Shown: piece after piece, positions 1 to 64,000 of the stretch
Position numbering within the stretch: the stretch's first letter is position 1
Layout: each line of letters starts with the position of its first letter
Assembly: GCF_002102175.1 (NCBI RefSeq)
Contig: NZ_LQOX01000003.1
Span: 1-64,000, forward strand
Source: Mycobacterium gastri
GTDB taxonomy: Bacteria; Actinomycetota; Actinomycetes; Mycobacteriales; Mycobacteriaceae
Reading direction: 5' to 3'
Length of the DNA: 64,000 nt
Position numbers and translations under genes: made by a program
Notes under the pieces: generated by a model
What the model saw: only the letters and a program-made list of their open reading frames with translations
Told to the model about the DNA's origin: nothing
Databases searched by the model: none

Positions 1-316
1 CGCCAAACCAGCAGACGAACACGCAGGTCACACCGACACACCCCAAGTTACCGACCGGTAATGTCCTAACTCAGGCGGCCCGCAACGCTGCCGCAACCAC
101 ATCCAACGTCTTGCTGCCACTTGCCACTCAAGCCCCTCCACACCAAACGTGATGGCCCTGAACTCTAGGCACCGCCACTCGGGGTTGTCACACCGACGAC
201 CAGGTGATCGAACCGGGAGCGCCGCTCGGCGATAAGTGCGGCCCGGGCGACACCATGCTTTTGAGCAGCTCGACTCTTTGACCAGGCCGAAACGTCGGCG
301 CCGAAGTCGCCCGAGC
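1..316. other. gene-free stretch downstream of PPE gene
   Basis: The left edge of the window up to the stop codon of the PPE gene at 317. The open frames here are short, GC-driven and resemble no family I know. I see no stem-loop with a T tract and no tRNA-like fold. Any gene in this stretch would have to run in from outside the window. Confidence 0.5.
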
Positions 317-2806
317 TCAACCGTTGAGCAGTGCCAAACGGGTGAAGTCGAACGCACCCGGCAGGGCCGAGCCGGTGCTCGGCAAGGTGATCTGGGGCAG
401 GAGGGTAAAGCTGGGGATGATCGTCTGCGTGAGCTGGACGGGCGGGATGATGATGGGGCCGGGAGTGGCGAAGCTCCCAACCTGAACGCCGCCAATGCTC
501 AGCGGCGGTAAATCGATGCCGCCGGGTCCGATAAGCACCGCGGGGACGCTGATCGGCGGCAGGCCGAACTGTCCCACATTTAGGTTGTTTATGGTGATCG
601 GTGGCAGATCGAAGTGTGCCGTGGTCGACGGGATGCTCATCGGCGGAGTAACGATCTGTGGCAGGGTGAACGACGATACCGATATTGCGGGGATAGTGAA
701 TGCGTCGATCGTGATTGGACCGCCGGTGTAGATGTTTGTGGGAATTTGGATAAGTGGAGCAGTGGCATCGGCGGGAGCGTTGATGTCGAAACTCATAACG
801 ATGGGGTTCGGCATGGTGATGGTGATCAGCCCAAAGGGGCCGACATTCATCGAAATGTTATTTGCTACCCACATGTCGGAGTGAATCGAAAAACTACTCA
901 CCGTGAGCTGGGGTAGGCTAAATGCGCCCACCGAAACGGGGGGCGTGGAAAATCCACCTACGGTTACGGGCGGGGTCTCAAGCGCGGGTATGTCGACAGT
1001 GGGCGTCGTCGCGGTTACTCCGATTGACGGTATCGAGATCTCGGGTAGTTGATTGGGGCCAAAATTTATGAGTTGTGTGGCAATTTCGCCCACTGAAACC
1101 GGCCCGGAATGTATGGCGGGGGTCATAATGGTGGGCATGGTAAACCCGGGTACAGACACCTGAGGCACGGTTATTTGCGGCAGGCCGACGGTGGCGGTGA
1201 GAGCGGGCGTGGTGATGGGCCCGAGGCTGAGACCACCTGTGCCGGTGTTGCCTAAGCCCAACGGCGGCGCGGTCACGGTGAAGCTGGGGATTAGGGGGAA
1301 GCCGCTGAGCTCGATGGGGCCGGCGGAGCTGCCGCCGATGGTGATGGGACCGGGAGTGGAGAAGCTCCCGATGTCGATGCCGCCGACGGTGATCGAGGGT
1401 ACCTGGACTCCTCCAATGGTGATGGGCGAGACGTCCAACGGAGGTACGAGGAAGCCGGTGACGTCGATGGGGGGAACGGTGATCGTTAGCCCGGTTTGCG
1501 AGATGCTCAGATCGCCACCGGACCAGGTCCATGGCGGGGCGGTGATCGACGGGAGGGTGAACTGGCCGCCGGTGGAGATCGTCGGTGAGCTGAAGCCGAC
1601 ATGCGTTTGTGTATTTCCAATGGTTATTTGCGGTAATGTGGCGTTCCCTGCCGTGAGAATGATCTTGAGGTTTATGGGGTCAGGGAGTGAGAGATTGGCA
1701 ACTTGTATGTTGTTATGTATCGTCACCCCGATATATTGATCGGGGGTCCAGCTGCTCGGGTTGTTGAAGTTTGCGTTGTACCCGTTCGGAGGTATATAGA
1801 TTATTGGTGGTATAGATATCTTGGGCGTTTCCAGCGGAGGCATGCTGATTGCGGGCAGCGTAAACGGCTCTATGGTGATACCGGTCGGCGTTGAAAATCC
1901 TGGCGTATTCAACGACGATATAGTCGTGCCCGATATTGTCACGGGTATTGTTAGCGCGGGTAGGCTAAAATTGCCCACCATTACACCAGTGGGACTGCCG
2001 ATCAGAATATGGGGCGTCGTAAACGCCGGTATGTTTATGGCGGGCGTCGTGATTTCGGGCAGCTTAAAGCCGGGTATGGATATCTGGGGTATGGTTATTT
2101 GGGGTAGCCCAAGCGTAATTGGGAGCGTAATGGCAGGCGTGCTGAAGGGCAGCAGGCTAAAGCCGGCCGCGCTGGCCGGGGAAGCGACGACGGCCGGTTG
2201 CGTGAGCGCCGCACCAACCCCGGCCGCCGCGGCATTGGCCGCCTGTGCGGCGGCCCCGGCCGCCTGGGTGGGCAGGTCCGCGAGGTTCCGCAGCGGCTGG
2301 ACGAATGGCGGCAGCGTCGAGACGACCGCCGACGAGGCGGCGTAATAATCCGACATCGCCGCCACGTCCTGAGCCCACATCTGCTCGTATTCGGCCTCGA
2401 CGGCCGCGATCGCCGGGGTGTTTAGTCCCAGCAGGTTCGAGACCGCAAGCGATACCAGCTGGGTACGGTTGCCCACTACCAGCGCGGGATGAACCGTCGC
2501 CGCCCGCGCCGCTTCAAACAGCGCCGCCGCGGCTCGGGCCTGAATGCTGGCCTGCTCGGCCTGCGTCCCCGTCGCGCTCAACCAGCCCGCGTAAGGGGCG
2601 GCCGCGGCAACCATTGCCGCCGAGGCCGGGCCCTGCCAGGCCGCGTCCGCCAGACCTGCAGTCACCGACGAAAACGAGTTTGCCGCCGCACCCAGCTCGG
2701 TGGCCAACTCCTTCCAGGCCGCCGCCGCAGCGGTCAGCGACCCCGACCCCACACCGCCGAACATCCGTGCCGAGTTGACCTCTGGTGATAGCACTTGGAA
2801 ATTCAT
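317..2806 (-). CDS. PPE family protein, repeat-rich (MPTR-like)
   Basis: An 829-aa PPE protein. The N-terminal 180 residues are a classic PPE domain: PPE-type opening [15 protein letters not shown], the W-x-G turn WQGPAS near residue 57, and [13 protein letters not shown] near 140. The rest is several hundred residues of degenerate repeats of the form LPxITxPxIxIPxFxTPxIxIG, likely a beta-rich passenger. These resemble the second repeat class of PPE-MPTR proteins; the NxGxGNxG motif itself is not evident. PPE proteins are exported by type VII secretion (often ESX-5) to the cell envelope. No PE partner is adjacent. ATG 2806 opens directly on the conserved domain. It is divergent from rplN, a position with no PPE gene in M. 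tuberculosis. Confidence 0.93.
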
Positions 2807-3000
2807 CGCGTGCCCTCATATCTTTCATCGTGGTCTAGTTACCGATCGGGATCGCGTGACGAGCCTAGCTAGGTCGCCTGGCAGCGGTGTGGAGGGACTT
2901 CGTCGGATTGGTTAGCAAGACAGAATCCCGGCCACGCCCGCGCTCGGTGCCGGCCGGGAGCCGTCGATCAAACCCGACCCGGTAGGTGCCCCGATGGGCG

Positions 3001-3040
3001 AAATTTGGCCCCGGGAAATTTGGCCCCGGGAAATTTGGCT
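3001..3040 (+). repeat. 15-bp tandem repeat, two and two-thirds copies
   Basis: The unit AAATTTGGCCCCGGG occurs at 3001-3015 and 3016-3030, followed by a partial third copy AAATTTGGCT at 3031-3040. The end of the third copy supplies the -35 hexamer of the ribosomal operon promoter. The rest of the 2807-3211 intergenic stretch holds the divergent PPE and rplN upstream regions and no gene. Confidence 0.85.
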
Positions 3041-3063
3041 CTGAGCTGGCCGTCCCCTAGACT
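3035..3063 (+). promoter_or_regulatory. sigma-A type promoter of the spc ribosomal operon
   Basis: TTGGCT at 3035-3040 and TAGACT at 3058-3063 are separated by exactly 17 nt. Transcription would begin near 3070 and leave a leader of about 140 nt before rplN. The leader contains two similar AAGCGTTA/AAGCGTTAC stretches and complementary GTGCGCG/CGCGCAC segments, so it may fold. This is the only obvious promoter in front of the ten-gene operon. Confidence 0.65.
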
Positions 3064-3211
3064 CTTGGGGTTGCCTTGGGCAGACCTCGGCTGGTGCGCG
3101 TAAGCGTTATCGGCCCTGCGTGCCCTTGGGCGGCGCAAGCGTTACAAGACCGCGCACGTCTGGTGTTTGGTGAGCCCTGCCGTGCACACGTCAACCAGGT
3201 CAGGAGATCTA

Positions 3212-3580
3212 GTGATTCAGCAGGAATCGCGGCTCAAGGTCGCCGACAACACCGGCGCCAAGGAGATCTTGTGCATCCGCGTGCTCGGCGGATCGTCGCG
3301 ACGCTATGCCGGCATCGGTGACGTCATCGTCGCCACCGTCAAGGACGCGATTCCCGGCGGCAACGTCAAGCGCGGAGACGTCGTCAAGGCCGTCGTGGTG
3401 CGCACCGCCAAGGAGCGCCGGCGCCCGGACGGCAGCTACATCAAGTTCGACGAGAATGCCGCAGTGATCATCAAGCCCGACAACGACCCGCGCGGAACCC
3501 GCATCTTCGGGCCGGTCGGGCGCGAACTGCGGGAGAAGCGATTCATGAAGATCATCTCGCTGGCCCCGGAGGTGTTGTAG
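3212..3580 (+). CDS. rplN: 50S ribosomal protein L14
   Basis: L14 (122 aa) sits on the large-subunit face that contacts 16S rRNA and is universal. The sequence begins [18 protein letters not shown] and carries the family signature ending in the [14 protein letters not shown] region. The GTG at 3212 is chosen because an AGGAG lies seven bases upstream and the bacterial family starts at this residue. It is the first gene of the spc operon here, corresponding to Rv0714. rplX begins immediately after its stop codon. Confidence 0.98.
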
Positions 3581-3898
3581 ATGAAGGTCCACAAGGGCGA
3601 CACCGTGCTGGTGATTGCCGGGAAAGACAAAGGGGCCAAGGGCAAGGTTTTGCAGGCGTACCCGGACCGTAACCGGGTCCTGGTCGAGGGCGTCAACCGG
3701 ATCAAGAAGCACACCGCGGTCTCCACCAACCAGCGTGGCGCCAGGTCGGGCGGGATCGTCACCCAGGAGGCCCCGATCCACGTCTCCAACGTGATGGTCG
3801 TCGACTCCGACGGCAATCCCACCCGAATCGGCTACCGGGTCGACGAGGAAACCGGCAAACGGGTCCGTATCTCGAAGCGCAACGGCAAGGACATTTGA
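3581..3898 (+). CDS. rplX: 50S ribosomal protein L24
   Basis: L24 (105 aa) is an early assembly initiator that binds the 5' end of 23S rRNA. The KOW motif is visible near the N-terminus ([17 protein letters not shown]), followed by the family's NRVLVEGVN segment. Its ATG follows the rplN stop with no gap, and its TGA overlaps the rplE ATG by one base, so translation of the three genes is likely coupled. Its length matches mycobacterial L24 (Rv0715). Confidence 0.98.
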
Positions 3899-4461
3899 TG
3901 ACTACTGCCGAGAAGGTTCAGCCGCGTCTAAAAGAGCGCTACCGCAACGAGATCCGGGACACGCTGCAAAAGGAGTTCGGCTACCGCAACGTCATGCAGA
4001 TCCCGACCGTGACGAAGGTCGTGGTCAACATGGGCGTCGGCGAGGCTGCCCGGGACGCCAAGCTGATCAACGGCGCGGTCAACGACCTGGCGCTGATCAC
4101 CGGGCAGCGGCCGGAAATTCGCCGGGCACGTAAGTCCATCGCGCAGTTCAAATTGCGTGAGGGCATGCCGGTCGGCGTACGCGTCACGCTGCGCGGCGAC
4201 CGGATGTGGGAGTTCCTCGACCGGCTCACCTCGATCGCGCTGCCGCGTATCCGCGACTTCCGCGGGTTGTCGCCCAAGCAATTCGACGGGGTGGGCAACT
4301 ACACCTTCGGGCTGGCCGAGCAATCGGTGTTCCACGAGGTCGACGTGGACAAGATCGACCGGGTCCGCGGCATGGACATCAACGTCGTCACCTCGGCGAC
4401 AACCGACGAGGAAGGGCGAGTGCTGTTGCGGGCCCTCGGCTTTCCCTTCAAGGAGAACTGA
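3898..4461 (+). CDS. rplE: 50S ribosomal protein L5
   Basis: L5 (187 aa) binds 5S rRNA and forms an intersubunit bridge near the P site. The family signature is seen in the [16 protein letters not shown] and [13 protein letters not shown] segments. A TTG three bases upstream is in frame, but ATG 3898 is preferred because it overlaps the rplX stop codon. It corresponds to Rv0716. The rpsN start lies four bases past its stop. Confidence 0.98.
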
Positions 4462-4465
4462 GCAG

Positions 4466-4651
4466 ATGGCGAAGAAGGCACTGGTCAACAAGGCCGCACG
4501 CAAACCCAAGTTCGCGGTGCGCGGCTACACCCGATGCAGCAAATGTGGCCGCCCGCGCGCGGTGTTCCGCAAGTTCGGGTTATGCAGGATCTGCTTGCGG
4601 GAGATGGCGCATGCGGGTGAGTTACCCGGCGTGCAGAAGAGCAGCTGGTAA
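4466..4651 (+). CDS. rpsN: 30S ribosomal protein S14 type Z
   Basis: A 61-aa zinc-binding S14 of the 30S head. Two CxxC pairs (CSKC and CRIC) make the zinc ribbon, marking the C+ form encoded in the spc operon (Rv0717, rpsN1). Mycobacteria also carry a zinc-free paralogue elsewhere that replaces it under zinc starvation. The AGGAG used for initiation lies inside the last codons of rplE. Confidence 0.97.
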
Positions 4652-4675
4652 CGGCGAGGAAGGGCAGACGCTGTT

Positions 4676-5074
4676 ATGACGATGACGGACCCGATCGCAG
4701 ACTTCTTGACCCGTCTGCGCAACGCCAATTCGGCGTATCACGATGAAGTGGCTTTGCCGCACTCCAAGATCAAGGCCAACATCGCCCAGATCCTCAAGAA
4801 CGAGGGCTACATCAGCGACTTCCGCACCGAGGATGCCCGGGTCGGCAAATCGCTGATCGTGCAGCTCAAATACGGGCCCAGCCGGGAGCGCAGCATCGCC
4901 GGTTTACGCCGGGTGTCCAAGCCGGGGTTGCGGGTCTACGCGAAATCCACCAATCTGCCGCGGGTGCTGGGCGGCCTGGGTGTGGCGATCATTTCGACCT
5001 CCTCGGGCCTGCTCACCGACCGTCAGGCAGCCAGACAGGGCGTGGGCGGCGAAGTGCTCGCCTACGTCTGGTGA
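4676..5074 (+). CDS. rpsH: 30S ribosomal protein S8
   Basis: S8 (132 aa) is a primary 16S rRNA binder in the 30S platform. In E. coli it also represses translation of the spc operon by binding the rplE region; whether mycobacteria do this is not known to me. The N-terminus [15 protein letters not shown] and the C-terminal signature [12 protein letters not shown] are typical. Two in-frame ATG codons (4676 and 4682) are possible starts. It corresponds to Rv0718. Confidence 0.97.
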
Positions 5075-5087
5075 GAGGGATATAGAG

Positions 5088-5627
5088 ATGTCGCGCATTG
5101 GTAAGCAGCCGATTCCGGTACCGCCCGGAGTAGACGTCACGATCGACGGCCAGAACGTCTCCGTCAAGGGGCCGAAAGGCGCCCTGGACATGACGGTCGC
5201 CGAGCCAATCACGGTGTCCCGCAACGATGACGGCGCCATCGTCGTCACGCGTCCCAACGACGAGCGGCGCAACCGCTCCCTGCACGGGCTGTCGCGCACC
5301 CTGGTGTCCAACCTGGTCACCGGCGTGACGCAGGGATACACCACCAAAATGGAGATCTACGGTGTCGGTTACCGCGTCCAGTTGAAGGGCGCCAATCTCG
5401 AGTTCGCGCTCGGTTACAGCCACCCGGTGGTGATTGAAGCACCCGAAGGCATCACGTTCGCGGTCCAGGCGCCGACGAAGTTCACGGTGTCCGGGATCGA
5501 CAAGCAGAAGGTCGGCCAGATTTCGGCGAATATCCGCCGGCTGCGTCGTCCCGACCCTTACAAGGGCAAGGGCGTGCGCTACGAAGGCGAGCAGATCCGC
5601 CGCAAGGTCGGGAAGACAGGTAAGTAG
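5088..5627 (+). CDS. rplF: 50S ribosomal protein L6
   Basis: L6 (179 aa) lies near the GTPase-associated centre of the large subunit. It opens [12 protein letters not shown], contains the two duplicated L6 folds, and ends with the signature [14 protein letters not shown]. The start at 5088 is fixed by GAGAGGGA upstream and by family length. It corresponds to Rv0719 and is followed two bases later by rplR. Confidence 0.98.
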
Positions 5628-5629
5628 TC

Positions 5630-6037
5630 ATGGCGCAATCACAGGCTGAAACCGCTGCGCGAAAGCCGGTGGGGCAGAACGTATCCGCGACCCGGCGCGT
5701 CTCCCGGCTGCGCAGGCACGCCCGGCTGCGCAAGAAGATCGCCGGCACCCCGCAGCGTCCCCGGCTGGTGGTGCACCGGTCCGCGCGGCACATTCACGTG
5801 CAACTGGTGAACGACCTCAACGGCACCACCCTGGCCGCCGCGTCCTCGATCGAAGCCGATGTGCGTGGTGTCGACGGGGACAAGAAAGCCCGCAGCGTGC
5901 GGGTCGGCCAGTTGATCGCCGAACGAGCCAAGGCGGCCGGCATTGACACCGTGGTATTCGACCGCGGCGGCTACAGCTACGGCGGGCGGATTGCGGCGCT
6001 GGCCGATGCCGCACGCGAGAACGGATTGAACTTCTGA
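5630..6037 (+). CDS. rplR: 50S ribosomal protein L18
   Basis: L18 (135 aa) binds 5S rRNA together with L5 and L25. The N-terminal 20 residues form a basic tail, followed by the conserved [13 protein letters not shown] region and a C-terminal [20 protein letters not shown] typical of the family. It corresponds to Rv0720 and sits two bases after rplF, consistent with one operon. Confidence 0.98.
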
Positions 6038-6056
6038 TGAACGGGAGGACCGCATA

Positions 6057-6722
6057 ATGGCGGAACAGTCGGCTGGCGGGCAAGGCGCCCCAGACAGCCG
6101 CGACTCGCGTGACGGCCGGGGCCGGCGCGACAGCGGCCGCGGCGGCCGCGACAGCGACAAGAGCAATTACTTGGAGCGTGTCGTGGCCATCAACCGGGTT
6201 TCCAAGGTGGTCAAGGGTGGTCGGCGATTCAGCTTCACCGCACTGGTCATCGTTGGCGACGGCAACGGGATGGTTGGTGTCGGCTACGGCAAGGCCAAGG
6301 AAGTTCCGGCCGCCATCGCCAAGGGTGTCGAGGAGGCTCGCAAGGGCTTTTTCCGGGTCCCGTTGATCCGCGGCACGATCACCCACCCGGTGCAGGGTGA
6401 GGCGGCCGCCGGCGTGGTGTTGTTGCGCCCGGCCAGCCCCGGTACCGGTGTGATCGCCGGGGGCGCCGCCCGCGCGGTGCTGGAATGCGCTGGCGTGCAC
6501 GACATTCTGGCGAAATCGCTGGGCAGCGACAACGCGATCAACGTGGTGCACGCCACCGTCGCTGCGCTGAAGATGTTGCAGCGTCCCGAGGAGGTGGCCG
6601 CCCGGCGCGGTCTGCCGATCGAGGACGTCGCTCCGGCCGGCATGCTCAAGGCGCGGCGCGAAAGTGACGCGCTTGCCGCCGCCGCGGTGCGAGAGGCCCA
6701 GACGTCAGGGGCACAACCATGA
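6057..6722 (+). CDS. rpsE: 30S ribosomal protein S5
   Basis: S5 (221 aa) shapes the mRNA entry site and affects decoding fidelity. The core S5 signature ([18 protein letters not shown]) begins near residue 51 and is followed by the C-terminal S5 fold. The first 40 residues are a low-complexity Arg/Gly/Asp-rich extension usual in actinobacterial S5. Its stop overlaps the rpmD ATG. It corresponds to Rv0721. Confidence 0.98.
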
Positions 6723-6931
6723 GCACTCAGCTGAAGATCACCCAGGTGCGCAGCACCATCGGGGCCCGTTGGAAGCAGCGCGAAAGCCTGCGCACCCTGG
6801 GTTTGCGGCGGATTCGCCACTCGGTGATTCGCGAGGACAACCCGCAGACCCGCGGGCTGATCGCGGTGGTGCGGCACCTCGTCGAGGTGGAGCCCGCAAA
6901 CGTAGAGGCGACCGGAGGTAACACCAAGTGA
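6719..6931 (+). CDS. rpmD: 50S ribosomal protein L30
   Basis: L30 (70 aa) is a small ferredoxin-like-fold protein of the large subunit. The segment [11 protein letters not shown] followed by [14 protein letters not shown] is diagnostic. ATG 6719 overlaps the rpsE TGA, and its own TGA overlaps the rplO GTG, so all three genes are probably translationally coupled. It corresponds to Rv0722. Confidence 0.97.
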
Positions 6932-7368
6932 CCATCAAGCTGCACGATCTGCGGCCGGCGCCCGGATCGAAGACCGCACGGACCCGCGTCGGTCGCGGTG
7001 AGGGCTCAAAGGGCAAGTCGGCCGGGCGTGGCACCAAGGGCACCAAGGCCCGCAAACAGGTACCGGTGACCTTCGAGGGTGGGCAGATGCCCATCCACAT
7101 GCGGTTGCCCAAGCTCAAGGGATTCCGTAACCGGTTCCGCACCGAGTACGAGATCGTCAACGTCGGCGACATCAACCGGCTGTTCCCGCAGGGCGGCGCC
7201 ATCGGCATCGATGACCTGGTCGCTAAGGGAGCGGTTCGCAAGAACGCTCTGGTCAAGGTGCTCGGTGACGGCAAGCTGACCGTCAAGGTCGACCTCACCG
7301 CGCACAAGTTCAGCGGCAGCGCCCGCGAGAAGATCACCGCCGCGGGCGGGTCCGCCACCGAACTCTAG
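6928..7368 (+). CDS. rplO: 50S ribosomal protein L15
   Basis: L15 (146 aa) has a long basic extension that reaches into 23S rRNA. The Gly/Lys/Arg-rich N-terminus ([17 protein letters not shown]) and the family's [18 protein letters not shown] are clear. The GTG start overlaps the rpmD stop. It ends the ribosomal run; secY, its partner in the ancestral spc operon, is displaced 15 kb downstream by accessory genes. No strong terminator is visible in the short gap before the convergent gene. It corresponds to Rv0723. Confidence 0.98.
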
Positions 7369-7395
7369 GGTCGCGGCACTAATCCTGCGGCGTGA

Positions 7396-8322
7396 TCAGT
7401 CCAGCCGCGGAATCACCTCCGCGGCAAGACGTTCCATCTGATCGCGGTTTTGTGCCACATCGGCGCCCACCGGGTTGAGCAGCAGCATCGCGGCGCCGGC
7501 GTCGATCACCTCGCTCAGCCCGCGGACGACGTCATCGGGCGTGCCCGCCACCGCCACCGAATCGATGCCGGACATCCGGCCGTAGATGGCGCGTAACCCG
7601 TCGAGCACCCGCTCGCGGGCGCGGTCGCCGTCGTCGTCCACCATCAGATAGACCCGCTTGCCGATGGTGAAGGTTGCCGGATCCTGGTGTTGTTCGGCGA
7701 GCTCACCGCGCACGACCCTGACGGCCTGGGCAAAGTCGGCCGTTGTCGACGAACCCGCGCCCAGGAACGCGTCACCGTGGCGCACTGCTCGGGCCAGCGC
7801 CGTGGGCGCCCGGCCGCCGAACCAGATCGGCGGGTGTGGTCGCTGCACCGGTTTGGGCGCGACTGGCAGGTCATCGACGTCGCGGAACCGGCCGTGGAAC
7901 GTCACCCGCGGCTCGTCGGACCACGCCGCTTTCATCAAGGCCAGGCCCTCGGTGAAATATCGGACGTGGGTGGCCTTGTCGACGCCGAAAGCCGCGAATC
8001 TGCGGGAACCGCCGCCGGCCGCAATACCGAGATCGAGGCGGCCGTGGCTGAGCCGGTCGACGGCGGTCACCGCCGAGGCCAGCTGCAACGGATCATGCAG
8101 CGAGGTCACGAGAACGCCGACCCCCAGCCGTAGCCGCTCGGTACAGGCAGCCGAATATGCCAGCAGCTCCAACGGTGCCAGCAGCGGTGACTCGCCGACA
8201 ATCTGCTCGAGCACCCATCCGCCTTCGAACCCCAACTCCTCGGCGCGACCCAGATACGAGCGCAGCCCGGCGGTGTCGAAGTTGTCGTAGTCCAATTGGG
8301 GGATCGCGATGCAAAACCGCAC
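7396..8322 (-). CDS. LLM-class (luciferase-like, probable F420-dependent) oxidoreductase
   Basis: A 308-aa member of the bacterial luciferase-like TIM-barrel family. It starts MRFCIAIPQLDYDN, with LRLGVGVLVTSLHDP near residue 70 and DRLSHGRLDLGIAAGGG near 95, the cofactor-binding strand of this superfamily; mycobacterial members usually bind F420. The substrate is unknown. GTG 8322 is chosen because the family begins at this strand; longer starts add only low-quality sequence. It is convergent with rplO and divergent from sppA. The homologous place in M. tuberculosis (between Rv0723 and Rv0724) has no such gene, so it is accessory here. Confidence 0.85.
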   Translation of the reverse strand: MRFCIAIPQLDYDNFDTAGLRSYLGRAEELGFEGGWVLEQIVGESPLLAPLELLAYSAACTERLRLGVGVLVTSLHDPLQLASAVTAVDRLSHGRLDLGIAAGGGSRRFAAFGVDKATHVRYFTEGLALMKAAWSDEPRVTFHGRFRDVDDLPVAPKPVQRPHPPIWFGGRAPTALARAVRHGDAFLGAGSSTTADFAQAVRVVRGELAEQHQDPATFTIGKRVYLMVDDDGDRARERVLDGLRAIYGRMSGIDSVAVAGTPDDVVRGLSEVIDAGAAMLLLNPVGADVAQNRDQMERLAAEVIPRLD

Positions 8323-8371
8323 ACCTTCACCGTACGGTGGGCGCCCGACGGCTATCGGTAGGCTGGCAAAC

Positions 8372-10162
8372 ATGTTCGCCTTACTGTCTTTTCTGCCCGG
8401 CGTCGACGACGTGCGCGCCCTGGCTGACCGGGTCGACACCGCGCGCCATCACGGCGTGCCCAACGGCTGCGTGCTCGAATTCAATCTGCGCAACATGCCG
8501 GTGGAGACGACGGGTTTCGACCCGCTGACAATCCTGTCCGGAGGCGGCCGGCCGCTGGCCCTGCGCGACGCCGTCGCCGCGATCCACCGGGCTGCCGAGG
8601 ACCCACGGGTCGCCGGAATGATTGCCCGCGTCCAGCTTCCGCCGTCGCCCGCCGGCGCCGTTCAGGAACTTCGGGAGGCCATCGCGGCCTTCAGTGCCGT
8701 CAAGCCCTCGGTGGCCTGGGCCGAAACCTATCCGGGCACGCTGTCCTATTACCTGGCTTCGGCATTCCGCGAGGTCTGGCTGCAGCCCTCGGGAAGTGTC
8801 GGGCTGATCGGCTTTGCCAGCAACGCGATGTTCTTGCGCGACGCCTTGGACAAGGCCGGTATCGAAGCCGAGATCGTCACGCGAGGTGAATACAAGTCGG
8901 CGGCAAACCTTTTCACCGAAGACGGTTACACCGAAGCCCATCGCGAGGCTGTCACCCGGATGTTGGAAAGCTTGCAGAGTCAGGTGTGGCACGCGGTCGC
9001 CGAATCGCGCGGCATCGACGCCGACGTGCTCAACGAGCTGGCCGACCGGGCTCCGCTGCTGCGTGACGAGGCGGTGGCCTCCGGCCTGATCGACCGGATC
9101 GGATTCCGCGACGAGGTCTACGCTCGCATGGCGGAAATGATTGGGATAGAAGATGTTTCGCCGGAGTCCGTCGACACCGACGAGAAGCCGCCGCGAATGT
9201 ACCTGGCCCGCTACGCGGGCACCGCGCGGTCGCGACTGGCGCCGCCGGTACCGTCGATACCCGGCCGCCGAGCCAAGCCGACGATCGCGGTGGTCACCGT
9301 GGAAGGCCCGATCGTCAACGGACGCGGTGGCCCGCAGGGTCTGCCGTTCGGCCCGTCCAGCGCCGGTGGCGACACCATCGCGGCGGCGCTGCGGGAGGTG
9401 GCCGCCGACGATTCGATTACGGCGATCGTGCTGCGGGTGGACAGTCCCGGGGGATCGGTCACCGCGTCGGAGACCATCTGGCGTGAGGTGAAACGGGCCC
9501 GTCGCCGCGGCAAGCCCGTCGTCGCCTCGATGGGTGCGGTCGCCGCCTCCGGCGGCTACTACGTTTCGATGGCCGCAGATGCGATCGTCGCCAATCCCGG
9601 CACCATCACCGGTTCCATCGGGGTGATCACCGGGAAACTGGTGGTTCGCGATCTGAAGGACCGGCTGGGAGTCGGGTCGGAAACGTTGCGCACCAACGCC
9701 AACGCCGACGCCTGGTCGATAGACGAGCCGTTCACGCCGGAACAGCGGGCCCGCCGGGAGGCGGAGGCCGATCTGTTCTACGGCGACTTCGTGGCGCGCG
9801 TCGCCGAGGGCCGCAACCTCAGCACCGAAGCCGTCGACGTGGTGGCCCGTGGCCGGGTCTGGACCGGTGCCGATGCGCTCGAGCGTGGCCTGGTCGACGA
9901 ACTCGGCGGCTTCCGCACGGCGGTACGCCGTGCGAAAATCCTGGCGGGCCTGGACGAGGACACCGAGGTTCGACTGGTCAGTTATCCGGGCTCGTCGCTG
10001 TTGGACCTGCTACTGCCGCGCATGTCATCGCGACCGGCGGCGGCTTCGGTACCCGATGCCGTCGGGACGCTGCTGATTCGCTCGATCGCCGGTGTCGTCG
10101 AGGGTATCGAGCAGACGCTCAGCGGTGCCAGCGCGTTATGGCTGGGGCAGTCGCGCCTCTAG
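8372..10162 (+). CDS. sppA: signal peptide peptidase SppA, 67 kDa type
   Basis: A 596-aa S49 serine peptidase that degrades cleaved signal peptides at the membrane. The long form has two tandem domains. The N-terminal half carries the general-base lysine in [12 protein letters not shown], and the C-terminal half carries the nucleophile in [15 protein letters not shown], giving the Ser-Lys dyad across domains. ATG 8372 is chosen by homology to Rv0724. It lacks an obvious N-terminal transmembrane helix, as in the mycobacterial homologue. Its stop overlaps by four bases the end of the convergent methyltransferase gene. Confidence 0.92.
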
Positions 10163-11088
10163 GCGGATAAGACGGCGCTGATGAAGATGATCTCGCCGAG
10201 CGGGTCGTCGTCGTCGGGATCGGGCACGGGAATGCCGGCGCGCCGGAACAGTTCGGCTCGGGTCACACCATCGACGTCCCAGCCCTTGGCACTCAGGTAG
10301 TCGACGACGTGGTTGCGGTCGCCGGGGTACACCAGCGACGCCATGTCGATGTCGATGCCGTGCTCCCGGAAGGCCGCCGACCTCTCCCGGATCCGGTCGG
10401 CATCGAAATCCACTATGCCCGGCACGAATTCGGTGGCGATGGCGCTACCCGGGGCGCTGAGTGCAGCGATGTTGTCGAACAGCCGGTCCTGGGCTTCCGG
10501 TGGTAAGTAGATCAGCAGGCCTTCGGCCAACCACGCCGTCGGTGCGGCCGCGTCCAGGCCCGCCGCCTGCAGCGCAGTCGGCCAATCGCCGCGCAGATCG
10601 ATCGGAATCACCCGCCGAGACGCCGTCGGCTCGGCACCCAACCGGGCCAACGCGGTTGTCTTGAACTCGGCCACCCGGGGCTGGTCGAGTTCATAGACCA
10701 CCGTCCCGGCGGGCCACGGCAACCGGTAGGCGCGCGCGTCCAAGCCGGATGCCAGGATCACCGCCTGCCGGATTCCGCCGCCGGTGGCGTTGATGAAGTA
10801 GTCGTCGAAGTACTTGGTGCGCACCGCCATTCCGTCGACCATTGCCTGTGCCCGGGCCGGCGACACGTCCTGGATGGCCGCCATATCGAGGTCGCCGTCC
10901 ATCATCTTGATGAAGAAGTCGACGCCGACGGCCCGCACCAGTGGTTCGGCGAAGGGATCGTTGATCAACCCGCGGGGATCCTTGGTCGCCATCGCGCGCC
11001 CCGCGGCGACCATGGTCGCGGTGACGCCGACGCTGGAGGCCAGATCCCAGCTGTCATCGTCGCTGCGTTGTGACTCGTTACGTGTCAT
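10159..11088 (-). CDS. class I SAM-dependent methyltransferase, PPM/leucine carboxyl methyltransferase-like family
   Basis: A 309-aa member of the expanded mycobacterial PPM-type O-methyltransferase family (Rv0725c/Rv0726c/Rv0731c type). Diagnostic blocks are [17 protein letters not shown] at the N-terminus, the SAM-binding [22 protein letters not shown], and [12 protein letters not shown]. The substrate is unknown; relatives methylate carboxyl or lipid hydroxyl groups. Its ATG overlaps the stop of the methyltransferase gene at 11085-11786, which is transcribed ahead of it, so the two form an operon. It provides an intact reference for the broken copy at 17745-18343. Confidence 0.9.
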
Positions 11089-11786
11089 CGGTTCTGTTCC
11101 TGTCCGGGTGTCGGGGTACGGGTGGCGCGGTAGTAGGTGAGCCGCCCGAAGACACGATGCCGTTGAGTATCGACCTCGGCGCAGTCGAACCCGGCCGCCG
11201 TCAAGAGCCGCGGAATGGCATCGCCGAGGTTGCCGGCGCCGTGGTGGCCGCGCACAATGCGTCGCACGGCCAGGCCGTCGCGATCGGTCAGGTCACCCCC
11301 CATGTCGACCAGGTGGAGTCGGCCGCCGGGCTGTAGGACCCGGAATGCCTCTGCCGCCGCAGCGGTTTTCGCCGCATCGTCCAAGTGGTGCAGCATCATC
11401 GACGACAGCACCCGGTCGAATTCGCCGTCGGGGTAGGGCAGCTGCTGGGCATAACAACGTTCGAAACGAATCCCGGTCAGCCACGCTGCCTTTCGCTGCG
11501 CCCGATGCAATGCCAGCGGGTCGGGATCACACCCGACCACCTGCGCCATGGGGTGGGCACGCTTGACCCTGATCGCCAGATTCCCGGTGCCACAACCGAT
11601 TTCCAGGACACGATGGTCGTCGCCGATATCGGCCTGCGCGATGAGCTTCTGGTAGACCCGGGTGAAACCGAGCAGCCGGGTCAGTAGGTCGTAGAACGGC
11701 AACAGCGCATCATGGCCTGCGGCCGGGAAGTAGTCATGGCGTTGTCCGAGCTTGCTGACGAAGCCATGTAGATGATCGTGGGCCAC
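11085..11786 (-). CDS. class I SAM-dependent methyltransferase (UbiE/type 11-like)
   Basis: A 233-aa methyltransferase with motif [16 protein letters not shown], motif II-like [11 protein letters not shown], and [16 protein letters not shown], the hallmarks of methyltransferase type 11/25 proteins. The substrate is unknown. GTG 11786 is the best start by domain length; an upstream in-frame start at 11831 would add 15 residues. It overlaps the next gene (10159-11088) by four bases as ATGA. It is divergent from the SDR gene with about 55 bp between, which may hold both promoters. Confidence 0.82.
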
Positions 11787-11840
11787 GAAAGCCAGGATAA
11801 AGCCCTGGCTTTGAGCAGCCCCGCACGGCAACCTTGAACT

Positions 11841-12644
11841 ATGTCGTACGCGATGGCCGGGTCGTACGCGATGGCCGGCAAACGGGTGTTGATCACGGGT
11901 GCATCCTCGGGGGTCGGAGCGGCCCTGGCCAGGCAGTTGGCCGCCCAGGAGGCGGTGGTCGGGTTGATCGCCCGGCGGCGAGACCGGCTGGGTGAGGTGC
12001 TGGCCGAATGCCGCAGGACGTCGCCGGAGTCGGCGATGTGGGTCGCCGACCTGGGCGACACCCCCGCGGCCGCCCGGCTGGCACTACAAGCCTGGCACGC
12101 CCTGGGTGGCATCGACGTGCTGGTGAACAACGCGGCGGTACCCAGACGCCGGGCCGTGACCGCGCTGAAGCCGGCTGACGTGGAGGAGGTGATGCGGGTC
12201 AACTTCTTCGCCCCGATGCGGATGACGCTGGCGCTGCTGCCGCGGATGCTGGCGAGGCGGTCCGGCGTCATCGTCAATGTGTCGAGCGTTGGCGGACGAC
12301 TCGGCATCATCCACGAAGCTGCCTATTGCGCAAGCAAATTCGCGCTATGTGGCTGGAGCGAGGCGATGGCGGTCGACCTGGCGGGCACCGGAGTATCGGT
12401 GAAGCTGATCCAGCCGGGTCCGGTGGACACCGAGATCTGGGACCGGCCCGACAACGACGAACCTCTCTATCGGGGGCCCAAGGTTAGCGCCGACCTGGTG
12501 GCCGAGGGCATCGTCGCGGCCATCGGCAGCGACCGGTTCGAGCACTATCTGCCAGAGTTGATGGCCCTCAAAGACGTCGTCGACGCCAAGAACGCCGACC
12601 TGGACGCGTTCATCGCCGGCGCGGCGGCCATGACCTGGCAATGA
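11841..12644 (+). CDS. short-chain dehydrogenase/reductase
   Basis: A 267-aa classical SDR. The Rossmann motif LITGASSGVGAALA lies near residue 17, NNAA near 93, and the catalytic Ser-Tyr-Lys set is seen as VNVSSVGG and AAYCASKFAL; the cofactor is NAD(P)H. The substrate is unknown. The first 13 codons include an 18-bp direct repeat encoding SYAMAG twice, so translation may also begin at the later ATG of the second copy near 11874. The alcohol dehydrogenase gene begins by ATGA overlap, so the two are co-translated and probably act in one pathway. Confidence 0.88.
   Translation: MSYAMAGSYAMAGKRVLITGASSGVGAALARQLAAQEAVVGLIARRRDRLGEVLAECRRTSPESAMWVADLGDTPAAARLALQAWHALGGIDVLVNNAAVPRRRAVTALKPADVEEVMRVNFFAPMRMTLALLPRMLARRSGVIVNVSSVGGRLGIIHEAAYCASKFALCGWSEAMAVDLAGTGVSVKLIQPGPVDTEIWDRPDNDEPLYRGPKVSADLVAEGIVAAIGSDRFEHYLPELMALKDVVDAKNADLDAFIAGAAAMTWQ
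11844..11879 (+). repeat. 18-bp tandem duplication at the SDR start
   Basis: The unit TCGTACGCGATGGCCGGG is repeated once almost perfectly immediately after the first ATG. It duplicates six codons and offers two alternative in-frame ATG codons within the repeats. Slippage is the likely origin. Confidence 0.75.
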
Positions 12645-13873
12645 GGGCACTGGTTTACGGCGTGCCGCCCGAGCCGTTCGAGGTTCCCGATGATGCCAAC
12701 GCCCTTACCCAGAACCTGGCCCACAGCCCGACAGGGCTGCGGTTACTGCCCGACCCGCGGTTGCTGCGCCCGGACTGGGTGATCACCCGACCGCGGCTGA
12801 CGGGCATCTGCGGGTCTGATTCCAAGCAGATCCTGATGGACTTCGGCGAGCACGACGCCGACAACGCCATGGCCGCATTCTGTTCCTTCCCGCAGGTCAT
12901 GGGCCACGAGGTGATCGCCGACGTGGTCGAGATGGGACCGGAGGCCCGCGGGGTTGAGGTGGGCCAGCGGGTCGTGCTCAATCCGTGGCTCTCCTGCGGG
13001 CCACGTGGCATCGAACCGCCGTGTCCGGCCTGCGAAGCCGGCGACTACAGCCTGTGCTGGAGCTTCGCCGACGGCGACATCAAACCCGGAATCCACACCG
13101 GGGTGTCGGCCGACGTGACCGGCGGCTACGCAGAGCTGATGCCCGCCCACCACAGCATGCTGTTCGCCGTTCCCGACTCGGTTCCCGACGAAGCAGCCGT
13201 GTTCGCCGACCCGTTCTCGGTGTCGCTGCATGCGATCACCCGCCATCCGCCGCCGCGCTGCGGCCGGGTGCTGGTGTACGGCGCCGGCTCGCTGGGGTTG
13301 TGTGCGCTGGTGATCCTGCGGGCGCTGTATCCGGACGTGGCGGTGGCCGTCGTCGCCCGATTCCCGGCCCAGGCCGAGCTTGCCCGGCGGTTCGGCGCCG
13401 CCAAAGTCGTTGCGCACGAACCACGTCTGGCCATCATCGAGGAACTGGTGTCCTGGGGCGGCGGCCGGCTGCGCCAGCCGTTGCTGGGCCTGCCGATGGC
13501 CCACCCCGGCGCGGTCGACGTGGTCTACGACACCGTCGGCAAGCCGGAGACGTTCGAGGTAGGGGTGCGAGTGCTGACCTCGCGCGGGACGCTGGTCAAG
13601 GCCGGTGTCCACACACCCGGCCATTGGGAGTGGAGTCCGCTCTACTTCAAAGAGATCAGCTGGGTCGGGTCCAACGCCTTCGGCGTCGAGGAGGTCGACG
13701 GTGTCCGCCGGCACGCCATTGCCCACTACCTTGACCTGGTAGTCGCGGGCCGGGTGGACCTGCGTCCCCTGCTGACCCACACCTTCGGGCTGGAGCAATG
13801 GCGGGATGCCTTCCTCGCGATCGCCGATCAGGGCGCGAGCGGGGCCGTCAAGGTGGCCATAGATCAGCGTTAG
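12641..13873 (+). CDS. zinc-dependent alcohol dehydrogenase (MDR superfamily)
   Basis: A 410-aa medium-chain dehydrogenase. The catalytic zinc site is visible as TGICGSD and the GHEV segment, and a structural-zinc loop of four cysteines is present (CGPRGIEPPCPACEAGDYSLC, near residues 120-141). The nucleotide-binding strand is VLVYGAGSLGLCAL. The sequence between CGSD and GHEV is longer than usual. It oxidises or reduces an unknown alcohol or polyol with NAD(P). It overlaps the SDR gene and lies beside the sugar genes fucA, serA2 and xylB, so a polyol or sugar substrate is a reasonable inference. Confidence 0.87.
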   Translation: MRALVYGVPPEPFEVPDDANALTQNLAHSPTGLRLLPDPRLLRPDWVITRPRLTGICGSDSKQILMDFGEHDADNAMAAFCSFPQVMGHEVIADVVEMGPEARGVEVGQRVVLNPWLSCGPRGIEPPCPACEAGDYSLCWSFADGDIKPGIHTGVSADVTGGYAELMPAHHSMLFAVPDSVPDEAAVFADPFSVSLHAITRHPPPRCGRVLVYGAGSLGLCALVILRALYPDVAVAVVARFPAQAELARRFGAAKVVAHEPRLAIIEELVSWGGGRLRQPLLGLPMAHPGAVDVVYDTVGKPETFEVGVRVLTSRGTLVKAGVHTPGHWEWSPLYFKEISWVGSNAFGVEEVDGVRRHAIAHYLDLVVAGRVDLRPLLTHTFGLEQWRDAFLAIADQGASGAVKVAIDQR

Positions 13874-14017
13874 GCGTCGTTATGGCGTGGGGGGCGGACC
13901 CAGGATCTCGGTGCCGTACGGACGGGCCAGCTCGGCAAGAGCAGCCGGATCCGGCGAGCGTGAATCTCGGCGTGTCGCGTCGTACGGTTCACAGTAGGCG
14001 CCGTCTCAAGCCCGAGC

Positions 14018-14680
14018 TCAAGTGTTGGCGCGCAGATAACCGTAGACGCCGGCGAAATTGCGGTTCACGTCCTCGGGAATGGGCACTGGACCACCGAGAG
14101 CGCGTGCACCCCAAACGATTTGGGCGGTCCGTTCGACGAGCGCGGTGACATGCAGAACCTTGTCCGGTCGGGGCCCGACGGCCACCAGGCCGTGGTTGGC
14201 GATCAGGGCTGCGGCGCGGTCTTGCAAAGCCCGCACCGCATTGTCCCCCACCTCGGGAGTGCCGGACGCGGCGTATTCGGTGCAGCGAACGTCCCCGCCG
14301 CAGTAAACCGCAAACTCGTCGATGCAGGCCGGAATCGGCTGATGGGCGATGGCGAACATGGTCGCCCACACCGGATGGCTGTGGATGACGCTGCCGATGT
14401 CGTCGAACGCCTGGTAACACGCCAGGTGCAGCTTCATCTCCGTCGACGGCGAACGTCCCGGCTTAGCTTGCAGCACAGCGCCTTCCGAGTCGACGAGCAC
14501 CAAGTCGTCGAGCGTCATGTCGCTGTAATCGACCGACGACGCCGTGATGACGATGGTCCCGTCGCGGCGCCGCGCGGAGATATTGCCCGCCGTTCCTTCG
14601 ACCAGGCCGCGGCGCAGCATGTCCTTGGCCGCCGCCAGCACCGCGGCCTCCGCGTTATCAACGGATTTCACCGATGTCAT
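14018..14680 (-). CDS. fucA: class II aldolase, L-fuculose-phosphate aldolase-like
   Basis: A 220-aa class II aldolase/adducin-family protein, homologue of Rv0727c. Zinc-ligand histidines appear in SVIHSHPVWATMF, and the conserved LVEGTAGNISARR forms the phosphate-binding region. Members cleave a phosphorylated ketose into DHAP and an aldehyde. It is encoded after serA2 with an ATGA overlap, and xylB, a ketose kinase, is divergent, so kinase and aldolase may act in sequence. The exact sugar cannot be told. The 144 bp beyond its stop hold nothing recognisable. Confidence 0.87.
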   Translation of the reverse strand: MTSVKSVDNAEAAVLAAAKDMLRRGLVEGTAGNISARRRDGTIVITASSVDYSDMTLDDLVLVDSEGAVLQAKPGRSPSTEMKLHLACYQAFDDIGSVIHSHPVWATMFAIAHQPIPACIDEFAVYCGGDVRCTEYAASGTPEVGDNAVRALQDRAAALIANHGLVAVGPRPDKVLHVTALVERTAQIVWGARALGGPVPIPEDVNRNFAGVYGYLRANT

Positions 14681-15675
14681 GAGCCGAGCACCTCCGGGTT
14701 GACGATATGGGTGGGCCGGTTGCCGGACAGCAGCGCTTCCAGGTCGTCGGCCACCAGCTGCGCCTGCCGGGCCTCAGTGTTCCAGGTCGCCCCGCCGATG
14801 TGTGGGGTCAGCACGACGTTGGGCAGGCCCGTCAGTGGATGATCGGGCGGCAGCCATTCGCCGGCGAAGTGGTCCAGGCCGGCTGCGGCCACCTTGCCGC
14901 CGCGCAAAGCCTCCACCAGCGCGTCGGTGTCGTGCAGCTGGGCCCGCGCGGTGTTGAGGAAGACGACGCCATCGCGCATGGCCGCGAACTGCTCGGCGCC
15001 GATCATGCCCACGGTGTCGTCGGTGACCGGTGCATGCAGGGAGACGACGTCGGCCTCACCCAACAGCTCGGCAAGGCTGTGGCGAGCTTCGTCGTTGTAC
15101 GGGTCGTGGGCGATGACCCGCAACCCTAGCCCGGACAACCGCCAACGCACAGCGCTGCCCACCGCACCCAGACCCACCAGGCCCGCGGTGAGCCCGGCGA
15201 TCTCCCAGCCGCGGAACCGCTGATAGGGAATCAGGCCATCGCGAAACATGTTGCCGGAGCGCACATCTGCGTCCGCAGCCAGCACGTGACGGGTGGCGGC
15301 CAGCAACAGCGCCACCGTCAGTTCGGCAACCGCGTCGGCATTGCGCGCCGGAGTGTTCAGCACCGGGATGCCGGCCGCGGTGGCGCCACGGATATCGACG
15401 TTGTTGGGATCGCCGCGGGTGGCGGCTATGGCAATCAGGGCCCGCGACCCAGGCTCGAACACCGGCCCACTGACCGAATCAGATTCCACCACAACGATAT
15501 CGGCGGCTTCGGCGACGATCCGTTGGGCCAGCTGCTCGGCGTTGTAGATGCGCAGCGGGGTCTGGTCTATCCAGGGGTCGTATACGACATCGGCCAGGTG
15601 CCGTAGTTTGGCCAGCCCCGGTCCCCGCAGCGGGGCCGTCACCAGGGCGCGCGGTCGAGACGTCACGTATGCCAA
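14677..15675 (-). CDS. serA2: D-isomer specific 2-hydroxyacid dehydrogenase (SerA2-like)
   Basis: A 332-aa NAD-dependent 2-hydroxyacid dehydrogenase, homologue of Rv0728c. The NAD-binding motif is seen as LVGLGAVGSAVRWRL near residue 165. The catalytic Arg region is FLNTARAQLHD, and the acid-base histidine lies in VVLTPHIGGATWN. It lacks the C-terminal ACT/ASB regulatory domains of true biosynthetic SerA, so it probably acts on another 2-hydroxyacid, perhaps a sugar acid. It is divergent from xylB with about 20 bp between them. Confidence 0.86.
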   Translation of the reverse strand: MAYVTSRPRALVTAPLRGPGLAKLRHLADVVYDPWIDQTPLRIYNAEQLAQRIVAEAADIVVVESDSVSGPVFEPGSRALIAIAATRGDPNNVDIRGATAAGIPVLNTPARNADAVAELTVALLLAATRHVLAADADVRSGNMFRDGLIPYQRFRGWEIAGLTAGLVGLGAVGSAVRWRLSGLGLRVIAHDPYNDEARHSLAELLGEADVVSLHAPVTDDTVGMIGAEQFAAMRDGVVFLNTARAQLHDTDALVEALRGGKVAAAGLDHFAGEWLPPDHPLTGLPNVVLTPHIGGATWNTEARQAQLVADDLEALLSGNRPTHIVNPEVLGS

Positions 15676-15696
15676 TGCTGGCGTACCGTGGCGCCC

Positions 15697-17034
15697 GTGT
15701 CACGTGAAGCCGTCACAATGGGCATCGACATCGGCAGCACAGCGGTCAAAGCGGTGGTCGCCGACGAGAACGGCACTGTCAAAGCGCGGGTGCGGATCCC
15801 GCATCAGCTGCGGGTGCCGGCCCCCGACCGGCTCGAGCACGATGCCGACGAGGCATGGCGGCGCGGACCGTTGGCGGCCCTGGGCCAGCTGGCCCCGGCG
15901 GCTGCGAAAGCAGTGGCCGTTTCGGCGATGGTGCCGTCGCTGACCGCCGTCGATTCCGACGGCCGGCCCATCACCCCGGGACTGCTGTACGGCGACAGCA
16001 GGGGCCGGGTACCCGGTGCCGCCCAACAGCCGCTGCCGTCGGTGGGTGAAGCCGCCGAATTCCTGCGCTGGACGGCCGCCGAGGCGCCCGACGCGACCGG
16101 CTACTGGCCGGCGCCGGCGGTGGCCAACTACGCGTTGGCGGGTGAGCCGGTGATCGACTTCGCCACGGCCGTAACGAGTTTGCCGTTGTTCGACGGGTCC
16201 GGTTGGAACCCGGCGGCGTGCGCCGACCGCGGGGCCAGTGTCGCGCAGATGCCTCGGGTCGAAACGTTCGGCTCGGCGATCGCTCAGGTACACGGCACCG
16301 ACGCGGTGCTGGGGGCCGGCGCCATCGACGCCCTGTGTGAGCAGATCGTGGCGGGCGCCGACCACGACGGCGATGTGCTGGTGCTGTGTGGCACCACGCT
16401 GATCGTGTGGACGACCATCGCCGCGCCCCGGCAGGTGCCGGGCTTGTGGACCATTCCGCACACGGCCGCCGGGAAAAGCCAGATCGGCGGGGCCAGCAAC
16501 GCGGGGGGCTTGTTCCTCGGCTGGGTGGATCGCGTTGTGGCACCGGGCGATCCGGCTGCCGCCGACCCGCGGCGGGTACCGGTCTGGCTGCCTTACATTC
16601 GTGGCGAACGGACGCCGTTCCATGATCCCGACCGCCGGGCGCTGCTCGACGGCCTGGACCTCACCCAGGACCCCGCGTCGGTAAGGCGGGCGGCATTCGA
16701 GGCATCGGGCTTCGTGGTTCGCCAGCTCATCGAGTTGAGCGGGGCGCCGGCCTTGCGTCTCGTCGCATCCGGTGGCGGCACCCGCGTCCATCCCTGGCTG
16801 CAGGCCATCGCCGAGGCGACCGGCCGGGTGGTGCAGGTGTCCCGCGTGGCCGAGGGAGCTGCCCTGGGTGCGGCTTTCCTCGGGCGCATGGCGGCCGGTC
16901 TGGAGTCGTCGATCGCCGACGCCGCCCGCTGGGCCTCGGTCGAGCGGGTCGTGGAACCCCGTCCGGAGTGGATCGGTCCGACCAAAGAGCGCTATCGGCG
17001 GTTCCTGGAGCTCAGTGGATCAAAGTTGGCCTAG
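15697..17034 (+). CDS. xylB: FGGY-family carbohydrate kinase, xylulokinase-like
   Basis: A 445-aa sugar kinase, homologue of Rv0729. The N-terminal ATPase motif GIDIGSTAVKAVVAD, the middle GATLIVW-like segment (LCGTTLIVWTTIA), and the C-terminal ADP-binding LVASGGGTRVHPWLQAIAEATG match the FGGY/actin-ATPase fold. It phosphorylates a ketose or polyol, nominally D-xylulose; specificity is not certain. GTG 15697 is chosen because it gives the mycobacterial N-terminus; 15688 and 15718 are alternatives. It is transcribed away from serA2-fucA. Confidence 0.87.
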   Translation: MSREAVTMGIDIGSTAVKAVVADENGTVKARVRIPHQLRVPAPDRLEHDADEAWRRGPLAALGQLAPAAAKAVAVSAMVPSLTAVDSDGRPITPGLLYGDSRGRVPGAAQQPLPSVGEAAEFLRWTAAEAPDATGYWPAPAVANYALAGEPVIDFATAVTSLPLFDGSGWNPAACADRGASVAQMPRVETFGSAIAQVHGTDAVLGAGAIDALCEQIVAGADHDGDVLVLCGTTLIVWTTIAAPRQVPGLWTIPHTAAGKSQIGGASNAGGLFLGWVDRVVAPGDPAAADPRRVPVWLPYIRGERTPFHDPDRRALLDGLDLTQDPASVRRAAFEASGFVVRQLIELSGAPALRLVASGGGTRVHPWLQAIAEATGRVVQVSRVAEGAALGAAFLGRMAAGLESSIADAARWASVERVVEPRPEWIGPTKERYRRFLELSGSKLA

Positions 17035-17054
17035 CGGGTGGCGCGATACCGGGT

Positions 17055-17741
17055 ATGTCGTTCTACGCTTATGCAATGACAGACCACGACCAGACTGCCG
17101 TCCGCCGCGAGATCGCAGATGCCTTGTACGCCGCACTTGAACGTCGGCACGAGGTCGCCGACGCCATCGTCGAGGCCGAGAACAAAGCGGCCGCGGTCGA
17201 GGCGATCGTGACGCTGCTGGGCACCTCGCACGTGGCCGCCGAAGCGGTGATGAGCATGTCCTTCGACCAGCTCACCCAGGATGCTCGCAAGCAGATCCTG
17301 GCCGAACTCGAAGACCTGAACCAACAGCTGAGCTTTGCCGCGAAAGATCGTCCCGCGAGCTTCGGCGAAAGCCTTGAGCTGCGGCCCTTCTCCGCCGAGG
17401 AGGACCGCGACATCTTCGCCGCGCGCACCGAGGAAATGGCTGCGGCGGGCGACGGGTCCGGCGGGCCAGCCGGCAACCTCGACGACGAGATCAAGGCAGC
17501 GCTGCGCAGAGTCGACGACGAGGAGGCGGCCTGGTTCGTCGCCGTCGATTCCGGGCAGAAGGTCGGCATGGTGTTCGGCGAGCTCGTCCACGGCGAGGTA
17601 GACGTGCGGATCTGGATACATCCCGAGCATCGCAAGAAGGGTTACGGCACAGCGGCATTGCGCAAGTCGCGCTCGGAGATGGCGTGGGCGTTCCCTGCCG
17701 TTCCGATGGTCGTCCGCGCGCCGGCGGCCCATCCGGCCTAG
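17055..17741 (+). CDS. GNAT acetyltransferase with GyrA coiled-coil-like N-terminal region
   Basis: A 228-aa homologue of Rv0730. Residues about 15-95 strongly resemble the coiled-coil segment of DNA gyrase subunit A (RREIADALYAALERRHEVADAI, then a segment like the GyrA AEAILDMRLSRLT stretch, here AAEAVMSMSFDQLT). A GNAT domain follows, with the acetyl-CoA loop in HPEHRKKGYGTAALR near residue 190. The GNAT domain is short and ends soon after the CoA motif. ATG 17055 and ATG 17076 are both possible starts. The acceptor substrate is unknown. The start lies about 20 bp after the xylB stop. Confidence 0.75.
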   Translation: MSFYAYAMTDHDQTAVRREIADALYAALERRHEVADAIVEAENKAAAVEAIVTLLGTSHVAAEAVMSMSFDQLTQDARKQILAELEDLNQQLSFAAKDRPASFGESLELRPFSAEEDRDIFAARTEEMAAAGDGSGGPAGNLDDEIKAALRRVDDEEAAWFVAVDSGQKVGMVFGELVHGEVDVRIWIHPEHRKKGYGTAALRKSRSEMAWAFPAVPMVVRAPAAHPA

Positions 17742-17744
17742 CGG

Positions 17745-18343
17745 TTACAGGGTTGCGGTGACGGCAACGATGTCGCCGAGCTGCGACATGTCGCCGTCGG
17801 GTAGGACGCGACCGTAATCGGTGAACAACTCCCGGCGTGGCCGGGTGCCCACCTGCCAGCCCCGGCCGGTCAGATACTCCACGACGTTGCTGCGCTCGCC
17901 GTCGTAGAACAGTCCCGACAGGTCGATATCGCAACCCAATGTGGCCCACCGCTGGTTGAACTCCTGGGCACGTTGCGCCATCGTCGATCCGGTGTCGGGA
18001 TGGTATTCGGTGGCCAGCCTGCTTCCGGGCGCGCTCAGTTCGGTGATGTTGTCGAACAGGCGGTCCTGGGCGTCGGGCGGCAGGTACATCAGCAAGCCCT
18101 CCGCGCTCCAGGCTGTCGGTTTCGTGTCGTCGAATCCATTGTGGCGCAAGGCATTCGGCCAGTCGTCGCGTAGGTCGACGCTGACCGTTCGCGCACCAGC
18201 GGTGCGGCGAACGGGTCGTCGATGATCGGGTCGGCCGCTGTGGACGCCAGCGCGCGGGCGGCGGCGACCATCGTCGCCGTGGCCCCGACACTGGATGCCA
18301 AATCCCAGCTGTCGCCGGGGGATCGGGATGAGTCGACTGCCAT
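17745..18343 (-). pseudogene. broken PPM-family SAM methyltransferase (internal deletion and frameshift)
   Basis: The first 50 codons from ATG 18343 encode a normal family N-terminus ([20 protein letters not shown] to [10 protein letters not shown]). The reading frame then shifts, and a second frame continues from the equivalent of [17 protein letters not shown] to a normal C-terminus ending at 17745. Against the intact gene at 10159-11088, about 100 residues are missing at the junction near 18190, including the SAM-binding [13 protein letters not shown] block, so the protein cannot be functional. Its start codon lies only 11 bp after the stop of the M29-like gene on the same strand, so it was probably the last gene of that operon. 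Confidence 0.87.
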
Positions 18344-18354
18344 GTGTTTGGGTC

Positions 18355-19419
18355 TCAGACCGCGTCGATGTGTAGGACTTCCCCTACGGTGTGCCCCTGG
18401 CTCTGACCGTCGAGTGCGGCGCGGTCCCACCGGCCGTCGGAGAAGACGAGCGCCTCGTCGAACCAGATGCTGCATCCGTCGAGGATCATGTCGAGGTGTA
18501 GCGGTGCGGTCCAACCGACCTTTGTTCTCGACTGGGTCGGGGTGCCCAGCCCGAGGTGCAAACCCGGATGGCGCTCATTGATGTGCGACAGGAAACCGAC
18601 CCATTCGGTTATGCCTTCGTTTGTGCCGAAGCCGACTTCGCCTACCCTGTCGGCGTTTTCGACTTCGAAGAAGTTGCTCAGAACACCCGACACCACTGGA
18701 TCGCAACATCCGGCCCGTTGCACGACCGAGTCCGTTATTTCCAGGGTGACGGGGTTGCGGGCCAGTCTGGGATCGCCGGGAAAACCGAAGCTCGAGTTTA
18801 TCGCTCCGTCGACCACCACGATTCCGGTCACATGCGGTGTATACGTATTGACCTCGCCGGGCGGCAGGATGGCCGGGAACTGGCCGTTGAAATAGCCGCA
18901 GCTGTTTGTCCAGCCGCCATCCGGCACGGGCCTGATATGGACGTCCGTCCCGGCCGGATTGGTGACGTGAATGTCGTGCGCCCGCTTGGCGGCCGCGATC
19001 ACCGAATTGTTCAAGGAGTCAAGTGATGCGCGGTCGACGGCCAGCGGCAGGGAGAACAACGCGGGGGAGAAGTTGAATAGCCGAAAGATGCGGGTATGTT
19101 TCGGTTTTTCGGTCGTTTGCAGATACTCGAGTACAGCGGCGCGATGGATGCTGGACACCATGCTGACCAGCAGCAGCACCTCGAAGCCGCCGACCCGGCG
19201 CTTGTCGAAGCGGTCAGCGGGCTCAACCCGGACTTCGGCCGAACCCGCCCGGATGCGTTGCCCCAGCGTTTCGAGCAAGCGTTGGTCATCGTCGCCGTGC
19301 AGTTCGTCGGAATAAAGTACGAGCACCCGATCGTCGGGTTGCAACTCGAGATAGCTGGTGCAGAGCGTGTCCATGCCGTCGATTACGGATGAATCAGTGG
19401 ACCGAGTTCCAGCACCCAT
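18355..19419 (-). CDS. M29 aminopeptidase/NicX-fold metalloenzyme, putative peptide-tailoring or leader-processing enzyme
   Basis: A 354-aa cytosolic protein without signal peptide or membrane helix. The C-terminal half shows the metal-site pattern of the M29 (AmpS/PepS) aminopeptidase fold, which is shared with the NicX dihydroxypyridine dioxygenases: a Glu in [23 protein letters not shown] with an upstream Glu and the His, and HLDMILDG with the His-x-Asp pair. Thus it may be a leader-trimming aminopeptidase or a non-haem iron oxygenase; sequence alone does not decide. ATG 19419 has a well-spaced GGGAAG. GTG 19452 would add 11 residues, but its ribosome-binding site is buried in a hairpin. 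The gene follows a 54-aa peptide gene on the same strand. Confidence 0.72.
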
Positions 19420-19456
19420 CAATGACTTCCCATCGGTCGGACGTGCAAACACAGAT

Positions 19457-19491
19457 CTCCCCGCGCCCCTTTTCCGAGCGGGCGCGGGGAG
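19457..19491 (-). promoter_or_regulatory. 12-bp perfect hairpin between peptide gene and M29-like gene
   Basis: CTCCCCGCGCCC at 19457-19468 and GGGCGCGGGGAG at 19480-19491 pair perfectly around an 11-nt loop. On the minus-strand transcript the 3' arm ends in GGGGAG, which is also the only ribosome-binding site for GTG 19452. There is no U tract, so it is not a classic terminator. It may act as an attenuator, protect the 3' end of the peptide mRNA, or block the upstream start. Such an element would give more peptide than enzyme. Confidence 0.6.
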
Positions 19492-19506
19492 CGCGAAATT
19501 CGCGGC

Positions 19507-19671
19507 TCAGACGACGGCGTTGGGGCAGAGCCAGGCGTCGTCGGCGATCCGGGTTGGGTCGGTGCGGGCGATGGCGATTTTCTCGTTGACGTCGCGCAGG
19601 GTCTTCAAGTCAGCCGCGGATAATTCGGTGGAGCTCAGTTCTGCACTGGTGGCGATAATGACGTTGGACAT
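19507..19671 (-). CDS. candidate RiPP precursor peptide, 54 aa
   Basis: A short gene not matching any family I recognise. ATG 19671 has AAGGGG eight bases upstream. The 54-aa product opens MSNVIIATSAELSSTE, continues with an amphipathic, charged segment (ADLKTLRDVNEKIAIARTD) suited to a leader helix, and ends DDAWLCPNAVV with the only Trp and the only Cys four to eight residues from the terminus. Small size, leader-like charge pattern and a compact Trp/Cys/Pro tail beside a peptidase-fold enzyme and a P450 are typical of ribosomally made, modified peptides. The codon-third-position GC looks coding. Function and product are inferred. Confidence 0.6.
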   Translation of the reverse strand: MSNVIIATSAELSSTELSAADLKTLRDVNEKIAIARTDPTRIADDAWLCPNAVV

Positions 19672-19775
19672 TGACGAAACCCCTTCTGTGACCGGCGCAT
19701 GGTAGACGTTAGCACTCGTGCTGGCCGCGTGCGAACTGTAGCTTGCAAGCCATTGAGCATTTACGGTACGAGGCG
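19672..19775. promoter_or_regulatory. divergent control region of peptide gene and P450
   Basis: About 104 bp separate the divergent starts of the peptide gene (minus) and the P450 (plus), so both promoters should lie here. It contains two inverted repeats: AGCAC-TC-GTGCT at 19711-19722 and the perfect palindrome GCTTGCAAGC at 19741-19750, which are possible operator sites. No convincing -10/-35 pair can be assigned. Confidence 0.4.
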
Positions 19776-21083
19776 ATGGTGCGCATTCACGCCGATGCTT
19801 ACGACTCGGTCGACTTTTTCAGCGACGAGTCGCTGTTGCCGAACCCATATCCCTACTTCGACCACCTCAGGGCGAAAAGCCCCGTTTTGCGGCTGCCGCC
19901 CCACCAGGTGATGGCAATTACCGGCTATCCCGAGGGCAATGCCGTTTACCGGGACTCCGGCAATTTCTCCTCGCTCGTCGCCGTTGGCGGACCGTTTCCG
20001 CCGCTGCCGTTCGAACCGCGGGGCGACGACATCGGCGAGCAAATCGAACGGCACCGCCATCGGATGCCGATGAGCAACTACCTGACCACGATGGACCCGC
20101 CCCAACACTCCCGGGCGCGGGCGCTGCTGGGTCGTCTGCTCACCCCCGAGCGCCGCGCATGCGCTACGGAGTCGATGCGGCGCCTGGCCGGTGATCTCAT
20201 CGACCAATTCATCGCCACCGGCCACTGCGAGTTCGTGTCCGAATATGCAAAGCCCTTCTCGTACAGGGTGATTGCAGACCTGCTCGGTGTGCCCGGCCAC
20301 GACCGCCGGCTATTCGACGTGCCGCGGCCGCCGGTGCCGGTCGGTGCGCTGGACCATGCGCCGCTACCGGAGGATCCGCTGCGCTGGCTGGACGACATAT
20401 TCGTCCGCTATCTGGTGGAGCGGCGACGCGAACCCCGCGCGGATGTGCTGACGCAACTGGCCACCGCGCGCTATCCCGACGGGACGACACCCGAGGTCGC
20501 CGACCTCGCCAGGAGCGCCACCCTGCTCTTCACCGCCGGACGGGGGGCCACCGCGTTCATGCTGAGCTGGTCGGTTCGGCTGCTAGCCGAGCGTCCCGAT
20601 CTGGCGGAGCAACTGCGTGCCAACCGCAGCCGGATTCCGCAGTTCGTCGAGGAGGTCCTGCGCATGGAAAGCCCGGTAAAGAGCGACTTCCGGCTGGCCC
20701 GCAAGACCACCCGGGTGGGTGATGTCGTGATCCCGGCCGGCACCACCGTGATGCTCTGTCCCGGGGCAAGCAACCGTGATCCCCGAAAGTTCGTCAGGCC
20801 CAATGAGTTTCGCCTGGACCGAAGCAACGCCCGCGACCATATGGCGTTCGGTCGCGGCGCGCATTCGTGTCCCGGAGCGGCGCTGGCCCGCGTCGAGGCC
20901 CGCATTTCGATCGAATGCATCCTGGACCGGTTAACCGCAATCCGGCTCAGCACCGCCGAGCATGGTGCGCCTGATAACCGGCGATTCAGCTATGAGCCGG
21001 CGTACACCCTGCGCGCGCTGACCGGCTTGCACCTCGAGTTCGCGCCGGCTTTGCCTCAGCCACTGAATTCGGCCGAGATGTAG
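19776..21083 (+). CDS. cytochrome P450, putative peptide-modifying oxidase
   Basis: A 435-aa class I bacterial P450. The haem loop [15 protein letters not shown] carries the axial Cys, the ExxR of helix K is in EEVLRMESP, and the I-helix motif is [14 protein letters not shown], where AT replaces the usual TT/ET pair. It requires ferredoxin and reductase, which are not encoded nearby. P450s adjacent to small precursor peptides can cross-link aromatic side chains; here that role is inferred from the adjacent 54-aa peptide. ATG 19776 is the likely start; TTG 19743 or GTG 19779 are alternatives, all with weak ribosome-binding sites. Its 3' end overlaps the convergent methyltransferase by 28 bp. 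Confidence 0.87.
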
Positions 21084-22003
21084 ACCACCTCGCCGAAGGG
21101 AGCGTCGTCGCCGTCGACGGGTGGCAGTCCGTGTCGGGCGAACAGGTCGGTGTTGCTCACCCCGGCGATCCGCCAACCATGGGCAGCCAGATATGTGCCC
21201 GCGTCGGTGCGGTCGTCGAAATACAGCAGAGCCGCCATGTCGAGATCGAAGCCGTGGCGATTCCACCGCTCGTTCTGGCGCCGCATGCGCCGTCGCAGCT
21301 CTTCTCGGTTGAGATCGTTGACGTCGAGCAGACCCTCGGTGGCGAACCGGCTGCCCGGTGCGCTGTGGGCGGTGACCTGGTCCAGCAGCCGGTCCTGGGC
21401 CTGCGCCGGCAGGTAACCCAGCAGCCCTTCTGCGGACCAGGCGGTTGGCTGGGCCGGGTCGAAGCCGGCTTCGCGCAATGCCGCCGGCCAGTCGTCACGC
21501 AAGTCGACCGCTACCGGGCGCCGATCGGCCGTCGGCTGCGCACCCAGGCCGGCCAGCGTCGCGGTCTTGAACTCGATCACCCGCGGCTGGTCGACTTCGA
21601 ACACGGTGGTACCGGCCGGCCAGGGCAACCGGTAAGCGCGGGAATCCAGGCCGGACGCCAGGATGACGGCTTGGCGGATACCGGCCCGGGTTGCGTCGGT
21701 GAAGAAGTCGTCGAAGAACCGGGTGCGCACGGTCATAGCGTTGGCGAAGTGCCGGATGCCGTTGGCCGTGTCGTCATCGACGTCGGCGGTACTTAGCTCG
21801 CCACTGGCGACGCGGCTGAAGAAGTCGACGCCGACCGCTTTGACCAGCGGCTCGGCGAAGTGGTCGCTGGCAATGGCTCCGGCGCCGTTGGCGTCCCGGC
21901 AGGCCGCCGCGCGTGCGGCCGCCACCATGGTGGCCGTCAAACCCACGCTGGAAGCCAAATCCCAGGTGTCGCCCTCGAAGCGCGCGCTACCCAATTGCGT
22001 CAT
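21056..22003 (-). CDS. SAM-dependent methyltransferase, PPM/leucine carboxyl methyltransferase-like (Rv0731c-like)
   Basis: A 315-aa intact member of the same family as 10159-11088 and the broken copy at 17745-18343. It has [17 protein letters not shown], the SAM-binding [28 protein letters not shown], and [15 protein letters not shown] 22003 is chosen because it places the conserved block about 10 residues in; the frame is open a further 36 codons upstream without support. It occupies the Rv0731c position before secY. The substrate is unknown; a carboxyl group, possibly the C-terminus of the nearby peptide, is a speculative option. Confidence 0.88.
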
Positions 22004-22227
22004 CCGTTTGCCCTCCGCCGGCCACTTATTGATACTTAGCAAATATAACGAACTAGCAAGACTGTACGCTCGCCCGGCGCCGCCACGGCCACCCAGGCAA
22101 GTCCCGCCCACATCAGCTGTTAATCTCGTAACGGTTTGACGCGCTGTAGATAATGCGGCCGTACGTCCTGGCCTGCGAGTGTTGGGCGCGTAATGCAGGA
22201 TGACCCCCCGCTGCGCAGGAGGAAGTA

Positions 22228-23553
22228 GTGCTTTCGGCTTTCATCTCATCGCTGCGTACAGTCGACCTGAGACGGAAGATCCTCTTCACGCTGGGCATTG
22301 TGGTGCTGTACCGGGCGGGGGCCTCACTGCCCTCTCCGGGCGTCGACTTTCCGCACGTTCAGCAGTGCATCAAACAGGCCAGCAGCGGCGAAGCCGGACA
22401 GATCTACTCGCTGATCAACCTGTTCTCCGGCGGTGCGCTGCTCAAGCTCACGGTGTTCGCGGTCGGGGTGATGCCCTACATCACGGCCAGCATCATCGTG
22501 CAGCTGCTGACCGTCGTGATCCCCAGGTTTGAGGAACTGCGTAAGGAAGGTCAGTCCGGCCAGGCCAAGATGACGCAGTACACCCGTTATCTGGCGATCG
22601 CGCTGGCGATTCTGCAGGCCACCAGCATCGTGGCGCTGGCGGCCAACGACCAGCTGCTGCAAGGCTGCCGCGAGAAAATCATCGCCGACGACAGCATTTT
22701 CACCCTGGTCGTCATCGTGCTGGTGATGACCAGTGGCGCGGCGCTAGTGATGTGGATGGGTGAGTTGATCACCGAACGCGGCATCGGCAACGGCATGTCG
22801 CTGCTGATCTTCGTCGGCATTGCCGCCCGCATCTATCCCGAAGGACATGACATCCTGGAAAGCCGCGGCGGCGCGGTCTTCGCCGCGGTCTGCGTGGCCA
22901 CGCTGATCATCATCGTCGGCGTGGTTTTCGTCGAGCAGGGCCAGCGCCGCATCCCGGTGCAATACGCCAAACGGATGGTGGGCCGGCGGATGTACGGCGG
23001 AACGTCGACGTATCTGCCGCTCAAGGTCAACCAGGCCGGCGTCATCCCGGTGATCTTCGCTTCGTCGCTGATCTACATTCCGCACCTGATCACTCAGCTG
23101 GTCCGCAGCGGCACCGGGGGTCTCGGCCGCGGCTGGTGGGACAAGTTCGTCGCCACCTACCTGTCCGACCCCAGCAACATCGGCTATATCGCCATCTACT
23201 TCAGCCTGATCATCTTCTTCACCTACTTCTACGTGTCGATCACGTTCAATCCCGACGAGCGTGCCGATGAGATGAAAAAGTTCGGCGGCTTCATTCCAGG
23301 CATTCGTCCGGGCCGCCCGACCGCTGATTACCTGCGTTATGTGCTGAGCCGGATTACCCTGCCGGGTTCGATCTACCTCGGCGTGATCGCCGTGTTGCCC
23401 AATCTGTTCCTCCAGATCGGCGCCAGCGGCGGAGTTCAGAACCTACCCTTCGGGGGTACCGCGGTTCTGATCATGATCGGCGTCGGTTTGGATACGGTCA
23501 AACAGATCGAGAGTCAGCTCATGCAGCGCAACTATGAAGGGTTCCTCAAGTGA
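22228..23553 (+). CDS. secY: protein translocase subunit SecY
   Basis: A 441-aa, ten-helix channel of the Sec translocon, homologue of Rv0732. The signature blocks [39 protein letters not shown] and [22 protein letters not shown] are present. GTG 22228 has a strong GGAGGAAGTA in front. adk overlaps its stop. The roughly 220 bp before it, shared with the divergent methyltransferase, are AT-richer near 22030-22060 and probably hold promoters for both directions. Confidence 0.98.
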
Positions 23554-24095
23554 GAGTCGTTTTGCTGGGACCGCCCGGGGCGGGCAAGGGGACGCAAGCC
23601 CAAAAGCTGGCCGAGAAGCTGGGGATCCCGCAGATCTCCACCGGCGAGCTGTTCCGGCGAAACATCGAAGACGGCACCAAGCTGGGCATCGAGGCCAAGC
23701 GGTACCTGAGCGCCGGTGACCTGGTGCCGTCCGATCTGACCAACGAACTCGTCGACGATCGGTTGAACAACCCCGACGCGGCCAACGGTTTTATCCTGGA
23801 CGGGTATCCACGGTCGGTGGAACAGGCCAAGGCGCTGCACGAGATGCTCGAACGCCGGGGGACCGACATCGATGCCGTGCTGGAGTTCCGGGTGTCGGAG
23901 GAGGTGTTGCTGGAGCGGCTCAGAGGCCGTGGCCGCGCCGACGACACCGACGAGGTGATCCTCAACCGGATGAAGGTATATCGCGACGAGACCGCACCGC
24001 TGCTGGAGTACTACAGCAGCCAACTGAAGACCGTCGACGCGGTCGGCACCATGGACGAAGTGTTCGCTCGCGCGTTGCAGGCCCTGGGGAAGTAG
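23550..24095 (+). CDS. adk: adenylate kinase
   Basis: A 181-aa short-form adenylate kinase that interconverts AMP+ATP and 2 ADP. The P-loop [14 protein letters not shown] is at residues 5-18, and the AMP-binding [13 protein letters not shown] is near 81. It lacks the LID-domain zinc insert, as in M. tuberculosis Adk (Rv0733, 181 aa). The GTG start overlaps the secY stop. Confidence 0.98.
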
Positions 24096-24097
24096 CC

Positions 24098-24898
24098 ATG
24101 TGTGCCCTGGCACGGTTGCGGGGCCGCAAAGTCGTGCCACAACGCACTGCCGGCGAGCTTGACGCAATGGCCGCGGCGGGCTCCGTCGTGGCCGCGGCCC
24201 TGCGAGCCGTCCGCGCGGCGGCGGTCGCCGGAGCGTCGAGCCTGAGCCTCGACGACATCGCCGAGACAGTGATCCGCGAAGCCGGCGCTACCCCGTCGTT
24301 CCTGGGCTATCACGGCTACCCGGCGTCGATCTGCGTCTCGGTCAATGACCGGGTGGTCCACGGCATTCCGTCCGCAGCGGAAATCCTGGCCGCCGGCGAC
24401 CTGGTTTCGGTCGACTGTGGCGCCGTCCTGGACGGCTGGCACGGCGACGCGGCAATAACCTTCGGGGTCGGACCGCTCGGTCCGGCCGACGAAGCCCTGT
24501 CGGAAGCGACCCGGGAATCACTGGAGGCCGGAATCAAGGCAATGGTGGTCGGTAATCGGCTGACCGACGTCTCCCATGCCATCGAGCAAGGTACCCGTAC
24601 CGCCGAGACCCGCTACGGCCACTCGTTCGGAATCGTCGACGGGTACGGCGGCCACGGGATCGGCCGGCAGATGCACATGGATCCGTTCTTGCCCAACGAG
24701 GGCGCTCCCGGGCGCGGCCCAGTGCTGGTCGCGGGTTCGGTGCTGGCCATCGAACCGATGTTGACCCTGGGCACTGGCAGGACCGTGGTGCTCGACGACA
24801 ATTGGACGGTCACTACTGCCGACGGGTCGCGTGCGGCACACTGGGAACACACCGTTGCGGTAACCGAGGACGGGCCCCGAATCCTGACCTTTGGTTAG
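24098..24898 (+). CDS. mapA: methionine aminopeptidase type I
   Basis: A 266-aa M24 peptidase that removes initiator methionine from new proteins. The substrate-positioning His is in [11 protein letters not shown], the metal ligands include the two Asp in [17 protein letters not shown], and [10 protein letters not shown] carries a ligand His. The remaining ligands are Glu in AIEPM and the final HWEHTVAV region. It corresponds to Rv0734. ATG 24098 lies two bases after adk. The sigL promoter begins just past its stop. Confidence 0.96.
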
Positions 24899-24903
24899 AC
24901 GGC

Positions 24904-24931
24904 TGAACCAAACACCTACTCGACTCGTGTC
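24904..24931 (+). promoter_or_regulatory. SigL-type promoter of sigL-rslA
   Basis: TGAACC at 24904-24909 and CGTGTC at 24926-24931 are separated by 16 nt. From memory, the published M. tuberculosis SigL consensus is a TGAACC -35 with a CGT-type -10, and sigL is autoregulated. Transcription would start about six to nine bases downstream, close to the ribosome-binding site of sigL, giving a very short leader. Confidence 0.75.
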
Positions 24932-24950
24932 AGAAGCGGGAGGTGATCGA

Positions 24951-25496
24951 GTGGGTCGGGTGCCCGGCACTCGGGCGGCGCCCGGGGCTACCGAGGCCGC
25001 GCTGATGAAGTCGCTCTACGACGAGCATGCCGCGGTGTTGTGGCGCTACGCGTTGCGGTTGACCGGCGACGCGAGCCAGGCCGAGGACGTCGTCCAGGAG
25101 ACGTTGTTGCGGGCATGGCAGCACCCGGAAGTGATAGGTGATACCGAACGGTCGGCGCGCGCGTGGTTGTTCACCGTCGCGCGCAACATGATCATTGACG
25201 ATCGGCGCAGCGCACGGTCCCGCAATGTCGTCGGCTCCACCGACGAATCGGGCGCGCCCGAGCAGTCCGTGCCCGACGAGGTGAACGCGGCGCTGGACCG
25301 GTTGCTGATCGCCGAGGCGATGGCTCACTTGTCCGTCGAGCACCGGGCCGTGATCGAGCGGTCCTACTATCGTGGTTGGACCACCGCGCAGATTGCCGGC
25401 GACCTCGGAATCGCCGAAGGGACCGTCAAGTCGCGACTTCACTACGCGGTGCGGGCGCTGCGTCTCGGTCTGCAGGAACTTGGGGTGACACGATGA
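24951..25496 (+). CDS. sigL: ECF RNA polymerase sigma factor SigL
   Basis: A 181-aa ECF sigma factor. Region 2 is LYDEHAAVLWRYALRLTGD to RAWLFTVARNMIIDD, and region 4 is LSVEHRAVIERSYYRGWTTAQIA with the helix-turn-helix GIAEGTVKSRLHYAVRAL. It is nearly identical in pattern to Rv0735, which controls a small envelope, polyketide and oxidative-folding regulon in M. tuberculosis. GTG 24951 has GGGAGG seven bases upstream. It is held inactive by RslA, encoded downstream. Confidence 0.96.
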   Translation: MGRVPGTRAAPGATEAALMKSLYDEHAAVLWRYALRLTGDASQAEDVVQETLLRAWQHPEVIGDTERSARAWLFTVARNMIIDDRRSARSRNVVGSTDESGAPEQSVPDEVNAALDRLLIAEAMAHLSVEHRAVIERSYYRGWTTAQIAGDLGIAEGTVKSRLHYAVRALRLGLQELGVTR

Positions 25497-25582
25497 CGGC
25501 AGGCCTGGTTCGAGGGACTGTTCACGGACCCATCCAGGCGGCCGTCCGCTCCGAATACTTGGGGGTGACAGGAGATGGATGA
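25493..25582 (+). CDS. 29-aa small ORF linking sigL and rslA
   Basis: ATG 25493 overlaps the sigL TGA as ATGA. The 29-codon frame ends at a TGA one base before the preferred rslA ATG at 25584. Its last residues (EYLGVTGDG) echo the end of SigL (QELGVTR), and the DNA repeats CTTGGGG(G)TGACA at both ends, so the segment probably arose by partial duplication or insertion. The arrangement would let ribosomes pass from sigL through the small frame to rslA. The peptide itself may have no function. Confidence 0.45.
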   Translation: MTAGLVRGTVHGPIQAAVRSEYLGVTGDG

Positions 25583-25583
25583 C

Positions 25584-26348
25584 ATGGTCACGTCGCTTCG
25601 GGGGCTTGGCCCCCCCGGTGACAACAAGGGGTATGACCTGGCGACCGGTCACAACCACCCCTATGGGATGTGGGACGCCGCTTACGTATTGGGTTCGCTG
25701 TCGGCGACCGATCGCCGCGAATACGAAGAGCACATGAGCCGCTGCCTCGCCTGCCGGCAGGCCGTCGCCGAGCTCTCCGGTGTGCCCGCCTTGCTTTCGC
25801 AGCTCGACCGCGACGAGGTGGCGACGATGAACGAGTCCGGCCCGGGCGCGGCTCCTCCGCAGCCGGCGCCGCCGCTCTCGCCGCAGTTGTTGCCGTCGTT
25901 GCTGGCCACGGTGCGCTGGCGCCGTCGCCGCGCCCGGCTGACGACGTGGGTGGCCTCGGCCGCTGCGGCGGTGTTATTGGTAATTTGTGTGCTCATCGGT
26001 GTCCAGGGTCCTTCCGGTTCGCCGCAGCCGGCGACCGTGTCGGCGCAGCCGATGGCACAGGTCGGGACCCACCTGCTGGCTTCGACGGTGTCGCTTCGCC
26101 CCGAGCACTGGGGGACGTTCATCAACTTGCGGTGCGTTTGCCTGGCTCCGCCGGATGCGCCCCACGACACGCTGGCGATGGTCGTGGTGGGTCGTGATGG
26201 CACCCAGACCCGGCTGGCGACGTGGGTGGCCGAACCCGGCCACACTGCGACACCAGCCGGCAGCATCTCGATACCGGTCGATCGAATCGCCGCCGTGCAA
26301 GTGGTTTCCGCCGATACCGGCCAGGTGCTGCTGCAGCGTTCGCTCTGA
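25584..26348 (+). CDS. rslA: anti-sigma-L factor RslA, membrane ZAS protein
   Basis: A 254-aa membrane anti-sigma factor, homologue of Rv0736. The cytoplasmic zinc anti-sigma motif is seen as HMSRCLACRQAVAEL near residue 50. A single transmembrane helix (VASAAAAVLLVICVLIGVQ) lies near residues 122-140, and an external domain carries NLRCVCLAPP. In M. tuberculosis RslA zinc binding and SigL release respond to oxidation. ATG 25584 is preferred over ATG 25575 because AGGAG is nine bases upstream of it and touches the earlier ATG. Confidence 0.94.
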   Translation: MVTSLRGLGPPGDNKGYDLATGHNHPYGMWDAAYVLGSLSATDRREYEEHMSRCLACRQAVAELSGVPALLSQLDRDEVATMNESGPGAAPPQPAPPLSPQLLPSLLATVRWRRRRARLTTWVASAAAAVLLVICVLIGVQGPSGSPQPATVSAQPMAQVGTHLLASTVSLRPEHWGTFINLRCVCLAPPDAPHDTLAMVVVGRDGTQTRLATWVAEPGHTATPAGSISIPVDRIAAVQVVSADTGQVLLQRSL

Positions 26349-26365
26349 ATTCGCCCGGCCCGCGG

Positions 26366-26393
26366 TGAACTGAAGTTCGCCGCGGGTCGTGTT
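26366..26393 (+). promoter_or_regulatory. SigL-type promoter of the four-gene cluster
   Basis: TGAACT at 26366-26371 and CGTGTT at 26388-26393 are separated by 16 nt, the same spacing and nearly the same hexamers as in the sigL promoter at 24904-24931. The predicted start point at about 26399-26401 coincides with the ATG at 26400, so the message would be leaderless. No Shine-Dalgarno precedes that ATG, which fits. Confidence 0.65.
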
Positions 26394-26399
26394 ACCGAC

Positions 26400-28121
26400 A
26401 TGCCCAGGAAGCACCGGGTGGTCGACTACATCGTGGACCACCTCGCGGCGATCGGAGTCGACCACGTCTTCGGTGTGGACGGAGCCAACATCGAAGATCT
26501 CTACGACGCCGCGCATTTCCACCCGTCGCTGTGCGCCGTCCTGGCCAAGCACGAATTCTCCGCCGCCGCAATGGCTGACGGGTACAGCCGCAGCGGGGCC
26601 GGGCTGGGATCTGGGTTAGGAGTGGTGGCGGCGACTTCCGGCGGCGGTGCTCTCAATCTCGTCGCGGGATTGGGAGAGGCGCTGGCCAGCCGGGTTCCGG
26701 TGCTCGCCCTGGTCGGGCAACCCGCCACCACCCTGGACGGCCGGGGCGCCTTTCAGGACACCAGTGGGCGCAACGGATCACTGGATGCCCAAGCGGTGTT
26801 CTCGGCGGTGTCGCTATCGTGCCAGCGGCTGCTCGCGCCGGCCGACATCGCCTCGGCCTTGCCGCGTGCCATCGCCACGGCGCGCACCGGTGGTCCGGCA
26901 GTGTTGTTGCTGCCCAAGGACATTCAGCAGGGATACGTGGCGGTCGAAGAGCGCAGCCGGCCGCCGGGGGACGTGCGGCCTATCGGCAACCCGTATCCCA
27001 TAGCGCAGCTTCTGCGCCTGGCGAACGGCCCGGTCACGATCATCGTCGGCGAGCAGGTGGCGCGCGACAACGCCCGGCTGGAGCTCGAGCAGCTGCGAGC
27101 GCTGTTGCGGGCCCGCGTGGCGACCGTGCCGGAGGCCAAGGATGTCGCCGGGACACCGGGCCTGGGGTCGTCGTCAGCGCTGGGAGTGACCGGAGTGATG
27201 GGCCACCCGCACGTGGCCGAAGCGGTGGCCGGCAGCGCGGTGTGCCTCGTCGTCGGCACCCGAATGCCCATGACCGCCCGTGCCGGCCTGGAAGACGCAC
27301 TGGCCGCGGTGCGAACGGTGTCGCTCGGTTCGGCGCCGCCCTACTTTCCGTGCACCCATGTGCATACCGACGACCTGCGCGGCTCACTTCGCATCCTCAT
27401 CCAGGCGCTCTCGGGACCCGGGCGGCCCACCGGGCTGCGCGTGCCTGACGTGGTGCAGCGCACCGAGCTGCGGCCGCCGTCCTGGACGGGCGTGGGTGTG
27501 CGGTACCGCGACGCCATGGCGGTACTCAACGATGAGCTGCCCGACGGCGCCGACATCGTGGTCGACGCCGGCAACACCGGCGCCGCGGCGATCCACTACC
27601 TGTCGGCCCGCCGGGGCGGCAGGTTCGCCGTCGCGCTCGGCATGGGCGGCATGGGCTACAGCTTCGGTGCCGGCATCGGAATGGCCTTGGGGCGCGCCAA
27701 CACCGGACGGCCCGCCGGACGCACCGTGGTGATCGCCGGAGATGGGGCTTTTTTCATGCACGGCATGGAGGTGCACACCGCCGTTCAGTACCGGCTCCCG
27801 ATGACGTTCGTCTTGTTCAACAACAACGCCCATGCCATGTGTGTGACCCGCGAGCAGCTGTTCTACGGAGATCTTTACAGCTACAACAGGTTTCGCCGCA
27901 GCCGGTTGGGATCTGGCCTGGCGGCGATGTTTCCGGGCCTGATGTCTGTCGACGTCACCGACGTCGGCCGGTTAGCCACCGCATTGCGATCCGCATTGGA
28001 TGCCGACGGGCCGGCAGTGGTCAGTGTCGAATGCGCTGCCGACGAAATTCCGCCGTTTGCACCTTTTCTCATTGGAAACACCTCGAAGGAGAATCGTACC
28101 GATGTCGCTGCCAGCGCTTGA
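26400..28121 (+). CDS. thiamine diphosphate-dependent enzyme (acetolactate synthase/2-oxoacid decarboxylase family)
   Basis: A 573-aa ThDP enzyme with the three usual domains. The N-terminal Pyr domain has the activating Glu in LAKHEFSAAAMADGYSR (near 51), there is a central Rossmann-like domain, and the C-terminal PP domain has the ThDP motif starting GDGAFF (near 443) and ending LFNNN. Family members decarboxylate a 2-oxoacid and may ligate the product to a second carbonyl. The substrate is unknown; it is not an obvious IlvB, because the small subunit and the IlvB branch features are absent. It is first in a four-gene operon and overlaps the next gene by 20 bp. M. tuberculosis has no equivalent between Rv0736 and Rv0737. 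Confidence 0.85.
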   Translation: MPRKHRVVDYIVDHLAAIGVDHVFGVDGANIEDLYDAAHFHPSLCAVLAKHEFSAAAMADGYSRSGAGLGSGLGVVAATSGGGALNLVAGLGEALASRVPVLALVGQPATTLDGRGAFQDTSGRNGSLDAQAVFSAVSLSCQRLLAPADIASALPRAIATARTGGPAVLLLPKDIQQGYVAVEERSRPPGDVRPIGNPYPIAQLLRLANGPVTIIVGEQVARDNARLELEQLRALLRARVATVPEAKDVAGTPGLGSSSALGVTGVMGHPHVAEAVAGSAVCLVVGTRMPMTARAGLEDALAAVRTVSLGSAPPYFPCTHVHTDDLRGSLRILIQALSGPGRPTGLRVPDVVQRTELRPPSWTGVGVRYRDAMAVLNDELPDGADIVVDAGNTGAAAIHYLSARRGGRFAVALGMGGMGYSFGAGIGMALGRANTGRPAGRTVVIAGDGAFFMHGMEVHTAVQYRLPMTFVLFNNNAHAMCVTREQLFYGDLYSYNRFRRSRLGSGLAAMFPGLMSVDVTDVGRLATALRSALDADGPAVVSVECAADEIPPFAPFLIGNTSKENRTDVAASA

Positions 28122-28779
28122 CGATATATTGACCCACACCCGCGCCCGTAGCGGCGCCGTGGCACCCATCGACGGGCTGATCCGTATCGAAACCAGCCCT
28201 CGGGAGCAGGCCACCCCCATCATCATGGAGATGATGCGGTCGGTGTATCCGCATGATCAGGTTTTCGGGGAGTACTGTACCGTCAACGATTTCATCGATT
28301 GTCCCCCTGACGAGTTGTTCGCCTATATGGCCGACACCCGCAGCCTCGAGGAGTGGACGTACAGCCTGCGCGGCTTCACGACGACTGACGAGCCGGGGCT
28401 GTGGTTGGCTCACGATCAGCTCGGTTCGCAGACCAAGATCTACACCCGCACCATTGCCAACGAACAGGCCCGCACGGTCGACTACCACTGCGCCTGGGAT
28501 CAGGGCAAGCATCTGTGGATGGTCTACCTGATGCGCGTCGTCGACGCGCAGGTGGTACTGGACAGACCGGGTTCGGTTGTGCTGTGGACGAATTGCCACC
28601 ACCCGTTCTACGACCACAATCCCTACCCGGAGACCGCGCCGGGCGACCGCTCGGTCTGGGTAGGGGATTTCTGGGACATGTTCGGTGCCGGCCACCTGCT
28701 GGAACTGAAGAACCTCAAGGCCATCGCGGAATACCGGCACCGCAACGGCTTACCCGTCGTACCCGTGTGGATGCGGTGA
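28102..28779 (+). CDS. SRPBCC-like (START/polyketide cyclase fold) protein
   Basis: A 225-aa soluble protein. The middle shows the SRPBCC pattern: VNDFIDCPPDELFAYMADTRSLEEW at about residues 60-84, then alternating beta strands (TKIYTRTIAN, ARTVDYHCAWD) and a long C-terminal helix (LLELKNLKAIAEYRHRNG). Such hydrophobic-pocket proteins bind lipids or act as cyclases and aromatases on polyketide-like chains. No catalytic residue can be assigned. ATG 28102 has AAGGAG ten bases before and lies within the end of the ThDP gene, so translation is coupled. It may channel or cyclise the product of its neighbours. Confidence 0.65.
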   Translation: MSLPALDDILTHTRARSGAVAPIDGLIRIETSPREQATPIIMEMMRSVYPHDQVFGEYCTVNDFIDCPPDELFAYMADTRSLEEWTYSLRGFTTTDEPGLWLAHDQLGSQTKIYTRTIANEQARTVDYHCAWDQGKHLWMVYLMRVVDAQVVLDRPGSVVLWTNCHHPFYDHNPYPETAPGDRSVWVGDFWDMFGAGHLLELKNLKAIAEYRHRNGLPVVPVWMR

Positions 28780-28784
28780 GATGC

Positions 28785-29804
28785 ATGGTGGGCCAATCCG
28801 TCAGCCTCATTGACGTTTCCAGCTACCTGCCCGGTGAGCCGGTCGGCGCGGATTACTACGCACAATTCGCCGAATCCGACGACCTGCGTGACAGCCTGAT
28901 GTTCCGCGCGCCGGCGTTGCGCCATCACGTCGCCCCGGACGAGACCGCCGTCGACATGGTCGAGCGTGCCACACGAGGGTTGATCGAACGCCACGGCGAG
29001 GAGGCGATCGAGGCCGTCGACGTGCTGATCACCCATACTCAGGCGCCGGATGTGCCGTTCTACGGGGCCGGTGGCGGGATCGCCCACCGCCTGGGCATGC
29101 GGCCCTCGTGGGTGCTGGACTTGCACAACGGTGGCTGCGCGGTATTCGTGCTGGCGCTCAACGTGGCTCGCCAACTGCTGGCCTCGGGCGCCGGGCGCAC
29201 GGCGTTGATCGCCGTCGCGCAGAATTCGGCCGGCCAGGTGTTCGACCAACCCGGAGTCCGTCGCAAGGCGCAAGCGGCGGTGCCCGGCGACGGGGCCGCG
29301 GTGGGCCTGGTCACGCTGTCCGACCGGTCGCCCGTGCTCGGCATCGAATGCCGCACCTACGGCGAATACGCCGGCGAAATGACGCTTGCCCCGGACCCGC
29401 CGCGCAAGTGGTGGCAGCCCGGAACCGGCGAGCTCTGCATCGGTTTCACCGAAAGCAAGATCACCAAGGTGCTGGCCCGCGGCAACCGACAGGTCCCGGA
29501 AGTGGCGCTGGCAGTCTGCGATCGGATTGGCCTGCCGTCCAAAGACATTGACCTGCTGGTCACCAACCAGCCCAACCGGGTGTTCCTGCGCAACTGGCGA
29601 GAAGCACTCGAACTGCCCGCCGAACGGCACCTGGACACCTTCGACGCATGCGGAAACCTGTTCGGCGCGGGGATTCCGGTCAACCTGGATCGCGCCATCT
29701 CGACCGGGCGGGTGGCGACCGGCGACACGGTCATGATGGCAGGGTTCGCGCACGCCGGCGATTTCGCCGGGGCCGCCGCGGTGCGCTGGGGCGGGCGGCC
29801 CTGA
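28785..29804 (+). CDS. KAS III-like (FabH/chalcone synthase fold) condensing enzyme or acyltransferase
   Basis: A 339-aa thiolase-fold protein. The expected nucleophile Cys lies in DLHNGGCAVFVLALN near residue 116, and the C-terminal Asn block is in FDACGNLFGAGIPVNL. At the position of the FabH catalytic His (PHQAN) it reads TNQPN, so the His is replaced by Asn. This suggests acyl transfer or ester/amide formation rather than decarboxylative condensation, as in some KAS III-like acyltransferases; that is inference. ATG 28785 follows the SRPBCC stop by five bases. Its TGA overlaps the aminotransferase ATG. Confidence 0.78.
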   Translation: MVGQSVSLIDVSSYLPGEPVGADYYAQFAESDDLRDSLMFRAPALRHHVAPDETAVDMVERATRGLIERHGEEAIEAVDVLITHTQAPDVPFYGAGGGIAHRLGMRPSWVLDLHNGGCAVFVLALNVARQLLASGAGRTALIAVAQNSAGQVFDQPGVRRKAQAAVPGDGAAVGLVTLSDRSPVLGIECRTYGEYAGEMTLAPDPPRKWWQPGTGELCIGFTESKITKVLARGNRQVPEVALAVCDRIGLPSKDIDLLVTNQPNRVFLRNWREALELPAERHLDTFDACGNLFGAGIPVNLDRAISTGRVATGDTVMMAGFAHAGDFAGAAAVRWGGRP

Positions 29805-30811
29805 TGCCCACCGTCACGAGCCCGAGCGCGATCGATCCTTTTGCGTTGTCGCTCAACGAGAATCCGTTCCCACCGCTGCCCGCGGTGCGCTCGGCGCTGA
29901 TCCGCTCGATCGATGCAGTGAACCGGTATCCGGAGTTCCTGCCGGAACGCCTGCGCGACTTGATTGCCGGCAATATCGGTATGCCCGCCCACCGGGTGGT
30001 GCTGGGCGCGGGTGCGACCGGCGTGGTGATGCAGGCGCTGCGGGCAGTGACCGTTCCGGGCGACGCGATCGCCATGGCCGAGCCGACCTTCGACGGGTAT
30101 CCGATCGTCGCGCAGCTGGCGGGATTGACGGTGGTGACCATCCCGCTCGACGCATATGGCCATCACGATCTGGGGGCGCTGGCCGACGCCGCCGCCCACG
30201 CCCGAGTGGCGGTGCTGTGCCGGCCGCACAATCCGACCGGCACGCTGGAGCCGGTGCCGGCGGTGGTGCGGTTCCTGAGCCGGGTGCCGCCTGACACCGT
30301 GGTGTTGCTCGACGAGGCATACGTCGAATTCGCCGCGCCCGAGCATCGGATCGATGTTTCGGCGTTGCTTGCTCGGTTCCCCAACGTGCTGGTGGTGCGG
30401 ACCTTTTCCAAGGCCTACGGGCTGGCCGGGCTGCGGATCGGTTACGGCCTGGCCGCAGCGGAACTGGCCGCGGCGTTGTGGGCCCAGCAGCTTCCGTTCG
30501 GCATAGCCGGCAGCGGCTTGCCTGCGGTGGCGGCCTCCTACGAAGCCGAAGACCAGTTGCTGCACAGGGTTCGGCTGATTACGGCCGAACGGCGTTACCT
30601 GCAGCGGCAATTGAGCGCCATGGGGATAGCCACCACCGATGCGCACGCGAACTTCATGTACCTGCTGTCGAGGGGTCGGTTGTGGCATGACGTTTTCGTC
30701 CGGGCGGGCCTGCAGGTGCGGCTGTACCCGGACGGCGGTGCCCGGATAACCGTGGGCAGCCGTGCGTCGACTCTGGCGGTGTTGTCCGCGGTGGGAAAAT
30801 CTGCGGCATGA
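29804..30811 (+). CDS. PLP-dependent aminotransferase, histidinol-phosphate aminotransferase-like (class I/II)
   Basis: A 335-aa fold-type I aminotransferase of the HisC/aromatic aminotransferase group. The N-terminus LSLNENPFPPLPAVR, CRPHNPTG near residue 142, VVLLDEAYVEF and the PLP lysine in RTFSKAYGLAGLRIGYG are clear. It is slightly short for HisC and far from his genes, so a role in the cluster, transaminating an oxo acid or ketone made by the ThDP enzyme, is more likely than histidine synthesis. ATG 29804 shares a base with the upstream stop. It is the last gene of the four. Confidence 0.85.
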   Translation: MPTVTSPSAIDPFALSLNENPFPPLPAVRSALIRSIDAVNRYPEFLPERLRDLIAGNIGMPAHRVVLGAGATGVVMQALRAVTVPGDAIAMAEPTFDGYPIVAQLAGLTVVTIPLDAYGHHDLGALADAAAHARVAVLCRPHNPTGTLEPVPAVVRFLSRVPPDTVVLLDEAYVEFAAPEHRIDVSALLARFPNVLVVRTFSKAYGLAGLRIGYGLAAAELAAALWAQQLPFGIAGSGLPAVAASYEAEDQLLHRVRLITAERRYLQRQLSAMGIATTDAHANFMYLLSRGRLWHDVFVRAGLQVRLYPDGGARITVGSRASTLAVLSAVGKSAA

Positions 30812-30858
30812 ATCTCGCGTGTTGACCCGATGACCCCGCCGGTGCGGTAAGAAAGGGC

Positions 30859-31371
30859 GTGGCTGCATCACGACCGGACAGGCCCGACCCGATCGCCGTG
30901 GCCCGGGCCAACTGGGAGAAAGCCGGGTGGAGTGACGTGGCGCCGGGCATGGTCGCGGTGACATCGGTGATGCGTGCCCACCAGATCCTGCTGGCCCGAG
31001 TCGAGACCGCGCTGCGTCCCTACGATCTGAGTTTCTCCCGTTTCGAGCTGCTGCGGTTATTGGCGTTCAGCCGTACCGGTGCGTTGCCGATCACCAAGGC
31101 CTCCGACCGCCTTCAGGTTCATGTCACCAGCGTCACGCACGCGATCCGCCGGCTGGAAGCCGACGGGCTGGTGCAACGGGTGCCGCACCCTACCGACGGG
31201 CGGACCACGTTGGTGCGGATCACCGAGTTGGGGCGGGCCACCGTCGAGGACGCCACCCTGACCCTCAACGAGCAGGTGTTCGCCGATATCGGCATGGGCG
31301 CCGGCGAGTCGGAGGCGCTGGTGTCCGCCATCGAAACGTTGCGGCGCAACGCCGGAGACTTCACCGTCTGA
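30859..31371 (+). CDS. MarR family transcriptional regulator (Rv0737-like)
   Basis: A 170-aa winged-helix repressor-like protein. The MarR core runs from SFSRFELLRLLAFSRTGAL through the recognition helix (QVHVTSVTHAIRRLEADGL) to the wing (HPTDGRTTLVRITELG). The likely ligand is a small hydrophobic or aromatic compound, as in the family. GTG 30859 is 47 bp after the aminotransferase gene. It is conserved as Rv0737 in M. tuberculosis without the four-gene cluster, so a role in controlling the cluster is possible but not shown. A phased 10-bp repeat array spans its stop codon. Confidence 0.88.
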   Translation: MAASRPDRPDPIAVARANWEKAGWSDVAPGMVAVTSVMRAHQILLARVETALRPYDLSFSRFELLRLLAFSRTGALPITKASDRLQVHVTSVTHAIRRLEADGLVQRVPHPTDGRTTLVRITELGRATVEDATLTLNEQVFADIGMGAGESEALVSAIETLRRNAGDFTV

Positions 31372-31420
31372 CACCGTCTCACACCGTCTGACACCGAGAG
31401 ACACCGAGAGTCACCGAGAG
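31361..31420 (+). repeat. six 10-bp tandem repeats spanning the MarR stop codon
   Basis: Six consecutive 10-mers share WCACCG: three with TCTG or TCTC endings (31361-31390) and three with AGAG endings (31391-31420). The period equals one helical turn. The array runs from the last MarR codons into the leader of the downstream disrupted gene, so it could be a cooperative binding site or simple slippage. Confidence 0.8.
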
Positions 31421-31445
31421 AAAGGCAGGGCAGTGGACCCATTAG

Positions 31446-33420
31446 TCCGAAGTTCCCCCCTGCGGGGCGGTCCTGAGGGGTCTGCATCGTTATGAGCAGG
31501 TGTTTCGCGTCCGATGGCTGCCGATTACGTAGACATGTATTGGAGAATAATCTAGATGCATATCGGTGTGCCTGCGAGAAATAGACACACGGATGGCCTA
31601 CTGTTATAGGCATGTATGTGGCGCGGGTGCCGAACCGAGGGTCGCCGCCGGCGATCCTGTTGCGGGAAAGCTACCGCGAGGACGGCAAGGTGAAGAACCG
31701 TACGTTAGCCAATCTGTCACGCTGGCCCGTGGACAAAGTCGACGCGCTTTCCCAGGTGCTCAAAGGGCTACCACCGAAGGTGGACCTGGCCAAGGCGTTT
31801 GAGATCACCCGCAGCCTGCAGCACGGGCACGTGGCCGCGGTCTTGGGCAGCGCGGCGCGGCTTGAGATCGCCGAGCTGATCGACCCGGTGCGCTCGCGCA
31901 ACCGCGATCTGGTGCTGGCCATGCTGGTCGCTCACGTGATCGATCCTGGCTCGAAGCTGGCGACCGCGCGTGGGCTGCGCTCTGAGACCGCGACCAGCTC
32001 GCTGGGCGAGGTGTTGGGCGTTGGCGGTGCTGACGAGGACGACCTGTATGCGGCCATGGACTGGGCGCTCAAGCGTAAGGATGCGATCGAAAAGGCGTTA
32101 GCCGCCCGGCATTTAGTCAACGGCACGTTGGTGCTCTACGACGTTTCCTCGGCGGCGTTTGAGGGACGCACGTGCCCGATAGCCAAGATCGGGCACGCCC
32201 GCGACGGGGTCAAAGGCCGGCTGCAGATCGTCTATGGGCTGTTATGCAGCACTGCGGGGACACCGGTGGCCATCGAGGTGTTCGACGGCAATACCGGCGA
32301 CCCGAAAACCCTGGCCACCCAGATCGACAAGCTCAAAACGCGATTCGGGTTAACACAGGTCTGTCTGGTGGGTGATCGGGGCATGCTCACCAGCGCGCGC
32401 ATCGAGTCCCAACTTCGTCCGGCCCAACTGGACTGGATCACCGCGCTGCGGGCTCCGCAGATCAAGGCCCTGGTCGAGGCCGATGCTTTGCAGCTGTCGC
32501 TGTTCGATGAACAGAATCTGATCGAGATCACCCATCCCGATTACCCCGGCGAGCGGCTGGTGTGCTGCCGCAACCCGATCTTGGCCGCCCAACGCACCCG
32601 CACACGCGACGAGCTGCTGGCGGCCACCGAAGAAGAACTGGCGAAAATCGCCGCGGCCACCGGCCGCGCCCGGCGTCCCTTGCGCGGGCGCGACCAGATC
32701 GGCATGCGGGTGGGCAAGATCATCAACCACTACAAGATGGCCAAGCACTTCACCATCGAGATCACCGACGAGGCGTTGACGTTCTCACGCAAGACCGATC
32801 AGATCAACGCCGAGGCCGCCCTGGACGGCATCTACGTGCTGCGCACCAGCCTGCCCGAAAAGACTCTCCCCAACGGCGATGTGGTGTTGCGCTACAAGGG
32901 ACTTGAAGACGTTGAACGGTTCTTTCGCACCCTCAACACCGAGCTTGATGTGCGGCCGATCCGCCACCGTCTGGCCCACCGGGTACGCGCCCACGTGTTT
33001 TTGCGGATGCTGTCCTACTACATCAGCTGGCACATGAAACAAGCCCTGGCCCCAATCCTGTTTCATGACAACAACAAACCCGCCGCAGCGGCCAAACGCA
33101 TCGACCCAGTCGCCGCCGCCGAGCGCTCCGATGTCGCCCTGGCCAAAGCCGCCCGCAAACGCACCCAAGACGACTACCCAGTGCACAGTTTCACCAGCCT
33201 GCTCAAAGATCTGGGCACCCTGTGCATCAACTACATCCAACCCATCGACGACATGCCGGCATTCACCAAACTCACCACCCCCACCCCGCTGCAACGGCGA
33301 GCCTTCGAACTCCTCGACGTCTCCCACCGCTTCGGCTACACGTAGGCAGTACACCCACAACCAGACCGCAAAACTGCAGGTCACACCCCAACCCGTCACC
33401 AAACCAGGGGGAACTACGGA
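31446..33420 (+). mobile_element. insertion sequence, IS1634/IS4-like, 1975 bp, intact
   Basis: The ends are imperfect inverted repeats: left TCCGAAGTTCCCCC at 31446-31459 and right, read inward, TCCGTAGTTCCCCC at 33420-33407, with one mismatch in 14. The element is flanked by TTAG on both sides (31442-31445 and 33421-33424); ATTAG is possible if the last base belongs to the target. It carries one full-length transposase and lies between codons 4 and 5 of the Rv0738 homologue. Intact ends, frame and target duplication indicate a recent insertion. Confidence 0.9.
31612..33345 (+). CDS. IS1634-family DDE transposase
   Basis: A 577-aa transposase with an RNase H-like core interrupted by a large insertion. 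The first catalytic Asp is probably in LVLYDVSSAAFEG, and the second in CLVGDRGMLTSARIE. The third acidic residue belongs to the IS4-type YREK-like signature around YKGLEDVERFFRTLNTELDV near residue 430. The frame is undamaged. The N-terminus MYVARVPNRGSPPAIL is typical of IS1634-type proteins that copy only the transposase. The start at 31612 lies about 165 bp inside the left end. Confidence 0.9.
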   Translation: MYVARVPNRGSPPAILLRESYREDGKVKNRTLANLSRWPVDKVDALSQVLKGLPPKVDLAKAFEITRSLQHGHVAAVLGSAARLEIAELIDPVRSRNRDLVLAMLVAHVIDPGSKLATARGLRSETATSSLGEVLGVGGADEDDLYAAMDWALKRKDAIEKALAARHLVNGTLVLYDVSSAAFEGRTCPIAKIGHARDGVKGRLQIVYGLLCSTAGTPVAIEVFDGNTGDPKTLATQIDKLKTRFGLTQVCLVGDRGMLTSARIESQLRPAQLDWITALRAPQIKALVEADALQLSLFDEQNLIEITHPDYPGERLVCCRNPILAAQRTRTRDELLAATEEELAKIAAATGRARRPLRGRDQIGMRVGKIINHYKMAKHFTIEITDEALTFSRKTDQINAEAALDGIYVLRTSLPEKTLPNGDVVLRYKGLEDVERFFRTLNTELDVRPIRHRLAHRVRAHVFLRMLSYYISWHMKQALAPILFHDNNKPAAAAKRIDPVAAAERSDVALAKAARKRTQDDYPVHSFTSLLKDLGTLCINYIQPIDDMPAFTKLTTPTPLQRRAFELLDVSHRFGYT

Positions 33421-33963
33421 TTAGTTGCTCACCAGCGCGCTCAGGACGCGTTCGCCGGCGTCCTCGCCAACGTCAGTCCCGACCAGCACAGCACTCCGAC
33501 ACCCTGCTCGCAGTGGACCGTGCGGGATCTGATCGAGCATGTCATCAGCGGCAACGAGCACGTCGGGCAATGGGCGCAACACCCGGTCGAGCCGCCCGTA
33601 CGGCCCGACGACATCCTGGCCGCCCATCGGACCGCCGCCGCGGCCGCCCAGGAGGTCTTCGCCGCGCCGAACGGGATGTCCGCCACCTTCAAGCTGCCGT
33701 TCGGTGAGCTGCCCGGCCAGGTCTTCGTCGGGATCCGCACCAGCGATGTGCTGACCCATGCGTGGGATCTGGCGGCCGCCACCGGCCAACCCACCGATCT
33801 TGACCCCGAATTGGCGACCGAACAGCTCGCCGCCGTGCGGGCGTTCGTGGGGCCGGAGTTCCGGGGGCCGGGCAAGCCCTTCGCCGAGGAGCAGCCGTGC
33901 TCACCGGAGAGTGCGCCGGCAGACCAGCTCGCCGCATTCCTGGGCCGATTTGTTGAGCTATGA

Positions 33964-34314
33964 CCCTGCCGATAACGGTGAGATGCACCACCTGACCCTC
34001 AACAGCCTCAATCGCCACACGAGTACCCGCCGAGCAACCATGATGCGAGTTGCAAACGTGCTAGCACATGCGCCAGCACCTCAGGCACCAGACGCCTAGG
34101 CGCAAGGCCTGCCGTGGGGTGGCGGGTGCGCCAGGCACTGCCGCCGCGGCGGGCGGCGCGGTCTTGAGCGGCCCGGCGATAAATCATGGGAAAACCTGGG
34201 ATTTGGCCGCCCGTTCGGCGCCATGATCGGCTCCTGCCCATGGGTCGACGATGACCCGGGCATCTCCCGGGTTGTCCTGGCTTACTGGGGTCATGACCTA
34301 CTGGGAGGTATCAC
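33964..34314. other. gene-free stretch between disrupted Rv0738-like gene and PE_PGRS gene
   Basis: No open frame here resembles a known protein. A small inverted repeat ACCCGGG-catct-CCCGGGT lies at 34254-34272, and GGGAGG precedes the PE_PGRS start. In M. tuberculosis the equivalent place carries Rv0739 to Rv0741, including a transposase fragment; nothing like them is recognisable here. Confidence 0.45.
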
Positions 34315-34875
34315 ATGTCGTTTGTGATCGCGGCGCCGCAGGCCATCACGGCAGCGGCCACGGATGTGGCTGGTATCGGTTCGGCGATTAGCGCGGCCAA
34401 CGCCACGGCGGCGGCCAACACCGAGGTGGTGCTGGTCGCGGGCGCCGATGAGGTGTCGGCGGCCATCGCAGCGCTGTTTGAGGCGCACGGCCAGGCTTAT
34501 CAGGCGCTCAGTGCGCAGGCGGCGGCGTTTCATGCCCAGTTTGTGCAGGCGCTGCCCGCGGGTGCGGGCTCGTATGCGGCCGCCGAGGCCGCCAGCGCCG
34601 CGTCAATAACCAGTCCGCTGCTCAGCGCGATCAACGCGCCCTTCTTGGCGCTGACCGGGCGCCCGCTGTTCGGCAATGGCGCCGCGGGCGGGTCCGGCGC
34701 GCCCGGCAAGGCGGGTGGTGCCGGCGGGGCCGCCGGGCTGTTCGGCAACGGCGGCGCCGCCGTGCTGATCGGCAACGGTGGTAACAGCGGCAAGGGCGGG
34801 CTTGGCGCGCCGCCGGGTGCGCCAGGCGCTGCCGGCGCTGGGGGGCTGCTGCTCGGCCTGGACGGGTTGACCTAG
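34315..34875 (+). CDS. short PE_PGRS protein (PE_PGRS8-like)
   Basis: A 186-aa protein. The PE domain (residues 1 to about 95, [17 protein letters not shown], with [15 protein letters not shown]) is followed by the linker ending in [22 protein letters not shown] very short PGRS region of Gly-Gly-Ala/Asn repeats (about 60 residues) follows. PE proteins are exported by type VII systems, and PGRS tails usually sit in the outer cell envelope. Length and position match Rv0742. No PPE partner is adjacent. Confidence 0.88.
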
Positions 34876-34896
34876 GGTTGACCTAGGTTGACCTAG
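34865..34896 (+). repeat. 11-bp tandem repeat at the PE_PGRS stop
   Basis: GGTTGACCTAG occurs three times in a row (the third loses one G); the stop codon TAG of the PE_PGRS gene is in the first copy. Each unit places a TAG in the register, so loss of one copy would not extend the frame much. Slippage is the likely origin. Confidence 0.7.
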
Positions 34897-34961
34897 CCGG
34901 CGGGCAACGGGCCGATCAGCTTGCGGCATCCCTGGGCCGGAGGTGCAATGAACCCGCGAAT

Positions 34962-35840
34962 TCAGTTGCCGCGCAACGTTTCGATCACTGCGCTGAAGTC
35001 TAAATCGGCGTGGTCGGCGGCGAACTTGGCGTAGATCTCGGCGGCGTGGCGGCCCAGCGGCGCCGCGGATCCGGTGGCGGTCACCGCGTCCATCGCCAAG
35101 CCCAAATCCTTGTTCATCAGCGCCGTCGCGAAGCCCGGCTTGAAGTCATTGTTGGCCGGCGATGTCGGAACCGGGCCCGGCACCGGGCAATTGGTGTGCA
35201 CCGCCCAGCAGTTGCCGGTCGCGCCGGTGATGACGTCGAATAGGGATTGGGCCGACAGCCCGAGCTTCTCGGCCAGCACGAACGCCTCTCCGATCGCGAT
35301 CTGCTGTACCGCCAGCACCATGTTGTTGCACAGCTTGGCGGCCTGGCCCGCCCCGGCCGCACCGCAGTGAATGATCTTGCCCGCCATGGGTTCCAGCACC
35401 GGACGGGCCCGTTCCAAGACATCCGTGTCGCCGCCGACCATGAACGCCAGCGTCCCGGCCGCGGCACCCTTGACACCGCCGGAAACCGGCGCGTCGAGTT
35501 GGGCCAGCCCGTGCGATGCGGCCAGCGAATGCACCTCCCGGGCGTCGCCGACCGAGATCGTTGAGCTGTCGATGAACAGTGCACCCGGATGCGCGGCGGG
35601 CAGCACCTCGGCATAGCAGCTTTTGACCACGCCACCGTTGGGCAGCATGGTGATGACCACGTCGGCCTCGGCCACCGCGGCGGCTGCGCTGTCGAACACC
35701 GCGCAGCCGGTTGCGGCCCCGGCCGCCGCTGCCGCGGGCACGGGGTCATAGCCGCGCACGACGTGGCCGGCGGCAACCAGATTCGACGACATGGGTGCGC
35801 CCATGTTGCCCAGACCCAGGAACGCGATCGTCTCTGTCAC
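34962..35840 (-). CDS. mmsB: 3-hydroxyisobutyrate dehydrogenase
   Basis: A 292-aa beta-hydroxyacid dehydrogenase that oxidises 3-hydroxyisobutyrate to methylmalonate semialdehyde in valine breakdown. The N-terminal NAD motif AFLGLGNMGAPMSSNL, the substrate loop DAPVSGGVKGAAAGTL, and the catalytic Lys in GAAGAGQAAKLCNNM are present. GTG 35840 is set by AGGAGG upstream. The upstream neighbours fadE9 and mmsA supply and consume its metabolites. It corresponds to Rv0751c. Confidence 0.95.
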   Translation of the reverse strand: MTETIAFLGLGNMGAPMSSNLVAAGHVVRGYDPVPAAAAAGAATGCAVFDSAAAAVAEADVVITMLPNGGVVKSCYAEVLPAAHPGALFIDSSTISVGDAREVHSLAASHGLAQLDAPVSGGVKGAAAGTLAFMVGGDTDVLERARPVLEPMAGKIIHCGAAGAGQAAKLCNNMVLAVQQIAIGEAFVLAEKLGLSAQSLFDVITGATGNCWAVHTNCPVPGPVPTSPANNDFKPGFATALMNKDLGLAMDAVTATGSAAPLGRHAAEIYAKFAADHADLDFSAVIETLRGN

Positions 35841-35854
35841 GTGGTGCAGCCCTC

Positions 35855-37027
35855 CTAAACGGTGGCGCGAAACCGCGCGGCCTCGGCCCGGCCGATGACC
35901 ACCCGCATGATTTCGTTGGTCCCTTCCAGAATTCGATGCACCCGCAAGTCGCGGACGATCTTCTCCAGACCATACTCGCGCAGGTAGCCGTACCCGCCGT
36001 GCAATTGCAACGCCTGGTCGGCGACCTCGAAGCAGGTGTCGGTGACATAGCGCTTGGCCATCGCGCACAGCTCGACCTTGTCGGCGGAATTGTCGTCGAG
36101 CGCACTCGCGGCCCGCCACAACAGCATTCGTGACGTTTCCAGTCCGGTGGCCATGTCGGCCAGGGTGAACCGGACGGTGGGTTCGTCGAGCAGGCTGGCG
36201 CCGAACGCGTGTCGCTCGCGAACATAGGCGCCCGCTTTGTCGAAGGCGGCCTGCGCGCCGCCGAGCGAGCATGCCGCGATGTTGAGCCGGCCGCCGTTGA
36301 GGCCGTTCATCGCGATGCCGAAGCCGGCGCCCTCGCCGTCGGAGCCACCCAGCATGGCATCGGCGGGCACCCGGACCCCGTCGAGGATCACCTGCGCTGT
36401 TGGTTGCGCATGCCAGCCCATCTTCTGTTCGGGCGCGCCGAAACTGAGTCCGGCAGTGCCCTTTTCGATGACGAAGGCCGATATGCCGCGCGGGCCGTCC
36501 GAACCGGTGCGGGCCATCACCACGTAGACGTCAGAGGCGCCCGCCCCGGAAATGAACTGCTTGACGCCGTCGAGCACATAGTCTGCGTTTTTTCCGGGAC
36601 CGTGCTTGACAGCTCGGGTGCTCAGGGCACTGGCGTCCGATCCGGCGTCCGGCTCGGTCAGGCAGTAGCTGGCGATGACGTCCATTGTGGCCAGCCGCGG
36701 TACCCAGATCTTGCGTTGTTCGGCGGTGCCGAAGCTGTCGATCATCCACGCGCACATGTTGTGGATGGACAAGAATGCTGCGGTGACCGGGTCGGCGATC
36801 GCCAACTGCTCGAAGATGCGTACCCCGTCCAGCCGGCGCAGCCCGCTGCCGCCCACGTCGTCGCGGCAGTAGATGGCGGCCATCCCGAGTTCGGCGGCCT
36901 CACGCAGCACGTCAACCGGAAAGTGGTGGCTGGCATCCCATTCCAGAGCGTGTGGGGCGAGCCGCTTTTCGGCGAAGGCGGCCGCCGTCTCGGTGATCAC
37001 CCGCTCGTCGTCGTTGAGGGTAAACAT
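35855..37027 (-). CDS. fadE9: acyl-CoA dehydrogenase (isobutyryl-CoA dehydrogenase-like)
   Basis: A 390-aa FAD-dependent acyl-CoA dehydrogenase, homologue of Rv0752c. It has AYCLTEPDAGSDASALS (acyl-CoA signature), the QLHGGYGYLREYGLEK block near residue 353, and RILEGTNEIMRVVIGR at the C-terminus; the catalytic Glu is the one in EGTNE. In context it oxidises isobutyryl-CoA or a related branched acyl-CoA in valine catabolism. It lies between mmsA (7 bp) and mmsB (14 bp), so all three form one operon. Confidence 0.94.
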   Translation of the reverse strand: MFTLNDDERVITETAAAFAEKRLAPHALEWDASHHFPVDVLREAAELGMAAIYCRDDVGGSGLRRLDGVRIFEQLAIADPVTAAFLSIHNMCAWMIDSFGTAEQRKIWVPRLATMDVIASYCLTEPDAGSDASALSTRAVKHGPGKNADYVLDGVKQFISGAGASDVYVVMARTGSDGPRGISAFVIEKGTAGLSFGAPEQKMGWHAQPTAQVILDGVRVPADAMLGGSDGEGAGFGIAMNGLNGGRLNIAACSLGGAQAAFDKAGAYVRERHAFGASLLDEPTVRFTLADMATGLETSRMLLWRAASALDDNSADKVELCAMAKRYVTDTCFEVADQALQLHGGYGYLREYGLEKIVRDLRVHRILEGTNEIMRVVIGRAEAARFRATV

Positions 37028-37033
37028 GAGTGG

Positions 37034-38554
37034 TTACTGCATTGTCGGGATGACGAATTCGGCACCGTCCTTGATGCCGGATGGCCAGCGCGAGGTGACG
37101 GTCTTGACCTTGGTGTAGAACTGGATCGACGTCGGGCCGTGCTGGTTGAGGTCGCCGAACCCGGAGCGCTTCCAGCCGCCAAAGGTGTGGTAGGCCACCG
37201 GGACCGGGATCGGGACATTGACACCGACCATGCCCACCTGAACCCGCGAGACGAAATCGCGGGCGGTGTCCCCGTCGCGGGTGAAGATCGCCACGCCGTT
37301 GCCGTACTCGTGCTCCGACGGCAGCCGCAGGGCTTCCTCGTAGTTGTGGGCGCGGACCATGCAGAGCACCGGTCCGAAGATCTCGTTGGTGTAGATCGAC
37401 ATGTCCGGGGTGACGTGGTCGAACAGCGTCGGTCCGATGAAGAAGCCGCCTTCCAAATTGGCATCACCGAAAGTCAGGTCGTCGCTGGCCCGTTCGCGGC
37501 CGTCGACGACGATCTCGGCGCCGGCCGCCACACCCTGGTTGATGTAGTCGCGCACCCGGGTCAGCGCGGCCTCGGTGACCAGCGGGCCGTAGTCGGCCTT
37601 GGGGTCCAGGCTGTGGCCGACCCGCAGGTTGTTGATCCGCTCGATCAGCCTGGCGCGCAACCGTTCCGCCGTCTGCTCGCCCACTGGGACCGCGACGCTG
37701 ATCGCCATGCAGCGTTCGCCGGCGCTGCCGTAGCCGGCGCCGATCAGCGCGTCGACCGCCTGGTCGAGGTCCGCGTCGGGCATCACGATCATGTGGTTCT
37801 TGGCGCCGCCGAAGCATTGCGAGCGCTTGCCGGTCGCGGCGGCCCCGGCGTAGATGTACTGGGCGATGTCGGAGCTGCCGACGAAGCCGACCGCCTTGAT
37901 GTCGGGGTGATTCAGGATGGCGTCGACGGCTTCCTTGTCGCCGTGCACGACCTGGAATACGCCGGGGGGCAGGCCGGCTTCGACGAATAGTTCGGCCAGC
38001 CGTACCGGAACCGACGGGTCACGCTCACTCGGCTTGAGCAGGAACGCATTTCCGCAGGCGAGGGCCGGGCCGGCCTTCCACAGCGGGATCATCGCCGGGA
38101 AGTTGAACGGGGTGATCCCGGCGACGACGCCGAGGGGCTGCCGTAGCGAATAGACGTCGATGCCCGGACCGGCGCCCTCGGTGTACTCACCTTTGAGCAG
38201 ATGCGGGATCCCGAGGCAGAACTCGATTACCTCGATGCCGCGCTGAATGTCGCCCGCGGCGTCGGCCAGCGTCTTGCCGTGCTCGCGGGAAAGCAGCTCG
38301 GCAAGTTCGTCGTTGTTGTCGTTGACCAACTCGATGAACCGCATCAGCACCCGGGCGCGGCGTTGCGGATTCCATGCGGCCCAGCCCTTTTGGGCCTCGA
38401 CAGCCGATGCCACCGCGGCGTCGACGTCGGCCAGGCAGGCCATCGGCACTTTCGCCTGGACCTGACCGGTGTTGGGGTCGAAGATATCGGCGGTGCGGGT
38501 GGACTGGCCAGTGGCGCGTTGCCCGTCGATGAAATGCGGAATATGTGTGGTCAT
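37034..38554 (-). CDS. mmsA: methylmalonate-semialdehyde dehydrogenase (CoA-acylating)
   Basis: A 506-aa aldehyde dehydrogenase that turns methylmalonate semialdehyde into propionyl-CoA. The NAD site is seen as VGFVGSSDIAQYIY, the nucleophile Cys is in GSAGERCMAISVAV, and FNFPAMIPLWKAGPALACGN is typical. It corresponds to Rv0753c. ATG 38554 has AGGACAG in front and gives the family N-terminus (THIPHFIDGQ). It is the first gene of the operon mmsA-fadE9-mmsB and ends the block syntenic with Rv0714-Rv0753c. Confidence 0.96.
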   Translation of the reverse strand: MTTHIPHFIDGQRATGQSTRTADIFDPNTGQVQAKVPMACLADVDAAVASAVEAQKGWAAWNPQRRARVLMRFIELVNDNNDELAELLSREHGKTLADAAGDIQRGIEVIEFCLGIPHLLKGEYTEGAGPGIDVYSLRQPLGVVAGITPFNFPAMIPLWKAGPALACGNAFLLKPSERDPSVPVRLAELFVEAGLPPGVFQVVHGDKEAVDAILNHPDIKAVGFVGSSDIAQYIYAGAAATGKRSQCFGGAKNHMIVMPDADLDQAVDALIGAGYGSAGERCMAISVAVPVGEQTAERLRARLIERINNLRVGHSLDPKADYGPLVTEAALTRVRDYINQGVAAGAEIVVDGRERASDDLTFGDANLEGGFFIGPTLFDHVTPDMSIYTNEIFGPVLCMVRAHNYEEALRLPSEHEYGNGVAIFTRDGDTARDFVSRVQVGMVGVNVPIPVPVAYHTFGGWKRSGFGDLNQHGPTSIQFYTKVKTVTSRWPSGIKDGAEFVIPTMQ

Positions 38555-38774
38555 GGCTGTCCTGGTTGTGAGCGGCGGATTAGCGGCTGCGGCGTCCGAT
38601 ACTTGCATATCCTAGTAAACCGTGGCGGGGGGTCGCAACTTGGCCCTCGGCACCCCGAGTGAACCGAATCGCGTGCGGATTCGTCGTTCGGAGTGAGGGA
38701 ACTCCGCCGGTTGAAACGGACGCATGCCGATGACTCTTTGGGCGCCGCCGACGAATCTGGGCAAGGGGGGTTCG

Positions 38775-39965
38775 GTGAGGCTTCGCATCTTTGTCGTCGG
38801 GGCCGGTGTCGGCGGTCTATCCATCGCGCGGGGGCTGCTGCGCGACGGGCATGACGTCACCGTGTTCGAACGGCGGCCCGATGCGCGGGCAGGTGGCGGC
38901 GCCGTCACCATCTGGTCCAACGGAGCTACGGTGCTGGGGCAGCTGGGCGTCGACATGGACGGCGCCGGCCAATTGCTTTCTGCCGTAAGGGTACTGACGT
39001 CCACGGGTCGTCCGCTTGCCACGCTGGACGTGGCCGCGATGGTGCGCCGGCTGGGCGCGCCGGTCCGGATGGTCCCGCGCCGAATCCTGGTGGAACGGCT
39101 GCTGAAAGGCTTTCCGGCCGAACGCATCTGCTGCAACGCCTGGGTGGTAGGGGTGGCCGGCGGGGGCGACGGCGTGCGGGTCGAATTCCGCGACGGCAAC
39201 CCGGCCGAAGCGGATCTGCTGATCGGCGCCGACGGCCTGCACTCGACGATCAGAGACATCGTCGGCGCGCAGCATGCGCAGCCGACCGGTTGGTGTAGCT
39301 GGCAGGGGCTGGTCAACCTGCCGGATCTCGCCGACAAGCAGGTCGCGCAGGTCATCATCGGCGACCGCGGAAACACCGGCCTGTGGCCCGCCGGAGGCTG
39401 CGATGTGCAGTGGTGGTTCGACCTGCCGTGGTCGTACGACTTCATCAGGCCGCAACGTCCGATCGAGATGATCCGTGCCACGTTCGCCGGATGGTCCGGA
39501 TCGGTCGATCGGGTATTGGCGGCGCTGACCGATGCGGACCTGGTCCATTCGCCCTACCCGCATTTCCGCCATCCCATTCCGCCTCCGGGTCGCGGCGCGG
39601 TGACGTTGCTCGGCGACGCCGCCCACACGATGCCGCCCACCCTCGCGCAGGGGGCCAATCAGGCGCTGCTCGACACGATGGTGTTGCGCAAAGCGTTGTG
39701 GGACTTCGGCACCAGCGACGTGTCAGCCGCGCTGCGCTGGTACGAGAAGACCAGGCGCCGCAAGCTCATGGCGGTGTCGCGGCTGGCCTCGCTACCGGTG
39801 TCGCACCGTGAGTCCGTGCTCAGGCCGGCGGCAATGATCTCCGACAGGCTCCACACCTGGGCGCTGACAACATTTTTGAGTAGGACGAGCCACCGTCGGA
39901 TGTCCGTGCAGATCAACAGGGACCTCGGCGCCGTGCCGGCCGCCGCGTCGGGTGCGATGCGATGA
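38775..39965 (+). CDS. FAD-dependent monooxygenase (UbiH/PHBH-like)
   Basis: A 396-aa class A flavoprotein monooxygenase. The FAD motif FVVGAGVGGLSIARGLLRDG is at the N-terminus, the DG motif is ADLLIGADGLHSTIRDIVG, and the GD motif is VTLLGDAAHTMPPTLAQGAN. It hydroxylates an unknown aromatic or isoprenoid-like substrate with NAD(P)H. GTG 38775 is favoured because AAGGGGGG lies four bases before; ATG 38724 would add 17 residues with no good ribosome-binding site. It overlaps the membrane protein gene that follows by ATGA. Confidence 0.86.
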   Translation: MRLRIFVVGAGVGGLSIARGLLRDGHDVTVFERRPDARAGGGAVTIWSNGATVLGQLGVDMDGAGQLLSAVRVLTSTGRPLATLDVAAMVRRLGAPVRMVPRRILVERLLKGFPAERICCNAWVVGVAGGGDGVRVEFRDGNPAEADLLIGADGLHSTIRDIVGAQHAQPTGWCSWQGLVNLPDLADKQVAQVIIGDRGNTGLWPAGGCDVQWWFDLPWSYDFIRPQRPIEMIRATFAGWSGSVDRVLAALTDADLVHSPYPHFRHPIPPPGRGAVTLLGDAAHTMPPTLAQGANQALLDTMVLRKALWDFGTSDVSAALRWYEKTRRRKLMAVSRLASLPVSHRESVLRPAAMISDRLHTWALTTFLSRTSHRRMSVQINRDLGAVPAAASGAMR

Positions 39966-40555
39966 ACGCGGCCGATCAGGTACGGGTACGAGGTGCGATC
40001 GAAACGCCCTCGCGCTGGCTGTGGCTGTTCAAGTGGTGCGTTCTTGCCGTCCCCCACTACCCGATTTTGATACTGCTCTACGCTGTGTATCCGCTGCTGA
40101 CCGTCGCGGCCGGGGTCGTGATCGCATTCACCGGACGGTATCCGCGCCGCATCTTCGACTTCAACGTCGGAGTGCTGCGCTGGTCCTGGCGAGTCATGAA
40201 CTACCGATTCCCGATGAACAGCACCGACAAATACCCGCCCTTCACGCTCGCGTCTCGGCCCGAGTACCCGGGGGATCTCGAGGTGGATTATCCGCAGCGG
40301 CTGGGGAAATGGCGGGTGCTGGCGAAGTGGTGGCTGCTGGGGCTTCCGCAGATACTGCTGTGCTGGGCGATGGAGCCGCTGCTGCAGGTGCTGTGCGTGG
40401 TTTCCGCGATGTGGTTGCTGTGCACCGGCACGATCCATCCGGGCATGTTCGACCTCCTGATGGGCATCGTCCGTTGGCGTTACCGGGTGGCGGTGTACGT
40501 TTCGTTGATGCGAGACGAGTATCCACCGTTCCGACTGGACCAAGGTGGTGGCTGA
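39962..40555 (+). CDS. DUF4389-type membrane protein
   Basis: A 197-aa protein with three or four hydrophobic segments (WLFKWCVLAVPHYPILILLY, LLTVAAGVVIAFTG, LLGLPQILLCWAMEP and LLQVLCVVSAMWLLC). The repeated motif R-x-R-x-x-Y/W...YPPF (MNSTDKYPPFTL and MRDEYPPFRL) is typical of DUF4389. Function is unknown. It starts inside the stop of the monooxygenase gene, so the two are co-translated; a methyltransferase gene follows almost at once. Confidence 0.8.
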   Translation: MNAADQVRVRGAIETPSRWLWLFKWCVLAVPHYPILILLYAVYPLLTVAAGVVIAFTGRYPRRIFDFNVGVLRWSWRVMNYRFPMNSTDKYPPFTLASRPEYPGDLEVDYPQRLGKWRVLAKWWLLGLPQILLCWAMEPLLQVLCVVSAMWLLCTGTIHPGMFDLLMGIVRWRYRVAVYVSLMRDEYPPFRLDQGGG

Positions 40556-40569
40556 CGCACGGTAATTCG

Positions 40570-41178
40570 TTGTTTCCGTATGTGTATCGATTCGGGATGC
40601 CACTCTTCGACCGGACGTTCTACAACCGGTATCGACGAGAGGCGATGAGCCACGCGACCGGCCGGTTGCTGATGGTCGGTGTTGGTCCCGGAACCGATTT
40701 GCGGTTTATTCCGCCCGCGGTGACATCGGTCGCCGCCGTTGAGCCGGTGGCGGCGTTTCGGCGGATGGCTGCCGCGCTGGCGCGCCGTCACGGCATCGCG
40801 GTCGACGTAGTCGACGGGGCCGGCGAGTCGATTCCCTTCCCGGACAACAGTTTCGACTCGGCACACGTCGGCCTGGTGCTGTGCTCGGTCGACGACGTGG
40901 CCGCCACCCTCGCCGAAATCCGGCGGGTGCTGGTGCCCGCGGGCAGGTTGGTCGTCCTCGAGCACGTTCGCGGTGAGGGCACGATGGGCCGGTTCCAGGA
41001 CCTGATCGCAAGGCCCTGGTCTCGGCTGGCGTCCGGATGCGAGCCGAACCGCCGAACGATCGATGCCATTGCCAAGGCCGGATTCGACACCAGCGGACTG
41101 CGCAGCATTCCCCGGACTCTGGTGCCGCCGCCCTGCACACCTCATCTGCAAGGATTCGCCACCCTGGTTGACGAATAA
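40570..41178 (+). CDS. SAM-dependent methyltransferase (type 11)
   Basis: A protein of about 202 aa with motif I LLMVGVGPGTDLRF, the acidic motif AAVEPVAAFRRM, and NSFDSAHVGLVLCSVDDV, then RVLVPAGRLVVLEHV. The organisation resembles METTL7/UbiE-type methyltransferases; the substrate is unknown. The start is uncertain: TTG 40570, GTG 40582 and ATG 40597 are all in frame, with no clear ribosome-binding site. It completes a three-gene group with the FAD monooxygenase and the membrane protein, suggesting oxidation followed by O- or C-methylation of one compound. Confidence 0.78.
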   Translation: MFPYVYRFGMPLFDRTFYNRYRREAMSHATGRLLMVGVGPGTDLRFIPPAVTSVAAVEPVAAFRRMAAALARRHGIAVDVVDGAGESIPFPDNSFDSAHVGLVLCSVDDVAATLAEIRRVLVPAGRLVVLEHVRGEGTMGRFQDLIARPWSRLASGCEPNRRTIDAIAKAGFDTSGLRSIPRTLVPPPCTPHLQGFATLVDE

Positions 41179-41299
41179 TGCCGCAAATTTATTGTCGGCA
41201 TCTTGAACATTTCACTGGCCGGGGTATAAAATCAATTTCTAATTTCTTGGCGCGGGGGTAGCCGCCGGAATATGCATCGACAAAAGGGGGTCGGTGATC

Positions 41300-42163
41300 A
41301 TGAATTTCTCGGTATTGCCGCCGGAGGTCAATTCGGCGCGATTGTTTTCCGGTGCGGGTTCGGCTCCCATGGCGGCGGCCGCCGCGGCCTGGAATGGCTT
41401 GGCGGACGAGTTGGCTGATGCGGCGTCGTCATTTTCGTCGGTGACGTCGGGGTTGCTGGGTCAGGCGTGGCAGGGCCCCGCCTCGGCGGCGATGGCGGCC
41501 GCGGCGGCTCCCTATACCGAGTTGCTGAGCGCGGCGGCGGGTCGGGCGACGGGAGCGGCCGTGCAGTCGCAGGCGGTGGCCGACGCGTTCGAGGCTGCGC
41601 GGGCGGCGACGATCCATCCGCTGGCCGTAGCGGCCAACCGGGACGGGTTGGTGCAATTGATTTTGTCGAATTTCTTCGGGCAGAACGCTCCGTCGATCGC
41701 GGCCGTCGAGGCCGAGTACGAACAGATGTGGGCTCAAGATGTGGCCGCGATGGCGGGCTATCATGCCGGGGCCTCGGCGGCAGCAGCACAGCTGGAACCG
41801 TGGCTGCAAGCGCTGCACGACCTGGCAAGCCGGCTCGCGGCGACGCTGGGCCTCAGCCCGGTCACCAATCCCGTGGCCAGCGACCCCGATTTGATGAGTC
41901 AAACCACCAATTTCGGCTTGTTCACCAGCACCGCTCTTGCTGACCCTGACGACAATAATTTCGTCGGGCTGGTTATTTCAAGTCCGCTCTTCACCGATAC
42001 GTTGACCTCCGGGTTTGAGTCCACCTTGGGGTTGGGTGCGCCCGGGCAGACGATAAACACATTCCAAAGTCCGGTCTTGCCGTTCTTGAACAGTTCGATC
42101 GCCCTTCCCGTCACGGATCCTCTGGCGCCTTTGTTTACCGCGCTTCTTCCGCTGGGTTTCTGA
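41300..42163 (+). CDS. PPE family protein
   Basis: A 287-aa PPE protein. The N-terminal domain starts [15 protein letters not shown] and holds WQGPAS near residue 57 and [16 protein letters not shown] near 140. The C-terminal 100 residues are unique, hydrophobic and without MPTR, SVP or PGRS repeats. AAAGGGGG lies nine bases before ATG 41300. The 120 bp upstream are AT-rich, with TATAAA near 41225, and probably hold its promoter. It faces the ABC permease gene tail to tail, with a 10-bp repeat array between. Confidence 0.92.
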
Positions 42164-42200
42164 CTATTCGAGACTATTCGAGATTGTTCGAGACTATTCG
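42161..42200 (+). repeat. four 10-bp repeats between convergent PPE and permease genes
   Basis: The unit AGACTATTCG appears four times (42161-42200; the first and third copies vary). The array starts at the PPE stop codon and runs into the last codons of the convergent permease gene, whose TAG lies inside the fourth copy. Confidence 0.75.
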
Positions 42201-44713
42201 AGCCCGACGGCGTCGATGATGTTGAGTCGCGAGGCGCGCGCTGCGGGCGGCAACGAGCCGAGCAGGCTGACCGCCACCGCGCCGACCGTCAACACCAGCG
42301 CCATGGGGCCCGGCCGGAAAGCGACCGCGAAATTCATGACGTCTGCACTGACGAGGCTGTACAGCCACTGGTCGGTCAGTCCGAACGCGAGCCCGGCGAC
42401 ACCACCGACAACACCGATGCCCGCAGCCTCGGCCAACACCATCTGCACCGTGAACCGCCGGCTACAGCCCATCGCCCGCAGCACCCCGATCTCCCGGCGC
42501 CGTTCCAGCACCGACAGCGTCAAAGTGTTGAGCAGCGCCACCGCGGCCACGAAGACCACGATGATCCAGACGGCATCGGCGATGAACATGCTCTGATGCA
42601 GCGGGGCTTCGGCGCCGGCCAGTGCAGTGCGACCGTCGTACACGTAGTTGGGTGGCGGCACCACGTGTCGCACGTTGTCCGACAAGCGATGTCGATCAAC
42701 GCCCGGGGCCGCGGTGATCTGCAGTGTGGTCGCCGCCGGCCGGCCGAACCAGGACCGCAGCTGCTCGAGGCTCATCCCCACCGTGCCGATGACGGTGGAG
42801 AAGTACGGCACCAGCGCCAACACCGTCGGCCGTTGGCGTCCGTGCGGTGTGTCCAAGGCCAGCCGGTCGCCTACCCGCATCCGCAGCGCCGCCCCCAGAT
42901 TCCGGGTGAGCACCACGCCCAGCCCGGCCAGCACCTCGTCGCGCACCCGGTCATCCAGCGCGCGGTAGAGGGAATCGGCGGTTCCGGGGGAAAACCCGTC
43001 GAGCAGCACCCGCGTTCCGCCCACCACGGCGAACGCAGCCCCTCCCTCGGTGACGCGGGCGACGCCGGGTACCGCGGCCACCTGGTCGGAAAGGCCTTGC
43101 GGCAGTGGGTCGGTGGGGTATCTGTCCGGCGGATCTGCGCTCACCCACACGTCGACGCCGGCCGCCGGAGCGAAGATTTCCCGCGCGGACGAGATCATGT
43201 CGGAGTTGGTGCCGGTGATCACCACCGTGGCGACAACCGCGATCGACACGGTTATGACGGTTGCCCAGACGCGCCGCGGCGCTCGTTGGATGGTCGCTGC
43301 CGCGAGTGCGCCCATCCGTCCGAACTTTCGCGCCGTCGCGGCTACGGCCCCGACGACGGGCGCCGTGAGCGCAAACCCCAGCGCGATCTCGGCGCCGAAC
43401 AGGGCAAGCAGCGCGGCCAAGGCGTACCTGACGCGGTGCTCGACGACGAGCAGGGTGGACGCCCCGAACATCGCGAGGGCTGCAGCCCCGGTTGCGACCC
43501 GCAGCCAGCGCGGCACGACATCTGCCGACGAGACCCCGACCGGCGCCAGCGCCTCGATCGGCGAGACCCGGTACACCTGCCGGGCAGCCATCGCCGACGC
43601 GGCCGCGCTGGTGAGCATCGTCGTGGCCAGGGCAACCGGTATCGCGTAGCCGGGCAGCCAGTACTGGACGCGAGCTTCCAGCCCCTGGGTCATTGCCGGC
43701 GGAAGCCGGCTAATCGCGATGCGGCCCAGGCCTATTCCGGCGCACGACCCGAGAGCACCGCCGATCAGCCCGACAAGCGCGGCCTCGGCGAGCAGGTCGC
43801 CGACGATGGTGACGCGCCGGCCGCCGATCGCACGCAGCAACGAGATGACCGGCCGGCGCTGGGTGATCGTCATGGTCGTCGTGGTGTAGATCAGGAATGC
43901 GCCGACCACCAAGGCAATCCCCGCGCCCAGCAGGGCCATGTAGTTCATCAGCTTCACACCGTCCCCGGCCCGCGTCGCCCGCATGCTCGGGTTGGCGACA
44001 ATGGCGCGGTCGTTCACGGCGGCGACCACACCGGCGCGCACCGCGGCCAGATCGGCACCCGGTTGGGTCGTGACCAGTATCGAGTCCAGCCGGCCTTGTC
44101 GCCCGGTAACGCTCTGCGCCAGGGCAAGTGGCGCCAGGACATAATGGCCGCCGTTGAGCTCGGCGAGTCGCCGCCCCCCGAGCACCTCGACGACGGTGAC
44201 CGAGCCCGAGCCCAGCCGGAACGTCTGGCCTTTCGCGTAGCCGATACCGGGCCCTACCTGAACTCCGTCGGGAGTCGTCGACGCCGCGTCCAACGGTTGT
44301 GCCCCAATACTTTTGAAGGCCCCTTTCAGTGCGCCGCTCAGCTCGGCGCTGCGTGCGTCGGCGCCGAAAAGCAGTACCGGCCCCGCAGCCGTGGACGCCG
44401 ACATCCGGATCATCGGCGCCGCAGTGCCGACACCGGGGACCGCCGCGACGTCGGCGGCGATCGTGTCGGGAAAACCGGCGTCAGTAATGCCCGACACCTC
44501 GAGCGCGGCAACGCCGGCGACCCCGTCGGCCAACCGGTCGACCGATCCGGTGATCGAACCGAAGATGCCGAATACCGCGACCAGATACATTGCCGCCACT
44601 GCCATGACGGCGATCGAGGCGCTGGTGCGCCGGCGATGCACGGCAAGCTCGCGCAGGCTGAACAGTCGTAGCCGGCTCGCCGCAGCCGGTAGTGCCGAGC
44701 CCGGTTTCACCAT
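42194..44713 (-). CDS. ABC transporter permease, FtsX/MacB-like with duplicated domain (Rv0987-like)
   Basis: An 839-aa membrane protein made of two FtsX-type units. An N-terminal helix ([21 protein letters not shown]) precedes an external domain, three helices around residues 265-380, more helices near 405-455, then a second set with external domain and final helices ([21 protein letters not shown] and [15 protein letters not shown]). Both units keep the short MSxVVGxF-like coupling regions. It likely exports or extracts a lipid or lipopeptide with the ATPase encoded just upstream (7-bp overlap). Length and partner resemble Rv0986-Rv0987. Confidence 0.83.
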
Positions 44714-45504
44714 GGCACCATCGCTGCGTCGTGGCAGACCCGGCCGTCCTGCAGGGTGATCACCCGATCGGTCGTCGCCGCGGCATCCGAATTGTGGGTC
44801 ACCATCACCACCAGCCGACCCCGGCCCGGTTCGTGCGCCACCTCGGCGAGCAGCGCCAAAATCGAAGCGCCCGTGGCGGAGTCGAGGTTGCCGGTCGGCT
44901 CGTCGGCAAGAACCAGCGGTGGGTCCATCATCAGCGCCCGTGCCACCGCAACCCGCTGCATCTGGCCCCCGGACAGTTCCGACGGCCGGTGCTCGGCGCG
45001 GTTGCCCAGCCCCACCCGGTCCATCAGCTGAACCGCTTCGGCCCTGGCCTTACCCAGTCGGACACCGTCGAGCAGCTTGGGCACCGCCACGTTCTCCCAC
45101 GCCGACAACGTCGGCAATAGGTTGAAGAACTGAAACACGAACCCCACGCAACGATGCCGGAATTGCGACTGCTGCTCGTCGCGGAGGCGGCCGATCTCCT
45201 CGCCGTCGAAGATGATCGACCCGGAGTCGGGGCAGTCCAACGCGCCCAGCAGATGCAACAACGTGCTCTTGCCCGCACCCGACGGCCCGACGACCGACAC
45301 GAACCGCCCGCCGGTCAAGTCCAGGCTGATGTGGTCGAGTGCGCGCACGGTTTGACCCCCGACCCGGTACTGGCGGGCCACATCACGGAGTTCGATGGTC
45401 AGCTCGCGGGCGGGCGGTCCGGCGGCACCGAGCGCTGCCGCCGCGGTCCTGTGCGAGTTCGAACCACTGCTCACCCGACCGCCGTTACCCATATGGGTTA
45501 CCAC
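44707..45504 (-). CDS. ABC transporter ATP-binding protein (LolD/MacB type, Rv0986-like)
   Basis: A 265-aa ATPase. Walker A is [14 protein letters not shown], the ABC signature is [15 protein letters not shown], Walker B with the catalytic Glu is [13 protein letters not shown], and [10 protein letters not shown] gives the switch His. The first 35 residues are a disordered extension, and several starts (GTG 45504, ATG 45492, a later GTG) are possible. It powers the FtsX-type permease encoded by the overlapping gene. Its upstream region (45505-45727) separates it from the lipoprotein gene. Confidence 0.9.
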
Positions 45505-45727
45505 GAGACGGACCTCGGATCGGTTCGACCCGGTCGGCTCATCCGGCCTTCGGGGCGGAGTTGGTCATGCCGGTTGCAGCTCCAGACAACGACAGCTGGC
45601 GAATCGCGCTGCAACCTGGAGGCTGCGCTCCGGGAAAATTTACGTCGCGACCCGGATCGGCGGGCTGTCATCGGCGATCCTTCCCCGGCTTGGTCCGGCG
45701 AAGGCATCGACGTAGCCGATGCGCCTG

Positions 45728-46228
45728 CTAGGGGCAGGTGACGTCGACCTCGAACGGCTTGTGGACCTGCTGACCGGCATTGTCGACGCCGCTGGCCACG
45801 CCGGTGATGTGGTAGCTGTTGCCGGTCTTGGTGGCGCTGGCGTTCTCGTCGGGCACACCCTCGGTGAAGCTCATGACCACTCCGTCGACGGTGCCGAGCC
45901 CGGCGCTGTGGACCACCGACCCGTCCGGCTCCAAGCCGACGATGATTCCCGTCGCCAAGTCGCCGACGGCGATGGAGAACCTGCCGGCATTCGTCGAGCA
46001 CACCACCGGGCCGCTGACGTTTTGCGGCTGGCCGCCGATGATGACCCGGGTCTGTCCGGCTGCGGCCGGGGTGGTGCTCGACGCGGGCGCGGACGTCGAA
46101 CTCGTGGCTGCGCTCGACGACGTCGCAGAGCCCGACGACGGCGCGGACGACTTGTTGTCGTTGGAGCACCCCGCCATACCCGCGACCATGGTCGCCGCCC
46201 CGACGGCGATCAGCAATTCACGTTTCAC
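45728..46228 (-). CDS. LpqH family (19 kDa antigen-like) lipoprotein
   Basis: A 166-aa secreted lipoprotein. The signal peptide (KRELLIAVGAATMVAGMAGC) ends in a lipobox with the modified Cys at 21. A Ser/Thr/Ala-rich linker (residues 22-60) precedes a C-terminal beta domain with conserved GQTRVIIGGQPQNVSGPVVC and NASATKTGNSYHITGVASGV, as in LpqH (Rv3763). Two Cys in the domain probably pair (VVC and the final VTC). GTG 46228 or GTG 46231 is the start. It may be a paralogue rather than lpqH itself. It stands ahead of the ABC exporter genes on the same strand. Confidence 0.87.
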   Translation of the reverse strand: MKRELLIAVGAATMVAGMAGCSNDNKSSAPSSGSATSSSAATSSTSAPASSTTPAAAGQTRVIIGGQPQNVSGPVVCSTNAGRFSIAVGDLATGIIVGLEPDGSVVHSAGLGTVDGVVMSFTEGVPDENASATKTGNSYHITGVASGVDNAGQQVHKPFEVDVTCP

Positions 46229-46321
46229 CACGTTCTCCCTCGGATAGGTCTGTGCACCCGCGATACCGGCGGATGTCCTGAAGCAGTATGTCTGGCGGCG
46301 CAGCCGGCGTACAGATGCGAA

Positions 46322-46930
46322 TTACTCGCCGCGCAGCGCGCTGATGAATTTCCGGGTCGCTGCCCAGGTCGGCAGGACTCCCGTGGCGCGTACCTGGTCG
46401 AGGCCGGGGGCGGCCGCGTCGCGGTCGGATAGGCTCGCCGCCACACCGTCGACCAACGGCCAGGCGATGGCCAACGATGGATCTGTCGCGCAGATCGTGT
46501 GCTCGCGCTGCGGGTTGTACTCCGCCGAGCATAAATACATCACGGTCGAATTATCTTGCAGCGCAAGGAAACCATGCGCCAAGCCCTCGGAGATGTAAAC
46601 CGACCGGCGGTCCACGTCGTCGAGCACCACCGAGTCCCATTGCCCGAATGTCGGTGAACCCAAACGGATATCGACGACCACATCGAACACCGAGCCGGAT
46701 ACACAGGTCACATACTTGGCCTGGCCTGGCGGCAGCTCTGCGAAATGCAGACCGCGCAGGACGCCGGCCGCCGATACCGAGCAATTGGCTTGCCGGACGT
46801 CCAAACGATGACCCGCGAAAGCGCTGAAGCCGCGGTCGGTAAGCCATTCGAAGAACAGTCCGCGGGAATCGCCGTGGATGGTAGGGGTGATCTCCCACGC
46901 GCCGGCGATGTCGAGTTCGCGTACTTTCAT
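46322..46930 (-). CDS. rmlC: dTDP-4-dehydrorhamnose 3,5-epimerase
   Basis: A 202-aa cupin epimerase, third enzyme of dTDP-L-rhamnose synthesis; rhamnose links arabinogalactan to peptidoglycan. The motif GVLRGLHFAELPPGQAKYV carries the catalytic His, and DIRLGSPTFGQWDSVVLDD and YISEGLAHGFLAL are family hallmarks. It corresponds to Rv3465 and follows rmlB directly, with one base between. Confidence 0.97.
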   Translation of the reverse strand: MKVRELDIAGAWEITPTIHGDSRGLFFEWLTDRGFSAFAGHRLDVRQANCSVSAAGVLRGLHFAELPPGQAKYVTCVSGSVFDVVVDIRLGSPTFGQWDSVVLDDVDRRSVYISEGLAHGFLALQDNSTVMYLCSAEYNPQREHTICATDPSLAIAWPLVDGVAASLSDRDAAAPGLDQVRATGVLPTWAATRKFISALRGE

Positions 46931-46931
46931 G

Positions 46932-47936
<1,005 letters not shown>

Positions 47937-48103
47937 CTAACGGGTAGTCCCGGCGGCCCGGCCAGTTCGGTCGGTGCCGGCAATAACACCTCCTCGGTCT
48001 GCCAGCCGCAGTGTTGGTGGAGACGTCGGCCCGTGGCATGGCCGGACACCGGACCGGCCCAGTTGAGGGAAACTGCTCGGGTCATCAGGCCTCGATACCC
48101 GTT

Positions 48104-49018
48104 TCAGGACGGGGTGAGGCCGAGCGGACCGGCCAACTCGGCGAGCGCCGGGACCAGGTTTTCCGCTTTGGTCAGGACCTGAACGGGGACATGGTCGGCG
48201 CCGGCGTCGAGGTGCTGCTTGAGCCGTGCGGCGATCGCCTCGGGGGTGCCGTAGGCGACCACGGCGTCGACCAGGCGGTCGCTGCCCGGCGGGGCGACGT
48301 CGTCGTCGCTGAAGCCCAGCCGCTTCCAGTTGTTGCGGTAATTGGCGAGGTTGAAATAGATGTCGAGGGCCTTTCGGCCCACCGAACGGGCCTGTTCGGC
48401 GTCTGTGGTTAGCACCACCTTGTGTTCGGGCGCCAGGAACGCCGACGGGCCGATCAGTTCGCGGGCCCGCGCGGTGTGCTCGGGGGTGGTCAGGTAGGGG
48501 TGGGCCCCGGCGCTGCGTTCGGCCGACAGCTTGAGCACCCGGGGACCCAGGGCCGCCACCACGCGTCGGTGGGCCGGGACGCCGTATTCGTCCAGCTGGT
48601 CCAGGTACTGCACCAGCGCGTTGTAAGGCTTGCGGTACTCGGCGGTCGCCTCGCGGTGGCCGACACCGATACCCAGCAGGAAACGGCCCGGGTAGGCCTT
48701 GTCGATCCGATGGAACGACTCGGCGACCGGCTTGGCGGCCGCCGACCAGATGTTGACGATGCCGGTGGCCACCTGCAGGGTGGCCGTCGCCTCGAGAATC
48801 GGTTCCACCCAGGCCAGCTCTGCGGGCGGCGAGCCGCCCACCCAGACGGCCCCGTAGCCCAGGGCTTCGATTTCTTTGGCTTGCTGGGGGTTTACGCCCC
48901 ATCCGAAGGAGCCGAACCGGCCGAGGTCCGGCTTGCCGGCGGCAGAACTGGTTTGAGCATCGGGATCACTGGTTTGAGCATCGCGATCACTGGGGGCACT
49001 GGCATCAGAATCGGTCAC
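48104..49018 (-). CDS. LLM-class F420-dependent oxidoreductase (Rv3463-like)
   Basis: A 304-aa luciferase-like TIM-barrel protein. It has GFGWGVNP-like strand 1 ([17 protein letters not shown]), [13 protein letters not shown], and [19 protein letters not shown], the F420-contacting segment, and [15 protein letters not shown] at the end. The first 28 residues are a low-complexity tail with a 7-aa duplication ([14 protein letters not shown]), so the folded enzyme begins near residue 30 and an internal start is possible. The substrate is unknown. It lies between rmlB and infA as Rv3463 does. Confidence 0.87.
48946..48987 (-). repeat. 21-bp tandem repeat in the N-terminal codons of the LLM gene
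   Basis: Two 21-bp units (ACTGGTTTGAGCATC plus a variable GGGATC or GCGATC) lie side by side and a degenerate third follows. They encode the 7-residue repeat SDxDAQT in the disordered tail. Confidence 0.7.
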
Positions 49019-49264
49019 GGTTGGTCCAACCCGCCGGTCCGGGCAGCCTATTCCTGCGGGCTCCTGCCGGGTTTTGCGTCGGACGTGGCGATGCGGGTAT
49101 TGTGGACCAACGGTGCGGCGTCCGTGCCGGCTTCTGGTGTGCCCAGTCCCGAAATTTCTCGGAAACGCTTCGCGGAATTTCTACCACCGGCTCACGTTTG
49201 TAGTCCGGGCAGGTGCTGCGCCCAACCCGGTGCACTGACAAGAAGTGAGGATCGCCAGAACGCA

Positions 49265-49486
49265 ATGGCCAAGAAGGACGGCGCCATCGAGGTCGAGGGT
49301 CGCGTGGTCGAGCCCCTGCCCAATGCCATGTTTCGCATTGAGCTGGAAAACGGCCACAAGGTGCTCGCCCACATCAGCGGCAAGATGCGGCAGCACTACA
49401 TCCGCATCCTGCCCGAGGACCGCGTGGTGGTGGAGTTGTCTCCCTACGACCTGTCCCGGGGCCGCATCGTGTACCGGTACAAGTAG
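49265..49486 (+). CDS. infA: translation initiation factor IF-1
   Basis: A 73-aa OB-fold factor that blocks the ribosomal A site during initiation. The sequence [20 protein letters not shown] and RIVYRYK is the standard actinobacterial IF-1 (Rv3462c). It is the first gene of the alpha operon. The 246 bp before it contain a GTG-rich spacer after the divergent LLM gene and probably its promoter, which I cannot place confidently. Confidence 0.97.
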
Positions 49487-49534
49487 CCCGCCGGCATTGA
49501 GACCAAAGACCCAGAGAACAGGACCGAGACTGCC

Positions 49535-49648
49535 GTGAAGGTGAACCCGAGCGTCAAGCCGATCTGTGACAAGTGCAGGGTGATCCGTCGGCACGGGCGG
49601 GTCATGGTGATCTGCTCCGATCCGCGCCACAAGCAGCGGCAGGGTTAG
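49535..49648 (+). CDS. rpmJ: 50S ribosomal protein L36
   Basis: A 37-aa L36, the smallest ribosomal protein. It starts at GTG 49535 ([14 protein letters not shown]) and carries the zinc ribbon CDKC and the later C...H pair ([13 protein letters not shown]), so this is the zinc-binding C+ form (Rv3461c). It lies 48 bp after infA. Confidence 0.95.
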
Positions 49649-49831
49649 TCAAGGCCGCCGGACCTGGCCGAGCGCGCCAGACAACTGAATGCAGACCTCC
49701 CAGCACCAATGAGCGGCTGGCATCTATAGAGATGGGCCAGCTCATCCACGCCCGGACGGAGGCCGGGCCCCGCAAGTTTGGCGGGAACGGACTGGGACCA
49801 CACCTCCGTCGAGAAAGAGGAAACGCCACCT

Positions 49832-50206
49832 ATGGCTCGATTAGTCGGCGTCGACCTGCCGCGCGACAAGCGGATGGAGGTCGCCCTGACCTACATCTAC
49901 GGCATCGGCCGTACCCGCTCGAACGAAATTCTGGCCGCCACCGGCATCGACCGGGACCTGCGAACCAGGGATCTCACCGACGACCAGCTCACCCATCTGC
50001 GTGACTACATCGAAGCGAACCTGAAGGTCGAGGGTGACCTGCGCCGCGAGGTGCAGGCCGACATTCGCCGCAAGATTGAAATCGGCTGCTACCAGGGTCT
50101 GCGGCACCGCCGCGGGCTGCCGGTGCGTGGCCAGCGGACCAAGACCAACGCGCGGACCCGTAAAGGTCCCAAGCGCACCATCGCAGGCAAGAAGAAGGCC
50201 AGGTAA
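49832..50206 (+). CDS. rpsM: 30S ribosomal protein S13
   Basis: S13 (124 aa) contacts the large subunit and P-site tRNA. It opens [17 protein letters not shown], followed by the helix-hairpin-helix-like [14 protein letters not shown], and ends [23 protein letters not shown] 49832 follows GAAAGAGGAAA. A 183-nt gap after rpmJ may hold an extra promoter (TATAGA at 49725-49730). It corresponds to Rv3460c. Confidence 0.98.
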
Positions 50207-50209
50207 CCG

Positions 50210-50638
50210 ATGCCACCAGCCAAGAAAACAGCAAGCGGCGCCGCCAAGAAGGGTCAAAAGGGGCAGAAGACCCGGAGGCGGGAAAAGAAGAACGTCCCGC
50301 ACGGCGCCGCCCACATCAAGAGCACCTTCAACAACACGATCGTGACGATCACCGATCCGCAGGGCAATGTCATCGCCTGGGCGTCGTCGGGTCACGTCGG
50401 GTTCAAGGGTTCTCGGAAGTCGACGCCGTTCGCCGCGCAGCTGGCCGCGGAGAACGCCGCGCGCAAGGCACAGGAGCACGGGGTCCGCAAGGTCGACGTG
50501 TTCGTCAAGGGGCCTGGCTCGGGCCGTGAGACCGCGATCCGCTCGCTGCAGGCCGCCGGTCTGGAGGTCGGCGCGATCTCCGATGTCACCCCCCAACCGC
50601 ACAACGGCGTCCGCCCACCCAAGCGCAGAAGGGTCTAG
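50210..50638 (+). CDS. rpsK: 30S ribosomal protein S11
   Basis: S11 (142 aa) helps form the mRNA exit region of the 30S platform. The basic N-terminal extension (about 25 residues) precedes [19 protein letters not shown], and the C-terminal [19 protein letters not shown] is the family end. It starts three bases after the rpsM stop. It corresponds to Rv3459c. Confidence 0.98.
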
Positions 50639-50647
50639 CACACAACC

Positions 50648-51253
50648 ATGGCTCGTTACACCGGACCCGCCACCCGTAAATCGCGCCGGCTGCGCACCGA
50701 CCTCGTCGGCGGCGACCAGGCCTTCGAAAAGCGTCCCTACCCACCCGGCCAGCACGGCCGCGCCCGGATCAAGGAAAGCGAATACCTGCTGCAGCTGCAG
50801 GAGAAGCAGAAGGCCCGCTTCACCTACGGCGTAATGGAAAAGCAGTTCCGCCGCTATTACCAAGAGGCGGTGCGGCAGCCCGGCAAGACCGGTGAGGAAC
50901 TGCTGAGAATCCTGGAGAGCCGGCTGGACAACGTCGTCTATCGCGCCGGCCTGGCGCGCACCCGCCGGATGGCCCGCCAGCTGGTCAGCCATGGGCACTT
51001 CAGCGTCAACGGCGTGCACGTCAACGTCCCCAGCTACCGGGTGTCGCAGTACGACATCATCGACGTGCGGGACACGTCCCTGAACACCGTGCCGTTCCAG
51101 ATCGCCCGGGAGACCGCGGGTGACCGGCCGATCCCGAGCTGGCTGCAGGTCGTGGGGGAGCGGCAACGCATCCTGATCCACCAACTGCCCGAACGCGCCC
51201 AGATCGACGTCCCCCTGACCGAGCAGCTGATCGTCGAGTTCTACTCGAAGTAA
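50648..51253 (+). CDS. rpsD: 30S ribosomal protein S4
   Basis: S4 (201 aa) is a primary 16S rRNA-binding protein and affects translational accuracy. The S4 RNA-binding domain is RLDNVVYRAGLARTRRMARQ with VSHGHFSVNGVHVNVPSY. It is the zinc-free form (no N-terminal Cys cluster), as in Rv3458c. In E. coli S4 represses its own operon. Here a 12-bp hairpin follows it, before rpoA. Confidence 0.98.
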   Translation: MARYTGPATRKSRRLRTDLVGGDQAFEKRPYPPGQHGRARIKESEYLLQLQEKQKARFTYGVMEKQFRRYYQEAVRQPGKTGEELLRILESRLDNVVYRAGLARTRRMARQLVSHGHFSVNGVHVNVPSYRVSQYDIIDVRDTSLNTVPFQIARETAGDRPIPSWLQVVGERQRILIHQLPERAQIDVPLTEQLIVEFYSK

Positions 51254-51260
51254 CCGCACC

Positions 51261-51291
51261 CTCGGGGGGCTCGAAAACAGAGCCCCCCGAG
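51261..51291 (+). promoter_or_regulatory. 12-bp hairpin between rpsD and rpoA
   Basis: CTCGGGGGGCTC (51261-51272) and GAGCCCCCCGAG (51280-51291) pair perfectly around GAAAACA. No T tract follows, so it is not a standard intrinsic terminator. It could partly stop transcription, protect the upstream ribosomal mRNA, or adjust the ratio of S4 to RNA polymerase alpha. Confidence 0.65.
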
Positions 51292-51313
51292 AACCCCCAA
51301 CGGCATCAAATAG

Positions 51314-52387
<1,074 letters not shown>

Positions 52388-52418
52388 TTCGCGTCCGATC
52401 TAGACAGGAGCGTCAGCA

Positions 52419-53033
52419 ATGCCCAAGCCCACCAAGGGCCCACGCCTCGGCGGGTCATCGTCGCACCAGAAGGCGATCCTGGCCAACCTGGCCACGTCCC
52501 TGTTCGAGCACGGCCGGATCAAGACCACCGAGCCCAAGGCTCGGGCGTTGCGCCCGTACGCGGAGAAGCTGATCACTCACGCCAAGAAGGGCACGCTGCA
52601 CAATCGGCGTGAGGTGCTCAAGAAGATCCGCGACAAAGATGTGGTGCACACCTTGTTCGCCGAGATCGGGCCGTTCTTCTCTGACCGCGATGGCGGCTAC
52701 ACCCGCATCATCAAGGTCGAGCCGCGCAAAGGCGACAACGCTCCGATGGCCGTGATCGAGCTGGTTCGGGAGAAGACGGTGACGTCGGAGGCGGATCGGG
52801 CACGGCGAGTGATGGCGTCCAGGAAGGCTCCTGAGGATGTAGCAGCGCCGGTGGCAGCGGCTGCGGCGCCGCAGGCGGCGGTCGAGCCTGAGGCCGCGGT
52901 CGGTACGACCGCCGAAGAGGCCGCCGAAGAGGCCGCCCAAGAGGCCGCTGAAGAGGCCGCCGGTGACGAGGCCGCAGGGGACGAGCCTGCCGGCGAGGCG
53001 GGCGAGGACGCCGAAGGGGCCACCGAGGATTAG
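52419..53033 (+). CDS. rplQ: 50S ribosomal protein L17 with acidic C-terminal extension
   Basis: L17 lies near the peptide exit tunnel. The core (residues 1 to about 118) starts [20 protein letters not shown] and ends with the AVIELV strand. An 80-residue Ala/Glu tail follows, with repeats of [23 protein letters not shown]. tuberculosis L17 (Rv3456c, about 180 aa) also has a tail, but this one is longer. The truA gene begins inside the tail. Confidence 0.96.
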
Positions 53034-53871
53034 TGCGGACGTCCGGCTGCGGCTCGACATCGCCTACGACGGAACCGACTTCGCGGGCTGGGCGACGCAG
53101 CCGGGGCAGCGTACGGTCGCCGGCGTGCTCGATGCGGCACTGACGACGATATTTCGCACGCCGATGCGGCTGCGCGCGGCCGGGCGCACCGATGCCGGGG
53201 TCCATGCCAGCGGACAAGTGGCCCATGCCGATGTGCCCGTCGACGCATTGCCCAACGCCTATTCGCATTCGGCCCGCCCTGGCCAACCGGAATTCCGGCC
53301 CTTGGTAGGGCGGCTGGGCCGCTTCCTGCCCTCAGATGTCCGAGTTCTCGAGATCGTCCGCGCCCCAGCGGATTTCGACGCCAGGTTTTCCGCACTGCGG
53401 CGGCATTATGTCTACCGGCTGTCGACGGCGCCCTATGGGGTGGTGCCGCAGCTGGCGCGCTACGTCACCGCCTGGCCGCGGGATCTGGATGTGGAGGCTA
53501 TGGCGGTCGCGTCGCGAGAGCTGTTGGGGTTGCACGATTTCGCCGCCTTCTGCCGGCACCGAGACGGTGCCACCACCATCCGCGACCTACAGCGGCTGGA
53601 CTGGTTGCGCGACGGCGACCTGGTCACCGCGCACGTCACCGCCGACGCGTTCTGCTGGTCGATGGTGCGGTCGCTGGTCGGGGCCGTGCTGGCCGTCGGC
53701 GAGCATCGGCGCAGCGTGACCTGGTGTCGCGAATTGCTCACCGCCACTGGGCGTTCCAGCGACTTCGCGGCCGCGCCGGCCCACGGTTTGACGCTGGTCC
53801 AGGTGGATTATCCGCCCGACGACCAACTGGGGTCACGAGTATTGATCACCCGAGACCTGCGCACGCGTTAG
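52963..53871 (+). CDS. truA: tRNA pseudouridine(38-40) synthase TruA
   Basis: A 302-aa pseudouridine synthase acting on the tRNA anticodon arm. The catalytic Asp is in [17 protein letters not shown] near residue 71, [16 protein letters not shown] is the family start, and [13 protein letters not shown] is near the end. The frame has no other start codon close to the conserved domain, so ATG 52963, within rplQ, is chosen; the M. tuberculosis protein (Rv3455c) has the same short N-terminal extension ending PPRIS. The overlap with rplQ is 71 bp. Confidence 0.93.
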
Positions 53872-55010
53872 CCGGCGGACGGTGGCCGGGTCACCACGGT
53901 GGGACGGAATCCGTATCGGGGACCCGCACCCGCCGACCCCCGGCCCGTACCACCGATCGGCATGCCGCCGACCACGTTTCCGGACGACCCGAGGTCCGCC
54001 GGTTCGATCACGTCGCTGACGAACATCGACGTGCTGGTCGGGGTCGCCACCGGGCTGGCTCCGGCCCAGGTGGGTGGTACCGACAGTTTGCCGATGGTGC
54101 TGGCCTGAGCCAGACTCGCCGACACCGGCCCGCTGCCCATCAGTCCGGCCGCGCCGGCCGCGGCCGCGGCCGCCTCCGGCGCGGCGGCGGCCGGGCCGAT
54201 CAGCCCCATCGTCTTTGCCGTCGACGCAAAGAAGCTGGCGATCCCGGCGCCGAAGAACGGCAACCCGGCGGTGTCGTAGAGGAAGTTCGCAAACGGCGCC
54301 CACCATTCCAAGAACCGCTCGATCGGACCCGCTGTCGCTGAGACGGCAGAGGCCAAGGGTGAGGCGAGGCCTTCCAGCACGCCCGGCAGCTCCGAAAGCA
54401 GGCTCGATAGGGTGCTCTGCGTGGCACCGGCCGCGGTGGCGACGGCACTGGTGACCGCTGCGGCCTGAGTGGCCGCCGCGGCTGGACTGGTGGTCTGCGG
54501 CGGCGAAACGAACGGCGTTACCGCCGACGCGGTGGCCGAGGCGCCGGCGTAGGCGTACATGGCGGCGGCGTCTTGTGCCCACATCTGGCCGTATTGAGTC
54601 TCGGTGGCAGCGATCGCGGCGGTGTTCTGGCCGACGACGTTGGTCGAGATCAGCGTCGACAATTGAGCGCGGTTGGCCGCGATCTGCGGCGGCGGTACGA
54701 CGGCGGCGAACGCGGTCTCATAGGCTGCGGCCGCCAAACGTGCTTTGCCGGCGGCTTGTTCAGCCGCCGCGGCGGTGGCACGCATCCATGCCACGTATGG
54801 CGCGACAGCAGCGGCCATCGTCACAGCCGAAGGGCCCACCCATCCTTCGCTGTGCAGTGCGGTGATCACCGTCTGGTATTCATTGGCGGCCGAGGTCAAC
54901 TCGGCGGCCAATCCGCTCCACGCCGATGCGGCGGTCACCATTGGTGTCGACCCGGGCCCGGAATACAGACGAATGGAGTTGATCTCCGGCGGTAACGCCC
55001 CGAAATCCAT
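53868..55010 (-). CDS. PPE family protein, PPE-SVP subgroup
   Basis: A 380-aa PPE protein. The N-terminal domain begins [18 protein letters not shown], with WVGPSA near 58 and [16 protein letters not shown] near 140. A hydrophobic middle is followed by the SVP motif [11 protein letters not shown] near residue 308 and an [13 protein letters not shown] end. ATG 55010 is preferred over upstream in-frame starts. It is exported by type VII secretion (usually ESX-5). The stop overlaps the convergent truA gene by four bases. A paralogue follows upstream. Confidence 0.93.
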
Positions 55011-55089
55011 CGTTATCAACACCTTACCTGGGTAGCTGCCATTGACATCTCGGTTCCTCCTCAATAGGGCAGTGGCTCAGGGGTTTCCG

Positions 55090-56157
55090 CTATCCAGCGG
55101 CCGGGGGGCGAGACATCACTGTCAGGCGTATCCCGTATCGGCGCCGGGCGAAGGTCGCGCCCCGGCGGTCGTTCCCCGTCGGCGTATTCGGGAATAGGCC
55201 CCGGGGCGCATTCGTACGGCCGACGGTGCTGAGGCTGTGCGAAATCTCGGCGGCCCCGGCCTTTGCCGGATTCGGCGACGTTGCCCAACTCGGCGGCACC
55301 GACAGCGAGCCCAACCGGTCCGCCTGGCCGAACCCGGCCGACACCGGTCGGGCGACGGCCATCTGCGAGGGCGTCAAAGCCGACGCCGGCGCGGCTCCGC
55401 CGGCGATCGGCATTGTGGCGGAGGCGGATTCGGGAATGAGCTGCTGGGCGAACAAAGTGACCAGTTGAACGATCCCGGCCCCGAAATAGGTCAACCCCCA
55501 GGTGTTGATCAACGCGTTCCAGTCCTGGGTCGGGATGATGGGGAACCAGGGCCGCTTCAGCGCTGAAAGGCCTTGCTGGCCTGCGGCTTTGCCGACCGAC
55601 AGGGCCTGCTTGGCCAGTCCGCCTGGGCTGGTGGTGTTTGGCGGGGCAGTAAAGGGCGTTAACACCGAAGCGGTTGCCGAGGAGCTGGCGTAGGCGTACA
55701 TCGCGGTGGCGTCTTGGGCCCAGAACTCCGCGTATTCTGCCTCGGTGGCCGCGATCAAGGGCGTGTTCTGGCCGAAGTAGTTGGTGGCAACCAGCACCGT
55801 TAACCGGACCCGGTTGGCGGCGATCAACGGTGGGGGCACCGTCATGGCGAAAGCGGTTTCATAGGCGGCGGCGGCCGCCCGGGTTTGCATGCCCGCCTGC
55901 TCCGCACGTGCCGCCGTCGCGCATAACCACGTCACGTACGGGGTGACCGCGGCCAGCATGGCGGCCGATGCCGGACCCAACCACTGCAAGCTGGTCAATT
56001 CCGCGATGACGGCGCGGTAGCCACTGGCCGCCACGCCGATATCTGCGGCCAGCGCGTCCCAGGCTCCCGCGGCGGCGATCAGCGGGCCCGAGCCCGGACC
56101 GATATACATGCGGCCGGAGTTGATCTCCGGCGGCAATGCGCCGAAGTCGATGAGCAC
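55090..56157 (-). CDS. PPE family protein, PPE-SVP subgroup
   Basis: A 355-aa paralogue of the adjacent PPE gene: [26 protein letters not shown] near 58, [16 protein letters not shown], the SVP motif [11 protein letters not shown] near residue 280, and an end [16 protein letters not shown] 56157 has AGGGGG seven bases before; ATG 56193 would add 12 residues. The two genes lie in tandem on the minus strand with about 80 bp between, and probably arose by duplication. No PE gene is adjacent. Confidence 0.92.
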
Positions 56158-56330
56158 TGGCACTCCCCCTGACGGGTGGATCTCAAGAGCCATCGACCCT
56201 CCTGGACAGCGGTAAAGTCAGCTTGCTGCGACATCGCCGTCGTCAGGATCAGCGGGAATACCCGGTCACCACGCAATAGCAAACACATCCTACTGCAACT
56301 ATACACTATAGAAATAAGTGTAACGGTTAA

Positions 56331-57989
56331 CTACTGCACCACCGCTCCCAGCACATGCTCGGCTCGCTTGTCGGTGGAGACGCACAACGAGCAGACGTGT
56401 GCGGTGTGTGCATGACAGGCCAGCATGTCGGGCCGCTCGAAATCATGACGGCAGACATGACAGTTCAGTTGCTCGGCCGAGGGGTTGCCGTGTTCGTCGT
56501 ACATGGGCAGGTCGATGCCGTCGTGCCCGCGCCGAAGGTAATACTTGCCGCGAGTGGCGATCGCCAGGACCGGTGGCATCACCACCGCGATACCGATTGC
56601 GACCAGCGGTGAATAGGGCCGTAGGGTCTCGCCGAGGCCGCCGAAGAACGCGACGATCGAGAGCCCCGCGGCCAACAGCAGTGAGCCGAAGCCGACCGGG
56701 TTGATGGCATACAACATGCCGCGGCGGAATTCCGGGGTCTTCGGCGACAGCCGCAGCAGGTACTTGTTGACGACGATGTCGGAAGCCACGGTCACCACCC
56801 ATGCCATGCCGCAGTTGGCGTAGAACCCGAGGATCGTGTTGAGGAAGTCGAACATGTTGGCTTCCATCAGGATCAACGCGATTGCCAGATTGACGGCAAG
56901 GAACACGTTGCGGCCGGGGTAATGCTTGGTGACGCGGGTAAACGCATTGGTCCATGCCAGCGAGCCCGAATAGGCGTTGGTTACGTTGATCTTGACCTGA
57001 CTGAGGACCACCAAGATCACGGCGAGCGTCAGCGCCAGCCAGCCCGGCATGACATTGCGGTAAATCTGCATGAATTGGTGCACAGGAAGATTGGCGATCG
57101 CCGTGGCGCCGGCGATGTGGGAGATCAGATACACCGCCAGGAACAACCCGATGATCTGCTTGAGCGCACCGAAGACAACCCAGCCGGGCCCGGCCAACAG
57201 CATCCAGGTCCACCACCTGCGCGAGTTTTCCGGCGTCCGTGGCGGCATGAAGCGCAAATAGTCGATCTGTTCGGCGATCTGGGCGATCAGCGACAGGCAT
57301 ACACCCGCTGCCAACAGGACCGAGCCGATGGTGACGCCGCCACCACCGTCCCTGCCCGCGTAGGAAAAGAACTCTGCGATGGATTCCGGGTGGCTGACGA
57401 CCAGGTAGCCGAACGGGGCCACCATCAGCAGCAGCCACAGCGGGGTAGTCCAAAGTTGCAGCTGCGAAAGGACTTTCATGCCGTACATCACCAATGGGAA
57501 GATCATCAGCGTCGAGACGGCGTAACCCAGCCACAGCGGGACATGCAGGCCCAGATTGAGACCCTGCGCCATGATCGAGCCCTCGAGCGCAAAGAAGATG
57601 AACGTGAAGGTGGCAAAGATCACGTTGGTGACCACCGACCCGTAGTAACCGAAACCGCTACCGCGGGTGATCAGGTCCAAGTCGATGTTGTAGCGCGCCG
57701 CGTAGTAGGCCAGTGGCAGCCCGGTGGTGAAGACCACGACGGCGAAAATTGCTATTCCCCAGAGGGCGTTCGCGGTACCCCAGGTGATGCCGACATTGGC
57801 GCCGATCGCGAAGTCGGCCAGGTAGGCGATTCCGCCGAGGGCCGAGATTCCCACCACGGCCGGGGACCACCGTCGGTAGCCGCGCGGGGCGAAGCGCAGC
57901 GTGTAGTCTTCGAGCGTCTCCCCGGTGGCCGTGATGTGATCGAAGTCGCTTGGCGCCGTAAGCTTGACGTCTATATCGGTGCCCGACAT
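56331..57989 (-). CDS. NCS1-family purine/cytosine permease with cysteine-rich C-terminal tail
   Basis: A 552-aa membrane transporter with about twelve hydrophobic segments between residues 45 and 495. The N-terminal pattern LEDYTLRFAPRGYRRWSPAVVG and the helix-1 region match NCS1 transporters (nucleobase, hydantoin or related substrate, cation symport). After the last helix the tail has C-x2-C, DM-x3-C, and VCSLC spaced as in a zinc knuckle (NCHVCRHDFERPDMLAC, residues about 508-524). ATG 57989 has GCAGGAGG before. No histidine kinase gene is next to it. Confidence 0.87.
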   Translation of the reverse strand: MSGTDIDVKLTAPSDFDHITATGETLEDYTLRFAPRGYRRWSPAVVGISALGGIAYLADFAIGANVGITWGTANALWGIAIFAVVVFTTGLPLAYYAARYNIDLDLITRGSGFGYYGSVVTNVIFATFTFIFFALEGSIMAQGLNLGLHVPLWLGYAVSTLMIFPLVMYGMKVLSQLQLWTTPLWLLLMVAPFGYLVVSHPESIAEFFSYAGRDGGGGVTIGSVLLAAGVCLSLIAQIAEQIDYLRFMPPRTPENSRRWWTWMLLAGPGWVVFGALKQIIGLFLAVYLISHIAGATAIANLPVHQFMQIYRNVMPGWLALTLAVILVVLSQVKINVTNAYSGSLAWTNAFTRVTKHYPGRNVFLAVNLAIALILMEANMFDFLNTILGFYANCGMAWVVTVASDIVVNKYLLRLSPKTPEFRRGMLYAINPVGFGSLLLAAGLSIVAFFGGLGETLRPYSPLVAIGIAVVMPPVLAIATRGKYYLRRGHDGIDLPMYDEHGNPSAEQLNCHVCRHDFERPDMLACHAHTAHVCSLCVSTDKRAEHVLGAVVQ

Positions 57990-58256
57990 CAACCCTCCTG
58001 CGCGCATTCGCCGGTCAATGGCAATCAGATTCCATGGTGTGCCTACGCACTTGCCTTCGTGGAAAGTGTGCACGTGAACTCGTGCGGCTACGCGTTCGGT
58101 GAACGTCGTTGCGGTCCGGCGTGATCCTAACCCCGGCTTTCGGCAGCGTGCCAGCTGAAAGCGGTCCGGCACAGCGATACCCAAGCGGTTGCTCAGTCGC
58201 CTCACAAGGTCCACCGGATCGCCCTGGCGGTTGCGATCGGTGACCCGGGCGCCGAG

Positions 58257-58913
58257 TCAGATCTTGCCCACGACGAAATTGGCTGCTTGGTTGGTCAGTC
58301 CCGGCACGTAGCCGGTGTGGGCCTTCCACTGGTTGCCGTCGGAGCAGATGGGGTCGCCCTCGTTGCACAGGTTGAGGATTTTGCCCTCGAAATGCGGGCT
58401 CAGGGCGCTCATGAGCCCGCCCGCGCGGCCGGACGGGTTACCGAAGAGGGTGACCGCGGCGACGTGATCTGCCGCTTCGGCCGGGAGCGGCTGAGTGAAG
58501 CCCAAACCGGCCAGTGGAGCGGCGGTGACGATGTCGATGACCGCCGCACCCTGGGAGTACCCGCCGAGCACCAGTTTCGTGTTCGGGCACGCGTTCGCCA
58601 TCTGCTGCACATGGTCGCTGGCGTCGTTGGCGCCGTCCGCGGCCGCCAGGAAGTCCTTATTGGCGGGGTAATTCACCCCGTACGCCCCGATGTTCCTGCC
58701 GGTCTGCTGGCGCAGCGAGGCGAGCATGGCGTTGCCGACCCGGCCCAGGCCAGGCGGCTCGCCGGTTCCCCGGGCGAACACCACCTCGACGTCCGGGCAG
58801 GACGCGGAAGCCCTGGGTGGCAGTGGCCAGGCAAGTGACAACGCGGCCGCCGTGAGCGCGGCGGCCGCCAGGCGGGTGATGAGTCTTGCTCTGCCCGTGG
58901 GGATAAGCCGCAT
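58257..58913 (-). CDS. cut4: cutinase-like esterase (Cut4-like)
   Basis: A 218-aa secreted serine hydrolase with signal peptide (residues 1 to about 37, cleavage near ASA). The nucleophile elbow is [14 protein letters not shown], with the Asp in GDPICSDGNQW and the His in KAHTGYVPG; four Cys are placed for two disulfides. Mycobacterial members hydrolyse lipids or esters at the cell wall. It corresponds to Rv3452. The second cutinase gene is 40 bp upstream on the same strand. A 267-bp gap before it (57990-58256) has no gene. Confidence 0.92.
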   Translation of the reverse strand: MRLIPTGRARLITRLAAAALTAAALSLAWPLPPRASASCPDVEVVFARGTGEPPGLGRVGNAMLASLRQQTGRNIGAYGVNYPANKDFLAAADGANDASDHVQQMANACPNTKLVLGGYSQGAAVIDIVTAAPLAGLGFTQPLPAEAADHVAAVTLFGNPSGRAGGLMSALSPHFEGKILNLCNEGDPICSDGNQWKAHTGYVPGLTNQAANFVVGKI

Positions 58914-58953
58914 GACGCGATCTTACGGGCTTATTGCACATGCGTTCCTGGCG

Positions 58954-59757
58954 TCAGTGGACCTGCACCACCGACCCGGGCGCTCCCACCACCGATCCGG
59001 GCACGCCGGCCGCAGGTCCGGGGGCCTGCGGAGCGGGGCCGGGCGCCGGCGGAACCGGACCGGGCAACTGCAGTACCGGTGCCATGGAGGCGGCCGCGAG
59101 CTTGGCCGCCACGAAGCTCGCTGCCTGCGTGGTGTAGGTGGGGACGTAGCCGTCGGTGTGGTCGCTCCACTCGTTGCCCGGGCCGGCATGACAGATCGGG
59201 TCGCCGGGATTGCACAGGTCTATCGCCTTGGCGCCCAACAACGCACTCTGGGTCGTCAGCGACCCGCCGGAGCGGTTGGCCACATTGCCGAAGACGGCGA
59301 CCGCCGCGATGTTGTCGGCGTATTCGGCGGGCAGCGGGCTGCCAAAGCTGATGCCCGCCAAGGGAACTCCTGCCACGATATCGATCACGTCGGCGCCCTG
59401 CGAGTAGCCACCGAGAACCAGCTTGGTGTTCGGGCACGACGAAGCCATGGATTTAATGTGTGCGATGGCGTCGTTGGCGCCGTCACCGGTATGTAGTTGT
59501 AGGCGGCTCGCGGCATAGTTCACCGCGTACACGCCGATGTTCTGGCCGGTTTGCTGGCGCAGTGAGTCGACGAATGCTTCGCCGACCCGGCCGATCCCGG
59601 GTGGTTCGCTGGTACCGCGGGCGAAGATGACCTCGGCGTCCGGGCAGTCGGTGGCAGCGGCCGACGGGATAGCGGACGGAACGGTGGACGGGGCGAGGAC
59701 CATGCCGGCCGCGGCGACAAAAGCGCCGGCCAACAGGCCCATGGGGTGCGTGTTCAC
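58954..59757 (-). CDS. cut3: cutinase (Cut3-like)
   Basis: A 267-aa secreted cutinase-family esterase with a signal peptide to about residue 34. The nucleophile motif is [16 protein letters not shown], with the catalytic Asp in [10 protein letters not shown] and the His in SDHTDGYVP. The C-terminal 45 residues are a Pro/Gly/Ala-rich tail ([15 protein letters not shown]), likely crossing the cell wall. It corresponds to Rv3451. The divergent eccB4 begins about 120 bp away. Confidence 0.92.
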
Positions 59758-59877
59758 GCCGAGATTTTACCCGCTGCCGGCCGCTGCTAAACCTGCGACA
59801 AATTCCGGGCTGTGGATGAGTGACTGAAGAAACCCCTGTTCAGTGCCTACTGTTTGGGCATGGACGGTGGGGAGTAA

Positions 59878-61269
59878 ATGCCCGGCCAATCGAGCACCCG
59901 GCGGCACGTCAATGCCTACCGGTTTCTGCTCCGGCGCCTCGAGTGTGTGTTGCTGGATCGGGATGGTGATCGGGCGCTGCGGGCACCGACGCTGGCGTTG
60001 GCGGTCGGCTGCGTGCTGGCGACCGTCGCGGCGGCGGCCTGCGCGATGGGCGCTGTGGCGCAACCGCAGCCGGGCCTCGGTGACGCACGCATCGTGATGG
60101 GCCGCGACACCGGGGCGCTGTACGTGCGAGTGGGCGATACCTGGCATCCGGTGCTGAACTTGGCCTCGGCGCGGTTGATCGCGGCGTCGGACGCCAATCC
60201 CCGGCGGGTGCGCGAGGCCGAATTGCGTCACACCAAACGCGGTCCGCTGCTGGGAATTCCGGGCGCACCACAGCTGATCGGCCCGTCGCTGGCCGCCGCC
60301 GAGTCGCGGTGGACCGTCTGCGACACCGATCGGGGTGCGGCAACCACGGTGCTGGTCGGTCCTGTTGCCGAGACGTCGGTTCGCCGGCTGGCCGCTGAGC
60401 AGACGCTCCTGGTCACCGTCGGGTCCGGTGCGCCCGCATATCTGCTGTACCACGGACGGCGGGCCGCGGTGGATCTTGCCGATTCCGCGGTGCTGCGGGC
60501 GCTCCGGCTGGAGGGCCGGACTCCGCAGGTCGTCTCGCAGTCTTTGCTCAGCGCCGTGCCGGAGGTCCCGCCGATCACGGTTCCACCGGTCAGCCACGCG
60601 GGCGAGCCGAGTTCGGCCGGGTTTCCCGTCGGCACTGTGCTGAGCATCACACGCGAGGAGAACGAAGAGTTCTACGTGGTGCTGAAAACGGGTGTCCAAC
60701 GGATCGGCCGAGTGGCCGCGGACCTGCTGCGGTTCAGCGACTCGCAAGGCAACGTTCACGTCGTCGCCGTGGCACCCGATGCGATCCGCTCCGCTCCGAT
60801 CGCAAACATCCTGCCACTCTCCGCGTTTCCCGATGAGGTGCCGACCTCTCGTGACGACAGCGACACCACGTTGTGTGTGACGTGGCTGTCCGCGCAGTCG
60901 GGTCGACCCGACCTCGCGTTCCTGACCGGCAGCGGCCTGCCGTTGCCGGCCGCGGCGGCCCCGGTAACGCTGGCGCAGGCCGATGGCCGCGGCCCCGCAC
61001 TGGACGCGGTCTATCTGCCGCCGGGTCGCAGCGCCTACGCGGCGGCGCGGAGCTTGTCCGGCACGGATACCCGGACGGTTTGGCGCTACCTCGTCACGGA
61101 CACGGGCGTGCGGTTCCCAATCCGCGACGACGAGGCCGCACGTCACCTCGGGCTGCCGGCCCCGGTCCCGGCGCCGTCGCCGGTATTGGCGGCTCTGCCG
61201 CAGGGGCCCGAACTCGGCAGGCAGCAGGCGTCAGTCGCCCATGACAGCGTCTCGTCCGGACCGTCTTAG
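59878..61269 (+). CDS. eccB4: ESX-4 type VII secretion protein EccB4
   Basis: A 463-aa core component of the ESX-4 membrane complex. A short cytoplasmic start (QSSTRRHVNAYRFLLRRLE) precedes one transmembrane helix near residues 42-62 (LALAVGCVLATVAAAACAMG). A large periplasmic domain of R1-like repeats follows, with VYLPPGRSAYAAARSL near 380. ESX-4 is the ancestral mycobacterial type VII system. It corresponds to Rv3450c. Its 3' end overlaps the convergent mycP4 by 39 bp. Confidence 0.94.
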   Translation: MPGQSSTRRHVNAYRFLLRRLECVLLDRDGDRALRAPTLALAVGCVLATVAAAACAMGAVAQPQPGLGDARIVMGRDTGALYVRVGDTWHPVLNLASARLIAASDANPRRVREAELRHTKRGPLLGIPGAPQLIGPSLAAAESRWTVCDTDRGAATTVLVGPVAETSVRRLAAEQTLLVTVGSGAPAYLLYHGRRAAVDLADSAVLRALRLEGRTPQVVSQSLLSAVPEVPPITVPPVSHAGEPSSAGFPVGTVLSITREENEEFYVVLKTGVQRIGRVAADLLRFSDSQGNVHVVAVAPDAIRSAPIANILPLSAFPDEVPTSRDDSDTTLCVTWLSAQSGRPDLAFLTGSGLPLPAAAAPVTLAQADGRGPALDAVYLPPGRSAYAAARSLSGTDTRTVWRYLVTDTGVRFPIRDDEAARHLGLPAPVPAPSPVLAALPQGPELGRQQASVAHDSVSSGPS

Positions 61270-62601
61270 CCGGGGCCTGGTGGCTCCGAACGAGGCCAGA
61301 ACCGCCACGAGCACCACTGCGCCGATGGCCGTTCCGCCCAATGCCGTGTCGCGGCTGTGGTGGTCGGCAGGCACCGGCATCGTCGGCGCGGTGATCGGCG
61401 CGGCCGCGGCGTCGGGCTTGGCCGCGGGTGCCGGCGGTGGGGAGTCCGTGCTCAGCGCGGCCAGGGCGTCGATGGTGCCGTTGCCGACCAGGGGATTCCA
61501 TCCGGCCGGGGGATGATGGGCGGTCGAGGTGATCCGCCGCATCACCTGCCGGGCGGTCAACGCCGGAAATCGGGCGCGTATCAAGGCGGCCAGCCCGCTG
61601 ACGACGGGCGCGGCAAAACTGGTGCCGGACAGCGGCACCGAGCCATGTTGTCCGTCAAGGGCATTCACCACCCCGCCACCGACCGGGCTCAACGAGCTCA
61701 CCCCTTCTCCGGTGGCGGCGACGTCGACCCATGGCCCGGCAAGAGTGAACGACGACGGTGCACCGGCCTGGTTCACCGACCCGACGGTCAGCACGTAGTC
61801 GTCATACCAGGCCGGACTGACCGCGACCGTAACGGTGTCCCGGGATACGTCGGGCCGCTGGGCCGGACATTGCGCGCCGCCGTCGGTGTTGCCGGCCGCG
61901 GCCACCACGACGGCATTCTTGACATCGACCGCATACGCCAGTGCGGCTCCCAGCGCGCGGTCGTCGAGCAAGGGTGCGGCCGGCACGCAGGCGACCGACG
62001 AGATGTTGATCACCGACGCGCCGAGATCGGCTGCGGTGCGGACGGCTTGCGCCATCGTGTCGACGTCGCCGACCCCGGTGGCGGAGCGGTCGGCGACCGG
62101 AGCGAATTTGGCGCTGGACTGCCGGATGCTGATCACGGTCGCCTCGGGTGCTACCCCACTGAACCCGTCTGCGCTGGAATCCGTTGTGGCGGCGATGATT
62201 CCGGCGATAACGGTGCCGTGTGCGTCGCAGTCCCGGGTGCCGTCGCCGGTGGAGACGTAGTCGCCGCCGCCGACGAGGTGCGGCAGTCGTCGGTGCCGGG
62301 CGACGCCGGTGTCGATGACGGCGACCCGCTGGCCGGCCCCCCGGCTGAGCTGCCAGAGCTGTGGCAACTCGAGATCCGCGAGTTGTGCGGCGGCGCCGTC
62401 GCGGCCGGGTACTGCGGTCGCCGCGGCGCAGACCTCGCGTTGCACGGTGGGTTGTGGCGGGGCCGGTGATGCCGCTGCGGGCAGCCACCTTTCGTCTACC
62501 CGCGGCGGCGACACGGCGTGTGCGGCCGGTGTTGCGTACAGCGGCGCCGTGGTCAGCGCTGCCACCAGCAGATGGGCGACGCGCACCGTGGCGGTGTTCA
62601 T
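61231..62601 (-). CDS. mycP4: ESX-4 membrane-anchored subtilisin-like protease MycP4
   Basis: A 456-aa mycosin. The signal peptide is at residues 1-28. The catalytic Asp is in AVIDTGV (near 96), the His in DAHGTVIAGI (near 127), the Ser in LSGTSFAAPVV (near 337), and the oxyanion Asn is AAAGN. A C-terminal transmembrane helix (GGTAIGAVVLVAVLASFG) anchors it. It corresponds to Rv3449. It overlaps eccD4 by ATGA and eccB4 tail to tail. Confidence 0.95.
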   Translation of the reverse strand: MNTATVRVAHLLVAALTTAPLYATPAAHAVSPPRVDERWLPAAASPAPPQPTVQREVCAAATAVPGRDGAAAQLADLELPQLWQLSRGAGQRVAVIDTGVARHRRLPHLVGGGDYVSTGDGTRDCDAHGTVIAGIIAATTDSSADGFSGVAPEATVISIRQSSAKFAPVADRSATGVGDVDTMAQAVRTAADLGASVINISSVACVPAAPLLDDRALGAALAYAVDVKNAVVVAAAGNTDGGAQCPAQRPDVSRDTVTVAVSPAWYDDYVLTVGSVNQAGAPSSFTLAGPWVDVAATGEGVSSLSPVGGGVVNALDGQHGSVPLSGTSFAAPVVSGLAALIRARFPALTARQVMRRITSTAHHPPAGWNPLVGNGTIDALAALSTDSPPPAPAAKPDAAAAPITAPTMPVPADHHSRDTALGGTAIGAVVLVAVLASFGATRPRLRRSGRDAVMGD

Positions 62602-63959
62602 AACAGGTCGAGGGGCCGAACGGCGCCGAAGACCCCGCTTGTCCAGCAGACCAGCGGCGCCACGGCGACCCATGCCGCCAACTCCAGCGCCTCGACACCT
62701 CGCCTGGCGATCGGCGAGAGCGACATCCCGGGAGCAACGAAGCCCAGAAACATCGCCGCGGCAGCCAGTATCGCGGTCAGCGCGGCGACCCAGACCCCAT
62801 GCTGAATCCAGTTCGCCGCCGCGATGAGAAACGCCGTTGTGCCAGTGCTGATTCCGCTGATGACGAGCAGCAGCCACCGGGTCCGGTGGCGGTGTGCGCG
62901 GGCGCGCAGCAGCATCAGCACTGCGGTGGTCGCGGCCAGGGGGACGGCGCGCTGGGTGGTCAGCGCGGCGACGATTGCCCCGATGGCGGCACAGCCGGAG
63001 AAGGTGGCCAGCAGACTGGTCAGCCAGTTGTCGGCCCGCATCGACTTGGTGGCCAGTACATCGGCTGGCGGCAGTTCGTCGTGGTCGATCGTTGGTGGCA
63101 GCCGCGGCGATAGGCCCGCCAACGCAATGGACATCCGAACCGACGCTTCCAGCAGACCCAACGATGCCAGCGCGGCCCACGAGCCGATCACGTACACCGG
63201 CGCCGCGGTGATGACCCCAGCCAAGGCGGCGACCGCGATGACGGTCGCACAGCCGCCCATGACGGTCAATGTGACTGCGCCGTAACCGGTTAGGCGAATC
63301 GCCAGCGCTGCCGTCACGGCCGCCGCCGTAGCGGCGAGCATGGCATGCGGAACAGCCGGGGCGCCGGGCACCGCCAGCAGACCGGCGACCGCGACGAAGA
63401 CCGTGGCGATCACGCTCAACGTGAGTGCGGCGATCGGGTCACGGAGGGTCCGCCGTGCAACACCCGCAAGCAGCAGGGCGATCACGCCGGCTGCCGCCGC
63501 GACAGCGGCCGTCGCTCCATGTTGAGCGCTGGCGCGCAACGCGTCCCGAATCAGTACCCCGGACCCGGCGCCGGTCACAACACCGGCGGCCAGCGCACCG
63601 GCGAGCCGGGCGGTGCGGCGGCAAGGGCGGGGGGCCGCGGTGCCCAGCGTTGCCGACACCGCCTCGGCCAGGTCGTCGTGGCGTTGGGCGGGCGGTTCGG
63701 GAAGGGACCGGCTCAGCAACAGCAGGGCACCGTCGCGGATATCGCTTTGCGCCAGCGTCGTCGCCGATGCGAGTATCTGCCCGCCCGGCGTGCACAGGTG
63801 GTAGCCCGTCGCGGCGTCCTGCGGGATGCGATCGCCCAGGACGTCGATGATCGGCGGGATCAACGCCGCGATCGGAAGCGCCGCGGGCAGTGACATATCG
63901 ACGACCGTGGTGCCGACATGAACGGCGACGCGGCGCAGTCCCGGATCGGTTGCAGACAA
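62598..63959 (-). CDS. eccD4: ESX-4 membrane channel protein EccD4
   Basis: A 453-aa component of the ESX-4 translocation pore. The N-terminal 90 residues form a ubiquitin-like cytosolic domain (VAVHVGTTVVDMSLP to GALLLLSRSLPEPP), then about eleven transmembrane helices from residue 118 to the end. It corresponds to Rv3448. ATG 63959 is near the window's right edge; the remaining ESX-4 genes (eccC4, esx pair) lie outside. Its stop overlaps mycP4 by four bases. Confidence 0.94.
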   Translation of the reverse strand: MSATDPGLRRVAVHVGTTVVDMSLPAALPIAALIPPIIDVLGDRIPQDAATGYHLCTPGGQILASATTLAQSDIRDGALLLLSRSLPEPPAQRHDDLAEAVSATLGTAAPRPCRRTARLAGALAAGVVTGAGSGVLIRDALRASAQHGATAAVAAAAGVIALLLAGVARRTLRDPIAALTLSVIATVFVAVAGLLAVPGAPAVPHAMLAATAAAVTAALAIRLTGYGAVTLTVMGGCATVIAVAALAGVITAAPVYVIGSWAALASLGLLEASVRMSIALAGLSPRLPPTIDHDELPPADVLATKSMRADNWLTSLLATFSGCAAIGAIVAALTTQRAVPLAATTAVLMLLRARAHRHRTRWLLLVISGISTGTTAFLIAAANWIQHGVWVAALTAILAAAAMFLGFVAPGMSLSPIARRGVEALELAAWVAVAPLVCWTSGVFGAVRPLDLL

Positions 63960-64000
63960 CGGAGCTCCCCTCAGGTTCGGTCCAGCGGCACCTTAACTGG

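Follow-up and report, generated by a model that had tools for sequence, protein, structure and literature searches.

Crocagin of Chondromyces crocatus (CgnA-CgnB-CgnC-CgnE) offers the nearest RiPP precedent for the locus described here. CgnB and CgnE bind the crocagin RiPP precursor but are not active as aminopeptidases, and a dinuclear zinc site is present in CgnB (PMC10070186). The crocagin M29-fold proteins present the precursor to the oxidase, and CgnB, probably via its dinuclear metal, aids ring closure (PMC10070186). Two further described groups are minimal in their composition: the biarylitides (BytA/BytO type) are P450-modified RiPPs with a five-residue precursor and an aromatic pair with Tyr, and the atropopeptides (tryptorubin type) follow the logic of a small precursor with a conserved core Trp and a P450. 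We analysed a window (the whole stretch of DNA, 64,000 nucleotides from Mycobacterium gastri) in which a cassette of three genes has parts in common with all of these. With crocagin it shares an M29-fold partner of CgnB/CgnE-type fold, a short precursor, a conserved core Trp and an operon oxidase; with the atropopeptides it shares the combination of small precursor and P450 as well as the core Trp, and with the biarylitides the minimal design. In our assessment the cassette is probably a minimal RiPP-type biosynthetic unit which, judging from its sequence, most likely yields a small modified peptide of an undescribed kind. The features of the locus are as follows.

17745..18343, minus strand: broken TIGR00027/LCM-family methyltransferase, flanking the cassette and not part of the system
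18355..19419, minus strand: M29-like (CgnB-fold) metalloprotein, 354 aa; alternative in-frame start GTG at 19452
19507..19671, minus strand: gene of 165 nt for a 54-aa precursor-like peptide, with homologues in five other species beside the same partners
19525..19542, minus strand: invariant core codons DDAWLC (residues 44-49), six of six columns invariant
19555..19614, minus strand: conserved leader stretch from A20 to P39, a probable recognition helix
19672..19775: divergent control region, 104 bp
19680..19687, minus strand: Shine-Dalgarno AGAAGGGG of the peptide gene, 8 nt before the ATG
19776..21083, plus strand: P450 of the CYP150A lineage; alternative in-frame start TTG at 19743
20541..20552, plus strand: I-helix codons RGAT of the P450, where CYP150A relatives have QETT, so that the acid-alcohol pair is lost
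21056..22111, minus strand: intact TIGR00027/LCM-family methyltransferase, flanking the cassette and not part of the system

The cassette is not a crocagin member, because sequence homology, a second M29-fold copy, a CgnC-type enzyme and a Tyr-Trp core were all looked for and none of them was found. No sequence homology to CgnB/CgnE is detectable; each cassette has one M29-fold copy, whereas crocagin has a second, metal-site-broken copy in the CgnE role; and the crocagin core ends in a C-terminal Ile-Tyr-Trp, whereas the core here is DDAWLC followed by a tail, with no Tyr. The two leaders are also unrelated. An earlier sequence-only reading of this DNA, whose positions for the peptide ORF, the M29-like gene, the divergent P450 and both flanking methyltransferases agree with ours, knew of no described class with this combination of genes. 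This calls for a qualification, since M29-fold peptide-binders, an oxidase and a core Trp already occur together in crocagin, the oxidase there being a CgnC-type 2-oxoglutarate dioxygenase and in the cassette a P450. Nor is the cassette an atropopeptide system, because its leader has no KSLK-type motif (alignment of the six homologues against PMC11450843); unlike atropopeptides, it has an M29-like partner, and its P450 is of the CYP150A lineage. From the biarylitides it differs in the length of the precursor (53-56 aa), in having Trp and Cys in the core, and in its leader.

The peptide ORF (MSNVIIATSAELSSTELSAADLKTLRDVNEKIAIARTDPTRIADDAWLCPNAVV) matches no Pfam, NCBIfam or PHROGs family. The Shine-Dalgarno is kept at the same place in the homologues, as AGAAAGGG or similar. 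Across the alignment of the six cassette homologues, invariant columns are distributed very unevenly, with one of 16 in residues 1-16, nine of 23 in residues 17-39 (A20, L22, L25, R26, K31, A33, A35, R36 and P39), none of four in residues 40-43 and none of eight in the tail. DDAWLC is flanked by the variable linker and by the variable tail of 4-8 residues. Conservation of WLCPN behind a variable leader had been anticipated: WLC lies within the invariant hexapeptide but PN is found only in this species, and residues 1-16 are mostly variable but the stretch 20-39 is conserved, so the leader is not freely variable. As read from the alignment, this layout is that of a precursor with a putative recognition stretch, a linker and a core. 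The dN/dS of the peptide is 0.11-0.53 and below 1 in all 15 pairs. A spurious ORF is ruled out by the homologues, the six-sequence alignment and the dN/dS values. The locus carries what is characteristic of a RiPP system, that is, a short encoded precursor with a recognition region, a conserved core and protein-level selection, together with co-located modifying enzymes which track the precursor across genomes.

The search suggested by the earlier reading, for the peptide next to M29-like and P450 genes in other mycobacteria, was carried out, and the peptide was found conserved beside both genes in five other Mycobacterium species. Homologues with E values of 2e-14 to 2e-11 were obtained in four of 197 other genus genomes, each adjoining an M29-like gene; the other peptide matches were weak (E 0.03-0.1) and fall in frames that are unrelated and for the most part long. 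M. szulgai and M. angelicum were located by species name, M. angelicum being an addition to these four. All three genes occur together in the window, G023, G064, G015, M. szulgai and M. angelicum, and the gene order (P450, divergent gap, peptide, M29-like gene) is constant wherever the peptide occurs. Peptide and M29-like gene always co-occur in whole cassettes, and their coupling is tight: M. szulgai and M. angelicum have the M29-like start directly after the peptide stop. The precursor-type peptide, which looks translated, and its two partner enzymes are maintained as one unit, as their presence across the cassette genomes indicates, and all three genes are under purifying selection. In G015 the cassette (L021 8414-12904) stands with its promoter element at another chromosomal site, flanked by whiB4 and an Rv3680-like ATPase gene, with neither a methyltransferase nor secY in the vicinity. 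A chance neighbourhood at the methyltransferase locus is ruled out, because the G015 unit stands at whiB4 without methyltransferases.

The distribution of the cassette is narrow. The M29-like protein is whole or nearly so in five of 198 genus genomes (the window's own counted), the peptide is present in the same five, and a sixth genome, G091, has an M29-like remnant. In the larger set of 396 genus genomes, the M29-like gene was found in seven, G733 having a remnant only; the cassette occurs in six of the 396, with remnants in others and at least two losses. In two close sister genomes, G091 and G733, most of the cassette has disappeared, independently and by different routes: G091 (L023 9588-10478) retains the final 60% of the P450 and the terminal M29-like codons, and G733 (L117 9539-9936) only the 3' part of the M29-like gene, frameshifted. 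The last 70 M29-like codons of G064 (L020 8751-10817) are split off by a transposase gene that looks IS1634-like, and in G023 (L019 9309-9946) an acetyltransferase-like frame, apparently incomplete, separates the M29-like gene from that of the peptide. With the peptide profile, nothing convincing was found in 200 genomes of the order or among plasmids, and the DDAWLC-encoding pattern has one further occurrence in 197 other genomes of the phylum (L121, G294:C85:3797-3814). No P450 or related peptide adjoins other M29-like genes in the stretches examined, and the distant M29-like neighbourhoods (Burkholderia, Haladaptatus, G340, G379 and G294) have no similar unit.

The probable start of the M29-like gene is ATG 19419 and not GTG 19452, because the Met encoded by this ATG is invariant in the six-sequence alignment. 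Its product retains the dinuclear metal ligands of Peptidase M29 (E, E, E, H, H, D) as E189, E261, E282, H288, H308 and D310 (354-aa numbering), read from an alignment with distant relatives in which E282 takes the position of the Glu in the DEK motif. All six are invariant in the six cassette homologues and match, in order, those reported for CgnB (PMC10070186). Pfam PF02073 is reached weakly by five of the six alignment members (best E 0.0075, below the gathering score); the window member has no match up to an E of 10, and G000 has none; the M29 affiliation is settled by profile and fold comparisons and not by Pfam. A structure model built from 19 sequences is usable (pLDDT 77.5, pTM 0.80), and its best match by structure comparison is NicX (2,5-dihydroxypyridine 5,6-dioxygenase; Z 24.6), with M29 aminopeptidases at Z 19-21, CgnB at VIA Z 17.9 and CgnE at 17.6 (rows 8-9), and the next unrelated row at 8.2. 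With a profile of the 19 sequences, NicX and the aminopeptidases were recovered, whereas CgnB/CgnE did not appear up to an E of 1. Because the fold scores favour NicX and the aminopeptidases and the profile misses CgnB/CgnE, the analogy with CgnB is a functional one drawn at the level of the fold.

The description of this protein as an M29/NicX-fold enzyme is accurate for the dinuclear M29-type site, which is kept, but not for the iron site of NicX. In NicX a His takes the place of the bridging Glu, which results in a mononuclear iron site. Although NicX shares the HLD motif besides being the best fold match, it has GISHIGWG where the M29-like protein has VGEVGFG, and in the profile alignment it has no Glu at the place of E261; the site here is therefore of the dinuclear type. 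A NicX-type dioxygenase is disfavoured by these ligands, the bridging Glu being kept in the window family, and of the oxidation that had been suggested for the enzyme, a NicX-like, ring-cleaving version is accordingly unlikely.

Leader trimming was the other role suggested for this protein, which would then be a true metallo-aminopeptidase releasing or trimming the P450-modified RiPP core. We regard this as unlikely. It agrees with the conservation of all dinuclear M29 metal ligands and with the strong structural matches to PepS, AmpT and AmpS, with which fold and ligands are shared. Against it, the cassette protein is shorter than these M29 aminopeptidases, is narrowly distributed and tied to the cassette, reaches the Pfam M29 family weakly, and has Thr or Ser in six of six homologues in place of the Tyr that lies seven residues after the ligand His (M29 HLALGxSY). 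That Tyr has a catalytic role in M29 aminopeptidases. Trimming is possible but disfavoured because CgnB, the nearest RiPP relative, is without aminopeptidase activity (PMC10070186).

The P450 probably starts at ATG 19776, making the divergent gap 104 bp. Its kinship with CYP150A P450s is clear from sequence, the best solved match being CYP150A6 (PDB 6dcd; 553 bits over 418 residues). Such CYP150A-lineage P450s are common (159 of 198 genomes), and those of the cassettes form one clade with support of 100/100, an offshoot of CYP150A. The I-helix reads FTA[AG]RG[AV]TA in all six cassette P450s, with no ETT acid-alcohol pair, whereas AGQETT is present in 24 of the 25 nearest non-cassette relatives and AGQHTT in one; CYP150A6 of M. 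marinum likewise keeps GQETT. The haem loop with its Cys ligand is intact in all cassette P450s and non-cassette relatives compared. The change in the P450 thus accompanies the cassette, because the cassette P450s are one clade with RG[AV]T in place of QETT and an intact Cys loop. The P450 remnant of G091 also has RGAT. The closest non-cassette P450 (63% identity; L078 of G168, 3858-6408) has GQHTT and is followed by a second P450 in the same direction. A dead P450 is not supported, the EXXR and Cys loops being intact and dN/dS 0.20-0.34. A P450 that lacks the acid-alcohol pair would be expected to carry out coupling or radical chemistry in preference to hydroxylation.

The reading of the cassette as a RiPP-type unit acting on DDAWLC follows from the crocagin precedent, in which the same kinds of part are found, here with a P450 as the oxidase. 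In the scheme we infer, residues ~17-39 of the peptide would form a recognition helix and residues 40-43 a linker, modification would fall on DDAWLC as the core, and the 4-8 residues that end the peptide would be a disposable tail. The M29-like protein would bind the precursor via its CgnB-like fold, acting as a partner or catalyst and not as a peptidase, and its dinuclear metal site may catalyse cyclisation or elimination after oxidation. The P450 would most likely carry out a Trp-centred one-electron oxidation or coupling and not an ordinary hydroxylation, because the proton-delivery acid-alcohol pair is lost; as to the exact chemistry, a Trp/Cys cross-link or an indoline is our guess. No exporter, dedicated protease or ferredoxin gene is present within the cassette, and product release would be left to host proteases.

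Quite unlikely, in our view, is that the peptide is no substrate but serves either the M29-like enzyme or the P450 as a small subunit, structural or regulatory, in a pathway for small molecules. A subunit could also be coupled this tightly to the M29-like gene and conserved this strongly, and beta-ionone, a small terpenoid, is oxidised by the CYP150A relative CYP150A5 in a whole-cell system (PMC6237146). However, an invariant Trp/Cys hexapeptide set between a variable linker and a variable tail in 54 aa is the pattern of a leader-core precursor and not of an interface. Highly improbable is the conversion of DDAWLC into one fixed small molecule, a peptide-derived cofactor or signal as in the biogenesis of PQQ or of mycofactocin (a product of this kind which mycobacteria already make): it would explain why the core does not vary between species although the tail does. 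Against it stand the presence of the cassette in six of 396 genus genomes, its loss on at least two occasions and the lack of linked client enzymes.

Returning to the RiPP-type unit, we tentatively put forward a wider proposal, to which we give a little less than even credence: that the cassette represents a novel class of RiPPs, with radical coupling at an invariant Trp/Cys core performed by a P450 without the acid-alcohol pair under the guidance of a dinuclear-metal M29-fold partner, and that M29-fold peptide-binders are general RiPP partners working with different oxidases. If the reading as a RiPP-type unit is right, the M. szulgai/M. angelicum group uses three genes to make a modified peptide that has not been described, and M29-fold peptide-binding proteins extend beyond crocagin to a P450 system. 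The unit is not flagged by family-based annotation, the peptide matching no family and the M29-like protein none above cut-off. It would also be a clean natural experiment on how a P450 functions once the acid-alcohol pair is gone, since these genomes also have paralogues that retain it, and it is small enough for reconstitution in a laboratory strain of E. coli.

Between the P450 and the peptide gene, five of the six species, G015 included, share a 41-bp element in which 37-41 of 41 positions are identical. It is likely an operator: in G064 it includes the palindrome TTGCACATGTGCAA, from which the versions in the other species differ by one base. The element lies in the gap at 11874-11995 of L020 and in the same gap of L019, L021, L022 and L002. 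The window gap is without it (16 of 41), the best match elsewhere in the window being 22. From the missing element and the window P450, which is the longest branch of the tree, the window copy is the most divergent of the six, still under purifying selection. The cassette product is dispensable and the window copy may be silent or differently regulated, because the element is lost in the window and most of the cassette is lost in G091 and G733.

Upstream of the cassette, the flanking methyltransferase is broken by an internal deletion and a frame change. The window has no Rfam family or tRNA; it does have short tandem repeats of 10-11 bp at 42162-42202, 31362-31421 and 34864-34896, with the units GACTATTCGA, CACCGTCTGA and GGTTGACCTA.

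Follow-up and report, generated by a model that had tools for sequence, protein, structure and literature searches.

We found that a 54-codon open reading frame of Mycobacterium gastri is, judging from its sequence and that of its relatives, almost certainly a real gene, and that it likely encodes a RiPP precursor acting together with an M29-fold protein and a cytochrome P450 encoded beside it. The peptide is probably the raw material for a chemically modified natural product that has yet to be described. The window denotes the whole 64,000-nucleotide stretch that was analysed (contig NZ_LQOX01000003.1, positions 1 to 64,000), and its relevant features are collected in Table 1.

Conservation and layout of the small peptide gene

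The first-pass annotation had reported an uncalled small gene with a well-spaced ribosome-binding site, and both the frame and the site were recovered exactly (Table 1). By itself a frame of this length says little, because the G+C-rich window holds many of similar size (107 ORFs of at least 40 aa within 12 kb in the window ORF listing). It is conservation in other Mycobacterium species that makes the gene real. The peptide was found in six of 297 Mycobacterium genomes, its own included, and the carriers include M. simulans, M. angelicum, M. szulgai and M. simiae. The orthologues in the five other Mycobacterium species (E 1.8e-11 to 2.3e-14; 51-58% identity) contain no stops or frameshifts (5/5), and an AAAGGG or AAAGGA ribosome-binding site lies at about the same distance from the peptide ATG as the purine-rich GAAGGGG of the window. 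Third codon positions hold most of the differences among the orthologues, and the sole internal indel is one whole codon. Pairwise dN/dS, the check that had been proposed for this gene, came to 0.11-0.51 (Nei-Gojobori, NG86, in frame), pointing to purifying selection. The abundance of frames of similar size could suggest a chance open frame without function, an explanation that is refuted by conservation and that we regard as virtually impossible: the orthologue matches of E 1e-11 to 1e-14, the intact frames, the codon-preserving indel and a dN/dS well under 1 all stand against it.

Sixteen positions of the peptide are invariant, and the sole invariant run among them is D-D-A-W-L-C near the C-terminus (6/6 orthologues), whereas the N-terminal stretch is degenerate. 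The alignment therefore has the conserved core and more variable leader of a RiPP precursor, and the conserved small gene, translated as far as selection indicates, lies beside modifying enzymes as such a precursor would. The leader/core layout that had been read from the single sequence is thus supported by purifying selection, the degenerate N-terminus and the invariant motif, from which we infer processing. Trp47 and Cys49, at i,i+2 spacing in W47-L48-C49, are the sole Trp and Cys of the window peptide and are directly followed by Pro50-Asn51. The annotation had described this packing correctly for M. gastri, but among the orthologues the Pro/Asn after the Cys was found in the window species only. 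Across the six species, the codons for DDAWLC hardly differ even at synonymous sites, although dS in the remainder of the gene is 0.24-1.39.

No usable family was obtained for the peptide in Pfam, NCBIfam or PDB sequence searches, and Rfam gave no match in the window. Weak peptide matches in about 80 other Mycobacterium genomes (E 0.02-1) were taken as chance, being partial and inside long frames, as was a second match in the own genome at 36078-36209.

Table 1. Features of the peptide locus in the window
Feature	Position	Strand	Remarks
Putative precursor peptide gene MSNVIIATSAELSSTELSAADLKTLRDVNEKIAIARTDPTRIADDAWLCPNAVV	19507..19671	-	ATG start, TGA stop, 54 aa
Putative leader, about aa 1-43 of the 54-aa peptide			Basis: orthologue alignment
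DDAWLC codons, aa 44-49, putative core	19525..19542	-	Invariant 6/6
Ribosome-binding site GAAGGGG	19680..19686	-	8 nt 5' of peptide ATG
M29/NicX/CgnB-fold protein, 354 aa	18355..19419	-	Alignments, AlphaFold model, fold matches
Cytochrome P450, CYP150-like	19743..21083	+	Start TTG 19743 or ATG 19776
Peptide-P450 divergent intergenic region	19672..19775	.	Without the element of the other five cassettes
G+C hairpin between peptide stop and M29-fold gene	19457..19491	-	MFE -40.9, z -2.15

Distribution, movement and decay of the three-gene cassette

The peptide gene forms a cassette with an M29-fold gene directly downstream on the same strand and a divergent P450 gene upstream. The peptide, the M29-fold gene and a P450 of one clade were found together in the same six genomes and in no other of about 290 sampled. 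The M29-fold gene is intact in five of the six peptide carriers, the copy of genome G064 being broken by an insertion at its 3' end, and its only further match beyond the six was a broken remnant in genome G221. In M. szulgai and M. angelicum the peptide frame runs directly up to the start of the M29-fold gene (TGA-ATG), and the gap is about 15-25 nt in M. simiae and G064. Five cassettes adjoin secY. The M. simiae trio lies at a different genomic site among other neighbours (no secY match in 19.5 kb), and since it is away from secY, only these three genes move as a unit.

Decay was observed in two close relatives of the window species. G221 has lost the peptide, the P450 and the greater part of the M29-fold gene, and a deletion in G091 removed the peptide, the first 185 P450 residues and most of the M29-fold gene. 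The first-pass annotation had held that frameshifts or stops in close relatives retaining the P450 would speak against the small gene. No sampled genome has an intact cassette-clade P450 without an intact peptide gene; in these two relatives, where the peptide is missing, the P450 too is lost or truncated. Its choice of the P450 as the relevant neighbour was sound in that this enzyme belongs to a co-occurring divergent clade, but the M29-fold gene is of equal weight. The cassette includes neither a transporter nor a protease dedicated to leader removal.

In all five other cassettes, GTAATCATNNGCTTGATTTATT followed by a palindrome like TTGCACATGTGCAA lies between the peptide and P450 genes (L031:9487-9523, L032:5928-5949, L033:9937-9973, L034:5584-5605 and L035:9329-9350), and this 22-bp motif with its adjacent palindrome is present also in the displaced M. 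simiae cassette. The element is absent from the corresponding region of the window (19672-19775). Given the missing element and the decay in the two nearest relatives, the window copy may be regulated differently or be on its way out, though all three frames are intact. The scan did not classify the strong G+C hairpin downstream of the peptide as a terminator, and no such hairpin was seen in the orthologues.

Further observations were made around these loci. As candidate cassette members, TIGR00027 methyltransferases were rejected: none lies beside the cassette in L033 and L035 (tblastn), and the copy on the secY side stays with secY. The methyltransferase gene beside the cassette in the window (17745-18343, reverse strand) appears frame-broken, and L032 and L034 have full-length counterparts of it. 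In G064 (L033:6751-8707), an insert of about 1.7 kb interrupts the M29-fold gene after residue 342 and holds a long ORF resembling a transposase (L033:6962-8599). Only in M. simulans (L031:9836-10406) does a GNAT-like acetyltransferase sequence, identified by eye and apparently frame-broken, lie between the peptide and M29-fold genes.

The P450, the M29-fold protein and distant loci

The closest solved structure to the cassette P450 is, far ahead of any other, CYP150A6 of M. marinum (6dcd; E 4.7e-165). CYP150-like genes are present in 236 of 287 Mycobacterium genomes at E 1e-90, and the cassette P450, at 57-63% to the ordinary CYP150-like P450s of the genus, groups with them by similarity. The cassette P450s form one clade with support of 100/100 in a tree without the long branch of the remote locus L052; with L052 included, support for the clade is only 72%. 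The heme-Cys motif is intact. In the I-helix, the window P450 reads AGRGATA instead of AGQETTA, and all six cassette P450s read TA[AG]RG[AV]TA, with the acid-alcohol pair E-T changed to G-A/V and the canonical monooxygenase pair thus absent. CYP150A6 keeps AGQETTA, in contrast to the A[AG]RG[AV]TA of the cassette enzymes, and the other CYP150-like loci compared have AGQETT in 23 of 24 cases and AGQHTT in the remaining one, from genome G168. Without the acid-alcohol pair, judging from what is generally known of P450s, ordinary hydroxylation becomes less likely and one-electron oxidation of a side chain would fit. We know of no CYP150 enzyme that acts on peptides. Among the CYP150-like P450s that do not belong to the cassette clade, the G168 enzyme (L091:8586-9842), in which the acid is replaced by His, comes closest (63%); it has no peptide or M29-fold gene nearby.

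The M29-fold protein of the window had no Pfam or NCBIfam match, and the PDB sequence search gave no usable family. Among 11 members, Pfam M29 matches weakly in seven (best E 6.7e-5) and not in the window protein, and HMMER profiles of the M29-fold alignments did not retrieve the CgnB/CgnE structures 6zsv/6zsu, the relation being too remote. An AlphaFold model from 11 diverse sequences (pLDDT 75), for which an earlier model from six close sequences (pLDDT 40) was discarded, matches one PDB fold group only, comprising NicX, the M29 aminopeptidases, CgnB and CgnE. NicX, a 2,5-dihydroxypyridine dioxygenase, is the best structural match (Z 21.7; Foldseek E 9.7e-17), followed by the M29 aminopeptidases PepS/AmpS/AmpT (Z 17-19), CgnB (15.0) and CgnE (14.7); unrelated PDB entries reach Z 7.8 or below. 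The predicted model thus has the M29-derived fold of the CgnB/CgnE family, with NicX and the aminopeptidases scoring higher. The overall fold is common to NicX, the M29 aminopeptidases and the cassette protein, which differs from them in its identity of about 17% in structural alignments and in adjoining a peptide gene and an oxidase.

Six dinuclear-metal ligand positions (E189, E261, E282, H288, H308 and D310 in the 354-aa numbering) are invariant in the alignment. They correspond, by motif and spacing rather than superposition, to the metal ligands E161, E252, E274, H280, H291 and D293 of CgnB (PMC10070186), and the E-x5-H and H-x-D spacing is the same in both proteins. Plasmid relatives of the M29-fold protein (tblastn) were set aside, as only catabolic-looking Burkholderia sequences without the peptide were found.

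M29-fold homologues in other actinomycete families (L050, L051, L052, L097 and L098) are each preceded by a small same-strand ORF with a ribosome-binding site. The Ala-Trp tails of these ORFs are VAWKISYSTYRA, AAWEITYSTHHN, VAWYLDTP, IAWYLNTR and SAWETEE. A candidate precursor gene near the M29-fold gene, as in the CgnB/CgnE family, was therefore found at all 11 loci. A small ORF whose last 20 aa contain AW lies upstream at 11/11 M29-fold loci compared to 31 of 538 control regions of the same DNA. This control is rough, as some loci are related to one another (L052 is close to L097, and the six mycobacterial loci are orthologous), and as the region allowed upstream was extended by 400 bp in M. 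simulans on account of an intervening gene. The Cys is conserved in the mycobacterial peptides only, the distant ones sharing only AW. A P450 is also present in the L052 and L097 neighbourhoods, L052 carries a peptide beta-hydroxylase of the aKG-HExxH kind (TIGR04267), an enzyme type known from RiPP pathways, and a PhyH-type oxygenase is present in L050. The theme across loci is a constant peptide and M29-fold protein with a variable oxidase. The tail AW[KE]I[ST]YST[YH] is common to the small ORFs L050:10158-10283 (-) and L051:8561-8755 (+), which come from different families, and suggests a separate subgroup of these peptides.

Known pathways, the proposed reading and its alternatives

The crocagin pathway comprises the precursor CgnA, the peptide-binding proteins CgnB and CgnE and the oxygenase CgnC; CgnB and CgnE are M29-derived, are without aminopeptidase activity, bind the precursor and bring it to the oxygenase (PMC10070186). 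As in crocagin, a small precursor here adjoins an oxygenase and an M29-derived protein whose dinuclear site is intact, the core Trp lies near the C-terminus, and the metal site is kept as in single-copy CgnB homologues. Unlike crocagin, a P450 takes the place of the Fe/2-oxoglutarate oxygenase CgnC, there is one M29-fold copy, and the precursor has 53-56 aa with DDAWLC compared to 21 aa with a C-terminal IYW. Instead of a C-terminal Tyr-Trp core, the peptides have A-W-L-C in mycobacteria and A-W with other residues elsewhere.

Biarylitide P450s use an aromatic-x-partner spacing as in W-L-C. Similar to these enzymes and to the aminopyruvatide P450 ApyO, the cassette P450 adjoins a short precursor with such a spacing, in which Leu is often central (YLY, WLY; here WLC). 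ApyO crosslinks Y-L-Y and, in a variant, a W-L-Y tripeptide (PMC13192836), so the W-L-C layout matches its substrate with a different partner, Cys in place of the aromatic residue or His of the aromatic-x-aromatic/His tripeptide that marks the biarylitide and aminopyruvatide class. The CYP150-derived cassette P450 matches ApyO only generically, and unlike in aminopyruvatide, the cassette holds no beta-amino-keto acid enzymes. The group combines a crocagin-like partner fold with biarylitide/aminopyruvatide P450 logic and falls under the sequence definition of neither. It was not found described in the open papers searched on P450-modified RiPPs, crocagin, CYP150 and mycobacterial RiPPs; supplements, such as the RiPPER list of PMC10070186, may contain these loci.

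In the reading that we prefer, the P450, together with an M29-fold partner that is possibly CgnB-like, would modify a precursor made up of a leader and an AW/WLC core. By analogy with CgnB/CgnE in crocagin, the M29-fold protein would recognise and present the peptide, the P450 would oxidise the core Trp and perhaps couple it to the Cys two residues on in W-L-C, and the leader would then be removed with release of a short modified peptide. A Trp-Cys bond within W-L-C is plausible but on balance doubtful, since the Cys is not kept outside mycobacteria. To our knowledge, formation of a Trp-Cys bond by a bacterial P450 would be unprecedented. Somewhat more tentatively still, these loci could represent a new RiPP class of slow-growing mycobacteria and other actinomycetes, with an M29-fold peptide partner, an Ala-Trp core and a tryptathionine-like Trp-Cys crosslink made by a CYP150-derived enzyme without the acid-alcohol pair. 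The broken M29-fold gene of G064, the window without the intergenic element, the restriction of the Cys to mycobacteria, the cassette without transporter or leader protease, and the descent of the P450 from CYP150, a family common in mycobacteria and not known for peptide substrates, are points against the RiPP reading.

CgnB does not stand out in the structural ranking, so the M29-fold protein could act as an adaptor, a peptidase or an oxygenase; gene context favors the adaptor, and the closer fit of the model to NicX and the aminopeptidases than to CgnB means that the role could be enzymatic. A working metallo-aminopeptidase that trims the leader, with the P450 alone recognising the core, has a real but minor chance. 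All six M29/CgnB metal-ligand positions are invariant, PepS, AmpS and AmpT match the model at Z 17-19, the cassette offers no other protease, and P450s such as ApyO need no partner to act on short C-terminal peptides (PMC13192836). However, the Pfam M29 match is weak and missing for the window protein, and the metal site is retained in single-copy CgnB homologues too, CgnB/CgnE being without aminopeptidase activity (PMC10070186).

It is unlikely that the M29-fold protein is instead a NicX-like non-heme iron dioxygenase oxidising the core Trp, the P450 serving as second oxidase, even with NicX as the best structural match, lengths that agree at about 350 aa and Trp as the one core residue common to all loci. 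The metal site of NicX is a mononuclear His-His-Asp. The conserved residues here are the dinuclear M29/CgnB set with three Glu, and the ranking comes from a predicted model of middling accuracy (rmsd 5.3 A). Less probable again is a role of the peptide as a small subunit that stays unmodified and regulates or assists its neighbours, for example as a cofactor or anti-toxin. The small size and charged helical middle of the peptide would suit that role, and modification is a prediction. Conservation is nevertheless concentrated in DDAWLC at the C-terminus, with drift in the remainder of the sequence, and the Ala-Trp tail recurs in otherwise unrelated peptides before distant M29-fold genes, at one locus adjoining a peptide beta-hydroxylase.

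If the reading as a RiPP precursor is true, mycobacteria including the opportunistic M. szulgai and M. simiae would carry a modified-peptide pathway that ORF-size cut-offs can hide. The cassette would then provide a three-gene system in which crocagin-type M29-fold proteins could be tested as general substrate presenters for different oxygenases, and a way to ask why a P450 drops its oxygen-activating residues when turning to peptide chemistry.
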